Of a DNA stretch of 64,000 nt, positions 1 to 64,000 are shown in pieces. The position numbers were made by a program, and so were the translations under genes. The stretch's first letter is position 1; the number at the start of each line of letters is the position of its first letter. The DNA comes from Streptomyces canus (GTDB lineage: Bacteria; Actinomycetota; Actinomycetes; Streptomycetales; Streptomycetaceae). The notes beneath the pieces were generated by a model. That model saw only the letters and a program-made list of their open reading frames with translations. It made no database searches and was not told where the DNA came from. The DNA is taken from positions 2,356,001 to 2,420,000 of the forward strand of contig NZ_CP107989.1 of the NCBI RefSeq assembly GCF_041435015.1, given 5' to 3'.

Positions 1-277
1 TCGAGCGGTGGGCGTCGTAGAGCCCGTTGATGAGGTGCAGGTTGCCGGGTCCGCAGGAACCGGCGCAGGCGGCGAGAGTGCCGGTGATCTGGGCCTCCGC
101 GCCCGCGGCGAAGGCGGCGGTCTCCTCGTGCCGTACGTGCACCCAGTCGATGGCGGAGTTGCGGCGGACGGCGTCCACGACGGGGTTGAGGCTGTCGCCG
201 ACGACGCCGTAGAGGCGCTTCACCCCGGCCTTGACGAGGATGTCCACGAACTGTTCGGCGACGTTCTGCTTGGCCAT
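1..277 (-). CDS. poxB: ThDP-dependent pyruvate dehydrogenase (quinone)/pyruvate oxidase, 5' part only
   Basis: This is the N-terminal 92 codons of a thiamine-diphosphate enzyme; the rest lies beyond the left edge. The start [14 protein letters not shown] and the stretch [17 protein letters not shown], followed by [16 protein letters not shown], match the pyrimidine-binding domain of PoxB-type enzymes, with the Glu of RHEE as the expected cofactor-activating residue. The family decarboxylates pyruvate to acetate and passes electrons to quinone or oxygen at the membrane. It reads leftward, 54 bp after the PP2C-like gene. Another ThDP enzyme such as an acetolactate synthase-like protein cannot be fully excluded from the fragment. 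Confidence 0.85.
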
Positions 278-331
278 GGAACCATGCACCCCTTCGGTCT
301 CCTTGGGTCCATCAATCCACAATGGCCGCGA

Positions 332-3064
332 TCACGCCTCCCAAACAGCGGCGGCCGTACGGTCGTCGGCGTATCCCTTGACCCGGACTTGGGAGTCGGC
401 GAGGAACTCGGCGAGACCGGGCGGGGGTCCTGACCACCTTCCCGTGAGGTACTCGCACAGTTCGGGCTCGCCGCGCAGGGGGTCGGCGAGGCCTCCGGTG
501 CACATCAGGAGGGTGTCACCCGGGCGGGCGACGGAGGCACGGAAGCGGAAGGGTTCGCGGGGCGGCTCCGGGGCGGGTTCGTAGGCGCTCGGGGGTGTCG
601 GGATGCCGAGGTCCATGGTGAGGCGGTCGCCCTCGGGGGTCTCGGTCGGCAGGGAGCCGAAGCCGACGACCGGTTCGCCGGTGACGTCGGTGATGCGGGG
701 TTCGATGTCGTGCCACTCGCCGTCGCGGAGGCGGAAGAGGCCGCCCTCTCCGACGCCGAAGAAGACGCGGATCCGGCAGTCGGGGTCGGCGGGCAGGAGC
801 AGACAGCGCAGGGTGGCGGCGTACTCCTCCGGGTCGACGCCCTGCTCGACGGCGCTGGCGCGCAGCTTGCCGAGGCTGCGGTCGGTGAGCCGGTGCAGCC
901 CGGACTTGAGGTCGCCGCGGCGGGCGGCGCTGATGTCCTGCGCGAGCCGGGCCTGACTGCGCCCTATGGCCCGCCCGATCCAGTGACAGGCCTCGGCGGC
1001 GGCGCGGTGGGCGCCGGGGGTGGCGCGGGCACCGGTGGCCATGGCGACGAGGATCAGCGCCTGCTCGCCGGTGCCGAACCGGGCGGTGAGCAGGGAGTCC
1101 CTTCGGGGTTCGCCGCGGAACCTGGCCGAGTCCCCTCGCGCGGACACGGCTCGCAGCGTGCACGCCCCGTACCTGGCGCCGTCCAGCACGGTGTCCGCCA
1201 CCAGGTCGTCGAGTTCGTCGGGGTCGGCGGGCGGGAGGGCGGTGGGTTCGGCGTCGTAGGTGGGAGGGCCGGAGCCGACGAATCCGACGGGGGCGGGCGG
1301 GAGGGTGGGGATGTCCACGCGGGTGGCGGTTCGGGGTGCCTGCGGCGCGGGAGCGGGGTCCTGGTCGGCACCTCGGCGGTCCTGGACGGATCCGTCCTGG
1401 TCGTGGTCGGCGGTCCGGCCACGTCCGGGTGGTTCGGGGGGCTCGGGGGGCAGGTTGGGCTGAGTGGAACCCGGGCCGGCTGCGGGGGGTACTTGGGCGA
1501 GGTCGGCGTCGACGTCGGGTGGGGCGGCCCACCAGTCGCCTTCGACGCGAGGTGGGCCGGCTCCGCCTCGGTTCGACGAGGGCCCTGGAAAGCTCTCGGG
1601 GCCGCCAGATGTGGGCACGTCCTCGGCGCCGCCTGCGATGTCACCCGTGCGCGAGCCGACCCCGTCCGGGGCGCCCCCACGCGGGTCGACTCCGCCGGCA
1701 CCACGCCCTCCGGAATCGCCGCGGCCCGGCGAACCGACCGGATCGGCGTCCTGCGGCGGGCCGCCAGTGACCCCACCCGGCGAGACCGCTCCGGCGTCGC
1801 CGCGGCCGGAGGAAACGACCCGGTCACCGCCCGGCGGCGGACCATCAGCGACACCATCCCTGCCCAAGCCTCCGCCGTCAGGCGAAACGGCCCGGTCGGC
1901 GTCCTGCGGTGGAGCCGCGGGGCGCGGTGGGGCTGAGGGGTGCGGGGGTGCCGCCGTCGGCGGCCTCGGGGGCTCGGTCGGCAGGCGCGAGGCCGGAACG
2001 GTCGTGGCCGGAGGCGTCTCGGTGGACGTACGGCCGCCGGGTGGCGAGGGCGGGCGGTCCTCGGCGGGCCGCTCGACGAAGCCGGGCGGCTTGGGGCCGG
2101 GCGGGAAGGACGCGGGGCCGTCGGATGCGTCAGGTGGCGCCTGCCAGGGGACGGGGTGCCGGCCGGGCGAGGGGGCCGTCGCCCCGGGGAAGCCTGTCCG
2201 CGGCGCGGGAACCCCGGTACCGGGCCGACGGCTCTGCTCCTCCGCAGCGCCCGGCTCGGAACCGGGCTGTCCGTCACCGGACCCTGTCTGCGGGCCGGGC
2301 CGTCCACCACGAAGCCCTGCCCCCGAGCCCGGCTGCTGCCCCCCGCCTAGACCCGCCCCCGAGTCGGGCCGTCCGCCACCAAGCTCTGCCTCCGAACCCG
2401 GCCGCCCACCACCAGGGACCGCCTCCGATCCGGGCAGTCCCTCACCGGACGGTGCCCCCGAACCCGGCTGACCCACACCGCGCCCCGCCCCCGAGCCCCG
2501 CTGGCCCTCACCAGGCCCCGCCTCCCAGCCGGGCCGTCCCTCACCGGGCCCCGCCTCCCAGCCCGGCCGTCCACCACCGGACTGCGCCTCCGAACCCGGC
2601 TGACCCACACCAGGCCCCGCCCCCAAGCTCGGCCGTCCACCACCAAGCCCCGGCTCCGATCCGGGCCGACCCTCACCGGGCCGTGCCCCCGAACCCGGCC
2701 GTCCACCACCAAGCCCCGCCCCCGAGCCCCGCTGACCCACACCGGGCCCCGCCTCCCAGCCCGGCCGTCCACCACCGGACTGCGCCTCCGAACCCGGCTG
2801 ACCCACACCGCGCCCCGCCCCCGAGCCCCGCTGGCCCTCACCAGGCCCCGCCTCCCAGCCCGGCCGTCCCTCACCGGGCCCCGCCTCGAAACTCAGCCGC
2901 CCGCCCCCCGGCCCGTCCCGCACCGCCCCCGCTGCCGAGGCGAAGCGGTCGTCCAGGGTGTCCGGGGCCGGTGTGGGGCCCGTGTCGTCGGTGGAGTCGT
3001 ACAGCTGCCCCCACCAGTCGTCCTCGTGACCGCGACCGGTGGGCGTTCCCCCCTGCTGGCTCAT
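332..3064 (-). CDS. PP2C-family-like protein with long Gly/Pro repeat region; active site degenerate
   Basis: The protein is 910 aa from the ATG at 3064, which is preceded by a GGGGG Shine-Dalgarno; a GTG 21 bp further upstream lacks one. A short acidic N-terminus (EDDWWGQLYDS) leads into twenty 11-residue repeats (residues 52-272), then a Pro/Arg-rich low-complexity stretch to about residue 600. The last 290 residues have the PP2C fold pattern, including GDTLLMCTGGLAD and a C-terminal YADDRTAAAVWE. In canonical PP2C enzymes the metal-binding motifs are DGMGG and SDGL. Here the corresponding positions read MATGA and TGGL, so the acidic residues are missing and only the DD..T motif remains. 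I infer a pseudophosphatase or scaffold; the partner is unknown. Confidence 0.75.
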   Translation of the reverse strand: MSQQGGTPTGRGHEDDWWGQLYDSTDDTGPTPAPDTLDDRFASAAGAVRDGPGGGRLSFEAGPGEGRPGWEAGPGEGQRGSGAGRGVGQPGSEAQSGGGRPGWEAGPGVGQRGSGAGLGGGRPGSGARPGEGRPGSEPGLGGGRPSLGAGPGVGQPGSEAQSGGGRPGWEAGPGEGRPGWEAGPGEGQRGSGAGRGVGQPGSGAPSGEGLPGSEAVPGGGRPGSEAELGGGRPDSGAGLGGGQQPGSGAGLRGGRPGPQTGSGDGQPGSEPGAAEEQSRRPGTGVPAPRTGFPGATAPSPGRHPVPWQAPPDASDGPASFPPGPKPPGFVERPAEDRPPSPPGGRTSTETPPATTVPASRLPTEPPRPPTAAPPHPSAPPRPAAPPQDADRAVSPDGGGLGRDGVADGPPPGGDRVVSSGRGDAGAVSPGGVTGGPPQDADPVGSPGRGDSGGRGAGGVDPRGGAPDGVGSRTGDIAGGAEDVPTSGGPESFPGPSSNRGGAGPPRVEGDWWAAPPDVDADLAQVPPAAGPGSTQPNLPPEPPEPPGRGRTADHDQDGSVQDRRGADQDPAPAPQAPRTATRVDIPTLPPAPVGFVGSGPPTYDAEPTALPPADPDELDDLVADTVLDGARYGACTLRAVSARGDSARFRGEPRRDSLLTARFGTGEQALILVAMATGARATPGAHRAAAEACHWIGRAIGRSQARLAQDISAARRGDLKSGLHRLTDRSLGKLRASAVEQGVDPEEYAATLRCLLLPADPDCRIRVFFGVGEGGLFRLRDGEWHDIEPRITDVTGEPVVGFGSLPTETPEGDRLTMDLGIPTPPSAYEPAPEPPREPFRFRASVARPGDTLLMCTGGLADPLRGEPELCEYLTGRWSGPPPGLAEFLADSQVRVKGYADDRTAAAVWEA
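2249..2911 (-). repeat. Twenty in-frame tandem 33-bp repeats
   Basis: The repeats encode the consensus PGGGRPGSEAG (11 residues) about twenty times, with one 12-residue unit. Variants recur in blocks: a long nearly identical stretch is repeated 198 bp apart (six units, around 2550 and 2748) and another 330 bp apart (ten units, around 2471 and 2801). This indicates unequal exchange or slippage rather than independent drift. The array stays in frame throughout. Confidence 0.9.
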
Positions 3065-3423
3065 GCCCCCAATTGTCCACCGCACCGGCCGTATGAAAAC
3101 GGGGCATCCCGAAAATCAAGCCCCGCCACGCGCGTCGAACTGTGTTGCGACGGGTCGCCGGACGGTTCCACCCCCCACGGGAGAACCGCCCGGCGACGCC
3201 GAATGACCCGGACTCCGGCGGACGCACGTCGTGGGTACCGGTCGGGTCGGCCCTGAGTGTGACCCACTTCCCTGTCGCAGAGCTGTGCCGGACGACGGCC
3301 CGAGTGCCCACCGCCGTGAGGCCGATGCGCAGCTCTTCCCCAACGGGCCGGGGACGGGCCGGGGACGGGCCGGGCTGATATCGCTGACCTGCACTTTCTG
3401 CCTGCCTCCGGCACCCTGGACTC
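3065..3423. other. Intergenic region between divergent genes
   Basis: The 359 bp must hold the promoters for the leftward PP2C-like gene and the rightward DUF456 gene. The only obvious structure is a short direct repeat, 2.8 copies of GGGCCGGGGAC at 3345-3375. No conserved RNA gene was recognised. Confidence 0.5.
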
Positions 3424-3909
3424 ATGGGAGTGTGGGACCTCCTGCTGGTCGGCCTGGTCATGCTGTTCGGCCTGGTCGGGGTTCTGTTGCCCGGGGTGCC
3501 GGGGTCGTGGCTCGTGTGGGCCGCGGTCCTGTGGTGGGCGCTGAAGGATCCGCAACCGGTCGCGTGGAGCGTGCTCGTGGGGGCCACGCTCGCCCTGTTC
3601 CTGTCCCAGGTGGTGCGCTGGTCGCTACCGCCACGCCGGCTGCGGGAGAGCGGGGCCACCCCGCGCATGGCGGTCTACGCCGGAGCGGGCGCGTTCCTCG
3701 GCTTCTTCCTGATCCCCGTGCTCGGCGCGATCCCCGGGTTCATGGGCGGCATCTACCTCTCGGAGCGCCTCCGGCTCGGCCGCCACGGGTCGGCGAAGGC
3801 CGCCCTGCGCACGGCGATGCACTCGGGCGGCTCCAGCGTGCTGGCGGAACTGTTCACCTGCCTGCTGATCATGGGCGCGTGGCTGGGGACGGTGCTGTGG
3901 GGCAGCTGA
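3424..3909 (+). CDS. DUF456 family integral membrane protein
   Basis: The 161-aa protein is hydrophobic, with about four membrane segments: residues 5-35, 48-64, 80-105 and 135-158. The glycine-rich pattern LLPGVPGSWLVWAA near the N-terminus and GAIPGFMGGIYLSERLRLG in the middle are typical of DUF456 (PF04306). The biochemical role of the family is not established. It starts at an ATG, stands alone, and is followed by a flavin-binding protein on the same strand. Confidence 0.85.
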   Translation: MGVWDLLLVGLVMLFGLVGVLLPGVPGSWLVWAAVLWWALKDPQPVAWSVLVGATLALFLSQVVRWSLPPRRLRESGATPRMAVYAGAGAFLGFFLIPVLGAIPGFMGGIYLSERLRLGRHGSAKAALRTAMHSGGSSVLAELFTCLLIMGAWLGTVLWGS

Positions 3910-3986
3910 CGTAGGACCGCGGCCCCAGACAGGCCTAGGACGAGATTCCGATGTGCGGACGGCACGCGCGTGTTTGGGTGGCTGCC

Positions 3987-4358
3987 ATGACCGAATTCAG
4001 CGAGGCCGAGCGCGCGTACCTGAAGTCCCAGCGGCTGGGACGACTCGCCACCGTCGACCCGCAGGGACAGCCGCAGGCGAACCCGGTCGGCTTCTTCCCC
4101 CAGGACGACGGCACCATCCTGATCGGGGGCTACGCGATGGGCCGCACGAAGAAATGGCGCAACCTCCAGAAGAACCCGAAGGTCGCGCTGGTCGTCGACG
4201 ACATCGCCCGTCTGAAACCGTGGACGGTGCGCGGCATCGACATCCGCGGCGAGGCGGAACTCCTCACGGGCCCACACGATTTGGGCCCGCACTTCAGCGA
4301 GGAACTGATCCGCATCCATCCACGACGGATCCACAGCTGGGGGCTCGAGGAGTCCTAG
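3987..4358 (+). CDS. PPOX-class F420/flavin-dependent oxidoreductase
   Basis: This is a 123-aa single-domain split beta-barrel protein. SEAERAYLKSQRLGRLATVD followed by GQPQANPVGFF is the usual opening of the PPOX class of F420-binding proteins, and GRTKKWRNLQKNPKVALVVDD supplies the basic cofactor-binding segment. Such enzymes use coenzyme F420 or FMN to reduce unsaturated substrates; the substrate cannot be read from sequence. The ATG at 3987 gives the family's normal N-terminus; an ATG at 3951 would add 12 residues not expected in the family. Its 3' end overlaps the convergent ogt gene by 4 bp. Confidence 0.85.
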   Translation: MTEFSEAERAYLKSQRLGRLATVDPQGQPQANPVGFFPQDDGTILIGGYAMGRTKKWRNLQKNPKVALVVDDIARLKPWTVRGIDIRGEAELLTGPHDLGPHFSEELIRIHPRRIHSWGLEES

Positions 4359-4837
4359 AGGGCACCTTCGAGGGCGAGCAGGGCCGTCTTGCGCTCCAGG
4401 CCGCCCGCGTACCCGGTGAGCAGGCCGTTCGCGCCGATCACCCGATGGCACGGGCGGAGGATCAGCAGGGGGTTCGCGCCGATCGCTCCGCCCACGGCCC
4501 GGACGGCGACGCGGGAGGCACCGACGCGCGCGGCGATCTCGCCGTACGTCGTGGTCGCCCCGTACGGAACGTCGTCGAGGGCGTCCCAGACGCGGGTCCG
4601 GAACTCGGTGCCTTCAGGACGCAACTCCAGTTGGAACTCCTTGAGTTCACCGGCGAAGTAGGCGGCGAGCTGCTCCTCGGCGTCCCGGAAGGGGACGGGG
4701 TCGTGGATCCAGCCCTCCTGGACGGTACGGCCCTTCTTCTGCTCCGGAACGGACAGCGAGGTGAGCGCGCCGGTCTCGTCGGCGGTGAGGAGCAGGGTGC
4801 CGACGGGGCTGTCGAGACGGGTCCAGCGGATGGCCAT
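4355..4837 (-). CDS. ogt: Methylated-DNA--protein-cysteine methyltransferase
   Basis: This 160-aa suicide DNA repair protein transfers alkyl groups from O6-alkylguanine to its own cysteine. The acceptor is Cys130 in the PCHRV motif, preceded by the helix-turn-helix region (ATTTYGEIAARVGASRVAVRAVGGAIGANP, residues 94-123) with the arginine finger. The gene starts 2 nt after the stop of the Ada-AlkA gene, so the two form an alkylation-damage repair operon and are likely co-induced. Length and motifs are normal for Ogt. Confidence 0.95.
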   Translation of the reverse strand: MAIRWTRLDSPVGTLLLTADETGALTSLSVPEQKKGRTVQEGWIHDPVPFRDAEEQLAAYFAGELKEFQLELRPEGTEFRTRVWDALDDVPYGATTTYGEIAARVGASRVAVRAVGGAIGANPLLILRPCHRVIGANGLLTGYAGGLERKTALLALEGAL

Positions 4838-4839
4838 GA

Positions 4840-6219
4840 TTACTCCAACTCTCCTGCTGTGCGCAGGTGTTGCCAGGCGTAGGAGCGCCAGGGGCGCCAG
4901 CTGTCGGGGGCGTCGAGGCCCGGTGGCGCGACATCGGGGTCACCGAGGGCGCGGGTGCGGATGACGGCGACCGTTCGGGCGTCCAGGCCGGGCAGGGCGA
5001 GGAGTGCGTGCTGCACCTCGTCTCGGTCGGCGCCCGGATCGAGTCGTACGGCCCCGTCGGCCAGGGCGGTGGCCAGCGTGCCCAGAGGGCCGGCCGCCTC
5101 CGACAGGGCCGCGGGCTCGGGAAACAGGTGGGTGAGGCTGCCGCAGGGTGCGTCCAGGGTCTTGCCGTAGCGCTGGACGAGCCGCTCGGATGCGCTACGG
5201 CCCACCAGCGCCCGTACGGCGAACTCCTCGGGGTCGGCGGCGCCGGGCGACCGGAGTCCTGGGCGGGCGGCGACCAGGGCAGCGAGCCGGGTGTCCGCGC
5301 CGAGCCGCTCGTCGACGGCGTAGGGATCGGCGTCGAGGTCGAAGAGCCGCCGCAGCCGTCCGACGGCGGTGGTCAGGTCGCGAGGGTCGGTGAGGTGCAG
5401 ATGGGCGTCGAGCCAGCCGCCGGGGTTCGCGCCGGAGGTGGTTCCGGTCGTGCCGGTGCGTTCCTGGACGGCGACGATGCCGGTGCCGTGCGGGAGGCGG
5501 AGGGTACGGCGGTAGGTGCGCAGCCCGGGTGCCCCGCCCACCTCTTCGACGCCGGGTACGGCCTCGCTCTCCAGCAGGTCGAAGACGGCGCCGGCCCGGT
5601 AGGGGCCGCGGTGGGCCAGTCGGAGCGGAATGCCCGCCGTGGGGGTGGCCGCACGGCGTGCGGTCCGGGCGGCGGCCCGCAGGTCGCTGGGGGTGGAGGC
5701 GTAGATCTCCCGGACCGTGTCGTTGAACTGCCGCACGCTGGCGAAGCCCGAGGCGAACGCGATCTCCGTGACCGGCAGGCCGGTGGTCTGGAGCAGGACA
5801 CGCGCGGTGTGGGCGCGCTGGGCGCGGGCCAGGGCGACGGGGCCGGCGCCGAGCTCGGCGGTGAGCTGGCGCTGGACCTGGCGGGCGCTGTAGCCGAGGC
5901 GGCCGGCGAGCCCGGCGACGCCCTCCCGGTCGACGACACCGTCGCCGATCAGGCGCATCGCCCGGCCCACCACGTCCGCCCGTACGTTCCAGTCCGCGGA
6001 ACCGGGGACCGCGTCCGGGCGGCACCGCCGGCAGGCCCGGAATCCGGAGCCCTGCGCGGCGGCTGCCGTCTGGTAGAAGCGGACGTTGCGACGCTTCGGG
6101 GTCACCGCGGGACAGCTGGGCCGACAGTAGATCCCGGTCGTCTCGACAGCGAAGAAGAACTCCCCGTCGAACCGGGCGTCCCGGCTGCGGACGGCTTCGT
6201 ACCTGGTGTCTTCGTCCAT
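4840..6219 (-). CDS. Ada-AlkA fusion: methyl-sensing AraC regulator and 3-methyladenine glycosylase
   Basis: From the ATG at 6219 the protein is 459 aa. Domains in order: the Ada zinc domain with Cys32, Cys36, Cys63 and Cys66 (methyl-phosphotriester acceptor site); two AraC-type helix-turn-helix motifs about residues 85-180; then an AlkA N-terminal domain and HhH-GPD glycosylase, with ALPGLDARTVAVI and the C-terminal PDSWRPWRSYAW. The fusion senses alkylated DNA phosphates, activates the operon and excises alkylated bases. An in-frame ATG at 6273 would add an 18-residue basic extension; I prefer the Ada-like start. It is followed at 2 nt by ogt. Confidence 0.92.
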   Translation of the reverse strand: MDEDTRYEAVRSRDARFDGEFFFAVETTGIYCRPSCPAVTPKRRNVRFYQTAAAAQGSGFRACRRCRPDAVPGSADWNVRADVVGRAMRLIGDGVVDREGVAGLAGRLGYSARQVQRQLTAELGAGPVALARAQRAHTARVLLQTTGLPVTEIAFASGFASVRQFNDTVREIYASTPSDLRAAARTARRAATPTAGIPLRLAHRGPYRAGAVFDLLESEAVPGVEEVGGAPGLRTYRRTLRLPHGTGIVAVQERTGTTGTTSGANPGGWLDAHLHLTDPRDLTTAVGRLRRLFDLDADPYAVDERLGADTRLAALVAARPGLRSPGAADPEEFAVRALVGRSASERLVQRYGKTLDAPCGSLTHLFPEPAALSEAAGPLGTLATALADGAVRLDPGADRDEVQHALLALPGLDARTVAVIRTRALGDPDVAPPGLDAPDSWRPWRSYAWQHLRTAGELE

Positions 6220-6311
6220 CACGTGTTCCAGTTTCCGCCGTGGGCGAGGATGCCGCTGGCGGAAATCGGACACGGTGATGGGGTGCCGCGTCAGTTCCGT
6301 GTGACTGCACC

Positions 6312-6390
6312 CGCTCAGGGGCGCGGGGCTGGATCCCTATGCGGCTCCGCCACGTGGGCGCGACCGGCCCCCACCCACCCGCGGCCGACC
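6312..6390. repeat. Dispersed Streptomyces-type intergenic repeat
   Basis: The segment begins CAGGGGCGCGGGGCTG and continues through TATGCGGCTCCGCC to a GCGCGACCGGCCCCC stretch. I recognise this as a form of a GC-rich intergenic sequence seen many times in Streptomyces chromosomes between genes. It fills the gap between the end of rsgA and the start of the Ada-AlkA gene and may serve as a transcription terminator; that role is inference. Confidence 0.5.
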
Positions 6391-6391
6391 C

Positions 6392-7492
6392 TTACGCCCA
6401 GCGCCCCCGCTTCGCGTCCATCGCCGCCTTCCCCTCCGCTCCCCTCTTCTTCCAGTCCTTCCGGATCTCGGCACGCAGCCGCGCGTCCGTCTTCGCCACG
6501 ATCCGCTGGTTCTCCCGGATCAGCTTCCGGTAGCTCTCCAGCCGCCGCTCGGGCAGCTCACCGGAGTCGATCGCGGCCAGTACCGCGCACCCCGGCTCGC
6601 TCTCGTGCGCGCAGTCGTGGAAGCGGCACTGTGCGGCCAGTGCCTCGATCTCGGAGAAGACCTGTCCGACACCGGTCTCGGCGTCCCACAGTCCCACGCC
6701 CCTGAGGCCGGGCGTGTCGATCAGTACGCCCCCGCCCGGCAGGGCGAGGAGGTTGCGGGTCGTGGTCGTGTGGCGCCCCTTCCCGTCCGCGTCCCGTGCG
6801 GCCTGCACAGTCATCACGTCCTCGCCGATGAGCACGTTCGCCAGTGTCGACTTCCCCGCGCCGGACTGGCCGAGCAGCACGGTCGTACCGCCGGAGACGA
6901 CCGCGACGAGTACGTCGAGCCCCTCCCCGTGCAGCGCGCTGACGGTCAGCACCGGGACGCCCGGCGCGGTCGTCTCCACGTCCTGCACGAGATGCGAGAG
7001 CGTCACCGCGTCCGGCACGAGGTCGGCCTTGGTGAGCACGACCACCGGCTGTGCGCCGGACTCCCAGGCCAGGGCCAGGAACCGTTCGATGCGGCCGAGG
7101 TCGAGCTCGACGGCCAGCGACACGGCGACGATCGCGTGGTCGACGTTGGCCGCGAGGATCTGCCCCTCGGACCGCTTGGAGGAGGTGGAGCGTACGAATG
7201 CGGTACGGCGTGGCAGATACGTCCGTACATAGCGAGGGCTGCCCCCGGGCTCGACGACGGCCCAGTCACCGGTGCACAGGACCCGCATCGGATCGGGCGG
7301 CGTGACGAAGGCCGTGTCGGCCCGCATCATCCCTTCGGCGGTGACGAGGTCGCACTGCCCGCGGTCGACCCGGACCACCCGTCCGGGCAGGAGCCCCTCG
7401 GGCTCGTAGGGGGCGAACTCGTCCGCCCATGCCTCGTCCCAGCCGTAGGGAGCGAGAGCGGAGAAAGCATGAGAAGTGGAGCTGGAAGTCAA
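6392..7492 (-). CDS. rsgA: Small-subunit ribosome maturation GTPase RsgA
   Basis: This circularly permuted GTPase completes 30S subunit assembly. The G4 motif TKADL precedes the P-loop GQSGAGKST, then GRHTTTTRNL and DTPGL follow, and the protein ends with the zinc knuckle CRFHDCAHESEPGC. An N-terminal OB-fold (PGRVVRVDRGQCDLV) binds RNA. I chose the TTG at 7492 (366 aa) because GAAGGG lies 8 nt upstream and the protein then starts at the conserved region; the frame stays open much further upstream without family similarity. Its 5' leader holds a short ORF and hairpins, described separately. Confidence 0.92.
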   Translation of the reverse strand: MTSSSTSHAFSALAPYGWDEAWADEFAPYEPEGLLPGRVVRVDRGQCDLVTAEGMMRADTAFVTPPDPMRVLCTGDWAVVEPGGSPRYVRTYLPRRTAFVRSTSSKRSEGQILAANVDHAIVAVSLAVELDLGRIERFLALAWESGAQPVVVLTKADLVPDAVTLSHLVQDVETTAPGVPVLTVSALHGEGLDVLVAVVSGGTTVLLGQSGAGKSTLANVLIGEDVMTVQAARDADGKGRHTTTTRNLLALPGGGVLIDTPGLRGVGLWDAETGVGQVFSEIEALAAQCRFHDCAHESEPGCAVLAAIDSGELPERRLESYRKLIRENQRIVAKTDARLRAEIRKDWKKRGAEGKAAMDAKRGRWA

Positions 7493-7535
7493 GGGTGACC
7501 CTTCACAAGGGTGGCCCCGGCACCAGGAGTTGGTG
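7491..7535 (-). promoter_or_regulatory. Hairpins around the rsgA ribosome-binding site
   Basis: Just after the leader ORF stop there is a hairpin CACCA-ACTCC-TGGTG (7521-7535, read leftward). Then ACCCTT-GTG-AAGGGT (7498-7512) forms a second stem that contains the GAAGGG Shine-Dalgarno of rsgA. A third ACCCTT at 7491-7496 spans the TTG start. Pairing would hide the ribosome-binding site, so translation of the leader could control access. This is inferred from the sequence alone. Confidence 0.5.
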
Positions 7536-7604
7536 TCAGCCGACGGCCACGGAGGTGGACTTGATGATCTGGATGCGAGCAGCGCTCTTCGCAAAGACAG
7601 CCAT
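7536..7604 (-). CDS. 22-residue putative leader peptide upstream of rsgA
   Basis: An ATG at 7604 is preceded by GGAGGTG with a 7-nt spacer, a near-perfect Shine-Dalgarno. The ORF reads MAVFAKSAARIQII, then a Lys/Ser/Thr stretch ending SVAVG, and stops 43 nt before the rsgA TTG. It is basic and hydrophobic with no signal peptide. The strong initiation site, short length and following hairpins suggest a regulatory leader or a tiny protein. I do not recognise a named family. Confidence 0.55.
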   Translation of the reverse strand: MAVFAKSAARIQIIKSTSVAVG

Positions 7605-7820
7605 CGGTCGACACCTCCCTCATTCCTCGCTCGTGGGGCACGGCAGCCGTGAGCGGCCGTGCGAAGCGGTCTCACCTTAGAGGCCCCGGCGTCGGAGGCG
7701 CCACCGGTTTTCCGGAGCCCGGTGCCGTCGCCCCTCTCACTCGAACGGCCCGGTGCGTTGGTCGTACGGGAGGAGCGGTTGTGGCATGGAACCACCGCCC
7801 CATCTCCAGGAGACCTCGTG

Positions 7821-8645
7821 ATGACCCACCGTCCGCCCCGCCCCTTTCGCGTCCTCGCCTCGATCCTCGCGGCCGGAGCCCTGTTGACGACCGCCGCGTG
7901 TGCGGACGGTGACGACAGCGGTCAGGACCGCGCGGACACCACGGAGATCACCACGGAGATCTCCTCCTCGCCGCTCGCCCAGCAGTCCCCGGCCGCGCTC
8001 ACCCCGGCCGGGGCGCGTGCCGCGCTGGTGACGGAGGCGGATCTGGAGGACGACTGGACAAAGGTCAAGAACGCGGCCACCTGGCGCGACAGCCTGCTGG
8101 TCGGACAGGTGGACGTCGCCGACTTCCTCACCGCCAAGGCCGACGCGGCCGACTGCCAGAAGCTGCTCGACCGGCTCTACGACGACGAGCTCCTGGGCAA
8201 GCCGTCCGGAGCGTCCGCGCTCACCGGCTTCAAGGAGGGCGAGTCGCGGCTGCTGTACCAGGTGGCCGCCTATGACAAGGCCGCGCTGGACACGTCCTTC
8301 GCCTGGTTGAAGAGCCTGCCGGTCAAGTGCGACCAGTTCACGGCGAAGGACGGCTCGGGTGGGCAGCGCACGGTCCAGGTGGTCGCGACCTCCCTGCCCA
8401 AGGAGGGCGATGCCCGGCAGGGGCTGCAGGTCACGGTCCAGGGCACCTCGGGCGGGGAGCCCACCACCCTCACCCTCGACGTCGCAGCCCTGCGGTTCGG
8501 CACGGACGCGATCACCTTCACCAACGGCGGCCTCGACGGAGCCGACGACCACACCACCGAGCAGGCGGCGAAGCTGGGCGCGGCCCGTCTCGAGGACGTC
8601 CAGGCGGGCCGGACCCCGTCCGCCGACCCGAGCGAGATCGACTGA
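7821..8645 (+). CDS. Secreted lipoprotein of unknown function
   Basis: This is a 274-aa protein with a lipoprotein signal: RPFRVLASILAAGALLTTAAC, where the Cys is the lipidation site. It is followed by an Asp/Thr/Ser-rich linker (DGDDSGQDRADTTEITTEIS). The mature domain (residues 65-260) has no motif I recognise. The ATG at 7821 follows AGGAGA by 6 nt; a GTG one codon upstream is also possible. It is divergent from the rsgA leader and precedes the hydroxyproline cluster by 100 bp, but nothing ties it functionally to either. Confidence 0.75.
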   Translation: MTHRPPRPFRVLASILAAGALLTTAACADGDDSGQDRADTTEITTEISSSPLAQQSPAALTPAGARAALVTEADLEDDWTKVKNAATWRDSLLVGQVDVADFLTAKADAADCQKLLDRLYDDELLGKPSGASALTGFKEGESRLLYQVAAYDKAALDTSFAWLKSLPVKCDQFTAKDGSGGQRTVQVVATSLPKEGDARQGLQVTVQGTSGGEPTTLTLDVAALRFGTDAITFTNGGLDGADDHTTEQAAKLGAARLEDVQAGRTPSADPSEID

Positions 8646-8727
8646 CGGCCCGGTGAGCCCCGTCCGTCCCAGCCCCCCCCCGCCCGCCCGCCGGTGCGAC
8701 GTCATGGTGTTCCCGCCGAGAGCGGCA

Positions 8728-8744
8728 TGTGACATAGTACTGAC
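8728..8744 (+). promoter_or_regulatory. Putative operator and -10 region of the hydroxyproline operon
   Basis: TGTGACAT (8728-8735) directly abuts TAGTAC, a plausible -10 element ending 4 nt before the GTG start at 8745. No Shine-Dalgarno is visible, so the first gene may be translated from a leaderless mRNA. The GTGACAT core recurs inverted before the DapA-family gene and again before the GntR gene, which suggests binding by that regulator. Confidence 0.45.
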
Positions 8745-9920
8745 GTGAGCAAGCGACTGACCTGCGATGTCGTGGTCGTCGGAGCCGGGATGGTGGGTGC
8801 GGCCTGTGCCCTGTACGCCGCCCGCGCGGGCCTCGACGTGATCGTCGTCGACCGCGGTCCGGTGGCCGGCGGTACGACCGGCGCCGGTGAGGGCAATCTC
8901 CTGGTCTCCGACAAGGAGCCGGGACCCGAGCTCGAACTCGCCCTCCTGTCCGGCCGGTTGTGGACCGAGTTGGCGGAGGAGGTCGGCGACGCCATCGAGT
9001 ACGAACTCAAGGGCGGCGTGGTCGTGGCCTCCACGTCCGACGGCCTCGAAGCCCTGGAGAGGTTCGCGACCGGGCAACGGGCCGCAGGCGTCGAGGCGGT
9101 GCGGGTGGACGCAGGCCGACTCAGGGAGCTGGAGCCCCACTTGGCGCCCGGACTCACCGGCGCTGTGCTGTATCCCCAGGACGCGCAGGTCATGCCGACG
9201 CTGGCCGCCGCTCATCTCGTACGGTCCTCGGGTGCCCGGCTGTTCACCGGCGCGGCGGTGACCGAGGTGCTGCGCGGCGCCGACGGTGCCGTGCGCGGGG
9301 TGCGGACCGGCCGGGGCGAGATCCACACCCCGCATGTCGTCAACGCCGCCGGGACGTGGGGCGGTGAGCTGGCCGCGCTGGCGGGAGTGAGCCTCCCCGT
9401 GCTCCCCCGACGCGGCTTCGTCCTGGTCACCGAGCCGCTGCCCCGCCTGGTCCGTCACAAGGTGTACGCCGCCGACTACGTGGCCGACGTGGCCAGCGAC
9501 TCGGCGGCCCTGCAGACCTCACCTGTCGTGGAGGGGACGGCGGCCGGGCCCGTCCTGATCGGTGCGACCCGTGAACGGGTGGGCTTCGACAGGTCGTTGT
9601 CGCTGCCCGCGCTGCGCGCGCTGGCGGAGGGCGCGACCCGGCTGTTCCCGTTCCTGGAGCGGGTGCGCGCGATGCGGACGTACCTCGGCTTCCGGCCGTA
9701 CATGCCCGATCACCTGCCCGCGATCGGCCCCGATCCGCGGGTGTCCGGGCTGTTCCACGCCTGCGGGCACGAGGGCGCCGGCATCGGACTGTCCACCGGG
9801 ACGGGGCAGTTGATCGCCCAGGTGCTGGCCGGGCGCGCCCCCGATCTCGATCTCGCACCTTTCCGTCCCGACCGTTTCCCCGCCTCCGCCTCCGCCTCCG
9901 CCTCCGAGGAGGCCTCGTGA
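8745..9920 (+). CDS. D-hydroxyproline dehydrogenase, FAD-dependent DAO-family subunit
   Basis: The 391-aa flavoprotein has an N-terminal dinucleotide fold VVVGAGMVGAACALYAARAG, TTGAGEGNL, and the C-terminal FAD-contact region ACGHEGAGIGLSTGTG of the D-amino-acid oxidase superfamily. Together with the two following genes it makes the three-part dehydrogenase type (catalytic DAO subunit, [2Fe-2S] subunit, FAD/NAD subunit) known for cis-4-hydroxy-D-proline. It starts at GTG and overlaps the next gene by 4 bp (GTGA). The last residues, PASASASASEEAS, are encoded by a hexanucleotide repeat. Substrate assignment rests on the operon. Confidence 0.85.
   Translation: MSKRLTCDVVVVGAGMVGAACALYAARAGLDVIVVDRGPVAGGTTGAGEGNLLVSDKEPGPELELALLSGRLWTELAEEVGDAIEYELKGGVVVASTSDGLEALERFATGQRAAGVEAVRVDAGRLRELEPHLAPGLTGAVLYPQDAQVMPTLAAAHLVRSSGARLFTGAAVTEVLRGADGAVRGVRTGRGEIHTPHVVNAAGTWGGELAALAGVSLPVLPRRGFVLVTEPLPRLVRHKVYAADYVADVASDSAALQTSPVVEGTAAGPVLIGATRERVGFDRSLSLPALRALAEGATRLFPFLERVRAMRTYLGFRPYMPDHLPAIGPDPRVSGLFHACGHEGAGIGLSTGTGQLIAQVLAGRAPDLDLAPFRPDRFPASASASASEEAS
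9882..9913 (+). repeat. Four GCCTCC repeats able to pair with the next gene's Shine-Dalgarno
   Basis: GCCTCC occurs four times in tandem at 9882-9905, inside the end of the DAO-subunit gene. The last copy forms a perfect inverted repeat GCCTCC-GA-GGAGGC (9900-9913) with the ribosome-binding site of the following gene (GTG at 9917). Any of the four copies could pair with that site. Confidence 0.7.
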
Positions 9921-10216
9921 ACCCGCTGGAGCTGGTGGGCGCCGAGCCCGGTCCCCCCTTCACCGTCACCCTCGACGGGCGGGAGATGGAGGCCCTGCCC
10001 GGCCAGACCGTCGCCGCCGCGCTGTGGACTGCGGGCATCACCTCCTGGCGCACCACCCGCGGCGAGGGCCGCCCGCGCGGGATCTTCTGCGGCATCGGCG
10101 TCTGCTTCGACTGCCTGGTGACCGTCAACGACCGCCCGAACCAACGGGCTTGTCTGATGCCCTTGCGGCCGGGCGACGCGATCCGCACGCAGGAGGGAAC
10201 GGGCCACGATGACTGA
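9917..10216 (+). CDS. D-hydroxyproline dehydrogenase, [2Fe-2S] ferredoxin-like subunit
   Basis: The 99-aa protein carries the cysteine set FCGIGVCFDC...ACLMPL, i.e. CxxxxCxxC plus a distal Cys, of the small [2Fe-2S] subunit found with HcnA- and LhpB-type amine dehydrogenases. It relays electrons between the flavin subunits. It starts at GTG, overlapping the upstream gene by 4 bp, and its end overlaps the next gene by 8 bp, so all three are translationally coupled. Confidence 0.88.
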   Translation: MNPLELVGAEPGPPFTVTLDGREMEALPGQTVAAALWTAGITSWRTTRGEGRPRGIFCGIGVCFDCLVTVNDRPNQRACLMPLRPGDAIRTQEGTGHDD

Positions 10217-11606
10217 GCCCAGCCTGGCGGTGATCGGTGCGGGTCCGGCCGGACTCGCGGCCGCCCTCGCGGCGGCCGCCCGGGGCATCCGTGTCACCCT
10301 GATCGACTCGGCCGCGGAGGCGGGCGGGCAGTTCTACCGGCAGCCCGCACCCGGGCTCGGGGCCCGTCGGCCGCAGGCACTGCATCACCAGTGGCGGACC
10401 TGGGAGAGACTGCGGGACGGCCTGCGCGCCCATGTGCAGGCGGGCACCGTGCGGCACATGACGGATCATCACGTCTGGTTCGTCGAGCGCCGGGACACCG
10501 CCGGTTTCGCCGTGCACGCCCTCGTGGGCCCCGAGCAGGAGCAGCCGGCCGAGGTACGCGCGGCGGCGGTCCTCCTCGCCACCGGCGGCTACGAGAAGGT
10601 GCTGCCCTTCCCCGGCTGGACCCTGCCCGGTGTCGTCACGGCGGGCGGGGCGCAGGCCATGCTCAAGGGCGGGCTCGTGCTGCCGGGCCGTACCGCCGTC
10701 GTCGCCGGGACCGGGCCGCTGCTGCTGCCCGTCGCCACCGGCCTCGCCGCGGCGGGCGCGACGGTCGCCGCGCTGGTGGACTCGGCCGACCCGAAGTCGT
10801 TCGTACGGCGGTCCCGGACGCTGGCGGGCCGACCGGGCAAGGTGGCCGAAGGCGCCCAGTATGCAGGGCAGTTGCTCCGGCACCGGGTACGCACTCTCCT
10901 CCATCACACCGTCGTGGCGGCGCACGGCGCCGAGCGGCTGGAGGCGGTGACGATCGCGGCCCTCGACCGGGACGGGCGGGTGCGTCAGGACACCCGCCGA
11001 CGCCTCGGCTGCGACACCCTCGCCGTGAGTCACGGCATGCTGCCGCACACCGACCTCGCCGACGCGCTGGGCTGCCGGGTCGACGGCACGGACGTGTACG
11101 TCGACGACGAGCAGCGCACCGACGTGCCGGGGGTGTGGGCGGCGGGCGAGACCACCGGCATCGGCGGCTCCGCCCTCTCACTCGCCGAGGGACACATCGC
11201 CGGGCGGTCGGTCGCGGCGCGGCTGGCCGGGCGGGCACCGGATCCCGGTGAGTGGGCGGCCGCCGCGCGCACCCGGGCCGGGCTGCGGGCCTTCTTCGCC
11301 GCCGTCGACTCCGTCTACGTGCCGCCCGCGCACTGGGCCGAGCAGGTCACCGACGGGACGGTGGTGTGCCGCTGTGAGGAGGTGTCGGCCGGTGCGGTGC
11401 GGGAGGCGGTGCGCGAGCTGGGGGCCGGTGACCTGAGGACCGTGAAGCTGCTGACGCGGGCCGGGATGGGCTGGTGCCAGGGCCGGGTGTGCGGGCCCGG
11501 AGTGGCCGGTGTCGCCGGGTGCGCGGAGACCGCGGGCCGCAGGCCGTTCGCACGGCCGGTGCCGCTGGGCGTGTTGGCCCGGGCCGGAGAGACCGAGGAA
11601 CAGTGA
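10209..11606 (+). CDS. D-hydroxyproline dehydrogenase, FAD/NAD(P)-binding subunit with BFD-like [2Fe-2S] domain
   Basis: This 465-aa protein opens with VIGAGPAGLAAALAAAARG (FAD site), has a second nucleotide fold around residues 155-190 (LPGRTAVVAGTGPLLLPVATG) and VWAAGETTGIGGSALSLAEG. It ends with a cysteine cluster (CRCEEVSAG ... GMGWCQGRVCG) of the BFD-like [2Fe-2S] type. This is the layout of the HcnB-like subunit in three-component D-hydroxyproline dehydrogenases. The ATG at 10209 overlaps the ferredoxin subunit gene. The order DAO, ferredoxin, FAD/NAD subunit is consistent with one complex made in fixed ratio. Confidence 0.88.
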   Translation: MTEPSLAVIGAGPAGLAAALAAAARGIRVTLIDSAAEAGGQFYRQPAPGLGARRPQALHHQWRTWERLRDGLRAHVQAGTVRHMTDHHVWFVERRDTAGFAVHALVGPEQEQPAEVRAAAVLLATGGYEKVLPFPGWTLPGVVTAGGAQAMLKGGLVLPGRTAVVAGTGPLLLPVATGLAAAGATVAALVDSADPKSFVRRSRTLAGRPGKVAEGAQYAGQLLRHRVRTLLHHTVVAAHGAERLEAVTIAALDRDGRVRQDTRRRLGCDTLAVSHGMLPHTDLADALGCRVDGTDVYVDDEQRTDVPGVWAAGETTGIGGSALSLAEGHIAGRSVAARLAGRAPDPGEWAAAARTRAGLRAFFAAVDSVYVPPAHWAEQVTDGTVVCRCEEVSAGAVREAVRELGAGDLRTVKLLTRAGMGWCQGRVCGPGVAGVAGCAETAGRRPFARPVPLGVLARAGETEEQ

Positions 11607-11607
11607 T

Positions 11608-11615
11608 ATGTCACA
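11608..11615 (+). promoter_or_regulatory. ATGTCACA element before the DapA-family gene
   Basis: ATGTCACA is the exact reverse complement of the TGTGACAT found at 8728-8735. It lies in the 30-bp gap between the dehydrogenase operon and the next gene, 22 bp from that gene's ATG. It is a candidate operator; binding is inferred. Confidence 0.4.
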
Positions 11616-11636
11616 CCCTATGGAGAGGTGATCCAC

Positions 11637-12530
11637 ATGACCGCCAGCCTTCGTCCGTGGCGCGGAGTGCTCGTCGCCACCGCCCTCCCGTTGAACGACG
11701 ACCTGTCGGTGAACTACGAGAAGTACGCCGAACACTGCGCCTGGCTGGTCGAGAACGGCTGCGACGGCGTCGTACCGAACGGCTCGCTCGGCGAGTACCA
11801 GGTGCTCACCCCCGAGGAGCGGGCCAAGGTCGTCGAGACGGCCGTGGCCGCCATCGGCGGTGAGCGGGTGATGCCGGGCGTCGCCGCGTACGGCTCGGCG
11901 GAGTCCCGCCGCTGGGCCGAGCAGGCGCGTGACGCGGGCTGTGCGTCCGTGATGCTGCTGCCGCCCAACGCCTACCGCGCCGACGAACGGTCGGTCCTCG
12001 CGCACTACGCCGAGGTCGCGAAGGCGGGTCTGCCGATCGTGGCGTACAACAACCCCATCGACACCAAGGTCGACCTGGTGCCGGAGCTGTTGGCCGAACT
12101 GCACGCCGAGGGATACATCCGCGCGGTCAAGGAGTTCTCCGGTGATGTCCGCCGCGCCTACCAGCTGGCCGAACTCGCCCCGGAGCTGGACCTGTTGATC
12201 GGCGCCGACGACGTCCTGCTGGAACTCGCCCTCGCCGGGGCCAAGGGGTGGGTGGCCGGCTACCCGAACGCGCTGCCCAGGGCCTCCGTCGAGTTGTACC
12301 GGGCAGCCGTGGCCGGCGACCTCGGCACCGCGAGGAAGCTGTACGAGCAGCTGCACCCGCTGCTGCGCTGGGACTCCAAGGTCGAGTTCGTACAGGCGAT
12401 CAAGTTGTCGATGGACATCGCCGGCCGGCACGGCGGGCCCGTGCGTCCGCCGCGCGTCCCCCTGCTGCCCGGGCAGGAGGCCGTCGTGCGGGCCGCCACG
12501 GAGAAGGCCGTCGCCGCGGGACTCGTCTAA
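11637..12530 (+). CDS. DapA-family 1-pyrroline-4-hydroxy-2-carboxylate deaminase
   Basis: The 297-aa protein belongs to the dihydrodipicolinate synthase family of Schiff-base TIM barrels. VPNGSLGEY matches the substrate-carboxylate loop, YNNP carries the catalytic Tyr, and AVKEFSGD carries the Schiff-base Lys. In hydroxyproline clusters this family member deaminates pyrroline-4-hydroxy-2-carboxylate to 2-oxoglutarate semialdehyde. GGAGAGG stands 8 nt before the ATG at 11637. The semialdehyde dehydrogenase that would finish the pathway is not in the window. Confidence 0.87.
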   Translation: MTASLRPWRGVLVATALPLNDDLSVNYEKYAEHCAWLVENGCDGVVPNGSLGEYQVLTPEERAKVVETAVAAIGGERVMPGVAAYGSAESRRWAEQARDAGCASVMLLPPNAYRADERSVLAHYAEVAKAGLPIVAYNNPIDTKVDLVPELLAELHAEGYIRAVKEFSGDVRRAYQLAELAPELDLLIGADDVLLELALAGAKGWVAGYPNALPRASVELYRAAVAGDLGTARKLYEQLHPLLRWDSKVEFVQAIKLSMDIAGRHGGPVRPPRVPLLPGQEAVVRAATEKAVAAGLV

Positions 12531-12550
12531 CTCGTCAAGGAGAGCGGACC

Positions 12551-13552
12551 ATGCGCAGCACACTCGTCCTGCACGCCGTCGACTCGCACACCGAGGGCAT
12601 GCCCACCCGCGTGATCACCGGCGGCATCGGCACGATCCCCGGCGCGACCATGAACGAGCGCCGGCTGTACTTCCGTGAGCACCGCGACGACATCAAGCAG
12701 CTCCTGATGAACGAGCCGCGCGGGCACTCGGCGATGAGCGGCGCGATCCTCCAGCCGCCGACCCGCCCCGACTGCGACTGGGGTGTCGTGTACATCGAGG
12801 TCTCGGGCTATCTGCCGATGTGCGGACACGGCACGATCGGGGTGGCGACCGTGCTGGTGGAGACCGGCATGGTCGAGGTCGTCGAGCCGGTCACCACGAT
12901 CCGGCTCGACACCCCGGCGGGCCTGGTCGTCGCCGAGGTCGCGGTGGAGGACGGCAGGGCGAAGCACGTCACGCTGCGGAACGTGCCGTCCTTCGCCGTC
13001 GCCCTCGACCGCGAGATCGCACTGGCCGACGGGCGGACGGTGACATATGACCTGGCGTACGGCGGCAACTTCTACGCCATCCTGCCGTTGGACCGGTTCG
13101 GGCTGCCCTTCGACCGGACCCGCAAGGACGACATCCTGAAGGCGGGGCTGTCCCTCATGGAGGCGATCAACACCGAGGAGGAGCCCGTCCACCCCGAGGA
13201 TCCCTCCATCCGCGGCTGTCACCACGTCCACCTGGTCGCGCCCGGCGCGACCGCCCGCCACTCCCGGCACGCGATGGCCATCCACCCCGGCTGGTTCGAC
13301 CGCTCCCCCTGCGGCACCGGCACCAGCGCGCGCATGGCCCAGCTCCATGCGCGCGGCGAACTCCCGTTGCACACCGAGTTCGTGAACGAGTCCTTCATCG
13401 GGACGCGGTTCACGGGCCGGCTCCTCGGCACCACCGAGGTGGCGGGCCGCCCCGCCGTCCTGCCCAGTTTCACCGGGCGGGCGTGGATCACCGGCACGGC
13501 GCAGTACCTGCTCGACCCGACCGATCCGTTCCCGGCGGGATTCGTCCTGTGA
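12551..13552 (+). CDS. 4-hydroxyproline 2-epimerase (proline racemase family)
   Basis: This 333-aa enzyme interconverts trans-4-hydroxy-L-proline and cis-4-hydroxy-D-proline. Both catalytic cysteines are present: Cys91 in MCGHGTIG and Cys254 in SPCGTGTSAR. Dehydratase members of the family replace the first with Thr, so this one is an epimerase or racemase. Twenty nt separate it from the deaminase gene, with AAGGAGAGCGG as the ribosome-binding site. The neighbouring D-hydroxyproline dehydrogenase makes hydroxyproline the likely substrate rather than proline. Confidence 0.9.
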   Translation: MRSTLVLHAVDSHTEGMPTRVITGGIGTIPGATMNERRLYFREHRDDIKQLLMNEPRGHSAMSGAILQPPTRPDCDWGVVYIEVSGYLPMCGHGTIGVATVLVETGMVEVVEPVTTIRLDTPAGLVVAEVAVEDGRAKHVTLRNVPSFAVALDREIALADGRTVTYDLAYGGNFYAILPLDRFGLPFDRTRKDDILKAGLSLMEAINTEEEPVHPEDPSIRGCHHVHLVAPGATARHSRHAMAIHPGWFDRSPCGTGTSARMAQLHARGELPLHTEFVNESFIGTRFTGRLLGTTEVAGRPAVLPSFTGRAWITGTAQYLLDPTDPFPAGFVL

Positions 13553-13586
13553 GCCCCGAGGGCGTCGAGGATAATGCCGGGTGCCG

Positions 13587-13594
13587 CGTGACAT
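13587..13594 (+). promoter_or_regulatory. CGTGACAT element before the GntR gene
   Basis: This is a third copy of the GTGACAT core, 24 bp before the regulator's ATG, following the two at 8728 and 11608 (the latter inverted). If it is the GntR operator, this copy would give autoregulation. Confidence 0.4.
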
Positions 13595-13617
13595 TGCACC
13601 ACTAGGAGATGCCCCTC

Positions 13618-14295
13618 ATGGCCGCCCAGCGATCCAGCACCCCCGCTCTGCCCGTTCTCGGCGGCAAGAAGAGCAGCTACCGGGAGCGGGTCGCCGACGC
13701 CCTGCGGGCCGCGCTGATCGCGGGCGAACTGCTGCCGGGTCAGGTGTACTCGGCGCCCGCGCTCGCCGCCCGCTTCGGTGTGTCGGCCACCCCCGTGCGT
13801 GAGGCCATGCTCGACCTCGCCAAGGAGGGCCTGGTCGACACCGTGCCCAACAAGGGTTTCCGGGTCACCGCGGTCTCCGAGAAGCAGCTCGACGAGTACA
13901 CCCACATCCGCTCGCTCATCGAGATCCCCACCGTCGTGGAGCTGGCCTCGACCGCCGACCCGGTCTCCCTGGAGGCGCTGCGTCCCGCCGCCCGGGAGAT
14001 CGTCCAGGCGGCGGTGTCCGGTGACCTCATCGCGTACGTCGAGGCCGACACCCGCTTCCACCTCGGCCTGCTCGCCCTCGCGGGCAACGCCCATCTGGTC
14101 GAGGTGGTCGGCGACCTGCGCAAGCGGTCACGGCTCTACGGCCTCACCCCGCTGGTGAAGTCCGGCCGCCTGCTGGCCTCCGCCGAGGAGCACCTGGAAC
14201 TCCTCGACGCGCTGATCGCCCGCGACGAGAGGGCGGTCCATGCGGTGATGACCCGGCACATCGGGCACGTCCGGGGGCTGTGGGCGGCGAAGTAG
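13618..14295 (+). CDS. GntR-family (FCD subfamily) regulator of the hydroxyproline cluster
   Basis: The 225-aa protein has an N-terminal winged helix (YRERVADALRAALIAGELLPG, then FGVSATPVREAMLDLAKEGLV) and an all-helical FCD ligand-binding domain with the metal-binding Asp/His residues (EADTRFHLGLLALAGN, TRHIGHVRG). It probably senses hydroxyproline or a breakdown product and represses the cluster. The start at 13618 has AGGAG 9 nt upstream; the ATG at 13609 sits directly on that site and is unlikely. Confidence 0.88.
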   Translation: MAAQRSSTPALPVLGGKKSSYRERVADALRAALIAGELLPGQVYSAPALAARFGVSATPVREAMLDLAKEGLVDTVPNKGFRVTAVSEKQLDEYTHIRSLIEIPTVVELASTADPVSLEALRPAAREIVQAAVSGDLIAYVEADTRFHLGLLALAGNAHLVEVVGDLRKRSRLYGLTPLVKSGRLLASAEEHLELLDALIARDERAVHAVMTRHIGHVRGLWAAK

Positions 14296-14325
14296 GCGCG
14301 ACAGCCCCCTGCGGAACCGAAGGTG

Positions 14326-15804
14326 TCAGGCCTTCACGCACTCCCGCCCGTTGAGGGAGAAGTCGTACGCCGGGGCGTTCCTGCCCTGCCAGGTGGCGAG
14401 GAAGCCGAGGGAGAGCGAACCGTCCGCGGGGACGGACTTGTTGTAGTCGGCGGCGCTCGCGGTGACCTTCGCGCCGCTCTGGGTGAAGCTCCCGTCCCAC
14501 ATCTGCGTCACCTTCTGGCCGTCCTTGAAGGACCAGGTGACCCGCCAGTCGCTGAGCGCCTCGGTGGTGGTGACGGTGACGGCGCCCTGGAAGCCGTCGG
14601 GCCACTGGTTGACGAGGGTGTACTCGACCTGGCAGGACGGCGTGACGCTCTCGCCGGGCTCCGGTTCCTCGGCACCGGCGGAGGAGGTCCCCTGGGGTTC
14701 CGGGTCGGAGTTCTTCGCGCCCGTGGACTCGGACGGGTTCCCGCTGGGCGTCTGCGACGGGTGCGCCGAGCCGGGCGCCCGGGACGTGGCGGCGGGGACG
14801 GACGAGCTGGGGTTGGCCACCGGCTCACCGTCGGCGGAGGTACCGGTGCCGGGCTTGGCGGCACTGTTCCCCGTGTCGTCGCCCGGCATCATCGAGACGG
14901 CGAGGGCGAGCAGGGAGACGAGGACGGCCGCGACGAGCAGTCCGTTGCGCACGACCTTCGCCTTGTGCGCCCCGGGGTTCGGGGGCCCGCTCTCCAGTGC
15001 CTCCGGGCGTCGGGCGCCAAGGCGTACCTCGGCGGCCCGGCGGCGGCGCTCCAGATAGGCGAGCCCGCCCCAGCCGATCACCCCGCCCGCGAGGGCCGCG
15101 GGCAGCCCGCCGCCCTGCAGTCGAAGACAGGCGGCGGCCTCCGCGCACTGCCGGCATCTCGCGAGGTGGCGGGAGAGGTCGTCCGGGGTCTCGCCGGAGG
15201 TGGATCGGGTGACCGCGTCCAGCAGCCGGGCGTAGCTGCGGCACTGCGCGTCCATCGGCATGTCGAGATGGTTGCGGTGGCTGCGGTCCCGGAACAGACC
15301 GCGCACCTGGGCGAGTTCGTCGCCCACGGTGGCCGGGTCGAGGCCGAGCCGGCGGGCCACCGCGGACAGCGGCAGCGCCTCCACCTCGGCCAGCCACAGC
15401 AGTTCGGCGTCCGCTGCCTGCAGATCGCGCAGTCCGCGCAGCGCGATCGGCCGCTGGAGCGGCGGGCCGGTGTAGCGGGCGGCCTTGTCGGAATTGAGCC
15501 ACAGCCGCAGATCGGGGTCGAGCCGGTGGCCCAGCCCCTGTGTCTCCCACTCCGCCGCCGTCGTGCGAACGGCGGTCAGCAGCAGGGGTATTCGGGGCAG
15601 CCGGGCCGGACGGCGGCCGACGCCCCGGGCGGCGGCCTCCGCCTCACGGACCTCGCGCATGCCGAGGGAGAACGCCTCCGTGGCCAGCTCGGTGGCGGCG
15701 GTGGAGCCGGCCGTGCACAGATCGGCGTACGACAGCACGGCATCCCAGCACTCGGAGAACAGCGCGGCCTCGGCGGCGTCCTGGGGGGTCGGCAGGTCGG
15801 GCAT
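14326..15804 (-). CDS. Transmembrane sigma/anti-sigma-like protein with extracellular cellulose-binding CBM2
   Basis: This 492-aa protein joins parts rarely seen together. Residues 1-180 resemble a sigma-factor scaffold, including an HTH-like stretch (LPLSAVARRLGLDPATVGDELAQVRGLF, 144-171). Residues 209-225 contain the zinc-finger anti-sigma pattern HLARCRQC (His213, Cys217, Cys220). A membrane helix follows (287-306), then an 85-residue Ser/Pro/Thr linker and a C-terminal CBM2 domain bounded by Cys391 and Cys489, with conserved tryptophans (NQWPDGF, WRVTW, WDG). Topology would put CBM2 outside the cell. I infer a polysaccharide-sensing regulator, analogous in design to clostridial RsgI proteins. 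A structural or adhesive role is the main alternative. Confidence 0.75.
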   Translation of the reverse strand: MPDLPTPQDAAEAALFSECWDAVLSYADLCTAGSTAATELATEAFSLGMREVREAEAAARGVGRRPARLPRIPLLLTAVRTTAAEWETQGLGHRLDPDLRLWLNSDKAARYTGPPLQRPIALRGLRDLQAADAELLWLAEVEALPLSAVARRLGLDPATVGDELAQVRGLFRDRSHRNHLDMPMDAQCRSYARLLDAVTRSTSGETPDDLSRHLARCRQCAEAAACLRLQGGGLPAALAGGVIGWGGLAYLERRRRAAEVRLGARRPEALESGPPNPGAHKAKVVRNGLLVAAVLVSLLALAVSMMPGDDTGNSAAKPGTGTSADGEPVANPSSSVPAATSRAPGSAHPSQTPSGNPSESTGAKNSDPEPQGTSSAGAEEPEPGESVTPSCQVEYTLVNQWPDGFQGAVTVTTTEALSDWRVTWSFKDGQKVTQMWDGSFTQSGAKVTASAADYNKSVPADGSLSLGFLATWQGRNAPAYDFSLNGRECVKA

Positions 15805-16156
15805 GGGTCTCCTGCATCCAAAGCGAGGTCAACTCGCCATACTGGCAAAGGAGTTGGGGGGAACCTCGCGGCAGGACAGGAGCCTTTCACGTCTCCCACA
15901 CAACTGACAAGCAGGCTATTCAAATCGGTTACCGAGGGTTCGCGCCAGCGGTCGGAGCACATGACCGGGAGCGCTGTTACGAGAGTTATACGGAAAGAAC
16001 GCCGGGAAATCTCGACACCGGGTGCAACTCATCGCGAAATGTGCGGAGCAGCGGCCACTACGGTCACCTTGTCGATAAATCATTCGGCACATCAGAGCGG
16101 GCCGCGGATCCCCAAGGTCTCCGCGGCCCGCGCCCGTCCGTTTCGGCGGTGAGGAG
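15805..16156. other. Intergenic region with radical SAM gene terminator
   Basis: The 352 bp lie upstream of the CBM2 sensor-like gene and downstream of the radical SAM gene, both leftward. GCGAG-GTCAA-CTCGC (15823-15837) is a small inverted repeat 19 bp upstream of the start of the CBM2 gene. The middle part (15940-16090) is comparatively AT-rich and probably holds its promoter. A strong hairpin near 16097-16131 is listed separately. Confidence 0.5.
16097..16131 (-). terminator. GC-rich hairpin terminator after the radical SAM gene
   Basis: A perfect 12-bp stem GCGGGCCGCGGA / TCCGCGGCCCGC with an 11-nt loop starts 26 nt after the radical SAM stop codon. No U-run follows, as is common for Streptomyces terminators. 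Confidence 0.75.
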
Positions 16157-17476
16157 TTACACCTCGACCGGCTCCTGCGCCGGAAGGCTGTCCATGAAGG
16201 AGCTCACGGAGAAGACGGCACGACCGGGTCCGGGCGGGCCGTAGCCGGGGGGCGAGGACAGTCCGAAGTCGTCCATCGTCCGGCGATAGGCCTGGAGCAG
16301 CCGGATGTGGTACTCCAGCGGCGCGCCCTGCGGGTTGGCCTTGCCGAGCGGGGTCGTGGGCTCGGGGCACCACGTGGTGAAGCGGGGCGTGATCCCGTGC
16401 GACATGAAGAAGCGCAGGCCCTCCGTCGTGGACGCGATGGCCTCGTCGACCGTCTTGAAGCCGAACGGCTCGGCCATCTCCACGCCCGCCACGAAATTGG
16501 GGATCACATTGCGCGCGCCGAAGACCTCCGCCGAGTCCAGGATCCGCTTGTGCCACTCGTCCCGGCCGACGTACCGCTCCTTGCCCGGGCAGTACATCTT
16601 GAAGAGATACTCGTCCCACACCTCGTAGTTGGGGTGGTAGATCTGCACGCCGTAGTCCTTGAAGCGCTGCACGTCGTCCTTCGGCAGCGCCTGCGCGACG
16701 ACCTTGCCGATCCAGCGGCCCGGGAAGTGCTCCTCGATGGCCTTCGCGTACATGCCGTAGAAGTCGGCCTCGTCACGGCCCTGGAGCTTCGAGGTGATCG
16801 CGCCGCCGGTGAGCGTGTAGGCGGTGGACACCTTGGCGGTGTCGTACCGGTTGATGATCTCGAGCGCCTCCAGGACCTCGTCCACGTCCTTGACGCCCGT
16901 GTACGGCCGCCCCGCCGCCTTGTGCTGGCGCCAGTTGTGGTTGATGTCGCAGTACTGGCACTCCTCCTTGGCGCCGAAGTACTGGCACACCCGGAAGACG
17001 GTCAGATAGATCAGGTAGCCCCACTGGATGGTCGGGGCGACCTCCATCACGGACTTCCCGTTGGAGAGCTTGTGCCGGTAGTACTCCGGCATCGGCGGCA
17101 CACCCACGTCGGCGATCCGCTTGCCGTCGAGGTAGAGCCCGAGCATGCCGGAGTCGTCGGCCGCCACGCGGTAGGGCGAGGCGGGGTTCACCCGCACCGA
17201 CACCACGGTCCGCCTGAGGTCGTACGGCCCGCCGGTGAGGATGATCTCCTCCGGCGGGCGCCGCAGCGCGGCCTCGCCGAGCTCCGGCAGGGTGCCGTGG
17301 TCGAAGGAGAAGATGAAGTACGACTTCGGCTTCATCTCCCCCGACTCGTTGTCGCTGAGGGCGGACGGGTCGAAGGCCACGCCACCTCGCAGCAGGTCCT
17401 CTTTGAAGACGGCTTCCCGCGGCACCTGCGGAAACCGCTCCATCAGATCCTCGACCAGCGCGGTACGGCTGCCCAT
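16157..17476 (-). CDS. Radical SAM protein with CX8CX2C cluster motif
   Basis: This is a 439-aa protein. Cys164, Cys173 and Cys176 (C-QYFGAKEE-C-QY-C) are the likely [4Fe-4S] ligands, spaced CX8CX2C instead of the canonical CX3CX2C. The remainder resembles a radical SAM barrel: TAYTLTGGAITSKLQG near residue 218 fits a SAM-binding glycine segment, and conserved stretches (YHPNYEVWDEYLFKMYCPGKE) continue to the C-terminus. The substrate is not evident. It lies 62 bp after a flavin split-barrel gene in the same direction and ends at a strong terminator. Confidence 0.75.
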   Translation of the reverse strand: MGSRTALVEDLMERFPQVPREAVFKEDLLRGGVAFDPSALSDNESGEMKPKSYFIFSFDHGTLPELGEAALRRPPEEIILTGGPYDLRRTVVSVRVNPASPYRVAADDSGMLGLYLDGKRIADVGVPPMPEYYRHKLSNGKSVMEVAPTIQWGYLIYLTVFRVCQYFGAKEECQYCDINHNWRQHKAAGRPYTGVKDVDEVLEALEIINRYDTAKVSTAYTLTGGAITSKLQGRDEADFYGMYAKAIEEHFPGRWIGKVVAQALPKDDVQRFKDYGVQIYHPNYEVWDEYLFKMYCPGKERYVGRDEWHKRILDSAEVFGARNVIPNFVAGVEMAEPFGFKTVDEAIASTTEGLRFFMSHGITPRFTTWCPEPTTPLGKANPQGAPLEYHIRLLQAYRRTMDDFGLSSPPGYGPPGPGRAVFSVSSFMDSLPAQEPVEV

Positions 17477-17538
17477 CCCGTGTCTCCTCCCGGCTCAGAC
17501 GTACGACCGACTCCTCACGGTATGCCCTCGCGCCGGCA

Positions 17539-18237
17539 TCACCCGTGCCGGGTCCCCTCACGGCGAGCTATATGGGTGGGTACGGGCGTTTCCTGCGGCA
17601 GCAGCGGGTCGGGAACAGGCGCGTCCCAGGTCGAGGTGAGCGGAAGCACACCGGCCCACAGCCCCAGCGCCGCGTCGGGTCCCTCGCCGTCGTCGGGCGC
17701 ACCGGTACGGATCTTGACGGAAGCCTCCTCGAGGGAGACGGCCAGCAGGGTGGTGGCCGCGAGTTCCTTGCGGCTCGGCTGCCGGGCGTACGCCCACTGA
17801 CCCGGCGCCGCGTGGTCAGTCAGCCGGCGCAGGCCCGCGAGCTTCTCCTGCGGGTCGGTCACCCTGCGGGCCTCACCGTGGATCACGGCGCTGCGGTAGT
17901 TGACGCCGTGCTCGAAGACGGACCGCGCGAGGACCAGCCCGTCGACGTGCGTGACCGTGACACAGACCGGCGTACCGCCCGCGAGGCTGCGGCCGGCCAC
18001 CGAGCCGTGCACGTACAGCTGTCGCTCGTCCCACCCGTACACCGTGGGCACGACCAGGGGCCGCCCCTCGACCACCACACCCAGATGACAGACGAAACCG
18101 GCGTCGAGGATCGCCTCCAGATCGGCCCGGTCCAGACTGCCCTGCTCGCGCAGGCGGCGATGCCGGGTGAGCTCGGTCTGCGGGAGGGAGGCGGGGAGGC
18201 GTTCGAGTCGAGGCTCGGGGCCGGATTCGGGGCTCAT
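17539..18237 (-). CDS. Pyridoxamine 5'-phosphate oxidase/NimA-like FMN-binding protein
   Basis: The 232-aa protein has the split beta-barrel pattern: GSLDRADLEAILDAGFVCHLG, VVPTVYGWDERQLYVHGSVAGR, then YRSAVIHGEARRVTD, as in NimA-type and related flavin-binding proteins. These bind FMN or heme and may reduce small molecules. It precedes the radical SAM gene by 62 bp, so the two may be co-transcribed. No membrane or signal sequence is present. The assignment to fold is firm, to reaction weak. Confidence 0.8.
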   Translation of the reverse strand: MSPESGPEPRLERLPASLPQTELTRHRRLREQGSLDRADLEAILDAGFVCHLGVVVEGRPLVVPTVYGWDERQLYVHGSVAGRSLAGGTPVCVTVTHVDGLVLARSVFEHGVNYRSAVIHGEARRVTDPQEKLAGLRRLTDHAAPGQWAYARQPSRKELAATTLLAVSLEEASVKIRTGAPDDGEGPDAALGLWAGVLPLTSTWDAPVPDPLLPQETPVPTHIARREGTRHG

Positions 18238-18296
18238 GACCAGGCAGGCTACCGACGCGTCAGGCCTGGCCCCTGACCAGTCAGGCCACCGAAGCG

Positions 18297-19304
18297 TCAG
18301 GCCCCGCGCTCCAGCGCGTCGAACGTCACCGGGAACGCCACCCTCGCCCCGGACACCACCCGTTCCGCCTCTTCCGCGACCGCCAGGCCCAGCCGCGCCA
18401 GTTCGTTGCCCTGCGACCCCGCGAGGTGCGGCGTGACGAAGGCACCCGGGAGCTCGTGCAGCGGCGAGTCGGCGGGCAGGGGCTCCGGGTCGGTGACGTC
18501 AAGGACCGCGGAGAGGCGGCCCGACCGCAGTTCCGCGACGAGGGCGTCCGTGGCGACGAGCGACCCGCGCGCGGTGTTGACCAGCACCGCTCCGTCCGGC
18601 ATCAGTGCCAGTTCGCGGCGACCGATGAGATGCCGGGTCTCGGGGGTCTCCGGGGCGTGGACGGTCACGATCTCCGAGGTGCGCAGGAGCTCGTCCAGCG
18701 GCAGCAGCGGGACACCCAGCTCCGAGGCCGCGCTCTCGTCGACGTACGGGTCCGTCAGACTCACCGAGAGGTCGAACGGCCGCAGCAGCTCGATCACCTT
18801 CCGCCCGATCCGGGACGCCCCGATCACGCCGACCCGCCGCCCGTGGTTGCCGATGCCGGGCACGACCCCCCAGCCGGGAGGCGCCCCCTCGGTGCGCAAC
18901 CGCTCCCGGCGCACGAAGACGTCCTTGCCGGCGAGCAGGATCACGGCGAGCGTGTACTCGGCGACGGGCACCGCGTTGGCCTCGGCCGCCGAGGACACGG
19001 CGATCCCGCGCCGCCAGACCTCGGGAGTGGCGAAGCCCTTGACCGAGCCGGCCGAATGCAGGACGGCCCGGAGTTTCGGGGCCGCGTCGAGGACGGCCGC
19101 GTCCAGGCGGGGGCAGCCCCAGCCGGTCACGAGGATCTCGGTGCGGGCCAGGACGTCCGCGAGCGCCGGGTCGGTGAGGTCCTCGGCCACCAGCCCGGGG
19201 TCGATCTCCACGGACTCCCGCAGCCGGGCCAGCACCTCGGGCGGGAAGACGAGCGGCACGTTCTCGGCGGTCATGGCGAACAGCGCCTGGGGTCGCTCGG
19301 GCAA
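18297..19304 (-). CDS. D-isomer-specific 2-hydroxyacid dehydrogenase
   Basis: The 335-aa NAD-dependent enzyme has the expected order: N-terminal catalytic half, Rossmann fold with GRRVGVIGASRIGRKVIELL, the NTARGSLV segment, Glu in the TDPEPLPADSPLHELPG region and the catalytic His in VTPHLAGSQGN. The substrate is undetermined. The first ATG is at 19304; an internal ATG at residue 11 (MTAENVPLVF) is an alternative. A LacI-type palindrome lies 32 bp upstream, so sugar-related control is likely. The gene is divergent from the IS607 element. Confidence 0.88.
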   Translation of the reverse strand: MPERPQALFAMTAENVPLVFPPEVLARLRESVEIDPGLVAEDLTDPALADVLARTEILVTGWGCPRLDAAVLDAAPKLRAVLHSAGSVKGFATPEVWRRGIAVSSAAEANAVPVAEYTLAVILLAGKDVFVRRERLRTEGAPPGWGVVPGIGNHGRRVGVIGASRIGRKVIELLRPFDLSVSLTDPYVDESAASELGVPLLPLDELLRTSEIVTVHAPETPETRHLIGRRELALMPDGAVLVNTARGSLVATDALVAELRSGRLSAVLDVTDPEPLPADSPLHELPGAFVTPHLAGSQGNELARLGLAVAEEAERVVSGARVAFPVTFDALERGA

Positions 19305-19335
19305 GGTGGTGATCCTCCAGACCGACGGAAAGGTT

Positions 19336-19353
19336 GTAGAAAACGCTCTCTAC
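19336..19353 (-). promoter_or_regulatory. LacI-type operator before the hydroxyacid dehydrogenase gene
   Basis: GTAGAAAACGCTCTCTAC is an 18-bp near-palindrome (7 of 9 pairs) with a central CG, the pattern bound by LacI-family repressors. It sits 32 bp upstream of the start codon. Confidence 0.55.
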
Positions 19354-19446
19354 GGTAGGCCCCGACAAATGAGGGGTGAAAGCTACTACAGATTTTCTAG
19401 TCATTCATAGTCATCCCTAGTCGTCTGCCTCACGTAACTTGGTCTC

Positions 19447-20022
19447 GTGAAGCTTTCGGAGTGGGCCCGTCAGCAGGGCGTGAGCTACCAGACCGCCTGG
19501 CGGTGGGTGAAGGACGGGAAGATGCCCGTCCCCGTTCGCCAGGCGCCGTCCGGGACGTGGTTGGTCGACGAGGTCGCCGTCCAGCCGTCCGGGCGTGTGG
19601 TGGCGTACTGCCGCGTGTCGTCCGTTGACCAGAAAGCCGATCTTGAGCGGCAGGCCGCCCGGGTCGTGTCCGGCGCGAACGGGCTGGGTCTGGCCGTCGC
19701 TGAGGTCGTCACCGAGGTGGGATCCGGGTTGAACGGGCGGCGCCGCAAGCTGCACCGGCTGCTGTCCGACCCGCAGACCGCGGTGATCGTGGTCGAGCAC
19801 CGCGACCGGCTGGCCCGCTTCGGCGTCGAGCACCTGGAGGCCGCGCTGTCGGCGTCCGGGCGGCGCCTGGTCGTCCTCGACCCCACCGAGACCGCCGATG
19901 ACCTGGTACGCGACATCACCGAGGTGCTCACCTCCCTGTGCGCCCGCCGGTACGGGCGGCGGGCAGCGAAGAACCGGGCCGCCCGCGCGGTGGCCGTAGC
20001 GACCGGCGAGGCCGCCGAGTGA
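19447..20022 (+). CDS. tnpA: IS607-type serine recombinase TnpA
   Basis: The 191-aa protein has an N-terminal MerR-like helix-turn-helix (KLSEWARQQGVSYQTAWRWV) that binds the element ends, followed by the resolvase domain with the catalytic Ser in VVAYCRVSS, the QKADLERQ segment and EHRDRLARFG. It starts at GTG and looks complete. Its stop overlaps the tnpB start (GTGA, 20019-20022), as is usual in this family. The transposase could therefore still be active even though tnpB is broken. Confidence 0.93.
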   Translation: MKLSEWARQQGVSYQTAWRWVKDGKMPVPVRQAPSGTWLVDEVAVQPSGRVVAYCRVSSVDQKADLERQAARVVSGANGLGLAVAEVVTEVGSGLNGRRRKLHRLLSDPQTAVIVVEHRDRLARFGVEHLEAALSASGRRLVVLDPTETADDLVRDITEVLTSLCARRYGRRAAKNRAARAVAVATGEAAE

Positions 20023-21477
20023 AGAAGTTCCAGCCGCAGCCCGGGTTCGTGGTGCAGGCGTACCGCTTCGCACTGGACCCGAACGCCACCCAGGAGCATG
20101 CCCTGCGCTCGCACTGCGGCGCGGCGCGTGCCGCCTACAACTGGGCCGTCGGCTGGGTGAGCGCCTCCTGGTGGCAGCGCCGCGCGGAGGAGTCCTACGG
20201 CATCGGCGGGGCCGGGCTGACCAAGTGGCGGCCGTGGTCGCTGCCCGCGCTGCGGAAGGCGTTCAACGAGGCCAAGCACACCGATCCGAGGTTCGCCGCC
20301 TGGTGGGAGCAGAACTCGAAGGAGGCGTACTCCACCGGCCTGGCGAACGCGTCGGCCGCGTTCGACAACTACGCGAAGTCCAAGAGGGGCAAGCGGCGCG
20401 GCAAGCGGATGGGTGCGCCGCAGTTGAAGTCGAAGCGGAACCGCGCGCCTTGCCTGCCGGTTCACCACCGGCGTGATCCGCGTGGACACCGACGGCCGTC
20501 ACGTCACTCTGCCCCGGCTGGGCACGATCCGCACCCACGAGCCCACCGTGAAGCTCCTCGCCCGCGTCCAGGCCGGGACGGCCCGGATCCTGTCCGCGAC
20601 CGTGCGGCACGAGCGCGGACGCTGGTTCGTCTCGTTCCAGGCCGAGGTCAAGCGGGACCTCGAACCCGTGGCGCGGCCGGACGTGGCGGTCGGGATCGAC
20701 CTGGGGGTGAAGTCCCTCGCGGTCATGGCCGACAGCACCGGCGAGATCCGCACCATCGCCAATCCCGGGCACCACGACCGGGCACGCAAGCACCTGCGCC
20801 GCGCCTCCCGCGTCGTCTCCCGACGGCAGGGCCCCGACCGGCGGACCGGGCAGAAGCCGTCGAAGCGGTGGGAGAAGGCCAACGCCGCCCGCAACAAGGT
20901 GCATCACCGGGTGGCCAACCTTCGCGCGGACGCCCTGCACAAGCTCACCACCGCCGTGGCGGCCGAGTACGGCACGGTCGTGGTCGAAGACCTCAACGTC
21001 GCCGGGATGCTCCGCAACCGGCGTCTCGCGCGAAGGATCGCCGACGCCGGGTTCGGGGAGATCCGCCGCCAGCTCACCTACAAGACCCGCCAGCGCCACG
21101 CCACCCGCACCATCGTGGCGGACCGCTGGTACCCCTCCTCGAAGACCTGTTCCGGGTGCGGCGCGGTGAAAGCCAAACTGCCGCTGCACGTGAGGACCTA
21201 CCGGTGCGACGCCTGCGGTCTGGTCATCGACCGGGACGACAACGCCGCACTCAACCTCGCCGCGCTCGCGGCAGCCGCAACAACTGGTACCGGAGTGGCC
21301 GGAGACCAGGACACCGCCCCTGCGGTGTCGAAGCCTCGTGGAGCCGACCAGAAGACCCGCACCACCCGCCCCCGCCGCAAGGCGGAGGCGGGGCGGGCAG
21401 GTGGCGCAACCCTGCCGCACCAGCGGCAGACGGAAGCGAGAGACCGTACTCAAGCCGAAGCCCTCACGTTCTGGTGA
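20019..21477 (+). pseudogene. tnpB: tnpB RNA-guided nuclease gene with a frameshift
   Basis: The first 145 codons (KKFQPQPGFVVQAYRF to KSKRNRAP) are in one frame and the rest (from about 20456, CRFTTGVIRVDTDGRH) in another. One extra base within TGCC at 20451-20454 would explain the break. The second part still has the RuvC-type acidic residues (GIDLGVK, VVVEDLNV, DRDDNAALN) and the zinc-finger cysteines CSGCG and CDACG. The intact protein would be about 485 aa. As it stands no full-length TnpB is made unless frameshifting occurs; a sequencing error is possible. Confidence 0.85.
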
Positions 21478-21514
21478 CGAGACGGACCTTCCCGGCGGAA
21501 ACGTCCGGAATGCT

Positions 21515-22830
<1,316 letters not shown>

Positions 22831-22864
22831 CTTTATAAAGCCCCTTTCCTAACCCCTTGTACAA
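22831..22864 (+). promoter_or_regulatory. Two AT-rich palindromes upstream of the ROK gene
   Basis: CTTTATAAAG (22831-22840, perfect) directly follows the aldO stop, and TTGTACAA (22857-22864, perfect) follows 25 bp centre to centre. They stand out in GC-rich DNA and lie 80-115 bp before the ROK start. They are candidates for autoregulatory ROK operators. Confidence 0.45.
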
Positions 22865-22944
22865 AGTCCCCGCTGCCCATAATCTTGCGCCGCGCCGGTG
22901 CCACTGTCGTCCCGGCATGAGCGAAGGGATGGGGGCCGGCCCCG

Positions 22945-24189
22945 ATGAAGCGCACATCACGTGACATCCGCACCGCGAACCGCTACGAGGTGTTGCGCCA
23001 GATCATCGCCGAGTCACCCACCTCCCGGCAGGAACTGGCGGCGGCCACCGGGCTGAGCCTGGCCACGGTCGCCACGCTCGTGGGCGAGCTGCTCGACCTC
23101 CGCATGATCACGGAGGTCGGGTTCGAGGAGTCGGCGGGCGGGCGCCCCCGGGGGCTCGTGGCGGTCAACGCGTCGGGGGGCGCGTTGATCGGCGTGGACA
23201 TCGCGGAGACGTACGTCCATGTCGAACTGTTCGACCTCGCACTGAACGTGCTGGCCCGCGCCGAGGAGGACGTCCGCCCCGGCGAGAGCCTCCCCGAGCA
23301 GCTGGTCGGCCATGTCGCCGCCGCCGTCGGCTCGGTGGTCACCCAGGCCGGGATCGAGGGCGCCCGGGTGCTCGGCGTCGGCGTGAGCGTGCCGGGGCAG
23401 GTGGACCGCGCCACCGGCATCTCGGAGTACGCCCCCAACTGGGACTGGCACGACGTGCCGCTGGTCGACCTGCTCTCCGAGTACATCGCCTACCCGCTCT
23501 ACCTGGACAACCCGCTGCGTGCCGTCGCCGTGGCCGAGCTGTGGTTCGGGGCGGCGCGCGGGAGCGGGAACGCCGTGGTGGTCACCCTCGGGACCGGCGT
23601 GGGCGCCGGGCTCGTCCTGGGCGGCGCCCTGCATCGCGGTGTCTCCAACAGCGCCGGCGAGTGGGGCCACAACACGATCGTCCTGGACGGACGCCTGTGC
23701 CGCTGCGGCAACCACGGCTGCGTGGAGACGTACGTGGGAGCGCCCGGGATCATGCTGAACCTGCGGGAGCTGAGCCCCGACAGCGAGCTGCTGCACCCGG
23801 GCGACCAGACGGCGACGATCGCCGCGCTGGCCCGGGGGATGCTCACCCAGGACCCGGTCGCGGTCAAGGTCGTCCGGCACACCGCCCGTTACCTGGGCGC
23901 CTCCATCGCGCACCTGGTCAACCTGTTCAACCCCGAGGTGGTCGTGCTCAGCAGCTGGGTCGCGGCCGCCCTCGGCGAGCCCCTGGTCGCGGAGGTGCGC
24001 GAGGCCGTCGCCCGGCACGCGCTGCCCCGGCCGATGGCCGCCACCGAGATCGTCCTCTCCCCGATCCCGACGGACCCGGCGTGTCTGGGCGCGGCGACGT
24101 TCGCGCTCGAAGGGGCGCTCCAGTCGGTCGGACAGAGGTCTGCGAAACGCACCACCCCCGCAAGGACGAAGACGCACGACCCCCGCTAG
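22945..24189 (+). CDS. ROK-family transcriptional regulator
   Basis: The 414-aa protein has an N-terminal winged helix (NRYEVLRQIIAESPTSRQELAAATGLSLATVATLV) and a ROK sugar-binding domain. The ROK zinc site is complete: GHNTIV followed by CRCGNHGCVE. The nucleotide-binding segment VTLGTGVGAGLVLGG is present but the protein functions as a repressor type rather than a kinase. It sits between aldO and the galactan-use operon and probably responds to a sugar from that pathway. The tail after residue 395 is basic and unconserved. Confidence 0.9.
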   Translation: MKRTSRDIRTANRYEVLRQIIAESPTSRQELAAATGLSLATVATLVGELLDLRMITEVGFEESAGGRPRGLVAVNASGGALIGVDIAETYVHVELFDLALNVLARAEEDVRPGESLPEQLVGHVAAAVGSVVTQAGIEGARVLGVGVSVPGQVDRATGISEYAPNWDWHDVPLVDLLSEYIAYPLYLDNPLRAVAVAELWFGAARGSGNAVVVTLGTGVGAGLVLGGALHRGVSNSAGEWGHNTIVLDGRLCRCGNHGCVETYVGAPGIMLNLRELSPDSELLHPGDQTATIAALARGMLTQDPVAVKVVRHTARYLGASIAHLVNLFNPEVVVLSSWVAAALGEPLVAEVREAVARHALPRPMAATEIVLSPIPTDPACLGAATFALEGALQSVGQRSAKRTTPARTKTHDPR

Positions 24190-24231
24190 GAGCCGTACCG
24201 CACCACCTTCATGACGACGGAAGGGATGCAC

Positions 24232-26070
24232 GTGTCTCACCCCCACCGCACGAGATCGGCCCTGCTGACAGCCGCAGCCGCGTTCGCTGTCGCGGGACCC
24301 CTGATATCCGCCCCGCCCGCCTCGGCCGCCACCCCCACGGTGGCCGAGGTGTCCCCGCACGCCGCCCAGACCATCGACAACATCGGTGCCTCGGGCGCCT
24401 GGTGGGTCAACGACCTGAAGAACTTCGACCCGAAGGTCCAGGCCCGGGTGTCCAGGCTGCTGTTCTCCAAGGACGGCCTGGCGCTGAGCAGTTACCGCTA
24501 CAACATCGGCGGTGGCGGCACCGGTGTGACCTACGCGCCGCGCGCCCCCGAGACCTTCGTCAAGGACGACGCGTCGTACGACTGGAGCAAGGACAAGGCG
24601 GGCCGTACGTTCCTGTACGCGGCCGCCAAGTACGGCGTGAAGGACCTGATCGCCTTCGTCAACAGTGCGCCGGCGCAGTGGAAGACCAACGCCAAGAGCT
24701 GCGGCGGTTATCTGAAGGCGGAGAACACGCAGGACTACGCCAGGTACGTCGCCGACGTCACCGACCACTTCGCGAAGCAGGGCGTGAAGTTCGACTACAT
24801 CAGCCCCTTCAACGAGCCGACCAACAGCTTCGACGACTGCGGCCAGGAGGGCATGCTGGTGCCGGTCGACCAACGCGACGACATCGTGCGGGCGTTGGGC
24901 GCCGAGCAGCAGGCCCGGCACCAGCGGACCGGCATCATCGCGGACGAGTCCAGCTCCACGGTGAGCTTCAACACCGAGGTCCCGCAGTGGATCTCGCAGC
25001 CGGACACCGCCCAGTACGTCGACAAGCTCGCCCACCACACGTACAACAACCCGGGCGACGACCAGCGGGCGAAGATCTACGAGACGTCCAAGTCGGTCGG
25101 CAAGCAGTCCTGGTCCACGGAGATCTGCTGCTTCGGCAACGGCGGCACGGGCTGGGCGCAGGAGTACGACCCCACGATCGACGGTGGTCTGAACCTCTCC
25201 CGGATCATCTACAAGGACTTCGCGACCGCGCACGACTCGGCGTTCCAGTGGTGGGTCGCCCTCTCGGAGCAGATCGGCTCCGACCCCCTCGCGAAGAACA
25301 GCGAGGGCTGGAACGACGGCCTGATCTACTACGACCCGAACTACGCCACCAACGGCAACCAGACCCTGTACTACACCAAGCGCTACTACGCGCTCGGCCA
25401 GTACAGCAAGTTCGTCCGGCCGGGCTCGGTCGCCCACAACGTGACCGGCGTACCGGACGGCGTCGAGGTGTCGACGTACGACGACCACGGCAAGTGGGTC
25501 GTCGTGGTCAACAACCACAACACCACCGACACCGCGGTGAAGCTGCACTTCAACAGCAAGGCGCCGGTCCGTGCGAGCAAGGCCGTGCGGACGTCGGCGA
25601 CCGAGAGCTGGGCGAACGTGGCGAAGCCGTCGGTCAAGGGCGGCACCGCCTCGGCGACCCTGCCGGCCCGGTCCATCACGACGTACGTCCTCGACCAGAA
25701 GGGCCACGGCACGTCGGCGGTCACGGGCGCGCTCCAGGGCAAGCAGTCCGGCAAGTGCCTGACCGCGAACGCCTCGGGTGCGGCGATCAGCAGCTGCACG
25801 GGCGGGTCCGAGCGGGTGTGGTCGTACGACGCGAAGGGCCGCCTGAAGGGCGTGAACGGCTATCTGACCGCGGGGAGGTCGGGGCTCACGACGAGCCCGG
25901 AAGCGACCCGTGACGGCAGCCAGCAATGGCTGCTGAACTCCAACGGCCAAGTCGTCAGTGAGGCGTCCGGCACCTGCCTGGACGTCGGCGGACAGGCGAC
26001 GGCCGAAGGCAGCAAGGTCGGCCTGTGGTCCTGCAACGGCGGGACCAACCAGGCCTGGTTCAGGCAGTAA
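24232..26070 (+). CDS. Secreted GH30 glycoside hydrolase with CBM13, probable endo-beta-1,6-galactanase
   Basis: From the GTG at 24232 the protein is 612 aa; GGAAGGG stands 6 nt upstream, while upstream ATGs at 24211 and 24226 are badly placed. A signal peptide ends near SAPPASAA. The clan-A catalytic domain carries the acid/base Glu in SPFNEPTN and the nucleophile Glu in WSTEICCFG. A C-terminal ricin-type lectin domain (about residues 485-612) has CLTANASG, TCLDVGG and NQAWF repeats. Streptomyces GH30 enzymes with this architecture cleave beta-1,6-galactan side chains of arabinogalactan. The downstream importer and beta-galactosidase fit that substrate, though it remains inferred. Confidence 0.82.
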   Translation: MSHPHRTRSALLTAAAAFAVAGPLISAPPASAATPTVAEVSPHAAQTIDNIGASGAWWVNDLKNFDPKVQARVSRLLFSKDGLALSSYRYNIGGGGTGVTYAPRAPETFVKDDASYDWSKDKAGRTFLYAAAKYGVKDLIAFVNSAPAQWKTNAKSCGGYLKAENTQDYARYVADVTDHFAKQGVKFDYISPFNEPTNSFDDCGQEGMLVPVDQRDDIVRALGAEQQARHQRTGIIADESSSTVSFNTEVPQWISQPDTAQYVDKLAHHTYNNPGDDQRAKIYETSKSVGKQSWSTEICCFGNGGTGWAQEYDPTIDGGLNLSRIIYKDFATAHDSAFQWWVALSEQIGSDPLAKNSEGWNDGLIYYDPNYATNGNQTLYYTKRYYALGQYSKFVRPGSVAHNVTGVPDGVEVSTYDDHGKWVVVVNNHNTTDTAVKLHFNSKAPVRASKAVRTSATESWANVAKPSVKGGTASATLPARSITTYVLDQKGHGTSAVTGALQGKQSGKCLTANASGAAISSCTGGSERVWSYDAKGRLKGVNGYLTAGRSGLTTSPEATRDGSQQWLLNSNGQVVSEASGTCLDVGGQATAEGSKVGLWSCNGGTNQAWFRQ

Positions 26071-26087
26071 CACAGCACATCCGCAAG

Positions 26088-26124
26088 GGGGTTGCGGGCC
26101 GCTGGTGCGGCGGCCCGCAACCCC
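26088..26124 (+). terminator. Strong hairpin terminator after the GH30 gene
   Basis: A perfect 15-bp stem GGGGTTGCGGGCCGC / GCGGCCCGCAACCCC with a 7-nt loop lies 17 nt after the GH30 stop. It separates the GH30 gene from the importer operon. Confidence 0.85.
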
Positions 26125-26300
26125 GAGACGTCCGGTATCCCGAACGCCGCACAACGCTTCGAGCAGACTTCGTCCAACCCCTTGCCGAAGCCTTAGCCGA
26201 AGGTTAACGTCCCGCACCGCAGGTCCATTTGAGCCACCTGGCACTGAGCCGCAGAGCCATGGCACAGAGCCGCAGCCGTATTCGAGACAAGGACGTCAGC
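26125..26300 (+). promoter_or_regulatory. Promoter region of the sugar importer operon
   Basis: This gap carries two direct copies of GCCGAAG (in TTGCCGAAGCCTTAGCCGAAGG, about 26181-26203) followed by GGTTAACG. The repeats are a possible operator. No clear -10/-35 pair was identified. Confidence 0.4.
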
Positions 26301-27563
26301 ATGTCGGCATTGAGCAACAGCAACTGGAACCGTCGAAACGTTCTGCAGGCCGCGATGGGCCTGGCCGCCGCCGGCGGACTGGCCGCGTGCGGCGGGAACA
26401 CCGGCCGGAGCAGCGGAGGATCGGGCGACGCGCTCACCCAGTACTTCCACGCCTACGGCGAGGCGGGCACGGAGCAGGCCATCAAGAAGTACGCGGCCGC
26501 GTACAAGAAGGCCGACGTCAGCACCAACTGGATCACGGGCAACAACTTCGAGTCCGCGCTCTTCGCGGCCCTGCTCACCAAGAAGGCGCCCGACGTCTTC
26601 GAGTTCCACCCGCAGCTCCAGCTCGTCAAGAGCGGCCAGGTGGCGGACCTGACCGACCTGATCGACCCGGTCAAGGACGACTTCAACCCGAACGACATCA
26701 AGTCCCACACGGTCGACGGGAAGATCTACGGGATACGGATGATCGACGACCCGCAGTTCTTCTACTACCGCAAGTCGATGTTCGAGAAGGCCAAGGTCGA
26801 GGTCCCCACCACCCTGGACGAGCTGATCGAGGCCGCCGCCAAGCTCACCACCGGCAAGGTCAAGGGCGTCTTCCTCGGCAACGACTTCACCGCGATCCAG
26901 AACGTCATCATCTGGTCCGCCGGTGCCGACACCATCAACGCCAACAACGAGATCGCCTACCACACGGATGGCGTCGCCGAGGGCCTCAAGCAGCTGCGCC
27001 AGCTGTTCACCAGCGGCAACGTGCTCCTCGACGCCCCGACCGACTTCTGGGACCCCTCGTCGCTCAACCAGGGTCTGTGTGCCATGCAGTGGGGTGGCAT
27101 GTGGTCCATGCCGGCCATGCAGCAGGCGCTCGGCGACGACCTCGGCATCTTCCCGTTCCCGAAGATCGGGTCCGCCGGCAAGCAGTCCGTCTACAACGGC
27201 GGCTGGTCGATCTTCGTCAACGCCAAGGGCAAGAACGTCGAGGCCGCCAAGGAATACGTCAAGTGGCTGTGGATCGACCAGAAGCAGTACCAGGAGGACT
27301 GGGCCACCTCGTACGGCTTCCACATCCCGCCGCGCACCTCGATCGCCAACTCGGCCACCAAGCTCAAGACCGGCCTGCCCGCCGAGGGCGTGAAGCTCTT
27401 CACCGACTACGGCCACTTCGACAACATCGCCTACGACCAGACGATGCAGACCGCGTTCGCCGAGGTGATCGCGTCCTCCGTCCGTAAGAACGGCAACCCG
27501 GAGGCGGCGCTCGACACCTGCGACAAGAAGGTCAACGTCGAACTCAAGAAGCTGTTCGGATAG
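26301..27563 (+). CDS. ABC transporter sugar-binding lipoprotein
   Basis: This 420-aa solute-binding protein has a twin-arginine-like signal (NWNRRNVLQAAMGLAAAGGL) ending in the lipobox LAAC. The mature part is of the family 1 type (LTQYFHAYGEAGTEQAIKKYA, PDVFEFHPQLQLVKSGQVADL, QWGGMWSMPAM). AAGGA precedes the ATG at 26301 by 9 nt; an upstream TTG at 26229 has no Shine-Dalgarno. It delivers oligosaccharides to the two permeases that follow. The energising ATPase is absent, as usual in Streptomyces where MsiK serves many importers. Confidence 0.92.
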   Translation: MSALSNSNWNRRNVLQAAMGLAAAGGLAACGGNTGRSSGGSGDALTQYFHAYGEAGTEQAIKKYAAAYKKADVSTNWITGNNFESALFAALLTKKAPDVFEFHPQLQLVKSGQVADLTDLIDPVKDDFNPNDIKSHTVDGKIYGIRMIDDPQFFYYRKSMFEKAKVEVPTTLDELIEAAAKLTTGKVKGVFLGNDFTAIQNVIIWSAGADTINANNEIAYHTDGVAEGLKQLRQLFTSGNVLLDAPTDFWDPSSLNQGLCAMQWGGMWSMPAMQQALGDDLGIFPFPKIGSAGKQSVYNGGWSIFVNAKGKNVEAAKEYVKWLWIDQKQYQEDWATSYGFHIPPRTSIANSATKLKTGLPAEGVKLFTDYGHFDNIAYDQTMQTAFAEVIASSVRKNGNPEAALDTCDKKVNVELKKLFG

Positions 27564-27583
27564 GCCGCAGGGAACCCCACGAC

Positions 27584-28552
27584 ATGTCGACCACCACCAC
27601 GCGCGGGGTCGCCCAGCCCGCCCCGGCCAAGGCCTCCCCGGCCCGGCCGCGGCGGGGCCTGCGGGGCAACCCCACCTTCAACTTCTGGCTTTTCACCGGG
27701 CCCTTCCTCATCGGCCTGGTGATCTTCGTCTTCGTGCCGATCGGCTGGAGCATCTGGCTCAGCTTCTTCGACGCCCGCTACACGGTCACGCCGAGCCACT
27801 TCATCGGCTTCGACAACTACAAGCAGATCCTGACCAACAGCAACTTCCCCGACTCACTGCTGACGTTCAGCGTGTTCGCCGCGTTCATCGTGCCGACCAC
27901 CTGGGCACTGTCGCTGGGTCTGGCGCTGCTGGTGCACCGGCTGCGGTTCATGCGGGCGTTCTTCCGCTCGGTGTTCTTCCTGCCGACCGCCGTCTCCTAC
28001 GTGGCCGCGGCGCTCATCTGGAAGATGTCCATCTTCAGCGGTGTCCGCTTCGGCCTGATGAACACCGTCCTCGGCTGGTTCGGCGTCGAGAACATCGCCT
28101 ATCTGGCCAACCCCAGCCCGCCCTGGTACTGGGTGGTCATCGTGAGCCTGCGTCTGTGGATCCAGTCCGGCTTCTACATGATCCTCTTCCTGGCGGCGCT
28201 GCAGAACATCCCGGGCGAGCTGTACGAGGCCGCGGCCATCGACGGCGCCAAGCCGGGCTGGCAGACCTTCCGGTACATCACGCTGCCGCAGCTGCGCGCC
28301 ACCTCGACCGCCGTGATCCTGCTGCTGCTCATCGCCGCGTACCAGGCGTTCGACGAGTTCTTCAACATCATCGGGCAGAACGCGACCTGGGCCCAGACAC
28401 CGCTCATGGAGCTCTACAAGACGGCCCTCGGTACCAGCCAGGACTACGGCGCCGGCAGCGCGGGCGCGGTCATCCTGTCGCTTCTCATCTGTCTCGTCAC
28501 CCTGATCCAGGGCAAGTTCATGGGCTTCGGAAGGGGGGAGGAGGCCAAGTGA
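27584..28552 (+). CDS. Sugar ABC transporter permease, MalF type
   Basis: The 322-aa membrane protein has six predicted helices, beginning FWLFTGPFLIGLVIFVFVPIGWSIWLSFF. The EAA loop that contacts the ATPase reads ELYEAAAIDGAKPGWQTFRYITLPQL. It begins 20 nt after the binding-protein gene and overlaps the second permease by 4 bp (GTGA). Confidence 0.93.
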   Translation: MSTTTTRGVAQPAPAKASPARPRRGLRGNPTFNFWLFTGPFLIGLVIFVFVPIGWSIWLSFFDARYTVTPSHFIGFDNYKQILTNSNFPDSLLTFSVFAAFIVPTTWALSLGLALLVHRLRFMRAFFRSVFFLPTAVSYVAAALIWKMSIFSGVRFGLMNTVLGWFGVENIAYLANPSPPWYWVVIVSLRLWIQSGFYMILFLAALQNIPGELYEAAAIDGAKPGWQTFRYITLPQLRATSTAVILLLLIAAYQAFDEFFNIIGQNATWAQTPLMELYKTALGTSQDYGAGSAGAVILSLLICLVTLIQGKFMGFGRGEEAK

Positions 28553-29415
28553 CCACCACCGCACCTCAGCTCGGAAAGCAGCACAAGAAGGGTCGGGGCG
28601 TCCTCGGCAACGCGGGACTGTACGTAGCGGTCGGCATCGCCGCCCTGCTGTTCCTGATCCCCTTCTACCTGATCGTCCGCAACTCCCTCTCCACGGATCT
28701 TGAGATCACGGGCGAGCACTGGAAGGTGCTGCCCTCCTTCCAGTGGGGCAACGTCTCCGAGCTCTTCAACGACCCCACGGTCGAGTTCGGCCGCTCCTTG
28801 TGGAACTCGCTGGTGGTCGCCGTCCTGACCACCCTCGGCACACTTCTGATGTGCTCCCTCGCCGGTTACGGCCTGGCCCGCATCCCGTACAAGCACGCCG
28901 ACAAGGTCTTCTACGCCGTCCTGGCGACCCTGATGGTTCCGACGGCCGTGACCTTCGTGCCCAGCTTCGTGCTGGTCTCGTCCCTCGGCTGGGTGGACAC
29001 GTATCGTGGTCTGATCATCCCGGGCCTGTTCAGCGGTTTCACCTGCTTCCTGTTCCGGCAGTACTTCCTGGGATTCCCGAAGGAGCTGGAGGAGGCGGCA
29101 CGCGTGGACGGGCTCGGCTACTGGGGCGCGTACTGGCGGATCGTCGTGCCCAACTCGCTGAACTTCTTCGCGGCCATCGCCACGATCACGTTCATCAGCG
29201 CCTGGAACTCCTTCCTGTGGCCCCTGGTCATGGGTCAGGACCCGAGTTCCTGGACCGTCCAGATCGCGCTCTCCTCCTTCATGACCAACCAGACCGTGAA
29301 CTTCCACCTGATCTTCATGGCCGCCGCCATTTCCATCCTGCCCCTGGTGTTCGTGTTCCTCTTCCTCCAGCGCTGGCTGGTCCAGGGGATCGCGCAGACC
29401 GGCATCAAGGGCTGA
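28549..29415 (+). CDS. Sugar ABC transporter permease, MalG type
   Basis: From the GTG at 28549 the protein is 288 aa with six membrane helices and the EAA loop ELEEAARVDGLGYWGAYWRIVVPNS. The family's usual C-terminal pattern is present (FLQRWLVQGIAQTGIKG). It overlaps the upstream permease gene by 4 bp and precedes the beta-galactosidase gene by 27 nt, making one import-and-hydrolysis operon. Confidence 0.93.
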   Translation: MTTTAPQLGKQHKKGRGVLGNAGLYVAVGIAALLFLIPFYLIVRNSLSTDLEITGEHWKVLPSFQWGNVSELFNDPTVEFGRSLWNSLVVAVLTTLGTLLMCSLAGYGLARIPYKHADKVFYAVLATLMVPTAVTFVPSFVLVSSLGWVDTYRGLIIPGLFSGFTCFLFRQYFLGFPKELEEAARVDGLGYWGAYWRIVVPNSLNFFAAIATITFISAWNSFLWPLVMGQDPSSWTVQIALSSFMTNQTVNFHLIFMAAAISILPLVFVFLFLQRWLVQGIAQTGIKG

Positions 29416-32307
<2,892 letters not shown>

Positions 32308-32322
32308 CCTCCCTATGATCGA

Positions 32323-32426
32323 TTAGTCCAATTCACCGGTGGATTAATCCATTGCCAGTGTGATCGGGATTCTGCGACGGTCATCGTGTACCCGCGGCCG
32401 GTCGGCCTTCCAAGCCGACCGGCCGC
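32323..32426. promoter_or_regulatory. Palindromes and hairpin upstream of the ABC-2 operon
   Basis: TTAGTCCA (32323-32330) and TGGATTAA (32340-32347) form an imperfect inverted repeat, with an embedded perfect CACCGGTG (32334-32341). Further on, GCGGCCGGTCGGC / GCCGACCGGCCGC (32394-32426) is a perfect 13-bp stem with a 7-nt loop. The hairpin probably ends the lacZ transcript; the first palindrome may be a repressor site or the promoter region of the ABC operon. Confidence 0.55.
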
Positions 32427-32457
32427 AACTCTTGTTCCCAACAAGGGAGTTCACAGC

Positions 32458-33474
32458 GTGCCCGGAAGCATCGAGGTTCGCGGCCTGTCCCGCACCTTCC
32501 ACACCACCGTCCGTCGCCCCGGCCTCGCCGGCACCCTTCGCTCCCTGGTCAACCCGGAGCGGGTCGCCAAGCACGCCGTCTCGGACATCACCTTCGACGT
32601 GGCACCCGGCGAACTCCTCGCCCTGCTCGGCCCGAACGGCGCCGGCAAGTCCACCACCATCAAGGTGCTCACCGGCATCCTCACGCCCACCTCCGGCGAG
32701 GCCCGGGTGGCGGGCGTGGTGCCGTACCAGGATCGCGAACGCAACGCCCGTAACATCGGCGCGGTGTTCGGGCAGCGCACCCAGCTGTGGTGGGACCTGC
32801 CGGTGCGCGAGTCGTTCTCGATCCTCAGGGACATCTACGAGGTGCCGAAGGCCGAACACGCCGCGCGCCTCAAGGAGTTCGACGACATCCTGGAACTCTC
32901 CACGTTCTGGGACACCCGGGTGCGCCATCTCTCCCTCGGCCAACGGGTGCGCTGCGACCTGGCCGCCGCGCTGCTGCACGATCCGCCGGTCGTCTTCCTC
33001 GACGAGCCGACCATCGGCATGGACGTGGTGGTCAAGGAGCAGGTGCGGGAGTTCCTGCGCCACCAGGTGGAGGAGCGCGGCCGTACGGTCCTGCTGACCA
33101 CCCACGACATGACCGAGGTCGAGCGGCTCGCCGAGCGGGTCGTCCTGATCAACCACGGCAGGCTGGTCCTCGACGGCAGCCTCGACGAGATCCGCCGCAG
33201 GTTCGGGTCCACCTGGCAGGTCCGCGCTACCTTGGCCGACGCGCACACGGAGGTCGTCCCGCTGCCGGGGATCGCGGTGCTGCGCAAGGAGGGGCCCCAG
33301 GTCGTGTTCGGCCCCGAGAGCCCCGACGGGCCGGACTCCCCCACCGTGCACCAGGCCCTGAAGGCGGTCATCGAGCGGTACGAGGTGACGGGCGTCGCCA
33401 TCGACGAGGCCGACCTCGAAGACGTGATGCGGGCGGCCTACGTCCACGCGGAACCCGCGACCGAGGCGGTCTGA
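32458..33474 (+). CDS. ABC-2-type transporter ATP-binding protein
   Basis: The 338-aa ATPase starts at GTG with AGGGAG 8 nt upstream. Walker A is GPNGAGKSTT, the signature region is LSLGQRVRCDLAAALLH, and Walker B is VVFLDEPT followed by the His of TTHDM. The N-terminal extension (TVRRPGLAGTLRSLVNPE) before the nucleotide-binding domain marks the COG4586 type that works with two ABC-2 permeases. The first permease gene starts 1 nt after the stop. The substrate is unknown; export is likely. Confidence 0.9.
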   Translation: MPGSIEVRGLSRTFHTTVRRPGLAGTLRSLVNPERVAKHAVSDITFDVAPGELLALLGPNGAGKSTTIKVLTGILTPTSGEARVAGVVPYQDRERNARNIGAVFGQRTQLWWDLPVRESFSILRDIYEVPKAEHAARLKEFDDILELSTFWDTRVRHLSLGQRVRCDLAAALLHDPPVVFLDEPTIGMDVVVKEQVREFLRHQVEERGRTVLLTTHDMTEVERLAERVVLINHGRLVLDGSLDEIRRRFGSTWQVRATLADAHTEVVPLPGIAVLRKEGPQVVFGPESPDGPDSPTVHQALKAVIERYEVTGVAIDEADLEDVMRAAYVHAEPATEAV

Positions 33475-33475
33475 C

Positions 33476-34279
33476 ATGGCCGTCCTGCACGCCTGGCGCG
33501 CCGCCCGCGTCACCCCGCTCGGCGAGCTGCACGCACCGCCCCGGATGACGGCCGTGCTGGTCCGCCTGGCCGTCCAGGTGGTGCTGGTGGCCTCCCTGTG
33601 GCACGGCCTGTACGCACACACCGGCACCACCGCGGGCCTCACCGAGGGCCAGGCCGTCACGTATGCCGTGCTGGCCGTACTCGCCTCCCGCCTCAGGGAG
33701 TTGGACCAGTACGCGGGCCGGGACACCGTGCTCCAGCACATGCACTTCGGCACGATCGTCTACTGGTATCTGCGCCCGCTGCCGCCCCAGCGCTACCACG
33801 CTCTGCGCGCGCTGGGCGAGCAGGTGTACGGCTTCGCGTGGGCGCTCGGCGGCTACCTGGTCTGCCTGGCGGCCGGGGTGGTGGACCCGCCCAGGTCGGC
33901 AGCCGTGGCAGGGGTGTTCGCGCTGAGCCTGTTCCTGGGCCAGTGCGTCCTGTACTTCGTGCTGCTCACCCTGGACCAGCTGTGCTTCTGGACGGTCCGC
34001 AACAACGCGGCGATGCTGATCCTGATCTTCGCGCAGAACCTGCTGTCCGGTGTGTACGCGCCGCTGTGGTTCTTCCCGGACTGGTTCATCACACTGAGCG
34101 GATTCCTGCCGTTCCAGGCCACGTTGAGCGTGCCGTTGTCGATCTACATCGGGCGCATCCCGCTCTCCGACGCCTTCGAACAGCTGGCGATCCAGGCGTT
34201 CTGGGTGGTGGCGCTCTTCCTGTTCACCCGTTTCCTGTGGCGGCGGGCCGCCCGCCGCGTCATCTCCCAAGGAGGCTGA
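33476..34279 (+). CDS. ABC-2 family permease (first of pair)
   Basis: This 267-aa membrane protein has about six hydrophobic segments and the pattern LWFFPDWFITLSGFLPFQATLSVPLSIYIG near residues 200-230, which is characteristic of COG4587/COG3694 permeases. It lies between the ATPase and a second permease, all in the same direction and almost without gaps. No substrate clue is present. Confidence 0.87.
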   Translation: MAVLHAWRAARVTPLGELHAPPRMTAVLVRLAVQVVLVASLWHGLYAHTGTTAGLTEGQAVTYAVLAVLASRLRELDQYAGRDTVLQHMHFGTIVYWYLRPLPPQRYHALRALGEQVYGFAWALGGYLVCLAAGVVDPPRSAAVAGVFALSLFLGQCVLYFVLLTLDQLCFWTVRNNAAMLILIFAQNLLSGVYAPLWFFPDWFITLSGFLPFQATLSVPLSIYIGRIPLSDAFEQLAIQAFWVVALFLFTRFLWRRAARRVISQGG

Positions 34280-34284
34280 GGCCA

Positions 34285-35085
34285 GTGAACGGCATGCGGA
34301 TCGCGTGGCGCGTCACGCGTCTCAACTTCCGTGCCCAGCTGGAGTACCGCACCGAGTTCCTGCTGATGATAGCGATCGGCGCGATCTGGCAGGTGTCGGT
34401 GATCGTGTTCGCCACCGTGCTGCTGACCCGGTTCACCGGGATGGGCGGCTGGGACAGCTCGGAGGTCCTGCTGATCCCGGCGACGAGGATGCTCGCGCAC
34501 GCGCTGTTCGTCCTGCTGCTGGGCCGGGTGCACGGCGCGGGACGGCAGATCCAGGAGGGCAGGATCGACATCTACCTGACCCGCCCGATGCCGGTGTACC
34601 GCCAACTCCAGCTGGCCTTCTTCCCCACCAACGCGATCGGCGACCTGACGGTCGCGGTGGGCCTGATGGTCGGCGCGCTGAGCCGCAGCCATCTGGACTG
34701 GACACCGGGCCGTATCTCCTACCTGATCGCCGCCATCGTCGGCGGCATGTTCCTGGAGGCGGCCCTCTTCACGGCGATCACCTGCGCCGGCCTGCGCTTC
34801 CCGGCCGCGGACTACTGGAGCCGCTGGCTGGAGGAACTCCTCGGCACCTTCGGCAGCTACCCCCTCAACGTCCTCCCGAAGGCGGTCGGCGGCCTCCTCA
34901 CCTACGGCCTCCCCCTCGCCTTCGTCGCCTACTTCCCGGCAGCGGTCCTGACCGGCCACGGCCACGACACGGGCGTCCCGTACTGGCTGGCGGCGGTGTC
35001 GCCGCTGCTGGGGGTGGTGGCGTACCTGGGGTCGCGGGTGCTGTGGCGGTGGAGTCTTCGGCATTATGCGGGGGTGAACGGGTGA
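34285..35085 (+). CDS. ABC-2 family permease (second of pair)
   Basis: From the GTG at 34285 the protein is 266 aa (an ATG 9 nt later is an alternative; GGAGGCTGAGG precedes both). It has about six membrane segments, the intracellular loop GRIDIYLTRPMPVYRQLQL and the late motif YPLNVLPKAVGGLLTYGLPLAFVAYFPA, matching the partner permease family. It completes a three-gene ABC transporter. Confidence 0.87.
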   Translation: MNGMRIAWRVTRLNFRAQLEYRTEFLLMIAIGAIWQVSVIVFATVLLTRFTGMGGWDSSEVLLIPATRMLAHALFVLLLGRVHGAGRQIQEGRIDIYLTRPMPVYRQLQLAFFPTNAIGDLTVAVGLMVGALSRSHLDWTPGRISYLIAAIVGGMFLEAALFTAITCAGLRFPAADYWSRWLEELLGTFGSYPLNVLPKAVGGLLTYGLPLAFVAYFPAAVLTGHGHDTGVPYWLAAVSPLLGVVAYLGSRVLWRWSLRHYAGVNG

Positions 35086-35112
35086 CGGCGGGCCCTGCCG
35101 GCGGACGCGGTG

Positions 35113-36378
35113 TCAGGCCCGCCGGACGGGGGTGAACAGGGCCGCCGTGATCGCGATCAGCACGCAGCACGCGCCGGCGGCCACGCCGACCGGGGCCGTG
35201 CCCTGGTGTTCGGCGGCCCAGGTGAGGACGGCCGCGCCGATCGGGGCCGCCGAGTAGTGCAGGGTCCAGAAGGCGGCGGTGACCCGGCCCAGGAGCGGTT
35301 CCGGGGTGACCTCCTGGCGCAGGGACATGGAGCAGGTGCCCGCCACGGCGACGCAGGCCAGGAAGGCGGCGCTCAGGGCCGCGACGACGGGCACGTCCCG
35401 CGCCCAGCCCATGCCGGCGAAGGCGAGCCCGCACACCGCGACCGCGGCCGACCAGGTCACGCCGAAGCCGAGCCGGCGGCGGGCCCGGGCCACCAGCAGG
35501 GCGCCGGTGATCGTTCCGAGGGCGCCGACGGCCATGACGGTGCCGACCGTGCCGTCGCCGTGGCCCAGGTCGTGCTTGAGGTGGTAGATGATCAGGTCGT
35601 TCAGGCCGAAGGTGAGGAAGCTGAAGACGAACAGCAGCGCGGTGAGCGCACGCAGCACGGGGTGGCCGCGCAGGAAGGTCGCCCCGGTGCGCAAGTCCCG
35701 CCACAGACCGGTGCGTTCGCCGTCGGCTGCGACGGGCCGCGCCCGGAACCGTACGAAGGCCGTGCACAGCGCCGACACCCCGAAGCTCACGGCGTTCACC
35801 CCGACGGCGGCGGCCGGTCCGGTCCACGCGGCCACCATGCCCGCGCACAGCGGGCCCAGGACGCCGGCCGCCGCCGCGGTCGCGTTCAACCGCCCGTTGG
35901 CCTCGGTCAGTTGCCCGGTCCCGACGAGACTCCGTACGACGGTGACGTAGCCGACGGCGAACAGTGTGCCGACGGCCTCGCACAGCGGCAGGACCGCGTA
36001 CAGCAGCCAGACCTGCGGCCCGAGCAGCCAGACCACCGGGATCACGCCGTACAGCACCAGGCGTACCAGGTCACAGCCGATCAGCAGCCGACGTCGGTCG
36101 ACCCGGTCCACCACGACCCCGGCGAACACCGCCGCCACGACCGCGGCCGCGCCGCCCACCGCCGTCAGCAGCCCCATCCGGGCGAGGGAGCCCGTGGCCT
36201 CCAGCACCAGCAGGGGCAAGGCGATCAGGGCGAAGGAGTCGCCGAGGACGGAGAGGGTCTGGGCGGCCCAGAAGACGGCGAAGTCCCGTTGCCGCCACAG
36301 CGGGCGCGGCTTGTCGTCGGACGGTGGGGTAGCCGTACGGCCATCGGACTCTCCGTCACGCCGCGCCTCGTACGCCAT
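35113..36378 (-). CDS. Major facilitator superfamily transporter
   Basis: The 421-aa protein has twelve predicted helices and the MFS loop motif VVVDRVDRRRLLIGCDLVR between helices 2 and 3. WRQRDFAVFWAAQTLSVLGDSFALIALPLLVLEATGS is the usual opening of the enterobactin-exporter-like/macrolide-efflux group (MFS_3). Efflux of a small molecule is likely. It lies 78 bp downstream of a second MFS gene, under the ArsR-like regulator. Confidence 0.88.
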   Translation of the reverse strand: MAYEARRDGESDGRTATPPSDDKPRPLWRQRDFAVFWAAQTLSVLGDSFALIALPLLVLEATGSLARMGLLTAVGGAAAVVAAVFAGVVVDRVDRRRLLIGCDLVRLVLYGVIPVVWLLGPQVWLLYAVLPLCEAVGTLFAVGYVTVVRSLVGTGQLTEANGRLNATAAAAGVLGPLCAGMVAAWTGPAAAVGVNAVSFGVSALCTAFVRFRARPVAADGERTGLWRDLRTGATFLRGHPVLRALTALLFVFSFLTFGLNDLIIYHLKHDLGHGDGTVGTVMAVGALGTITGALLVARARRRLGFGVTWSAAVAVCGLAFAGMGWARDVPVVAALSAAFLACVAVAGTCSMSLRQEVTPEPLLGRVTAAFWTLHYSAAPIGAAVLTWAAEHQGTAPVGVAAGACCVLIAITAALFTPVRRA

Positions 36379-36456
36379 ACCCCTCCCCAGGTCCCGGACA
36401 ACCTGGGCAACCCTAGAGCCGCCGAGCCCGGCACGGAAACGACTTTCGGCGCCGCG

Positions 36457-37836
36457 TCACGCGCCCCGGGCATCGCGGGATGTGGTGCGGCGGGAGTCCC
36501 CCTGGTCCGTCCGCGCGGGGTGGCCGGGCGAGCCCGACTCCCTTGTGGGAGTGGGCGGTTCGGCCGTTCCGTGCCACGGTCCGGTCTCCAGGGACCGGAT
36601 CCCGGGTATCGGCGACGGCAGCAGCCACAGCACGGACAGCACCCCGCCGACGGCGACCGTCACGAGGGTCACCCGGAGTCCGAAGGCCGTGGCCAGCGCG
36701 CCACCGGCGAGGGCGCCGAGGGGGCGGATGCCGTAGTTGACGGTGCTGTAGGCGCCCACCACACGGCTGCGCAGGGCATCCGGAGTCACCACGGCCTGCA
36801 GCGAGTTGAGGTTGACGTCGAACCACATGACGCCCATGCCGACCAGGAAGTACGCGGCAGCCAGGAGCCCGGCGGCCGCCCAGGCCGGCCCACCGGCGAT
36901 CGCGGCCAGGGCGAAAGGCGCCGGGAACAGTACGGCCCCGACGGTGACGGACCGCCCCACCCCGATCCGCCTCGACACCCGCGGAGCGGTCAGCGCCCCG
37001 ACGAGGGAGCCGCCCGCCCCGATGCCGAGGGTCAGCCCGATGGCGGCCGGGGACAGCCCGAGCTCGCGGTCGGCGAACAGTACGACCATGCCGGTGCCCG
37101 CGAGGAAGGTGAAGAAGTTGACGGTCGTGGTGCACCCGAGGCCCGCCCGCAGTACCGGCTGCCGCATGACGAAGGCCAGGCCCTCGCGGGCGTCACGCAG
37201 CAACGCGGGCACGACGGCACCGGTCCGGTCGGCGGGTGCGGGCTCGTCGACCACGACCCGGTTCAGCAGCAGCGCGGAGACCAGGAAGGAGACGGCGTCC
37301 GCGACCACGGCGACCGGCGCGCCGAGTGCCTGGACGAGCCCGCCGCCCGCCGCGGGACCGGCGATGAAGGAGGCCGAACGGGCCGCGCTGAACTTGCTGT
37401 TGGCATCGACGTAGGACGAACTCGGCACGAGCCGTGCGAACAGCGGCATCCAGGCGCACCCGGCCACCACGCCCGCGAAACCGGTCAGCAGCGCCACCGC
37501 GTACAGCTGACCGAGCGTGAGGGCGTCCCACAGATACGCGAGGGGCAGGGACAGTAGTACGACCGCCCGTACCAAGTCGGTGACGACGAGCAGCCGCCGC
37601 TTGTGGGGCCGGCCGTCGACCCACGCCCCCAGGACCAGGGCGAGCAGGTTCGGCGCCCAGGCAAGTGCGGTGAGCCAGGCCACCTGCCCGACCGAGGCGT
37701 CCAGCAGCCCGACCGCGATCAGCGGCACCGCGACCTCGGAGACCCGGTCGCCGAACTGTGAGACGGCGCTGCTGGCCCAGCACCGGACGAAGCGCGGATC
37801 ACGCCACAAGGAGGCCCGCCCCGCTTCGCGTGTCAT
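36457..37836 (-). CDS. Major facilitator superfamily transporter
   Basis: This 459-aa MFS_3-type exporter begins WRDPRFVRCWASSAVSQFGDRVSEVAVPLIAVGLL and carries the loop VDGRPHKRRLLVVTDLVR. The C-terminal 40 residues are hydrophilic. Its start overlaps the stop of the ArsR-like gene by 4 bp (ATGA), so regulator and transporter are translationally coupled. Confidence 0.88.
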   Translation of the reverse strand: MTREAGRASLWRDPRFVRCWASSAVSQFGDRVSEVAVPLIAVGLLDASVGQVAWLTALAWAPNLLALVLGAWVDGRPHKRRLLVVTDLVRAVVLLSLPLAYLWDALTLGQLYAVALLTGFAGVVAGCAWMPLFARLVPSSSYVDANSKFSAARSASFIAGPAAGGGLVQALGAPVAVVADAVSFLVSALLLNRVVVDEPAPADRTGAVVPALLRDAREGLAFVMRQPVLRAGLGCTTTVNFFTFLAGTGMVVLFADRELGLSPAAIGLTLGIGAGGSLVGALTAPRVSRRIGVGRSVTVGAVLFPAPFALAAIAGGPAWAAAGLLAAAYFLVGMGVMWFDVNLNSLQAVVTPDALRSRVVGAYSTVNYGIRPLGALAGGALATAFGLRVTLVTVAVGGVLSVLWLLPSPIPGIRSLETGPWHGTAEPPTPTRESGSPGHPARTDQGDSRRTTSRDARGA

Positions 37837-38441
37837 GCGGTCGTGCCGTCGTCGTCGGTGCCGTCGGCCGCCTCCGGCAAGGCGTACAGGAGCACCCGCA
37901 CGCCCCTGCCGTCCTGCGGTCGCCGCGCGGGATCGCGGGTGACGTACGGCGCGAGGAGCTCTTCCATCGCGTCCTTGAGAGCGGCGAGTTCATCGGCGGT
38001 GACCACGATCCGGGTGTTGTTCGCGACAACCTTGCCCACCCACTCCTGCTCCAGTCCGGGACCGGTCTCGGTGAGCCAGCGCATCGGAAGGTCGGCGGTA
38101 CGGGCGAACATCTCCCCGGCGAGCAACTGGGCCGCGGCCCGCCCGTCCTCGTCCTCGGGCGTCTCGAACCGGAACCCGCGCGCCACCGCCTCCCAGCGCC
38201 GCTCCCGCCGGTCCGCCCCGCCTTCGACGGCGTCCCGGACCAGCCCGAAGCCCGCGAGATGCCGCAGGTGCCAGCTCGCCACGGACGGTGTCGCCCCGAC
38301 GTGCGGGGACAACTGAGTGGCGGTGGCCGGACCATGCCGCTGGAGGCGTTCCAGGATGGCCAGCCGTACAGGGTGCGCGAGCGCCCGCATGGCCTTCGGA
38401 TCGGTGATCTCCATATCGCCGAAGCGATTGTCGGACTGCAT
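37833..38441 (-). CDS. ArsR-like winged-helix transcriptional regulator
   Basis: The 202-aa protein has the winged-helix pattern KAMRALAHPVRLAILERLQRHGPATATQLSPHVGATPSVASWHLRHL near the N-terminus. A long C-terminal part (residues 80-180, with KVVANNTRIVVTADELAALKDAMEELL) resembles other helix-turn-helix_20 regulators of MFS genes. I place the start at the ATG 38441; the GTG at 38462 lies inside a palindrome and would add seven residues. It probably represses itself and the two MFS genes. Confidence 0.85.
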   Translation of the reverse strand: MQSDNRFGDMEITDPKAMRALAHPVRLAILERLQRHGPATATQLSPHVGATPSVASWHLRHLAGFGLVRDAVEGGADRRERRWEAVARGFRFETPEDEDGRAAAQLLAGEMFARTADLPMRWLTETGPGLEQEWVGKVVANNTRIVVTADELAALKDAMEELLAPYVTRDPARRPQDGRGVRVLLYALPEAADGTDDDGTTA

Positions 38442-38455
38442 GTCATGAGACTGTC

Positions 38456-38484
38456 CTCTCACATATTGTGAGAGTCAACTCTCA
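38456..38484. promoter_or_regulatory. Overlapping palindromes, likely ArsR-type operator array
   Basis: CTCTCACA-TAT-TGTGAGAG (38456-38474) is a perfect 8-bp inverted repeat. It shares its right half with TGAGAGT-CA-ACTCTCA (38469-38484), perfect 7-bp arms. Three alternating TGAGAG half-sites result, 15 bp upstream of the regulator's start and in the divergent promoter region with the TetR gene. Confidence 0.65.
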
Positions 38485-38534
38485 GATCAGACAAGGTTGT
38501 TCAGCGCCTTTTCCTATAGGGTCAAGTAATATGC

Positions 38535-38582
38535 CTAGGGACCCTAGCTTTACGGAGCACGCACAGGTCTACGGAGCACGCA
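38535..38582 (+). promoter_or_regulatory. TetR-gene palindrome and direct repeat
   Basis: CTAGGG-A-CCCTAG (38535-38547) is a perfect inverted repeat. It is followed by two direct copies of TACGGAGCACGCA (38551-38563 and 38570-38582, period 19). The second copy supplies the GGAG ribosome-binding site and the first base of the TetR start codon. Confidence 0.55.
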
Positions 38583-39169
38583 TGAGCCCCCGCGCAGGCC
38601 TCACCGCCGACCGCCTCACCGAGGCCGCCGCCGACCTCGCCGACGAGATCGGCTTCGAGAACATCACCCTGACCGCCCTCGCCAAACGCTTCGGCGTGAA
38701 GGACGCGAGCCTGTACTCGCATGTCAGGAGCCTCCAGGACCTGCGCACCCGGCTCGCCCTGCTCGCCGGCGGCGAGATGATCGACCGGATCGCCGTCGCG
38801 GTGGCGGGGCGGGCCGGCAAGGACGCGCTGGTCGCCTTCGCCGGCGCCTACCGGGCGTACGCGCAGGAGCGGCCGGGGCGGTACGCGGCCACACAGATCC
38901 GGATCGACCAGTCGCTGATCGCCGGCACCCCCGCGCTCCACCGCACCGCCGAGATCACCTACGGCATGCTCCGGGCCTACGGCCTCGCCGAACCCGATCT
39001 CACCGACGCGGTACGCCTGTTGCGCGCCACCTTCCACGGTTACTGCGCCCTGGAGTCCGCGGGCGGCTTCGGCGCCCCCCGCGACGTACGGAAGTCCTGG
39101 GACAGGGCGGTCGACGCCCTGCACGTGGCACTCGAGAACTGGCCCCAAGAGGAGAGCACAGATGACTGA
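38582..39169 (+). CDS. TetR/AcrR-family regulator
   Basis: From the ATG at 38582 (195 aa) the protein has the TetR DNA-binding domain (TADRLTEAAADLADEIGFENITLTALAKRFGVKDASLYSHVRSLQDLR) and a C-terminal domain of the WHG/TetR_C type (THG..: ATFHGYCALESAGGF). GGAG lies 6 nt before this ATG. It overlaps the alpha/beta hydrolase gene by 8 bp, so it probably controls that gene and itself through the palindrome at 38535. Confidence 0.88.
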   Translation: MSPRAGLTADRLTEAAADLADEIGFENITLTALAKRFGVKDASLYSHVRSLQDLRTRLALLAGGEMIDRIAVAVAGRAGKDALVAFAGAYRAYAQERPGRYAATQIRIDQSLIAGTPALHRTAEITYGMLRAYGLAEPDLTDAVRLLRATFHGYCALESAGGFGAPRDVRKSWDRAVDALHVALENWPQEESTDD

Positions 39170-39953
39170 CCTGCACTACGACATCACCGGCCACGGCCCC
39201 TTACTGCTGCTGCTCCCCGGCGGCGCCGGACACCCGATGGGCCTCGGCCCGATGACGGAGTCGCTCGCCGGGCACTTCACCGTCGTCACGTACGACCCCC
39301 TCGGCCTCGCCCACGGCCGCCTCGGCGAACCCGTCGAGGACCAGCGGGTCCAGGACTGGAGCGACGGTGCGCGGCGGGTGCTCGACGCGACGCTCCCGGA
39401 GGGCGGGTCGGCGTACGTCCTCGGCACCAGCGCCGGGGCCATCGCCGCGCTCGATCTGCTCGCCCGGCACGCGGAGCGGCTGCGGCACGTCGTCGCGCAC
39501 GAGCCGCCGTGTGTGGGGGTGCTGCCGGACGGGGCGCGGCAGCAGGCCGCGTTCCGAGAGGTCGCCGAGGTCTACCGGGCCAAGGGACTCGCGGCGGCGG
39601 GCGCCCTGATGACCGCCGTACTGGAGGAGCGGGCGGCGGGGGAGCTTCCGGAGGGCCAACCCCTCAGCCGCGAGGAGGAGTTGGCGACTCCGATGGCCCT
39701 CTCCCTGGCGCATGTCATTTCGCCCTTCACGGCGTACGTCCCCGAGGCGGGCCCCGCGCAGGCCCGCCTCACCGTCGCCGCGGGGACCGACTCCCACGGT
39801 CAACTCCTGTACCGGACCGCCGAGTTCCTCGCGAAGGCGCAACAGGCCGACTTCGTCGAGTTTCCCGGCGGTCATCTCGGCATCCTCCAGCACCCGGTGG
39901 ACTTCGCCGACCGGCTCACGCGGACGCTGCTCGGGACCGGCCTGCGGTCATGA
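39162..39953 (+). CDS. Alpha/beta hydrolase with a TTA codon
   Basis: The 263-aa protein has the alpha/beta hydrolase fold: LLLLPGGAGHPMG near the N-terminus (oxyanion region) and the nucleophile elbow GTSAGAI with Ser as the catalytic residue. FPGGHLGI near the end supplies the His. The substrate is unknown. Codon 14 (39201-39203) is TTA, rare in Streptomyces and read only by the bldA tRNA, so production should be tied to development. Its start overlaps the TetR gene by 8 bp. Confidence 0.87.
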   Translation: MTDLHYDITGHGPLLLLLPGGAGHPMGLGPMTESLAGHFTVVTYDPLGLAHGRLGEPVEDQRVQDWSDGARRVLDATLPEGGSAYVLGTSAGAIAALDLLARHAERLRHVVAHEPPCVGVLPDGARQQAAFREVAEVYRAKGLAAAGALMTAVLEERAAGELPEGQPLSREEELATPMALSLAHVISPFTAYVPEAGPAQARLTVAAGTDSHGQLLYRTAEFLAKAQQADFVEFPGGHLGILQHPVDFADRLTRTLLGTGLRS

Positions 39954-39983
39954 CAGGTCGCCGAGCGCGTCGGCGTAGTACTT

Positions 39984-40031
39984 GACATCCTCCCCCTCTT
40001 AAAAGAGGGGGATTCCAACCCAGGTGGGTTG
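39984..40031 (-). ncRNA. 3' end of a TnpB guide RNA scaffold (omega RNA/reRNA remnant)
   Basis: Read leftward, the tnpB remnant runs into two hairpins: CAACCCA-CC-TGGGTTG (40016-40031) and TCCCCCTCTT-TT-AAGAGGGGGA (39991-40012), followed by GGATGTCAA. The tnpB stop codon lies inside the second hairpin. This is the usual right-end layout of IS605/IS1341-type elements, whose transcript serves as TnpB guide RNA. Without an intact TnpB here it can only act in trans. Confidence 0.55.
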
Positions 40032-40437
40032 AGGTTCACAGGCACTCGAACGGCCGGTGGCCGCTGTCACCCCTCCGGCACCGGCTGATCGCCGGGGGCG
40101 GGGAATCCCGCCCTGTCCTGCCGCGACGTTGTTTGCTGCGTTCTCATCCGCGTTGCAGGTGAACCCGCAGGACACACAGATGAAGTCGGCTTGGCTCTTG
40201 CGCGACTTCTTCTCGATCCATCCGCAGGCGCTGCACCGCAGGGAGGTGTAGGGGGCGGGGACGTCCTCGATGCGTCCGGGGGCCTTGTGTTCGGTGCGTT
40301 GCCGGAGCAGGCCCCAGCCCTGGGCGAGGATCGCCCGGTTCAGCCCGGCCTTCTGCCTGACCTTCTTGCCGGGCTGTTCGGCCGTCCCCTTGGCGGAGGC
40401 GGTCATGTTCTTGATGTTGAGCTTCTCGAACCGCACC
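39999..40437 (-). pseudogene. tnpB: C-terminal fragment of an IS605-family TnpB
   Basis: About 145 residues remain: the second RuvC segment (FEKLNIKNM), the zinc-finger cysteines (CSACGW...CVSCGF), the last RuvC Asp (NADENAANN) and a basic tail ending QPTWVGIPLF. The first RuvC motif and the whole N-terminal half are missing, so it cannot cleave DNA. It is a different TnpB lineage from the one at 20 kb. Its truncated edge joins a host gene that has also lost its 5' end. Confidence 0.85.
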
Positions 40438-41309
40438 TCCCCACCCTCGACGGCCAACTCACCTGGAACGGCAAGAAGTACGGCGCCTACTTCGTCGTGC
40501 ACGGCGCGGGCGGCTTCGCGGACGGCCACTTCGGCGACAAGCTGTCGTACGTCAGCGCCAAGGGCGCGAAGCTCAGCGGGGGTTGGGGCTGGGGATGCAG
40601 CCACAACGAGGGCGTGGCGCTGCACGCCGAGACCACCGGTGACTTCACCTCCCTCTGCTTCGACGAATGGCGTTCGGGACTGTTCGTGTCGACGGGCATC
40701 GGCGCCCCGGACGTGGCTCCGGTGGTGCAGCGCGAGCAGTGCTGGGCGGGGTACTGCGGCGGTACGTTCGCCGGCCGCACCGGCGACCTGGTGAAGTCCT
40801 CGACGGGCCGCTACGCGACCGCCTTCGCCTCGCGCGGTGCCGCGTCCGCGAAGAAGAACCCGGACGACTCGAGCGGCCGCGGCTGGACGGTCAAGCCGAA
40901 GACCGGCACCCACCAGGTGGCGGTGGCCTTCCTGAAGAACCGCAACTCCGGTCCGGGCAAAGCCCTTTACCTCACGAACGCGCCGGGCACCGAACATGTC
41001 GACGTGCACGTGGCGCCGTACGGCAAGAACCGCCTTCTCGTGTCCTGGGAGTCCGTGAAGAACGCCAAGTGCGCGTGCGGCACCTGCACCGGCACCTTCA
41101 CGGGCACGCACTTCCGGCTCATCGACTGGAACGGCACGTTCCAGAGCGCGGACAAGGTGGTGTCGGCTCGGATCACCGGCGACATCGCGGTCCAGAAGGA
41201 CGGCACGCTGGCCTGGGCGTACGTCCCGGTCGCACCGTCGTACACGAAGCCGCTGACGGGCGCGTCACCGACCTCGACGAGTCTGCGGATCGCCCGCCTC
41301 AGGCCCTGA
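40438..41309 (+). pseudogene. Secreted-protein gene lacking its 5' end
   Basis: An open frame of about 290 residues starts abruptly at the tnpB junction with TLDGQLTWNGKKYGAYFVVHG. It has no start codon with ribosome-binding site, and no signal peptide. It contains paired Cys residues (CAGYCGG-like WAGYCGGTFAG; AKCACGTCTGTF) and repeated Trp/Tyr-rich strands (WAYVPVAP), suggesting an exported beta-rich protein. I do not recognise the family. Its last 11 bp overlap the convergent repeat-protein gene. Confidence 0.7.
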
Positions 41310-43266
41310 GTGGTTGGAGCCGCTCGACCATGCGCCGCATGACCTCCACCGGCAGTGCCGGGTTCTGGGCGGCGGCTTCCGCGGAACCGGTTCCCTGCCG
41401 CAGCAGCTGGACGAGGATGCGGGCCGGCATGTGGGGGTGGCGAGCGGCCGCGCTGCGGATGTGTTCGTGCGGGTCCTCCAGGAGTCGTGCCGCGGCCGCC
41501 GGAGAGAGCCGCGGGTCGGTCACGGCTCGGCGGCGGACCTCTTCGCTCCTGTCCCGGCTGAGCCGTTCGACCAGCTCAGGCGTGGACTCCGGGTCGTCGA
41601 GGGCCAGTCGGCGCATGCGCGGATTCGGGTCGTCGGCGTACCGCAGGAGGTCGTGGCGGGGGAAGTTGGGGTGGCCGCGCGGCCGGTCGGGGTTGGTGAG
41701 GCTGCCGTCCCACCACTGCCACACCCGCATGAGCATGTCGGCGGGCGCGTCGTCACAGGACTCGGCGAGGAAGAGCTGGACGACGCGGTCCTCGTCGTCG
41801 GCGAGAAGGGCCACGGCGTCCGGCGGGAGGTGCCGGGCACGGGCGACGCTTCTGCGGACGAGGGGGTGGGAGGAGGCCGCCAGGCGGCGCATGGCGTCCC
41901 GGTCGTCGTGCAGGGCGACGACCCAGTCGAGCGGGAAATAGTGGCCGCCCGGGTCGAAGTCGTAGAGGATTCGGGCGCGTTGCTCCTCGGTGAGGTCTGC
42001 TCGCGTCGAGATCTTGAACCGCACGCCGGCGTCGGGATCCTCGCGGAGGAGACCGATCAGGTCTTGGGCGAGTCCCGGGTTGCGGGCCAGAGAGCGGCGC
42101 TCGGCCGACTCCCCGTGCCGTGCCACGTGCTCGGCGAGCTCGCGCCCCAGGAGGCAGGTCTCCAGGGCGTCCGTCTTGACGTCCAGCGTTTCGAACACCG
42201 GCAACGGCATCGGGCGCTCCCGGTGGTGCAGCAGCAGCGCCCGCGCCCGCACGATGTCATGGGGATCGGCCAGCAGCGCCTCTCGTGCCGGGGCGTCGAG
42301 GTGCGGCCAGGCCGCCGTGCAGGCCACGTAGCGCACGCCGCCGTCGGGGTCGGCGGCCAGGCCGACCGACAGGGAGGCGGGCAGGCCCTTGAGGCGGGCC
42401 GTCTCGGAGCGGACGCGCGGGGACGGGTCGGCGGCGAGTTCCCGGCACACGTCCTCGGGAAGTTCTGCCCAGCGGTCGGCGGCCAGCATGGTGAGGATCC
42501 ACCGCTGTCGCTCATCCCGCTCCGCGAGGATCGCGCGCGCCCACTGCTCAGGCGTGATGTTCGGCTGGTGCTCGACCGCCCGCATCCGCAGCTTCGGGTC
42601 CGGGTGGGCCAGGAGGGCGTCCACGGCGTCCGCCGGCAGTGCGCGGTACATTGTGTACCACGACCGCTCCACCAGCGTCGGCCACAGATCCCTGGGGGTG
42701 CCGGGGTTGAGCGAGAGTCCGTCCGCCCACGCGTCAAGCAGCTTCCCGAGGGGCTTCGGCCCCTCGAACAAGGACACCCACGCGGCCGCACGCTCCTCCG
42801 GTGTCTCCGCTCCGGCCGCCCGTGCGGCCTCCTCATGGCGCTCCCTTAGCCGGTCGACCGCGACGAGCCAGACCGCGTACTCCTCGGTCGTGGCGCCCAC
42901 CATCGCGTCCCCGTCCAGGGACAGCGTGAGGAACTCCGGCTGCCCGGGCCGCGGCCCCAGGACCCCGGCGAGATCCCAGCCGTCGGTCAGCCGGACCCGC
43001 ACCCAACGCCGGTCCTGGTTACCGGAGAAGTCGATGAGGAAGACCCCGTCACCGCCGAGGATTCCCGCGTCGGACGCCAACCGGTGCCACTGAGCGTTGA
43101 GTTCGGCAACCAGATCCGGCCGGTCGTCCGCCACCGCCACGGTCGGCTCGACCTCGGACCCGATGACATGCCGCCATACGACCGGAGGCGGCGGCACCTC
43201 CTCGACCCGCCGCTCCCCCACGACCTCCAGCCCGGCCCGGCCCAGCAGTTCGACCAGTTCGTCCAT
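41299..43266 (-). CDS. HEAT/leucine-rich-repeat-variant protein
   Basis: The 655-aa protein is built largely of helical repeats of about 22-25 residues, for example LPADAVDALLAHPDPKLRMRAVEHQ, then ARHPHMPARILVQLLRQ near the end, of the leucine-rich-repeat-variant/HEAT type. There is no signal peptide or membrane helix, so it is probably a cytoplasmic protein-binding scaffold. The N-terminal 150 residues are not repetitive (DLAGVLGPRPGQPEFLTLSLDGDAMVG). The start is at the ATG before DELVELLGRAG. Its target is unknown. Confidence 0.8.
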   Translation of the reverse strand: MDELVELLGRAGLEVVGERRVEEVPPPPVVWRHVIGSEVEPTVAVADDRPDLVAELNAQWHRLASDAGILGGDGVFLIDFSGNQDRRWVRVRLTDGWDLAGVLGPRPGQPEFLTLSLDGDAMVGATTEEYAVWLVAVDRLRERHEEAARAAGAETPEERAAAWVSLFEGPKPLGKLLDAWADGLSLNPGTPRDLWPTLVERSWYTMYRALPADAVDALLAHPDPKLRMRAVEHQPNITPEQWARAILAERDERQRWILTMLAADRWAELPEDVCRELAADPSPRVRSETARLKGLPASLSVGLAADPDGGVRYVACTAAWPHLDAPAREALLADPHDIVRARALLLHHRERPMPLPVFETLDVKTDALETCLLGRELAEHVARHGESAERRSLARNPGLAQDLIGLLREDPDAGVRFKISTRADLTEEQRARILYDFDPGGHYFPLDWVVALHDDRDAMRRLAASSHPLVRRSVARARHLPPDAVALLADDEDRVVQLFLAESCDDAPADMLMRVWQWWDGSLTNPDRPRGHPNFPRHDLLRYADDPNPRMRRLALDDPESTPELVERLSRDRSEEVRRRAVTDPRLSPAAAARLLEDPHEHIRSAAARHPHMPARILVQLLRQGTGSAEAAAQNPALPVEVMRRMVERLQPLRA

Positions 43267-43299
43267 GCCACCCATGATCCTCATACTGCCCGAGGCGGC

Positions 43300-44991
43300 T
43301 CAGTCCCCGGCGGTGATGTCCACGCCGGAGTCGTCCAGACGGACCCATGTCTCGGGGCCCCCGCTCCACGCCACCGTCAACTCCCCGGGCCCTACGGCCC
43401 GTACGGTCACCGTCTCCCCCAACGGCACGGCATCCGCGTCACCGGTGAGCCGGGCCAGCGCGACGAACAACGTGTCCCCCTCCCCGGTCACCCCGCTCAG
43501 CTCGTCGTCGAGGCCCACGGCGGGCAGCAGTTCGGCCCGCACACCCTCCCGCCGGGCCCACCCGGTCACCCGCACCGACGTCCCGGGCTCGGCCCCGGCC
43601 ACGAGAAAGGCGCGTACCTCCACGGCTCCCTGGGCGAGCACGACACTGGAGACCCGCGTACCCCCGGCCGCCGTGTGCCGCGAGGCCGCCCACCCCTCCC
43701 CCACCCCCAACGGCACGATCTCCGTACGGCTCGGATCGCCGTCCACGATCACGCTGTTGTCGTACGACGTCGAGGGCTCCGTCACCGTCGAGTAGGCGAG
43801 GCGGGTGTAGTACGGGTCGTAGCGGACGTCCTCGCTGCCGTGGTTGTGGAGGCGGACGAGGCCGTCGGAACTCGTGGACTGCAGGAGCCAGTTGGGGGCG
43901 GTGATCGAAGTGACCGCGTCGGAGCGTTCGGCCGGGCCCGGCTCCTCCACCGCCGTCCACACCGCGTGGTCGGCCGGGAGGAGCAGGCCGAGGAAGCCCT
44001 TGCTCGCCCAGTACGGGGACGCCGGGCCCGAATAGCTCTGCAGGACGGCGGGGTCGGGGCCGTGCCAGCCGAGGGTGAGGAGGCCGTGGGAGTCCACCGC
44101 GCCCCGGTCCAGGAAGTACTTGAGGGCTCCGGAGGCCAGCCGCCGGGTCTCGCCCGGGGGCAGCGGGGTGTGGCCCGTCAGCGCGCCCAGCCACAGCGGG
44201 GCCGTCGTCGCGAAGCGATACGTCAGGGAGCGGCCCTGGTGCATCGGGGCACCGTCGGCGCCGAACAGGCGGGCGTAGTCCTCGAGATGGCGGGAGAGAC
44301 GGCCGCCGTACAGGTCCGTCAACCCCTCGTCCTGGGCCAGCCAGGCGTGCAGCACCGGGTAGAGGTGCATGGCCCAGCCGTTGTAGTAGTCGAACTTGCG
44401 GCCGTCGCCGTCGGTGTACCAGCCCTCGCCGACGTACCACTGCTCGATGCGCTCCAGCCCGCGGTCGATCGCCTTGCGGGAGGCGTCCGGCTCATACCCG
44501 GCCGACGCCAGGAAGCCGGCGACCGTGACCGGGAAGAGCTCCCAGTTGCAGGGCCAGGCCTCCGCGGTCAGCGCGTCGCCGAGCCAGGCCGCGGCGCGTT
44601 GCCGTACGGCGTCGTCCAGCCGGTCCCAGAGCAGCGGCTTCGTGATCCGCAGCGCGAACGCGATCGACGCCGCCTCCACCAACGGCTGGCTGCGGTCCTC
44701 GATGCGGGGCCAGACTCCCGAGACTCCGGCGGCGAGCCCGTCCGCGTACCGCTCCAGCGCGGTCCCGTCCTGGCGGAGGGCCGCGAGCAGGAGCGTACGG
44801 GCGTAGCCCTCCAGCCCGTCGGAGAGGCGACCGGACCAGCTCTGCCGGTCGCCGGGGAGGTGGTAGAGGGCGCGGTCCTCGGTGGCGTACGGCTCCACCG
44901 CGGCGAGCAGGGCGTCGGCCGCGGCCTCCCAGTGGGCGCGCGTGTAGCCGGTGTACGGACTGAGGGTGCGGTCCTCGGGGGGCAGCTGCAT
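43300..44991 (-). CDS. DUF2264 protein, probable polysaccharide-degradation enzyme
   Basis: From the ATG at 44991 the protein is 563 aa without a signal peptide. The N-terminal 380 residues form a helical toroid typical of DUF2264 (PF10022): SGRLSDGLEGYARTLLLAA, WYVGEGWYTDGDGRKFDYYNGWAMHLYP and HQGRSLTYRFA, with a beta-sandwich domain after it. Members occur with pectin and arabinogalactan genes, and I believe some characterised relatives are beta-glucuronidases. A role on glucuronic-acid-capped side chains would fit this locus. The upstream acetylesterase gene is separated by a terminator-like hairpin. Confidence 0.75.
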   Translation of the reverse strand: MQLPPEDRTLSPYTGYTRAHWEAAADALLAAVEPYATEDRALYHLPGDRQSWSGRLSDGLEGYARTLLLAALRQDGTALERYADGLAAGVSGVWPRIEDRSQPLVEAASIAFALRITKPLLWDRLDDAVRQRAAAWLGDALTAEAWPCNWELFPVTVAGFLASAGYEPDASRKAIDRGLERIEQWYVGEGWYTDGDGRKFDYYNGWAMHLYPVLHAWLAQDEGLTDLYGGRLSRHLEDYARLFGADGAPMHQGRSLTYRFATTAPLWLGALTGHTPLPPGETRRLASGALKYFLDRGAVDSHGLLTLGWHGPDPAVLQSYSGPASPYWASKGFLGLLLPADHAVWTAVEEPGPAERSDAVTSITAPNWLLQSTSSDGLVRLHNHGSEDVRYDPYYTRLAYSTVTEPSTSYDNSVIVDGDPSRTEIVPLGVGEGWAASRHTAAGGTRVSSVVLAQGAVEVRAFLVAGAEPGTSVRVTGWARREGVRAELLPAVGLDDELSGVTGEGDTLFVALARLTGDADAVPLGETVTVRAVGPGELTVAWSGGPETWVRLDDSGVDITAGD

Positions 44992-45044
44992 CGGTTCTCT
45001 TTCTTCGGCTCGCAGACTCGCAGGCTCGCGGCTCACATCACAGA

Positions 45045-45080
45045 CCTGGGGCGCCCCGGTTCCGGTCGGGACGCCCCAGG
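45045..45080 (-). terminator. Hairpin after the acetylesterase gene
   Basis: CCTGGGGCG / CGCCCCAGG pairs over 9 bp and extends by CCC/GGG past one mismatch. It begins 4 nt after the acetylesterase stop codon and lies before the DUF2264 start. Confidence 0.7.
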
Positions 45081-45083
45081 CGT

Positions 45084-46124
45084 CTATCCCACCCGCACCA
45101 GCCCTGCGGGCACCAGCCTCTGTGCGACCAGTTCGTCGCGGACCAGGCCCGCGTACACGGTGGCGCCGTGTACGGAGGTGTGGGTGTTGTCCCTTTTCTC
45201 GTTGTAGAGGTAGATCGCCTTCGAGCCCTCCACTCCCAAGGACTCCACGAGCGACTTCGTCTTCGCCGTCAGGTCGATCAGCGGGACGTCCTCTGCCGCG
45301 GCCACCGAGCGGATCACCGCGGGATGGTCCACCCCGAGGCCGTTGACCAGCAGGGCCGTCCCGTTGTTCAGCGTGCCGTCCGAGTTGAACCAGCGTCGCA
45401 CGATGGGCGTCACGAGGACAGGGTTCCCGCCTTTCTCCCTCACACCCGCGACCAGTGTCTCCAGGTTCGCCCGGTACGTCGCCTCGTCGGTCGTCTTGTC
45501 GTTGTGGGCGAGCTGGACGAGGACGAGGTCGCCGGGACGGATCAGCGGCTGGACCGTGGCCCACAGGCGCGGCTCGGCCAGATACGTCACCGTACTCTCG
45601 CCGGAGTCGGCGTAGTTGGCCACGGACAGGCCCTTGCGCAGGTACTGGGGCAGTTGCTGGCCCCAGCCGGAGTACGGGTCGCCGGGCTGGTCGCAGACCG
45701 TGGAGTCGCCGACCAGGAAGATCTGGCGGGTGTGCCGGGCGGGGGTGACCTTGATGCCGGCGAGTGCGGGGGCCGAACCGCCCAGCGCGAGGTCCAGGCC
45801 GGGCGTGCCGTCGGGGCCTGTGGGCTCGCCCTCCGGGGTGCGGACGTTCACGGTGAAGCTGCGGGAGGCCCGTTCGCCGGCCGCGACCGCCGTCTCCGGC
45901 AGCAGGGAACGCCGGGTCTCGCCGCTGATCGCGGTGTGCGACTCCGCGTCACCGCCGAGAAGCACCTTCACGTCGTACGTGCCCGGCGGCACGTCGAAGT
46001 GGCAGCCGGCCGCGGTGCAGCTCTCGAGGCCTGGCGGACGTCCGGTGTGCGCCTGCGCCGGGACGGCCGTCAGGCCCGAGGCCAGCGCCACCGCCGCCAG
46101 CAGGGCGAGGTTGAAACGTCTCAT
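45084..46124 (-). CDS. Secreted rhamnogalacturonan acetylesterase (CE12, SGNH hydrolase)
   Basis: The 346-aa protein starts at 46124 with GGAGG 8 nt upstream and has a signal peptide ending AVPAQAH. After a short beta domain (residues 30-125) comes the SGNH fold: Ser in FLVGDSTVCD, Gly in NYADSGEST, Asn in VQLAHNDK, and Asp/His in DNTHTSVHGA. CE12 enzymes remove acetyl groups from rhamnogalacturonan I. It is divergent from the PL4 lyase gene, and the shared promoter region has LacI-type palindromes. Confidence 0.9.
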   Translation of the reverse strand: MRRFNLALLAAVALASGLTAVPAQAHTGRPPGLESCTAAGCHFDVPPGTYDVKVLLGGDAESHTAISGETRRSLLPETAVAAGERASRSFTVNVRTPEGEPTGPDGTPGLDLALGGSAPALAGIKVTPARHTRQIFLVGDSTVCDQPGDPYSGWGQQLPQYLRKGLSVANYADSGESTVTYLAEPRLWATVQPLIRPGDLVLVQLAHNDKTTDEATYRANLETLVAGVREKGGNPVLVTPIVRRWFNSDGTLNNGTALLVNGLGVDHPAVIRSVAAAEDVPLIDLTAKTKSLVESLGVEGSKAIYLYNEKRDNTHTSVHGATVYAGLVRDELVAQRLVPAGLVRVG

Positions 46125-46178
46125 TCGTGGTTCCTCCGTCAGGGGGACAACACCTGGCGCCGGACCGTACCGCCATCT

Positions 46179-46252
46179 GCAAGCGCTTTCTAGACCTTGA
46201 ACCGTTTTCACAAGATTGCCAACTTCCAGCGAGCGAAAGCCCTTTCGCGAAA
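46179..46252. promoter_or_regulatory. LacI-type operators between acetylesterase and PL4 genes
   Basis: GCAAGCGCTTTC (46179-46190, 5 of 6 pairs) is followed by GCGAAAG-CC-CTTTCGC (46233-46248, perfect arms) and an overlapping TTTCGCGAAA (46243-46252, perfect). All resemble the GAAAGCGCTTTC type of LacI-family site. They lie between divergent starts at 46124 and 46318. Confidence 0.6.
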
Positions 46253-46317
46253 TCGATTCAACTGTCACTCTCCAAAGCACCCGCACCACCCCCACACCTC
46301 TCGGAGGAGGCACCCCC

Positions 46318-48000
46318 ATGTCCGAATCCACCGTGAACAGACCGGTCGGACGCCGTACCTTCGTCCTCGGCACCGCGGCCGCCGCAGGGACGGCCGCGCT
46401 CGCCGGACCGCTCGCCGAGACCGCGTCCGCCGCGAGCTTCGGCTGGAGCGACGACGGCTCCAACTACGTCGTCGACACCGGCGCGAGCCTCGTCTTCAAG
46501 GTCAGCAAGACCAACGGCGACCTGACCTCGCTGGTCTACAAGGGCACGCAGTACCAGGGCTACGGCGGCAAGAACTCGCACATCGAGTCCGGCCTCGGCA
46601 CGTCCACCGTGAGCATCAAGCAGTCCGGTACGACGATCCTGATCTCGGTCGCGTACGGCACGCTCAAGCACTACTACGCGGCCCGCAGCGGTGAGAACAA
46701 CGTCTACCTGTGGACCAACAAGGCCGACGACTCTGTCTCGGCGACCCGCTACATCCTGCGCGTCAACGCGGGCAAGTTCCTCAACGACGAGCCCGACTCG
46801 TACACCTACGCGCCCACCACCATCGAGGCCTCCGACGTCTTCGCGAAGTCCGACGGCCAGACCCGCTCCAAGCACTACGCGAAGGCGCGGGTCATCGACT
46901 ACAACTACGTCGGCTGGACCACCGGCAGCGTCGGCCTGTACATCGTGCGCTCCAACCACGAGAAGGCCTCCGGCGGACCGTTCTACCGCTCCCTCCTGCG
47001 CCACCAGAGCGCGGACGGCGGCGGCCTGTACGAGATCCTGTACTACGGCGAGAACCAGACGGAGGCCCAGCGCTTCGGCCTCCAGGGCCCCTACGTCATC
47101 GCCTTCACCGACGGCGGCGCCCCCTCCTCCGCGCTGTACCCGGGGACCCTCACCACCTCGTGGGCGGACTCGCTCGGCATCTCGGGCTACGTCCCCGCGA
47201 GCGGCCGGGGCAAGGTCGCCGGCGTCGGCATCACCGGGCGGAACACGGCGTACGCCTACACCGTCGGGCTCGCCAACTCCGCCGCCCAGTACTGGGGTTC
47301 GGCGCGGGCCTCGGACGGCTGGTTCTCCATCGGGGGTGTGCTGCCGGGGACGTACACGCTGACCGTCTTCAAGGGTGAACTCGCCGTCTACACCACCTCG
47401 GTGAGCGTCAGCGCGGGCGGCACGACCACGCTCAACAGCATCGCGATCCCGGCCTCGAACGATCCGAGCAACGCGAGCGCGATCTGGCGCATCAACAACT
47501 GGGACGGCACGCCCGGCGGCTTCAAGAACGCCGATCTGATGACGTACGCCCACCCGTCCGACGTCCGCGCCTCCTCCTGGACCGGCAACGTCGTCATCGG
47601 CAGCGGCACCGAGACCTCGGCCTTCCCCTGCTACCTGTGGAAGGACGTCAACAGCGGAATCATCGTCTACTTCAAGCTGACGGCCGCCCAGGCCGCCGCC
47701 GCGCACACCCTGCGCATCGGGGTGACGACGGCCTACGCCAACGGCCGCCCGCAGGTCGTCGTCAACGACACCTGGACCTCCGCCGTGCCCTCCCCGCCCA
47801 CCCAGCCGAGCACCCGGTCGCTGACCGTGGGCTCGTACCGGGGCAACAACTACACGTTCACCTACAGCGTGCCGGCGTCCGCCTGGCGGACGGACACCAG
47901 CGCCTACAACACGCTGAAGATCTACGTGGCGAGCGGTTCGGGGTCGACGTCCTTCCTCAGTGCGGGCACATCGATCGACGCGATCGATCTGCTGGCCTGA
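46318..48000 (+). CDS. Secreted rhamnogalacturonan lyase (PL4)
   Basis: The 560-aa protein has a Tat signal (GRRTFVLGTAAAAG...) and the three-domain layout of PL4: a large N-terminal beta-sandwich (to about residue 330), a fibronectin-like middle domain (GWFSIGGVLPGTYTLTVFKGE) and a C-terminal carbohydrate-binding-like domain (WRINNWDGTPGGFKNAD ... NTLKIYVASGSG). The enzyme cleaves the rhamnose-galacturonate backbone by beta-elimination. GGAGGAGG precedes the ATG at 46318. It converges with the GH43 gene, 2 nt from that gene's stop codon. Confidence 0.9.
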   Translation: MSESTVNRPVGRRTFVLGTAAAAGTAALAGPLAETASAASFGWSDDGSNYVVDTGASLVFKVSKTNGDLTSLVYKGTQYQGYGGKNSHIESGLGTSTVSIKQSGTTILISVAYGTLKHYYAARSGENNVYLWTNKADDSVSATRYILRVNAGKFLNDEPDSYTYAPTTIEASDVFAKSDGQTRSKHYAKARVIDYNYVGWTTGSVGLYIVRSNHEKASGGPFYRSLLRHQSADGGGLYEILYYGENQTEAQRFGLQGPYVIAFTDGGAPSSALYPGTLTTSWADSLGISGYVPASGRGKVAGVGITGRNTAYAYTVGLANSAAQYWGSARASDGWFSIGGVLPGTYTLTVFKGELAVYTTSVSVSAGGTTTLNSIAIPASNDPSNASAIWRINNWDGTPGGFKNADLMTYAHPSDVRASSWTGNVVIGSGTETSAFPCYLWKDVNSGIIVYFKLTAAQAAAAHTLRIGVTTAYANGRPQVVVNDTWTSAVPSPPTQPSTRSLTVGSYRGNNYTFTYSVPASAWRTDTSAYNTLKIYVASGSGSTSFLSAGTSIDAIDLLA

Positions 48001-48002
48001 CG

Positions 48003-49412
48003 TCAGGTCCCGCGCGTCCACTGCTGGTTGGCCGCTCCGTTGCAGGTGTACGTGATGATCGCGGCGGAGTTGGCGGTGGACGCGCCGTTCACGTCGAGGC
48101 ACTCGCCGGAGGCCCGGGCCTTGATGTTCACGTACGAGCCCGACGTGACCACCGACCACTGCTGGGTGGTCGCACTGCCGCAGTTCTCCTGGGTGACGTT
48201 CGTGGCGTTCTCCTGGAGGCACAGGGAGCTGCCGCGGCCGACCAATTGGTAGTAGCCGGTGCCGAGGTCCTTGAACCACCATTTCTGGTTGGCACCGCTG
48301 TTGCAGGTGTACTGGCTGATCGCGATGCCCTGCCACAGCGACTGGTTGGCCACGTCCGCGCACTTGCCGCTGTTGCGGGAGACCAGCGTGTTGTACGTGG
48401 CGCTGGTGCCGCTGATCGTCCCGGCCGCCGCGTCGATCGCGATCTGGGGGTACCAGGACATGGACATCGTGGTGGAGGTGGGGAAGGTCAACGGCAGCCA
48501 CACGTACCGGGAGTCGTTGACGGTCCCGCCGAAGGAGTTGCCCCAGCGGTCGCCCATGTAGAGGTACGAGGTGCCCGAAGTCCCCTGCACCGGAAGGACG
48601 TAGGCGGTCTGCGAGTTGTAGGTCGTGGAGTCACCGACGTTCGCCATCGAGGTCCACGGGCCGGCGAGGGAGGTCGCGGTGGCGTACTGCTGCTGGTTGG
48701 CGCTCCAGCCGGTCGCGCCCGACGTCAGCATGAAGTAGACACCGCCCCGCTTGAACAGGGCCGGTGCCTCGCGGTGCCCGCCGACCCAGGGGTTGGCGAC
48801 CAGAGCGGCGATGCCGGTGTAGTCGGCGGTGAGCCGGTAGATGTGCAGGTCGTAGTTCTCGTTGGCGGCCGAGACCATGTAGCCGGTGCCGTCGGAGTCG
48901 ACGAACGTCGTGATGTCGCGGGACATGTTGTCGCCCAGCGGGCGGAAGCTGCCCTGGTAGGTGTAGCTCCCGTCGACCGTGGAGGAGACGGCGACGGCGG
49001 CGCGGGCCTCGCTGTAGTCGGTGCCGTTCTCCTTGTGCATCCACATCACGAACTTGCCGGTGGACGCGTTGTAGATGACCTTGGGCCGCTCGATGTAGGC
49101 GGTGGCGAGCTCCGGGGCGCTGGACTGGGTCAGGACGTGGTTCCTGAACTCCCAGTTCTTCAGGTCGGTGGAGCGGTAGGCGTCCACGTACCGGAAGGTG
49201 TTGTCGGAGTTGCGGTCCTCGCCGAACCAGTAGTAGTAGGAGCCGACCTTGATGACCCCGCCGCCGTGGGCGTGCAGGGCGTTGCCCGACGTGTCCGTGA
49301 ACTGGACGCCGTTGGGGATCGTCAGCGCAGCGGCCTGGGCCGGTCCGGCGGTCACCAGGGCGCCGGCCAGGGCCAGACACAGGGCGAGCAGTACCGCGTA
49401 AGCACGTCTCAT
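48003..49412 (-). CDS. Secreted GH43 exo-beta-1,3-galactanase-like enzyme with CBM13
   Basis: The 469-aa protein has a signal peptide ending GPAQAA, a five-bladed propeller domain beginning TIPNGVQFTDTSGNALHAHGGG and a ricin-type domain from about residue 335 (CADVANQS, SLCLQEN, ECLDVNG). HREAPALF supplies the likely acid Glu; the position of the usual catalytic Asp appears to be taken by a Gln in NSQTAYVLP, as reported for GH43 subfamily 24 exo-beta-1,3-galactanases. That activity trims the arabinogalactan backbone. It overlaps the upstream GH43 gene by 4 bp and is translationally coupled to it. Confidence 0.87.
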   Translation of the reverse strand: MRRAYAVLLALCLALAGALVTAGPAQAAALTIPNGVQFTDTSGNALHAHGGGVIKVGSYYYWFGEDRNSDNTFRYVDAYRSTDLKNWEFRNHVLTQSSAPELATAYIERPKVIYNASTGKFVMWMHKENGTDYSEARAAVAVSSTVDGSYTYQGSFRPLGDNMSRDITTFVDSDGTGYMVSAANENYDLHIYRLTADYTGIAALVANPWVGGHREAPALFKRGGVYFMLTSGATGWSANQQQYATATSLAGPWTSMANVGDSTTYNSQTAYVLPVQGTSGTSYLYMGDRWGNSFGGTVNDSRYVWLPLTFPTSTTMSMSWYPQIAIDAAAGTISGTSATYNTLVSRNSGKCADVANQSLWQGIAISQYTCNSGANQKWWFKDLGTGYYQLVGRGSSLCLQENATNVTQENCGSATTQQWSVVTSGSYVNIKARASGECLDVNGASTANSAAIITYTCNGAANQQWTRGT

Positions 49413-50485
49413 GACGCGACCTCCGTGTCCGTGGCGGTGTCCGCCACCGGTATGCCGAAGTTCGGGGTGCCGTCCGCGTGCCAGCCGAGCTTCTGGACGC
49501 GGGTGTGGCGGTTGGGGTCGTTCAGCGGGTCGCCGACGATCTCCTTGTACTGGCGGGCGTGGTAGACGAGGACGTCACTGCGACCGTCCTCGGCGACGGT
49601 GAAGCAGTTGTGGCCGGGGCCGTACTGCTTGGTGGTGTCGTTGCTGGTGAAGACGGGGGTCGGGGACTTGGACCAGTGCGCCGGGTTCATGAGGTCGGCG
49701 TCCGCGTCGACCGTGAGCAGGCCCATGCAGTAGTGCCAGTCGGTCGCGCTGGCCGAGTAGGACATGAAGAGCCGGCCGTTGCGGGCGATGACCGAGGGGC
49801 CCTCGTTGACCTTGTAGCCGATGCACTCCCAGTCGAACTCCGGGGTGGAGAGCCTGATCTGAGGACCTGTCAGGGTCCACGGGTTCGCCATCCTCGACAG
49901 GAAGATGCCGGTGTTGTTGTCCAGGCCGGGCTCGTGCTGGGCCCAGGCGAGGTAGCGGCTGCCGCGGTGGGTGAAGGTGGTGGCGTCCAGGGAGAAGGTC
50001 TCCCAGGCGGTCCTGATCTGGCCCCGCTCCACCCAAGTCCCCTTGAAGGGATTGGGGTTGGCGTTCTCCAGGACCCAGATCCGGATGTCCCACACACTCT
50101 CGGCGGGCGCGGAGGCGAAGTAGATGTACCACTTGCCGCCGACGCGGTGGATCTCCGGCGCCCAGATGTGGGCGCCCATGACACCGGTCGGGTGCTTGGT
50201 CCAGATGACGGACTCGTCGGCGGTCGCGAGGCCGCCCAGGGTGCGGGAGCGGCGCAGGATGATGCGGTCGTACTCGGGGGCGGTGGCCGTGAAGTAGTAG
50301 TAGCCGTCGGAGTGACGGTGGATGTACGGGTCCGCGCGGTTGCGGACGAGCGGGTTCACGAAGGGAGCGGCCTTCTTCGGGCGGGGTGCGGCTTCGGCGA
50401 CCGTGGGGGTGGCGGCCAGGGCGCCCGCGGCCAGGGCACCTTTCAGCAGCAGTCGTCGGTGGGGGACGTCGGGGGCGCGGCTCAT
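49409..50485 (-). CDS. Secreted GH43 arabinanase/alpha-L-arabinofuranosidase-like enzyme
   Basis: From the ATG at 50485 (GAGAGG 8 nt upstream) the protein is 358 aa with a Tat-like signal (HRRLLLKGALAAGALAATPTV). The GH43 propeller carries the base Asp in RNRADPYIHRH, WAPEIHRVGGKWYIYF, and the acid Glu in KVNEGPSV. The sequence resembles the GH43_26 exo-alpha-1,5-arabinofuranosidase group, which would remove arabinose from side chains. It is the first gene of a two-gene unit with the exo-galactanase. Confidence 0.85.
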   Translation of the reverse strand: MSRAPDVPHRRLLLKGALAAGALAATPTVAEAAPRPKKAAPFVNPLVRNRADPYIHRHSDGYYYFTATAPEYDRIILRRSRTLGGLATADESVIWTKHPTGVMGAHIWAPEIHRVGGKWYIYFASAPAESVWDIRIWVLENANPNPFKGTWVERGQIRTAWETFSLDATTFTHRGSRYLAWAQHEPGLDNNTGIFLSRMANPWTLTGPQIRLSTPEFDWECIGYKVNEGPSVIARNGRLFMSYSASATDWHYCMGLLTVDADADLMNPAHWSKSPTPVFTSNDTTKQYGPGHNCFTVAEDGRSDVLVYHARQYKEIVGDPLNDPNRHTRVQKLGWHADGTPNFGIPVADTATDTEVAS

Positions 50486-50521
50486 ACGGACTGCCTCTCG
50501 GAGGGGGGTGTCCTGAGAGAG

Positions 50522-50626
50522 ATGTTCGATATTGAGAACATCTGTTGTTATTGCGAACAGCCGAAAGGTAAGGCTGGGGAACCAGGAGGTCAACGGGTCG
50601 GACGGGATCAGAAGAAGGCGCTTTCT
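50522..50626. promoter_or_regulatory. Divergent promoter region with two operator types
   Basis: ATGTTC-GATATTGA-GAACAT (50522-50541) is a perfect 6-bp-arm inverted repeat; a weaker TGTT...AACA pair follows (50543-50559). Nearer the rightward gene is AGAAGGCGCTTTCT (50613-50626, 6 of 7 pairs), a LacI-type site. The first motif resembles the TGTTCG...CGAACA form bound by some IclR/GntR regulators; the cognate protein is not identified. Confidence 0.5.
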
Positions 50627-50674
50627 GTTTTCGGTTTTCTGTTATCTGCCCGCACCTCGCCCGTCTCCGGTCAT

Positions 50675-52765
50675 GTGCGCAGCCATTTCCACAAGACAGC
50701 AGCCGCGGCCGGAGCCCTGGCGGCGGCCGCCCTCCTGGTCACCGCTCCCCCGGCGTCGGCCGTAGGTTCCCGTGACGTCACGGCCGACGTCCTCGCGGAC
50801 CGGGACGTCACCCTGACCGGCGACACCGTCGTCACCGTGCCCGCGGGAACGACGACGTACGACGGGGTGTTCCGCGGCGAGGGCACGCTCACCGTGCGCG
50901 GCAGCGGGACGCTGATCCTGACCAGGGACAGCGACTTCACGCTGCCGAAGTCCCTGCAACGGCAGTCCGTGCGGACACCGGGCGGCAACCACCCGTACGT
51001 CACCACGACCCGCCCGGACCCGCCCGCGATCACGGTCATGCGCGGAGCGACCCTCCAGTACGGCAACGGCGGGACCACGGGCCTGATCGGCCACTTCCCG
51101 TACAACACCCCGGCGTTCCGGCTCAACCAGGACAACATCCGGGTCGACGGCACCCTGCGGCTGGCCCTGAAGAGCGCCTACAACCTGGGCGCCGTCAGCG
51201 GCTCCGGCCTGATCACCCAGCCACGCTTCCTGTGGGGCACCTGGGACCTGACGTCAGGCCCGTTCTCCGGGGTCATCGACAACGGCACGCAGGCCAACGC
51301 CGGGCGGCCCGAGTACGCGACCTCGCTGCCGGGCGTACGCAAGGTGCTCAACCAGGGCACCTGGACCGTGGACACCCCGCTGGGCCGGACCGTCACCCAG
51401 CGGATGGACTTCTACCAGCGCGAGTACGGCAGCGACATCAACGTCCAGTCCCGGCCCGGCGGCAAGGTGGTCCTCACCGGCCAGTACAGCTGGTCGAACC
51501 AGGGCGGCGACACCGACCCCTCACTCAGCGACCCCGCCCTGAACTGGACGCCTGCCACCAAGCACGTCAACAAGCGCGGCACCAACATCAAGGGCGCGAA
51601 CGTCCAGTGGGGCGACGGGACGACCAGTAGGATCTTCATGCCGGGCACGGCGAAGACGGTGTACATCAACCTGCTGGCGGCGCGCTCCCGTTCCCTGCTG
51701 ACCTTCGACTACAACGGGCCGGTGACCCTGGGCGCCCCCATCGGCGGTGGCCGCTTCCACGACACCCTGTCCGCGCCCGGCGCGGGTGACATCGTCATCA
51801 AGGGGACGAAGGGCAACGACGTCACCTTCGCGGCCGTCCAGTACTACGACGGCTCCACGACCGTCGAGAAGGGCGCCGTGCTCCGCCTCGGCAGCGGCAA
51901 GCCGGGCGGCGACGGCGGGCTCTACACCGGGGGCGGTCTCTACAAGGTCGTGAACAACGGCTCGCTGATCCTCGGCAACACGGCCAAGCCCCTGGCCCTG
52001 CCCCGGATCAGCGGCAGCGGCTCCCTCACCCAGGCGGGCAGGGCGACGACGACACTGACCGGAAGCGCGGTGACGTACACGGGGACGACGACGGTCCGCA
52101 AGGGCACGCTCGCCCTGCGGGGCGGAGCAACTCTCGCCCGCAGCAAGGGGATCCGGCTCACCTCGACGGCCGCACGGCTGGACGCGGGCACGGCCGGCCT
52201 TCGCGTGGTCTCCTCGCTGTCCGGCAAGGGCGCGGTGAAGGGAGCGGTCACCAACGAGGGTGTGGTCGCGGGCGGACTCACCGTTTCCGGCGGCTACACG
52301 CAGACCCCGAAGGGTGAACTGATCCTGGGAGAGGGCCCGTTGAAGGTGACGGGCCCGGTACGGCTGGCCGGTGAGCTCGACTTCTCGGCCGTCGGCACCC
52401 ACCCCGCCCGCAGGATCACCGTGCTGGACAACACGGGCACGTCGAGGACCACGGGCGCCTTCAAGGGCCTGAAGGAGGGCACGCGGCTCAAGCTCGCCGA
52501 CGCGACGTACCGGATCACCTATCGGGGCGGCGACGGCAATGACGTCGCACTGACCGCGGTCACGGCGAGCGCCTCACCGGGCGTCCGTGCCGATACCGCG
52601 TCGAAGGCTCCGGCAGCGGCACCTCGCGTGACGGGAGCGGAGACGGAGGGGCTGGGCTGGTGGCCGTACATTCTGGCTCTGGGGCTGCTGGGCGGGTTGG
52701 TGGTCCCGCCGACCGTGCGCAGGCGCGGCAAGCGACGTGAGGGCGGACGGCACGCGGCCCACTGA
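50675..52765 (+). CDS. Exported beta-repeat surface protein with C-terminal membrane anchor
   Basis: Read from a GTG at 50675 the protein is 696 aa with a signal peptide (HKTAAAAGALAAAALLVTAPPASA). No good Shine-Dalgarno is visible, so the start is uncertain. The body consists of short beta-strand repeats rich in Gly/Thr/Asn (GTYDGVF-like, GEGTLTVRGSGTLIL, GSGSLTQAGRATTTLTGSAVTYTGTTTV), as in autotransporter-type passenger repeats and beta-helices. It ends with a membrane helix (YILALGLLGGLVVPPTV) and a basic tail, but no LPXTG sorting motif. It may hold polysaccharide at the cell surface. Confidence 0.7.
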   Translation: MRSHFHKTAAAAGALAAAALLVTAPPASAVGSRDVTADVLADRDVTLTGDTVVTVPAGTTTYDGVFRGEGTLTVRGSGTLILTRDSDFTLPKSLQRQSVRTPGGNHPYVTTTRPDPPAITVMRGATLQYGNGGTTGLIGHFPYNTPAFRLNQDNIRVDGTLRLALKSAYNLGAVSGSGLITQPRFLWGTWDLTSGPFSGVIDNGTQANAGRPEYATSLPGVRKVLNQGTWTVDTPLGRTVTQRMDFYQREYGSDINVQSRPGGKVVLTGQYSWSNQGGDTDPSLSDPALNWTPATKHVNKRGTNIKGANVQWGDGTTSRIFMPGTAKTVYINLLAARSRSLLTFDYNGPVTLGAPIGGGRFHDTLSAPGAGDIVIKGTKGNDVTFAAVQYYDGSTTVEKGAVLRLGSGKPGGDGGLYTGGGLYKVVNNGSLILGNTAKPLALPRISGSGSLTQAGRATTTLTGSAVTYTGTTTVRKGTLALRGGATLARSKGIRLTSTAARLDAGTAGLRVVSSLSGKGAVKGAVTNEGVVAGGLTVSGGYTQTPKGELILGEGPLKVTGPVRLAGELDFSAVGTHPARRITVLDNTGTSRTTGAFKGLKEGTRLKLADATYRITYRGGDGNDVALTAVTASASPGVRADTASKAPAAAPRVTGAETEGLGWWPYILALGLLGGLVVPPTVRRRGKRREGGRHAAH

Positions 52766-52873
52766 GCGGGGCCGGGGCTCCGCGGCGCCCTTCAGTGGGC
52801 CCACATGCCGGTCCCGGTGTTCGCGTACCGGACGGCCGGGGCTCTCTCCTGTCCCTTCGGCTAGCGTCGAGGC

Positions 52874-53815
52874 ATGACCAGCGACACCCCGGAAGTCCCC
52901 GACGCCCTCTCCCGCCCCCTCGCCGACACCCTCGCGGCGGGCCCTGTCGTCCTCGACGGCGGGATGTCCAACCAGCTCGAGTCCGCCGGGCACGATCTGA
53001 GCGACGAGCTGTGGTCGGCGCGGCTGCTCGCGGAGCGGCCCGAGGCGATCACCGAGGCGCATCTCGCCTACTACGAGGCGGGCGCGGACGTGGCGATCAC
53101 GTCCAGCTACCAGGCCACCTTCGAGGGGTTCGCCAAGCGCGGGATCGAGCGCGCGCGGGCGGCGGAACTGCTGGCCCTGAGCGTCGGGCTGGCGCGCGAG
53201 GCGACGCGGCAGGCGTGGGCGAAGGGGGTCCGGCGGCCGCTGTACGTGGCGGCCTCGGTCGGGCCGTACGGCGCGATGCTCGCGGACGGTTCCGAGTACC
53301 GGGGCCGGTACGGCCTGAGCGTGGCCGAGCTGGAGGCCTTCCACCGGCCCCGGCTCGAGGTGCTCGCGGCGGCCGGGCCCGACGTCCTGGCCCTGGAGAC
53401 GATCCCCGACAGCGACGAGGCGCAGGCGCTGCTGCGCGCCATCCGTGGTCTCGGTGTGCCGGCCTGGCTCTCCTACTCCGTCGCCGGCGACCGCACCCGG
53501 GCCGGCCAGCCCCTGGAGGAGGCGTTCGCCCTGGCCGCCGACGTGGACGAGGTCATCGCGGTCGGCGTCAACTGCTGTGTCCCGCAGGACGTGGACCACG
53601 CGGTGGAGACGGCCGCGCGGGTCACCGGCAAGCCGGTCGTGGTCTACCCCAACAGCGGCGAGTCCTGGAACGCGGAGGCGCGCCGCTGGGAGGGACGGTC
53701 CTCGTTCACGTCGGAGGAGGTCACGGGGTGGCGGGAGTCGGGGGCGCGGCTGATCGGGGGGTGCTGCCGGGTGGGGCCGGGGGCGATCTCGGGGATCGCG
53801 GCAGCTCTGCGTTAG
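52874..53815 (+). CDS. mmuM: Homocysteine S-methyltransferase
   Basis: This 313-aa zinc enzyme methylates homocysteine using S-methylmethionine (or SAM), giving methionine. VVLDGGMSNQLE is the family opening, TSSYQATFEGF follows, and the zinc ligands are the Cys of GVNCC and the paired Cys in IGGCCR. It starts at an ATG at 52874 and is followed by a repeat/terminator. Nothing nearby suggests a link to polysaccharide use; it looks like an independent gene. Confidence 0.92.
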   Translation: MTSDTPEVPDALSRPLADTLAAGPVVLDGGMSNQLESAGHDLSDELWSARLLAERPEAITEAHLAYYEAGADVAITSSYQATFEGFAKRGIERARAAELLALSVGLAREATRQAWAKGVRRPLYVAASVGPYGAMLADGSEYRGRYGLSVAELEAFHRPRLEVLAAAGPDVLALETIPDSDEAQALLRAIRGLGVPAWLSYSVAGDRTRAGQPLEEAFALAADVDEVIAVGVNCCVPQDVDHAVETAARVTGKPVVVYPNSGESWNAEARRWEGRSSFTSEEVTGWRESGARLIGGCCRVGPGAISGIAAALR

Positions 53816-53829
53816 CGGGAGCGGTGCGC

Positions 53830-53930
53830 CTGCTCGCCTTCGGGGTTCCGTCGTCTTGCGGCTGCGGCGTTCGTCGCGGTTGCTCGCGCAGTTCCCCGCG
53901 CCCCTGCGGGCGCTGCGCGCCCGCCTCTTA
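53830..53930. repeat. Streptomyces intergenic repeat with terminator hairpin
   Basis: The stretch includes CGCGCAGTTCCCCGCGCCCCT, a sequence I know to recur in Streptomyces intergenic regions. It ends in a perfect hairpin GCGGGCGC-TGC-GCGCCCGC (53906-53924) followed by CTCTTA, suitable as the mmuM terminator. Confidence 0.6.
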
Positions 53931-53964
53931 ACCCCGCCCCACTCCCCCTGCTAGCCTCCGCTCG

Positions 53965-53977
53965 GGAACCGGTTTCC
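53965..53977 (+). promoter_or_regulatory. Palindrome before the LacI-family gene
   Basis: GGAACCGGTTTCC contains the perfect 8-bp AACCGGTT with central CG, 38 bp before the LacI start. It fits a LacI-family autoregulatory operator, although its core differs from the GAAAGCGCTTTC-type sites elsewhere. Confidence 0.5.
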
Positions 53978-54015
53978 GTCGGTGTTGCCGCTGTTCCCGA
54001 GGGGGCGAGGCAGGG

Positions 54016-55071
54016 ATGACCAGGAAGAGCGAGGACGCGAGCCGGAGCACGATCCGGGATGTCGCCGCGCGGGCCGGGGTGTCCGCGTCGACCGTGTCAC
54101 GGGTGCTCGGCGGGGTGTATCCGGTGAGCGCGGCGACCCGCACGCGCGTGATGCGGGCCGTGCGCGAGATGGACTACGTCGCCGACGCGCGCGCGAAGGC
54201 GATCGCGGGCGTCGGCACGCCCACGCTCGCGTTCGTGCTCGAGGACATCACCGGCCCGTCGTTCGCCCTGATGGCCCACGGCGTCGAACGTGAGGCGAAC
54301 CGGCTGGGCCATCTGTGTCTGGTGTGCAGCACGGAGGGCGACGTCGAGCACGAACTGGAGTTCGTGGAGATGATGCGGGCGCAGCGCGCCGCCGCCGTGA
54401 TCCTGGTGGGCGGCGCCGCCGACACCGTCGAGTACCGCGAGCGCACCCGCCGTATGGCCGACTCGCTCTCCTCCGCCGGCTCCCGCCTGGTGTTGTGCGG
54501 ACGGCCGCCGCTCGGCCCCGGGGCCCCGGTGACGGTCATCGAGTACGACAACGAGGGCGGCGCCTACGCGCTCGTCGCCCACGTCCTGTCCCAGGGCCAC
54601 CGGCGGGTCCTGTTCCTCGGTGGCAAGGCGGACCACACCACCGCGCAGGGCCGTGAGCGCGGCTATCTCGCCGCGCACCGCGGGCGCGGCCTGGACCCCG
54701 ACCCCGCGCTGGTCCTGAACGGCGACTTCACCCGCGACTCCGGTCACCGTCTGATGCGCCGGGCCCTGAAGGAGGGCCTGGAGTTCACGGCCGTGGTCGC
54801 CGCGACGGACATGGTCGCGGCGGGCGCCCTGACCGCCCTGCACGAGGCCGGCCTCGACGTCCCCGGTGACGTCTCCCTGGCCGGCTACGACGACATCCCC
54901 TTCGCCCGCGACCTGCATCCGGCGCTCACCACCGTCCACGTCCCCTACGAGGAACTGGGCCGCCTCGCCGTCCGCACCGCGCTCGGCCGTACGGCGGAGG
55001 ACCCGGCGGAGCACCTCCTGCTGGGCACCCACGTGGTGGTCCGGGACTCGGTCGCGGCGACCGGCACCTGA
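54016..55071 (+). CDS. LacI-family transcriptional regulator
   Basis: The 351-aa repressor has the LacI helix-turn-helix (TIRDVAARAGVSASTVSRVLGG) with the hinge helix region, and a periplasmic-binding-protein-like sugar domain (LAFVLEDITGPSFALMAHGVE, GYDDIPFARDLHPALTTVHVPYEELG). It lies between the arabinogalactan genes and the leftward uronate operon, making it the best local candidate for regulating either. The inducer is unknown. It converges with the carboxylesterase gene, 19 bp away. Confidence 0.9.
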   Translation: MTRKSEDASRSTIRDVAARAGVSASTVSRVLGGVYPVSAATRTRVMRAVREMDYVADARAKAIAGVGTPTLAFVLEDITGPSFALMAHGVEREANRLGHLCLVCSTEGDVEHELEFVEMMRAQRAAAVILVGGAADTVEYRERTRRMADSLSSAGSRLVLCGRPPLGPGAPVTVIEYDNEGGAYALVAHVLSQGHRRVLFLGGKADHTTAQGRERGYLAAHRGRGLDPDPALVLNGDFTRDSGHRLMRRALKEGLEFTAVVAATDMVAAGALTALHEAGLDVPGDVSLAGYDDIPFARDLHPALTTVHVPYEELGRLAVRTALGRTAEDPAEHLLLGTHVVVRDSVAATGT

Positions 55072-55090
55072 GACACGGGGGCCCGCGCGG

Positions 55091-56671
55091 TCAGTGCCGC
55101 CGCGCCAGTCCGGTGCGTCGCAGCCGCCGTACGACCGACCGGAGCTCCGCGGTCCGGGCCGGCCAGCCCTCCGCCGGTTCCTTCACGGGGGCCGTCTCCG
55201 GCGTGGTCGTGTCCGCCGTCCACACCGCGAAATCGTGGTCCCGAGGGCCGGACTCCACGTACGGATCGCCCTTGCCGAAGATCTGGACGGGGTGGGTGGC
55301 GTCCCAGGGCCGCCAGCCGGGGTCGCCGTCGGCAGCGAAGCGCACCCACGCCCCGTGCATGGCGTCGGCGAGCTCGGTCGGGGCGCCCTCGCCGGCGAGC
55401 TTGGCGGACTCGGGAGCGGCGCCGGTGTCGAAGACGAAGCCCAGTTCGAGGGCGTGGCAGGCACCGAGGCCCGGGCGGTGGGAGGGCCAGGTGAACTCGT
55501 AGACGTACGACGACCCCGGGCGGGCCTCGGCCAGGCGGTGCAGGGGGATGCGCAGCAGGTGGTCGGTGACCATCTGGCCGACGATCTCGGCGGTACCGGC
55601 GTCGGGATGCAGCGCGCGGTAGCCGCGGACCACCTCGGAGCCGCAGTGGCAGCGGGCCATGGCACCGGCGAGGGCGACCGGGCCGAGCCGGTCGACGCGC
55701 TCCAGGAGGCCGCCGGGGACGAGCCAGAGCCGGTACTCGTCGCTGGTCCAGCCCAGCATCAGCTCGACCCCGCGGGCCACCGAGCCCTCGATGAGCGCCT
55801 CCAGCGGATCACGCGGCACGAGGTCGTCGTCGACCACGATCCCGAAGGCGGGGCCGCCCAGGACCGGGCTGCTCCGACGGCCCACCTCGGCCTGGGTGTG
55901 CAGCAGCAGCTCGCGGTCGACCTCGGCGAAGGCCGCGGCGGTGGCGGGGATCTTCAGCCGGGTGGCCATCCGGCGCACCATCCGCCGTACCTTGTCGCGG
56001 TCGCTCGCCTCGGGCGGCCCGCTCTGCAGCACGGCGCGCCGGACCAGGCCCTGGGCCTGCGGGGCGGCCAGCAGGGCGCCGATGCTGATCGCACCGGCCG
56101 ACTGCCCCGCCAAAGTGATGCGGCTGGGGTCGCCGCCGAAGGCCCCGATCGCCTCGTGCACCCACTGCAGGGCGGCGAGCTGGTCGCGCAGGCCGGGGTT
56201 GGCGGGGGCGTCCGGGAAGAGGCCGTAGCCCTCCACGCCGAGCCGGTAGTTGACCGAGACGAACACGACGCCGTCCCGGGCGAAGGCGTGCCCGTCGTAC
56301 ACGGGCACCGCGGAGGATCCCCTGGTCAGGGCTCCGCCGTGCAGCCACACCAGGACCGGGAGCCGGGCCCCCGGGCCGGGCTCCGGCGTCCACACGTTGA
56401 GGTTGAGGCAGTCGTCGCCGGGCACGAACGGGTCGGACAGGTACTGCGCGAAGGCGTCGGAGTACGGCGGTTTCGGGGCCGTCGGCCCGAAGTCGGCCGC
56501 CTCGCGCACACCGTCCCAGGGCTCGGGCGGCACGGGCGGCCGGAAGCGGCGGGGGCCGAAGGGCGGGGCCGCGTAGGGGATGCCGCGAAAGACCGCGACC
56601 CGGTGCTCGTACCGGCCCCGTACGGTCCCGTACGGCGTGCTGACCACGGGGTCTGTCTGGACTGCTGTCAT
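55091..56671 (-). CDS. Type-B carboxylesterase
   Basis: The 526-aa protein has the carboxylesterase B pattern: FRGIPYAAPPFGPRRFRPP at the start, EDCLNLNVW-like DDCLNLNVWTPE, VLVWLHGGALTRG, the nucleophile Ser in TLAGQSAG, and a C-terminal Glu/His region. No signal peptide is seen, so it probably acts in the cytoplasm. As the last gene of the leftward operon it may deacylate imported pectic oligosaccharides. That role is inferred from position only. Confidence 0.88.
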   Translation of the reverse strand: MTAVQTDPVVSTPYGTVRGRYEHRVAVFRGIPYAAPPFGPRRFRPPVPPEPWDGVREAADFGPTAPKPPYSDAFAQYLSDPFVPGDDCLNLNVWTPEPGPGARLPVLVWLHGGALTRGSSAVPVYDGHAFARDGVVFVSVNYRLGVEGYGLFPDAPANPGLRDQLAALQWVHEAIGAFGGDPSRITLAGQSAGAISIGALLAAPQAQGLVRRAVLQSGPPEASDRDKVRRMVRRMATRLKIPATAAAFAEVDRELLLHTQAEVGRRSSPVLGGPAFGIVVDDDLVPRDPLEALIEGSVARGVELMLGWTSDEYRLWLVPGGLLERVDRLGPVALAGAMARCHCGSEVVRGYRALHPDAGTAEIVGQMVTDHLLRIPLHRLAEARPGSSYVYEFTWPSHRPGLGACHALELGFVFDTGAAPESAKLAGEGAPTELADAMHGAWVRFAADGDPGWRPWDATHPVQIFGKGDPYVESGPRDHDFAVWTADTTTPETAPVKEPAEGWPARTAELRSVVRRLRRTGLARRH

Positions 56672-56690
56672 ACGTCCACCAGCCTCCTCA

Positions 56691-56756
56691 CCGCGCTACT
56701 GCACCATGAACAACAGAGCACCACACATCGGCTCGATATTCCGGTGCAGAGCGCGG
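56691..56756 (-). terminator. Long-range inverted repeat between lyase and carboxylesterase genes
   Basis: CCGCGCT-a-CTGCACC (56691-56705) pairs with GGTGCAGAGCGCGG (56743-56756): 14 base pairs with one bulged A and a 37-nt loop. It starts 8 nt after the lyase stop codon. It may stabilise the upstream mRNA or partly end transcription before the carboxylesterase gene. Confidence 0.5.
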
Positions 56757-56764
56757 TTCGGCCG

Positions 56765-58027
56765 CTACTTGGCGTACATCAGGGTGCCGAAGCCCAGCTG
56801 GTCGAAGCCTCCGCTGGTGGTGCCGTAGTCGCCGCCACCCCCCTCGGGAACGACGAGGTCGTAGTACATCTGGGAGATGTACTTGTCGTCGAGGCCCAGG
56901 CGCCGGTTGTAGTGGAAGTGGAGCATCGCCCAGACCGGGCGGATCTGGCCCCGGGAGTCGGAGGAGACCACGGTCTGGGACGAGGCGGCGCAGTTCTGCC
57001 CGGTGCCCCAGTTGTAGGTGGTGAAGGGGACGTCCTGGCCGAGGTTGTACTTCGCGACGTACTGGGCGCCCTTCATGAAGCGGCGACTGTCGTACGAGTA
57101 GAGGTCGTCGCCCTGGTTCCAGGCCATCTCGCAGATGGCGCCCATCTGACCCATGCCCATGACGGTGTGCCCCTGGTCGCGGCCGGACTCCTGCCACTGG
57201 CCCAGCGCGTACCCGGCGGAGTCGGTGTACAGGTACGGCACCGCGTGGGCGATCGAGCCGTTGCCCGCGCCGGACTTGAAGTAGGTGACCGCCTGGTCGT
57301 ACTTGGCGCTGTCCTCGTTGAGGATGCCGATGGCCAGGACGGAGGCCATGTTGCACAGGTCCCAGTTGGCCCAGTAGTTGGTGATGCAGGCGTCGTTGTG
57401 GTTGGTCAGGAAGCTGTTGTTGAGCGGGTAGAAGACCTTGGCGAGCATGTCCTGGGCGGCGGCGAGGTCGAATCCGCTGTAGCCGCGCATCAGTTCGCAG
57501 GCGTTGGCGAACTGCCAGCCGTAGATGCCGGCCGCGAGAAACCGGTCGGCGTTGCCGGTGACCGAAGTGAGCGTCCTGGACCAGGCGTTGAGGATGTTCG
57601 CGGCGCAGACGGCGTTGGCCTCGGTGCCGCCGACCTGCCAGCGCAGCGCGTTCTGGTAGGCGGCCGCGATGTCGTTGAAGAGCAGGGAGTAGTTCTCGCC
57701 GGTGCCGCCGCGGATGATGGTCGCCGTGGCCCGGTTGGTCCAGGTGGACTGGGAGTGGGAGTTGGCGACCAGTTTGTTCCAGCCGGACAGCCAGGGGTCG
57801 GTGCCCGCGGCGACCCTGACCTTGGCCCGGTTGATGTCGCCGGCGTTGTGCAGCATGCCGGGGTGGGTCCAGGTCGAGGGCGCCGCGTCGGCCGTGTTGG
57901 CCATGCTCGTGGCGAGGGCGCCACCACCCAGGGCGAGGGCGGCGCCGAGACCGCCGGCGGTCCTCAGCAGACCGCGGCGGCTCAACTCGGTGTGCGGGAG
58001 GTGCTGGTGGGGGGAAGTGCGGCTCAT
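56765..58027 (-). CDS. Exported alginate-lyase-superfamily protein
   Basis: From the ATG at 58027 (GGAG 9 nt upstream; an ATG three codons earlier touches that site) the protein is 420 aa. It has a Tat signal (LSRRGLLRTAGGLGAALALGGG). The single alpha/alpha-toroid domain begins TWTHPGMLHNAGDINRAK and contains TNYWANWDLCNMASVLAIGIL and SGRDQGHTVMGMGQMGAICEMAWNQG, the conserved signature of the alginate lyase family (PF05426). Related families cleave alginate or glucuronan; the substrate here is unproven. The gene lies 19 bp downstream of a larger homologue. Confidence 0.82.
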   Translation of the reverse strand: MSRTSPHQHLPHTELSRRGLLRTAGGLGAALALGGGALATSMANTADAAPSTWTHPGMLHNAGDINRAKVRVAAGTDPWLSGWNKLVANSHSQSTWTNRATATIIRGGTGENYSLLFNDIAAAYQNALRWQVGGTEANAVCAANILNAWSRTLTSVTGNADRFLAAGIYGWQFANACELMRGYSGFDLAAAQDMLAKVFYPLNNSFLTNHNDACITNYWANWDLCNMASVLAIGILNEDSAKYDQAVTYFKSGAGNGSIAHAVPYLYTDSAGYALGQWQESGRDQGHTVMGMGQMGAICEMAWNQGDDLYSYDSRRFMKGAQYVAKYNLGQDVPFTTYNWGTGQNCAASSQTVVSSDSRGQIRPVWAMLHFHYNRRLGLDDKYISQMYYDLVVPEGGGGDYGTTSGGFDQLGFGTLMYAK

Positions 58028-58055
58028 TCGGTGCATCTCCGTTCCGTGGGGGGAA

Positions 58056-61000
58056 TCAGATGGGAGTGATGCTCACCTCGTCGAACTCGGAGGTGACGAG
58101 GGCCAGCGGACTGCGGGAGCAGGCCACCAGGCCGACGTGGAAGGGGGCGTCGCCGAAGCCGGGGATCTCGCCGGAGGCGAGGTCGGTCCAGGTGGCGCCG
58201 TCGTCGCCGGAGACGGATGCGGTGAAGAGGGTCCCGGTGCGCTTCAGCCGCAGCAGGGCGGGGAGTCGGACGGCGCCGCTGCCGGAGAAGACGGAGGCGC
58301 CGGCGACGGTCTTGCGCAGCATCAGCTGAGCGGTGGTGCCGTCGGTGACGATCACTCCCGCCGCCTGGTCGAACGGCGACAGCGACTTCGCCATCAGCAG
58401 CCCGACGCGGTCGGCGGTGACTCCGGTACGGGAGACCAGCCGGGCGGTGACCTCGCAGTCACCGGCGGCGGGCCGCCGTACGAACTGCCCTGTCATTCCC
58501 TGGTTGTTGACGGTCAGATCCACACCCGCGCCCCGCACCACGAAGGTCCCGTCCTCGTGGGCGGTGCTGCCGGGGGTGAGGATCGCGGCCACGCCCAGGG
58601 TCCCGAAGGCGCGGTCGTCGAGGACCACGTCGCCGAGGTCACCGTACGTCCACGGGGCCGGCGGGGGTGTGCCGACGGTGAGGGTGAGGGTTCCGGTGCC
58701 GTCGCCCGCCGCGTTCCCGGCGGTGGTGGTGACGGTGAACTCGCCGGTCTCGCGCGGGGTTCCGTGGATCAGGCCGGTGCGCCTGTCGACGCCGAGGCCG
58801 TCGGGGAGACCGGTGGCGGTGAACCGTACGGGCTCGTGGGAGGCCCGCAGAAGGTGCCGGAAAGGGGCGCCCTTGTTCGTGAACGCCGTGGTCGCGGAGG
58901 TGAGTTCGGGCAGGGAGGGGGTCGGCATCACCGCGGAGGAGGGTTCCGAGAGCGGGCCCCGCCCGGCCGTGTTCGTCTTCGCGACGGCGTAGTGGTACGG
59001 CGTGCCCGGCGTACCGGTGGCGTCCGCGTACTGGATGCGGGTGCCGGAGCCGACCGGGCCGACGCCGGTCGCGAGGGTGACGTAGGGGCCGTCGGAGTCC
59101 GTGGCGCGCAGGACCTTGTAGCGGGCGGAGAGGTCCGGGTCGGTCCAGGCCAGCTCGACGGCGTCGGCGCCGGTCGTCGCCTTCAGGTCCCCTGCCGTGC
59201 GGGCGGGCTGGGGAACGGACCAGATCTCGCCGGCGGAGGCGGAGACCACGGTGACGTTGTCGAAGGCGCCGGTGCCCGTCTCGGCGTAGTCCGCGTCGAC
59301 CCCCAGGCAGGAGGTGAGGAGGAGGCCCGCGTATGCGGTGCGGTCCAACTCGACCTCGGTGGAGCCGACTTCGGTCCAGCGGATGCCGTCCGGGGAGATC
59401 GCCCCGGTGCAGCGGCGGCCCTTGCGGGTCACCCGCACCCAGTAGGGCGTGCGCAGCCGGTAGCCGTCGCCCGCGCCCTCGACGTACGGGGCCTCCAGCG
59501 GGGTCGCCGACTCGGGCAGGGCACCGAGACCGGAGATCGGGAAGGAGGCGCTCGTGGTGATCGCCGTCTGCTGCGAGGGCGGGACCGGTGTGCTGCCGGT
59601 CGCGGAGACCTCCGCTCCCCGTGCCGGCCGTACGGTCCACACCCCGCTCCAGGTGTGCAGTGGCAGCCCCTGGATCACCATGGCCGCGTGGGCCGCGTCC
59701 GCGTCGAGGGAGTCGCGGAGGCTGACGCCGATCTTGGAGTACTGCGAGCTCAGCGGCCACACGATCCGGGCGGTGACCGAGCCGTCGCCGCGCAGCGGCA
59801 GATGGACGAGCCGGTGGGTGTCGGAGCTGCCGCTCGCCTCGAGCATGAACCGCTCACCGTCGAAGACGGCCGCACCGGGGATCCGGACGTCCCCGATGTC
59901 CTGGGTCGACCAGGGCTCGGGGAGACCGGCGGTGGCGGAGGCGGCGGCCGAATCACCGCTGTGTCCCTGGGAGTTGGTGGCGCTGACGGTGTAGTGGTAC
60001 GTCCGTCCCGCGCGCACCCGGTCGTCCGTGTACGTGGGCTTGTCGATGCCGGAGGCGAGCTTCTCGTAGGGCCCTTCGGGGCGTGTGGCGCGCAGGACGG
60101 TGTACCCGGTCGCCCAGGTGGACGGCAGCCAGTTCACGGTGACGTGGGTACGGTCGCCCGTCGCCGTGACCCCCGCGGGTGCGGCCGGTACGGTCCGCGA
60201 GGGTGCCGTGGTTCCCGCGTAGGTGAAGGTCCCCCAGCTCGGCAGGTCGTCGTTGCTGCCCTCGACGACCCGGGCTCCGCCGGTGCCGCGGAAGACGGCC
60301 GCCTTCGTGTACGGGGTGTCTAGGCCGCGGACACCGGCGTAGTGGGCGTAGGCCATCTCGTAGACCGGCGGGAGGGTGCCGCGGCCGATCGCGGAGACGG
60401 TCGTCTTGATGTACTTGCCGGTGCGGTCCAGGTCGGGGGTGAAGGGAACGTCGCCCCCGAGGTTGTAGCGGGCCGCGTACTCGAAGTTGGCGAGGATCCG
60501 GTGGTCGTCGTGGCCCCACAGGTCGACGCCCTGGTTCCAGGCGACCTGGGCGATGTCCCCGGTCAGGCCGACCGCGAGCTGTTCGTGGCCCTGGTCGCGG
60601 CCGGCCTCCTGGCCCTGGCCCTCGTCGGTGACGATGCGGTGGGCGAGGGAGCCGTTGCCCGCGCCGGCCGCGGCGAAGCGCAGCGCGTCCTCGAAGAGAG
60701 TGGGCTCCTCGCAGAACACGCCGATGGCCAGAAGGGTCTGAAGGGCCGTCAGGTCCCAGTTCCCGTTGGCGTAGAGCATGTAGCCGGAGACGGCCGGATA
60801 CCAGACGTCCAGGAAGGACCGCTCGCAGCGGGCGATGTCCGTCTCGGCCCAGCCGTCGTAGCCGGTGTGGCGGAGCAGTTCGGCCGCGTTGACGAACTTG
60901 AAGGCCTGGAGCCCGGCACCGAGCGGGCCGTCGGCTCCCGTGATCTTCGTGAGGGAGGCCGACCAGGCGTTCAGGAGATCGCGGGCCTTGTCGGCGTGGG

Positions 61001-61406
61001 CGCGGTTGCCCGTGACCGCCCACATCAGGGCGTTCTGGTAGGCGGCGGCCGAGTCGGCGACGGCCTGGTTCTGGAAGTTGGTGGGGCCGCGGCCCCAGGA
61101 GGTGATCTGGCCGGTGTTCTGGATCGGGTACGTCGACTGGGAGCGCGCGTGGGCGGCGAACGCCAGGTAGCCGTCGTGGACCGGGGGCCGCTTGGCGGCG
61201 ACCGCGGCTTTCATACGGGCGAGGTCGTCGGCGCTGTGCAGCAGGCCCGGGTGTGTGAAGGCACGGCTGCCGGACTTCTGGTCGGCGGCCCGGGCGGTGG
61301 CGGGCGCGAGCAGTCCGCTCGCGCCCGCCACCAGCAGCAGGGCGGCCGTGCCGCCGAGGAAGCCCCGGCGGCTCGGAGCGAGGGTTCTCGGGGGCACGGT
61401 GCTCAT
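58056..61406 (-). CDS. Exported multidomain alginate-lyase-superfamily enzyme
   Basis: The 1,116-aa protein starts at 61406, overlapping the GH28-like gene by 4 bp (ATGA). A Tat signal (PSRRGFLGGTAALLLVAGASG) leads to a lyase domain (about 45-400) with YANGNWDLTALQTLLAIGVF and GRDQGHEQLAVGLTGDIAQVAWNQG, parallel to the smaller neighbour. Then come a fibronectin III domain (about 430-515), a concanavalin-like sandwich (520-720), a second fibronectin III domain (740-830), an Ig-like He_PIG domain (LPDGLGVDRRTGLIHGTP) and a second concanavalin-like domain (945-1116). The accessory domains are probably substrate-binding. Confidence 0.82.
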   Translation of the reverse strand: MSTVPPRTLAPSRRGFLGGTAALLLVAGASGLLAPATARAADQKSGSRAFTHPGLLHSADDLARMKAAVAAKRPPVHDGYLAFAAHARSQSTYPIQNTGQITSWGRGPTNFQNQAVADSAAAYQNALMWAVTGNRAHADKARDLLNAWSASLTKITGADGPLGAGLQAFKFVNAAELLRHTGYDGWAETDIARCERSFLDVWYPAVSGYMLYANGNWDLTALQTLLAIGVFCEEPTLFEDALRFAAAGAGNGSLAHRIVTDEGQGQEAGRDQGHEQLAVGLTGDIAQVAWNQGVDLWGHDDHRILANFEYAARYNLGGDVPFTPDLDRTGKYIKTTVSAIGRGTLPPVYEMAYAHYAGVRGLDTPYTKAAVFRGTGGARVVEGSNDDLPSWGTFTYAGTTAPSRTVPAAPAGVTATGDRTHVTVNWLPSTWATGYTVLRATRPEGPYEKLASGIDKPTYTDDRVRAGRTYHYTVSATNSQGHSGDSAAASATAGLPEPWSTQDIGDVRIPGAAVFDGERFMLEASGSSDTHRLVHLPLRGDGSVTARIVWPLSSQYSKIGVSLRDSLDADAAHAAMVIQGLPLHTWSGVWTVRPARGAEVSATGSTPVPPSQQTAITTSASFPISGLGALPESATPLEAPYVEGAGDGYRLRTPYWVRVTRKGRRCTGAISPDGIRWTEVGSTEVELDRTAYAGLLLTSCLGVDADYAETGTGAFDNVTVVSASAGEIWSVPQPARTAGDLKATTGADAVELAWTDPDLSARYKVLRATDSDGPYVTLATGVGPVGSGTRIQYADATGTPGTPYHYAVAKTNTAGRGPLSEPSSAVMPTPSLPELTSATTAFTNKGAPFRHLLRASHEPVRFTATGLPDGLGVDRRTGLIHGTPRETGEFTVTTTAGNAAGDGTGTLTLTVGTPPPAPWTYGDLGDVVLDDRAFGTLGVAAILTPGSTAHEDGTFVVRGAGVDLTVNNQGMTGQFVRRPAAGDCEVTARLVSRTGVTADRVGLLMAKSLSPFDQAAGVIVTDGTTAQLMLRKTVAGASVFSGSGAVRLPALLRLKRTGTLFTASVSGDDGATWTDLASGEIPGFGDAPFHVGLVACSRSPLALVTSEFDEVSITPI

Positions 61407-62929
61407 GACGCGGCGGCCGCCTCGGCCTCGGCGGTGGTGAGGAACTTGAGGTTCGTCACGTGCTCGTTGGAGAACCACTGGATCGTGTCCGTGGTGTAGT
61501 ACCAGCTCGGCTTCTTCATCGAGTCGGCGACGACGAGGCCGTTGACCACCAGGTTCTCGAAGGTGACGTCCTTGATGGCGTGGTGGGCGTCATAGCCGAG
61601 GAAGAGCGACGGCTTGGCGTTCGTGCCCGTGTAGCTGAGGTCCTTGACGTAGACGTTCTCGATGCCGCGGCCGACCGAGGTGTTGTACTTCGTGTTGTAC
61701 ATGACCTTCATGTAGATGACCTGGCCCCAGCGGAAGTCCTCGATCCGCACGTCCTCGATGCGGACGTTCTTGATCAGGTTGGAGTCGCCGGGGTTGAGGG
61801 CGATGCAGCCCTGGTAGTTCATCTGCGGTTCGCGGTGGTCGAGGATGTCGAGGTTCTTGAAGCGCAGGTTCTTCAGTGCCTCGGGGTTGTCGGTGTTGCC
61901 GTGGGTGCCGACGTTGATCGGGTGGGCGACGTCCGCCCAGAGGGTGGAGTTGCGGACGGTGATGTCCGTGGTGTCGCCGTAGTACTCCCAGCGGTGGGTG
62001 TAAAGGGCGATGCAGTCGTCGGAGTTGCGCATGAACACGCCGTCGATGACGACGTTGCTGGAGCAGAACACGTCGATGCCGTCGCCCCAGCCCTTGGAGC
62101 TGAAGGAGCCGAGCCCCTTGATGGTGACGCCGGTGGCCTCGCCCAGCTGGACGGCGTATCCGTTGGGGTTGAGCACGGTGACGGCGCCGATGGAGATGTT
62201 CCGCGAACTCTCCACCAGGGCCCCGCCGCCCGCGGTCCCGGCGAGCACGCCACGGCCGGCGATCCCGGCGTGCTCCACGTTCCGGAAGATCACGGTCGCC
62301 TTCAGGACGGCGCCGCCGTCGAGGTACACGGTCTTACCGGAGGGGACGAGCAGGGTGCCGTCGGCGGTGGTGTGGACGCCGGGGCCGTAGTAGAGGACGT
62401 CCGGGTCGTCCTGCGCGGGCTTGTTCTTCTCGATCGCGCGGGCCAACAGGTGGAGACAGTCGAAGATGTCGTCGTTGATCTGGACGACGAGGTTGCGCGG
62501 CTGGTCGAGCGTGAAGCGCAGGGTGTCACCGAGCACCTCGGGCGTGATGCCGTAGGAGTCCGGCCGCACCCGGACCTTGGTGGTGCCGCCCTTGAGGTAG
62601 GTGATCTCGACCTCGACGGAGCCCTGGAAGTCGAAGTACGCCAGCGAGGAGTTGTAGGTCTTGCTCGACCCGGTGGTGGGGTTGATCTCGCCCAGCTGGG
62701 GCCGCCAGATGTCGAGGGTCTGCCACTCGCCGTCGGGGGCGCTACGGACGCGCACCTTGAAGCTGGTGTTGGTCGGCATGGCGGACGGGCGGGGGTAGGT
62801 GACCAGCTTCGGCGTGACGGCTGTGTCGTCGGCCCGGGCCGCCGTGGCCGTGAGGTTGGTGAGGCCGGCGGCGAGCACGGTGGCGCCGGCCGCCTGGAGA
62901 GCCGTACGGCGGGACAACGGCGTGTTCAT
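61403..62929 (-). CDS. Exported GH28-like right-handed beta-helix glycosidase
   Basis: The 508-aa protein has a Tat signal (LSRRTALQAAGATVLAAGLT) and AAGGAG 7 nt before its ATG. An N-terminal beta-sandwich (to about residue 140) is followed by a parallel beta-helix with YLDGGAVLKATVIFRNVEHAGIAGRGVL, WGDGIDVFCSSNVVID, NSDDCIALY and HPINVGTHG. The paired Asp residues are those of GH28/GH49-type enzymes that hydrolyse pectin or related chains. It is first of four coupled enzyme genes following the permeases. Polygalacturonase-type activity is likely but unproven. Confidence 0.83.
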   Translation of the reverse strand: MNTPLSRRTALQAAGATVLAAGLTNLTATAARADDTAVTPKLVTYPRPSAMPTNTSFKVRVRSAPDGEWQTLDIWRPQLGEINPTTGSSKTYNSSLAYFDFQGSVEVEITYLKGGTTKVRVRPDSYGITPEVLGDTLRFTLDQPRNLVVQINDDIFDCLHLLARAIEKNKPAQDDPDVLYYGPGVHTTADGTLLVPSGKTVYLDGGAVLKATVIFRNVEHAGIAGRGVLAGTAGGGALVESSRNISIGAVTVLNPNGYAVQLGEATGVTIKGLGSFSSKGWGDGIDVFCSSNVVIDGVFMRNSDDCIALYTHRWEYYGDTTDITVRNSTLWADVAHPINVGTHGNTDNPEALKNLRFKNLDILDHREPQMNYQGCIALNPGDSNLIKNVRIEDVRIEDFRWGQVIYMKVMYNTKYNTSVGRGIENVYVKDLSYTGTNAKPSLFLGYDAHHAIKDVTFENLVVNGLVVADSMKKPSWYYTTDTIQWFSNEHVTNLKFLTTAEAEAAAAS

Positions 62930-62963
62930 TCGGAACTCCTTGCGAACAGGGTTACGGGGACGG

Positions 62964-63821
62964 CTACTTGAGGCCGGTCGTCGACATGCCGGCGACGAAA
63001 CCGCGCTGGGCGACGAGGAAGATCAGCAGGATCGGCACGACGTACATCACCGAGGCCGCGGCCTGGAGGTTGGTGACAGGGGTGCCGGCCGAGGTGACGT
63101 AGGTGGACATGACGGCGACCGCGAGGGTGGTGCGGTCCGTGGACAGCAGGAGCTGCGGGGCGATGTAGTCGCCCCAGGTCCAGGTGAAGGCGATCACGAA
63201 GCTCGCGGAGAGGACCGGCCAGGACTGCGGGAGGAAGATCCGCCAGAAGATGCCCGAGTAGCCGCAGCCGTCGACGATCGCGGCCTCCTCCAGTTCCCGG
63301 GGCAGCCCCGCGAAGAACTGCCGGAAGAGGAAGACCAGATAGGGGGCGGAGGACAGGCCCCACAGCACCCATGGCCAGTACGTGTCGACCATGCCGAGCT
63401 TGGCGAAGATCAGGTAGGTCGGCAGCAGGGTGATCATCTGGGGCAGCATCATCGAGCCGAGCAGGATGCCGAACAGGGTCTTCCTGCCCGGGGCTTCGAG
63501 GCGGGCGAAACCGAAGCCGACCCAGGCGGAGCTGAGCGTCACGAGGGTGGCGTAGATGAGCGCGATGATCAGGGAGTTGCGGGCGTAGCCGAGGAAGTCG
63601 ATGAGGTTGAAGGCGTCGGCGATGTTGTGCCACTGCACATGGTCGGGCAGCCAGTGCACCGGCGAGGCCGCCAGCTCGGCCGGGGTCTTGAGGCCGGAGA
63701 TGACCAGCCAGCCGAAGGGGCCGAGGAACAGGCCGGTGATCGCGACGAGGACCGTGTACAGGACGAGGCGGTTGACGCGCAGGCGCGGGCCGCGCCTCGG
63801 GGTGAGGCTGGTGGCGGTCAC
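62964..63821 (-). CDS. Sugar ABC transporter permease, MalG type
   Basis: Read from the GTG at 63821 the protein is 285 aa, with six membrane helices and the EAA loop ELEEAAIVDGCGYSGIFWRIFLPQS. It overlaps the preceding permease gene by 4 bp (GTGA). It is part of an oligosaccharide importer serving the leftward enzyme operon. Confidence 0.92.
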   Translation of the reverse strand: MTATSLTPRRGPRLRVNRLVLYTVLVAITGLFLGPFGWLVISGLKTPAELAASPVHWLPDHVQWHNIADAFNLIDFLGYARNSLIIALIYATLVTLSSAWVGFGFARLEAPGRKTLFGILLGSMMLPQMITLLPTYLIFAKLGMVDTYWPWVLWGLSSAPYLVFLFRQFFAGLPRELEEAAIVDGCGYSGIFWRIFLPQSWPVLSASFVIAFTWTWGDYIAPQLLLSTDRTTLAVAVMSTYVTSAGTPVTNLQAAASVMYVVPILLIFLVAQRGFVAGMSTTGLK

Positions 63822-64000
63822 TTCTTCGCCTCCGGGTCGACGTTGTAGAACACCACGCCGGACGTGGCCTTGAAGATCAGTCCGGTCGCGACGAGGATCA
63901 GGACGAAGAGCACCCACAGCAGCGCGGAGGCGTAGCCGTAGCGGCCGAACGCGAAGTACTCCGCGAACACGTGCATCATGTAGAGGTAGGTGGACTGCGG
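63818..64000 (-). CDS. Sugar ABC transporter permease, MalF type, 3' end only
   Basis: The last 60 codons of a permease are present, with a membrane helix (ALLWVLFVLILVATGLIFKATS) and the end NVDPEAKK. It overlaps the MalG-type gene by 4 bp. The binding-protein gene is expected beyond the right edge. Confidence 0.88.
   Translation of the reverse strand, partial: PQSTYLYMMHVFAEYFAFGRYGYASALLWVLFVLILVATGLIFKATSGVVFYNVDPEAKK

Follow-up and report, generated by a model that had tools for sequence, protein, structure and literature searches.

A putative Streptomyces polysaccharide receptor with a degenerate sigma-like domain, related to ECF52-type fused sigma factors

The locus described here raises the question of whether a protein in which a sigma-like cytoplasmic part is fused, through a zinc site and a membrane helix, to an extracellular cellulose-binding module still works as a sigma factor held by its own anti-sigma part. 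Sugar-headed fused sigmas are already known, and a role as carbohydrate sensors has been proposed for fused sigma/anti-sigma receptors that bear such heads; the evidence below suggests that a large related lineage in Streptomyces has turned the sigma half into something else. The gene lies at 14326..15804 on the minus strand of the window, the 64,000 nt stretch of Streptomyces canus DNA that was analysed, and the ORF originally predicted there stands, with an ATG start and 492 aa.

The original prediction of a single-protein fused design, with a sigma-like part, a ZAS-type zinc site and an extracellular CBM2, is supported by the domain analysis of this product (the window protein), in which Pfam gave three matches in all at E<=5. 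The CBM2 module (residues 391-489, 14338..14634, minus strand) was recovered by the CBM_2 profile at E 1.8e-26, far above cut-off, and aligned to the CBM2 of an exoglucanase/xylanase (6qfs, E 3.1e-21); W401, W436 and W472 line up with Trp residues of 6qfs, and we take them to be surface Trp with a role in the CBM2. A Ser/Pro/Ala/Gly-rich extracellular linker (residues 309-388, 14641..14880, minus strand) is recognizable by composition; counted as residues 309-390 it is 82 residues long where 85 had been predicted, and the one membrane helix expected from the earlier reading, at residues 287-306 (14887..14946, minus strand), is a strong hydrophobic stretch whose best 19-residue window, 288-306, has a mean hydropathy of 2.56. 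Homologues number 848 at E<=0.001; among the 120 matches listed the named ones are from Streptomyces, the closest being S. canus proteins at 95% identity, and the matches listed are labelled 'cellulose-binding domain-containing protein' or hypothetical. S. lincolnensis is another species that carries the gene. Among the best 80 of 579 orthologous loci, the S. canus DSM 40017 orthologue is 99% identical to the window protein over residues 1-256, and 78 of 79 sequences (the window's included, with L245 and L274, which run off their contigs, set aside) are 488-509 aa long, the remaining one having 412 aa.

Within the cytoplasmic part a sigma2-like helical domain (residues 8-103, 15496..15783) is followed by a sigma4-like domain (residues 105-182, 15259..15492), both on the minus strand. 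Residues 8-249 align with an ECF52-like paralogue in the same genome (28% identity over 264 columns, BLAST E 2e-16), for which Pfam places Sigma70_r2, zf-HC2 and NPCBM above cut-off and Sigma70_r4_2 below it; from this similarity we consider the cytoplasmic part to share ancestry with the sigma2/sigma4-ZAS portion of ECF52-type proteins. An AlphaFold2 model of residues 1-310 (pLDDT 80.8, pTM 0.77) aligns with ECF sigma2 and sigma4, and of the 50 structures that VIA-align listed almost every one is a sigma factor or a sigma-like PhyR domain, EL222 and a TFIID-complex chain being among the exceptions. Structure prediction of residues 1-230 had been proposed as a test of the sigma-like assignment, and the fold it gives is the sigma2-sigma4 arrangement of a functional ECF sigma factor, as far as a predicted model can indicate. 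The HTH-like stretch noted previously corresponds to a Sigma70_r4_2 match at residues 127-165, although this falls below cut-off (13.0 vs 25.7 bits).

The nearest described systems are fused ECF sigmas. The first member of ECF52 was characterised only in 2018 (PMC5826349), and its carbohydrate module is proposed to trigger proteolysis or a change of shape that frees the sigma part (PMC5826349, PMC8999054); ECF48 and ECF53 are likewise described as fused sigmas with a C-terminal zinc anti-sigma part and membrane helices (PMC8999054), and some ECF52 and ECF53 proteins are predicted, without experimental validation, to carry carbohydrate-binding or glycosyl hydrolase domains (PMC10766802). With ECF52, as represented by SCO4117 of S. 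coelicolor, the window protein shares the order of sigma part, zinc finger, membrane helix, Pro-rich linker or extension and carbohydrate-binding head in one protein, but it carries CBM2 where ECF52 has NPCBM, and its sigma part is not recognised by sigma models and is without the charged surfaces that meet polymerase and DNA. The fused C-terminal zinc part and membrane helices are also common to ECF48 and ECF53, from which the window protein is set apart by their descriptions as sigma factors.

Clostridial RsgI proteins, to which the original prediction had likened the window protein, are membrane anti-sigma factors with an extracellular polysaccharide-binding module and a separate cognate sigmaI. 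The likeness holds in outline only: Pfam's three matches at E<=5 do not include the RsgI N-terminal anti-sigma domain, the closest relatives that turned up are fused sigmas of the actinobacterial ECF52 type, and the cognate sigma gene adjacent to RsgI has no counterpart beside the window gene (5-25 kb of the window) or in the orthologous loci L203-L208, where no sigma gene was flagged.

Whether the sigma part still works was judged from profile scores and from residues. Neither Sigma70_r2 in Pfam nor any sigma family in NCBIfam matched the window protein at E<=5; the TIGR02937 cut-off is passed by 8/8 intact relatives scanned, while the window protein and the paralogue L022 gave no sigma match. 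Models of sigma2 and sigma4 were built on 30 ECF-type sigmas that the own genome encodes; those sigmas score at least 49.6 and at least 65.4, respectively, which are upper-end values because the models derive from them. For the window protein the scores are 9.6 and 12.4, against best scores of 7.4 and 5.9 among 630 shuffles of family members (618 with a score). The sigma2 score divides the family, with 26 members at 34.2 bits or above (called intact here) and all others at 21.4 or below (called degenerate); at E<=0.01 Pfam finds Sigma70_r2 in 30/126 members and Sigma70_r4_2 in 32/126, more than the 26 intact ones, and therefore a few members classed as degenerate keep a weak sigma match.

The residues that differ are those of the polymerase- and DNA-binding surfaces. 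At position 39 the Asp of region 2.2 is present in 25/26 intact members vs 1/34 of the clade containing the window protein, and mean net charge goes from -1.90 in ordinary ECF sigmas and -1.77 in intact members to +0.09 in the window clade and +0.38 in other degenerate members for region 2.2, and from +4.17 and +3.77 to +0.91 and +1.27 for regions 2.3-2.4 (n=30, 26, 34 and 64 in the same order), differences that are partly circular at these sigma2 positions since the groups were defined by sigma2 score. The sigma4 counts, which are free of this circularity, tell a similar story: the recognition helix has a mean net charge of +4.33 in ordinary ECF sigmas, +2.23 in intact members, -0.09 in the window clade and +0.20 in other degenerate members, and position 163 within it is acidic in 33/34 window-clade members. 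Clamp-binding and -10-binding features thus appear lost from the sigma2-like domain and the recognition helix acidified in the sigma4-like domain, and the combination of an acidic region 2.2, a basic region 2.4 and a basic recognition helix is absent from the window protein. Because no sigma model reaches its cut-off and the clamp-binding and DNA-binding charges are neutralised, the window protein is probably no longer a working sigma factor.

The family was surveyed in 200 genomes of Streptomycetaceae (at most 11 candidates scored per genome), of which 168 contain a match at E<=0.001 and 29, the own genome included, have a best match below 1e-100, and in 396 genomes of Actinomycetota (at most six candidates per genome), where 41 have a match at E<=1e-8. 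From 80 regions hand-picked for spread among the matches listed together with L019-L026 and L057-L105, leaving aside ten weaker ones of the phylum survey (L106-L115), 137 loci with a match were obtained, and removal of 12 duplicates, one of them the window, gave 125 loci plus the window; the tree and the residue counts use 124 members, the short L119 and L120 being excluded. These comprise 98 degenerate and 26 intact relatives, a ratio enriched in degenerate members because the search began from the window protein or its degenerate relatives. A tree rooted on ten ordinary ECF sigmas groups all 98 degenerate members in a single clade (SH-aLRT 91), and the split from the intact members recurs in an unrooted tree without outgroup (SH-aLRT 94); both are quick searches with SH-aLRT support only and several long branches. 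The trees show that the putative loss of sigma function happened once, on one lineage, and it is here that the earlier reading of a working sigma/anti-sigma pair gives way, since the sigma part lacks the sequence features for binding polymerase and promoter and its lineage split once from the working ones.

It might still be argued that the protein is a working sigma whose promoter specificity has diverged and which proteolysis sets free in the way suggested for ECF52: it has the architecture of SCO4117, a protein that in truncated form, as its sigma part, is reported to modulate development (PMC5826349), and its sigma2 and sigma4 scores, low as they are, exceed those of the best shuffles. We regard this as improbable, given that charge has been lost on three surfaces together, that the acidic position 163 is almost fixed in the clade, that the degenerate members descend from a single split from the intact lineage and that the NCBIfam sigma match is absent.

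Eight family members are encoded in the own genome, six of them degenerate: the window protein with its CBM2 and five paralogues with ricin-type lectin heads (L020-L024). The other two are the ECF52-like L025, with NPCBM, and L026, an intact sigma with a Pro-rich tail found at E 0.002. By local models, 63 of 99 degenerate loci have ricin-type heads and 33 have CBM2, the three without an assigned head being L165 (at a contig end), L119 (an ORF of just 256 aa) and L177; among the 26 intact loci there are eight ricin-type heads (weak, E 1e-8 to 3e-4), five NPCBM and 13 without assignment. Ricin-type heads therefore seem to be present on both sides of the sigma loss. Pfam, applied to 95 C-terminal parts (excluding 29 close window orthologues, the cut L165 and the too-short L119), found 72 Ricin_B_lectin, six CBM_2, five NPCBM and one F5/8.

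What has been kept is the zinc site. The original prediction listed H213, C217 and C220 as a zinc finger; these are present but the list was incomplete, the fourth ligand, C188, having been missed. ZAS anti-sigma factors have a four-ligand zinc site with H-x3-C-x2-C, and the window protein contains this motif with C188 upstream, an arrangement that we take to be the ZAS layout. The resulting putative ZAS-type zinc anti-sigma segment (residues 185-245, 15070..15252, minus strand) appears from its ligands to share the four-ligand site of ChrR, RslA and RsiW, but, unlike those proteins, it is fused behind a sigma-like domain. Taken by itself the segment gave no clear ZAS helical fold. H213, C217 and C220 are invariant in 124/124 family members, position 188 holds Cys in 123 of them and His in the remaining one, and the full set is kept in 98/98 degenerate members, counts unaffected by how the groups were defined. 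The Pfam zf-HC2 profile had no match in the window protein and at E<=0.01 finds only 18/126 N-terminal parts of the family.

The zinc site is linked to the membrane by conserved GWG juxtamembrane helices (residues 231-261, 15022..15114, minus strand), in which G244-W245-G246 is invariant in 39 sequences, ECF52-type proteins among them. Among window orthologues dN/dS (pooled Nei-Gojobori over 179 overlapping and hence non-independent pairs) is 0.22 for the sigma2-like domain, 0.23 for the sigma4-like domain, 0.18 for the ZAS segment, 0.05 for the GWG helices (0.048 for residues 231-256, the lowest of seven protein parts measured), 0.17 for the membrane helix, 0.80 for the linker and 0.57 for CBM2. 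The helix pair is the most constrained piece measured, and the ratios indicate that the cytoplasmic part is kept by purifying selection; therefore the apparently dead sigma half has some job. This bears on the suggestion that the protein is simply a cell-surface anchor fixing the mycelium to cellulose, its cytoplasmic part a remnant that holds it in place. An outside CBM2, a single membrane helix, a long linker and the lack of a known partner would all suit an anchor, but we give the idea little credence, since an anchor requires neither zinc ligands nor a conserved cytoplasmic part, and here the ligands are kept and the cytoplasmic part is more conserved than CBM2 (dN/dS 0.05-0.23 vs 0.57).

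A different job would be that of a trans-acting anti-sigma factor, with its ZAS part sequestering a different ECF or SigB-like sigma and its sigma-like part serving only as a structural plug. Retention of the ligands throughout the degenerate members while the sigma surfaces were lost fits this arrangement, as do two neighbourhoods. An L023-type ricin-headed paralogue adjoins, downstream and on the same strand, a SigB-like sigma gene in 7/8 loci (L196:4807-7405, also L197-L201 and L215; not L202), the sigma being identified by Pfam in L196 and by similarity to the L196 sigma in the other six, and in the own genome (L196) STAS and HATPase partner-switch genes adjoin it. An ordinary ECF sigma gene (L209:9362-10360, plus strand) is found 1.4 kb away from L022, which is degenerate and ricin-headed; the two genes are divergent, on opposite strands, and a pair of small predicted ORFs separates them. 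On the other side, no sigma gene was flagged near the window gene or in L203-L208, nor within 12-14 kb around L020, L021 and L024, by a scan with the ECF-based sigma2 and sigma4 models that flagged the SigB-like sigma elsewhere, and the constraint on the sigma-like part seems more than a plug would require. We therefore hold this arrangement to be rather unlikely for the window protein.

The most likely reading, in our analysis, is that of a polysaccharide receptor signalling through the binding of protein partners, and we lean slightly towards its fuller form, in which the protein is a receptor in the membrane that recognises an insoluble beta-glucan (cellulose or perhaps chitin) and derives from an ECF52-like fused sigma/anti-sigma with loss of sigma activity. 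Binding by the extracellular CBM2 would alter the conformation of the cytoplasmic part or lead to its proteolysis, and this part might then trade one protein partner for another rather than join RNA polymerase. Partner exchange, whether by mimicry or by a trans-acting anti-sigma, is favoured because the freed part is probably no sigma, and PhyR supplies the precedent of a decoy, an ECF fold whose promoter- and polymerase-binding regions have degenerated and which draws off an anti-sigma factor (PMC8103513). The sigma-like domain of the window protein shares this degeneracy, but PhyR is a response regulator, of whose receiver domain Pfam found no match in the window protein, and the window protein is a membrane receptor with a ZAS-type part of its own. 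A sigma mimic of PhyR-like logic that competes with a working relative, the own ECF52-like protein for example, for that relative's anti-sigma domain is conceivable, if on present evidence unlikely. More speculatively, the six degenerate members in the own genome may form an array of carbohydrate receptors from one dead sigma, their lectin and CBM heads sensing different polysaccharides and setting how active a working fused sigma (ECF52, for example) is by partner exchange, as the counterpart of PhyR at the membrane.

No description of a lineage whose sigma domain is dead turned up in the limited set of open-access literature searched, the portion available of PMC7406223 containing no mention of one, and database listings name the degenerate proteins after their CBM2 or RICIN head or call them hypothetical. 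If the lineage controls working sigmas, it would be an unrecognised layer of polysaccharide sensing in Streptomyces and a clear example of how a transcription factor can become a signalling part in one event.

A radical-SAM gene (NCBIfam variant_rSAM, window 16157-17476, minus strand) lies upstream on the same strand in 80/80 orthologous loci, these being the best 80 of 579 and hence the closer ones, with a gap of median 273 nt (range 189-2433, from the first aligned piece, 80 loci); it is not seen at the more distant loci L206 and L207. Between the two genes a block, GCTTGTCAGTTGTG-N7-CGTGAAA (15880..15922, minus strand, 76-118 nt before the start codon), is nearly invariant at 15885-15912 across an alignment of 81 upstream regions, that of the window among them, and its exact 14-mer occurs as a single copy in the genome; it is likely to be a promoter or operator.

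The gene had been placed in a region rich in polysaccharide-degrading genes, and such genes do occur at 24.2-62.9 kb of the window (GH30, GH2, PL4, two GH43, an alginate lyase-like gene and GH28), but the nearest begins 8.4 kb off, outside the conserved context. The pectin/hemicellulose set as a whole spans 22945-62929 and also includes a ROK regulator and sugar ABC transporter parts. On the other side of the window gene, 8745-14295 holds a putative hydroxyproline breakdown set (FAD oxidoreductases, DapA-like, proline racemase-like and GntR genes), of which the GntR and racemase-like genes recur in 5/80 orthologous loci (limited flank, best 80 of 579). Resolvase-like and TnpB-like genes at 19447-21477 presumably belong to an IS607-type element.
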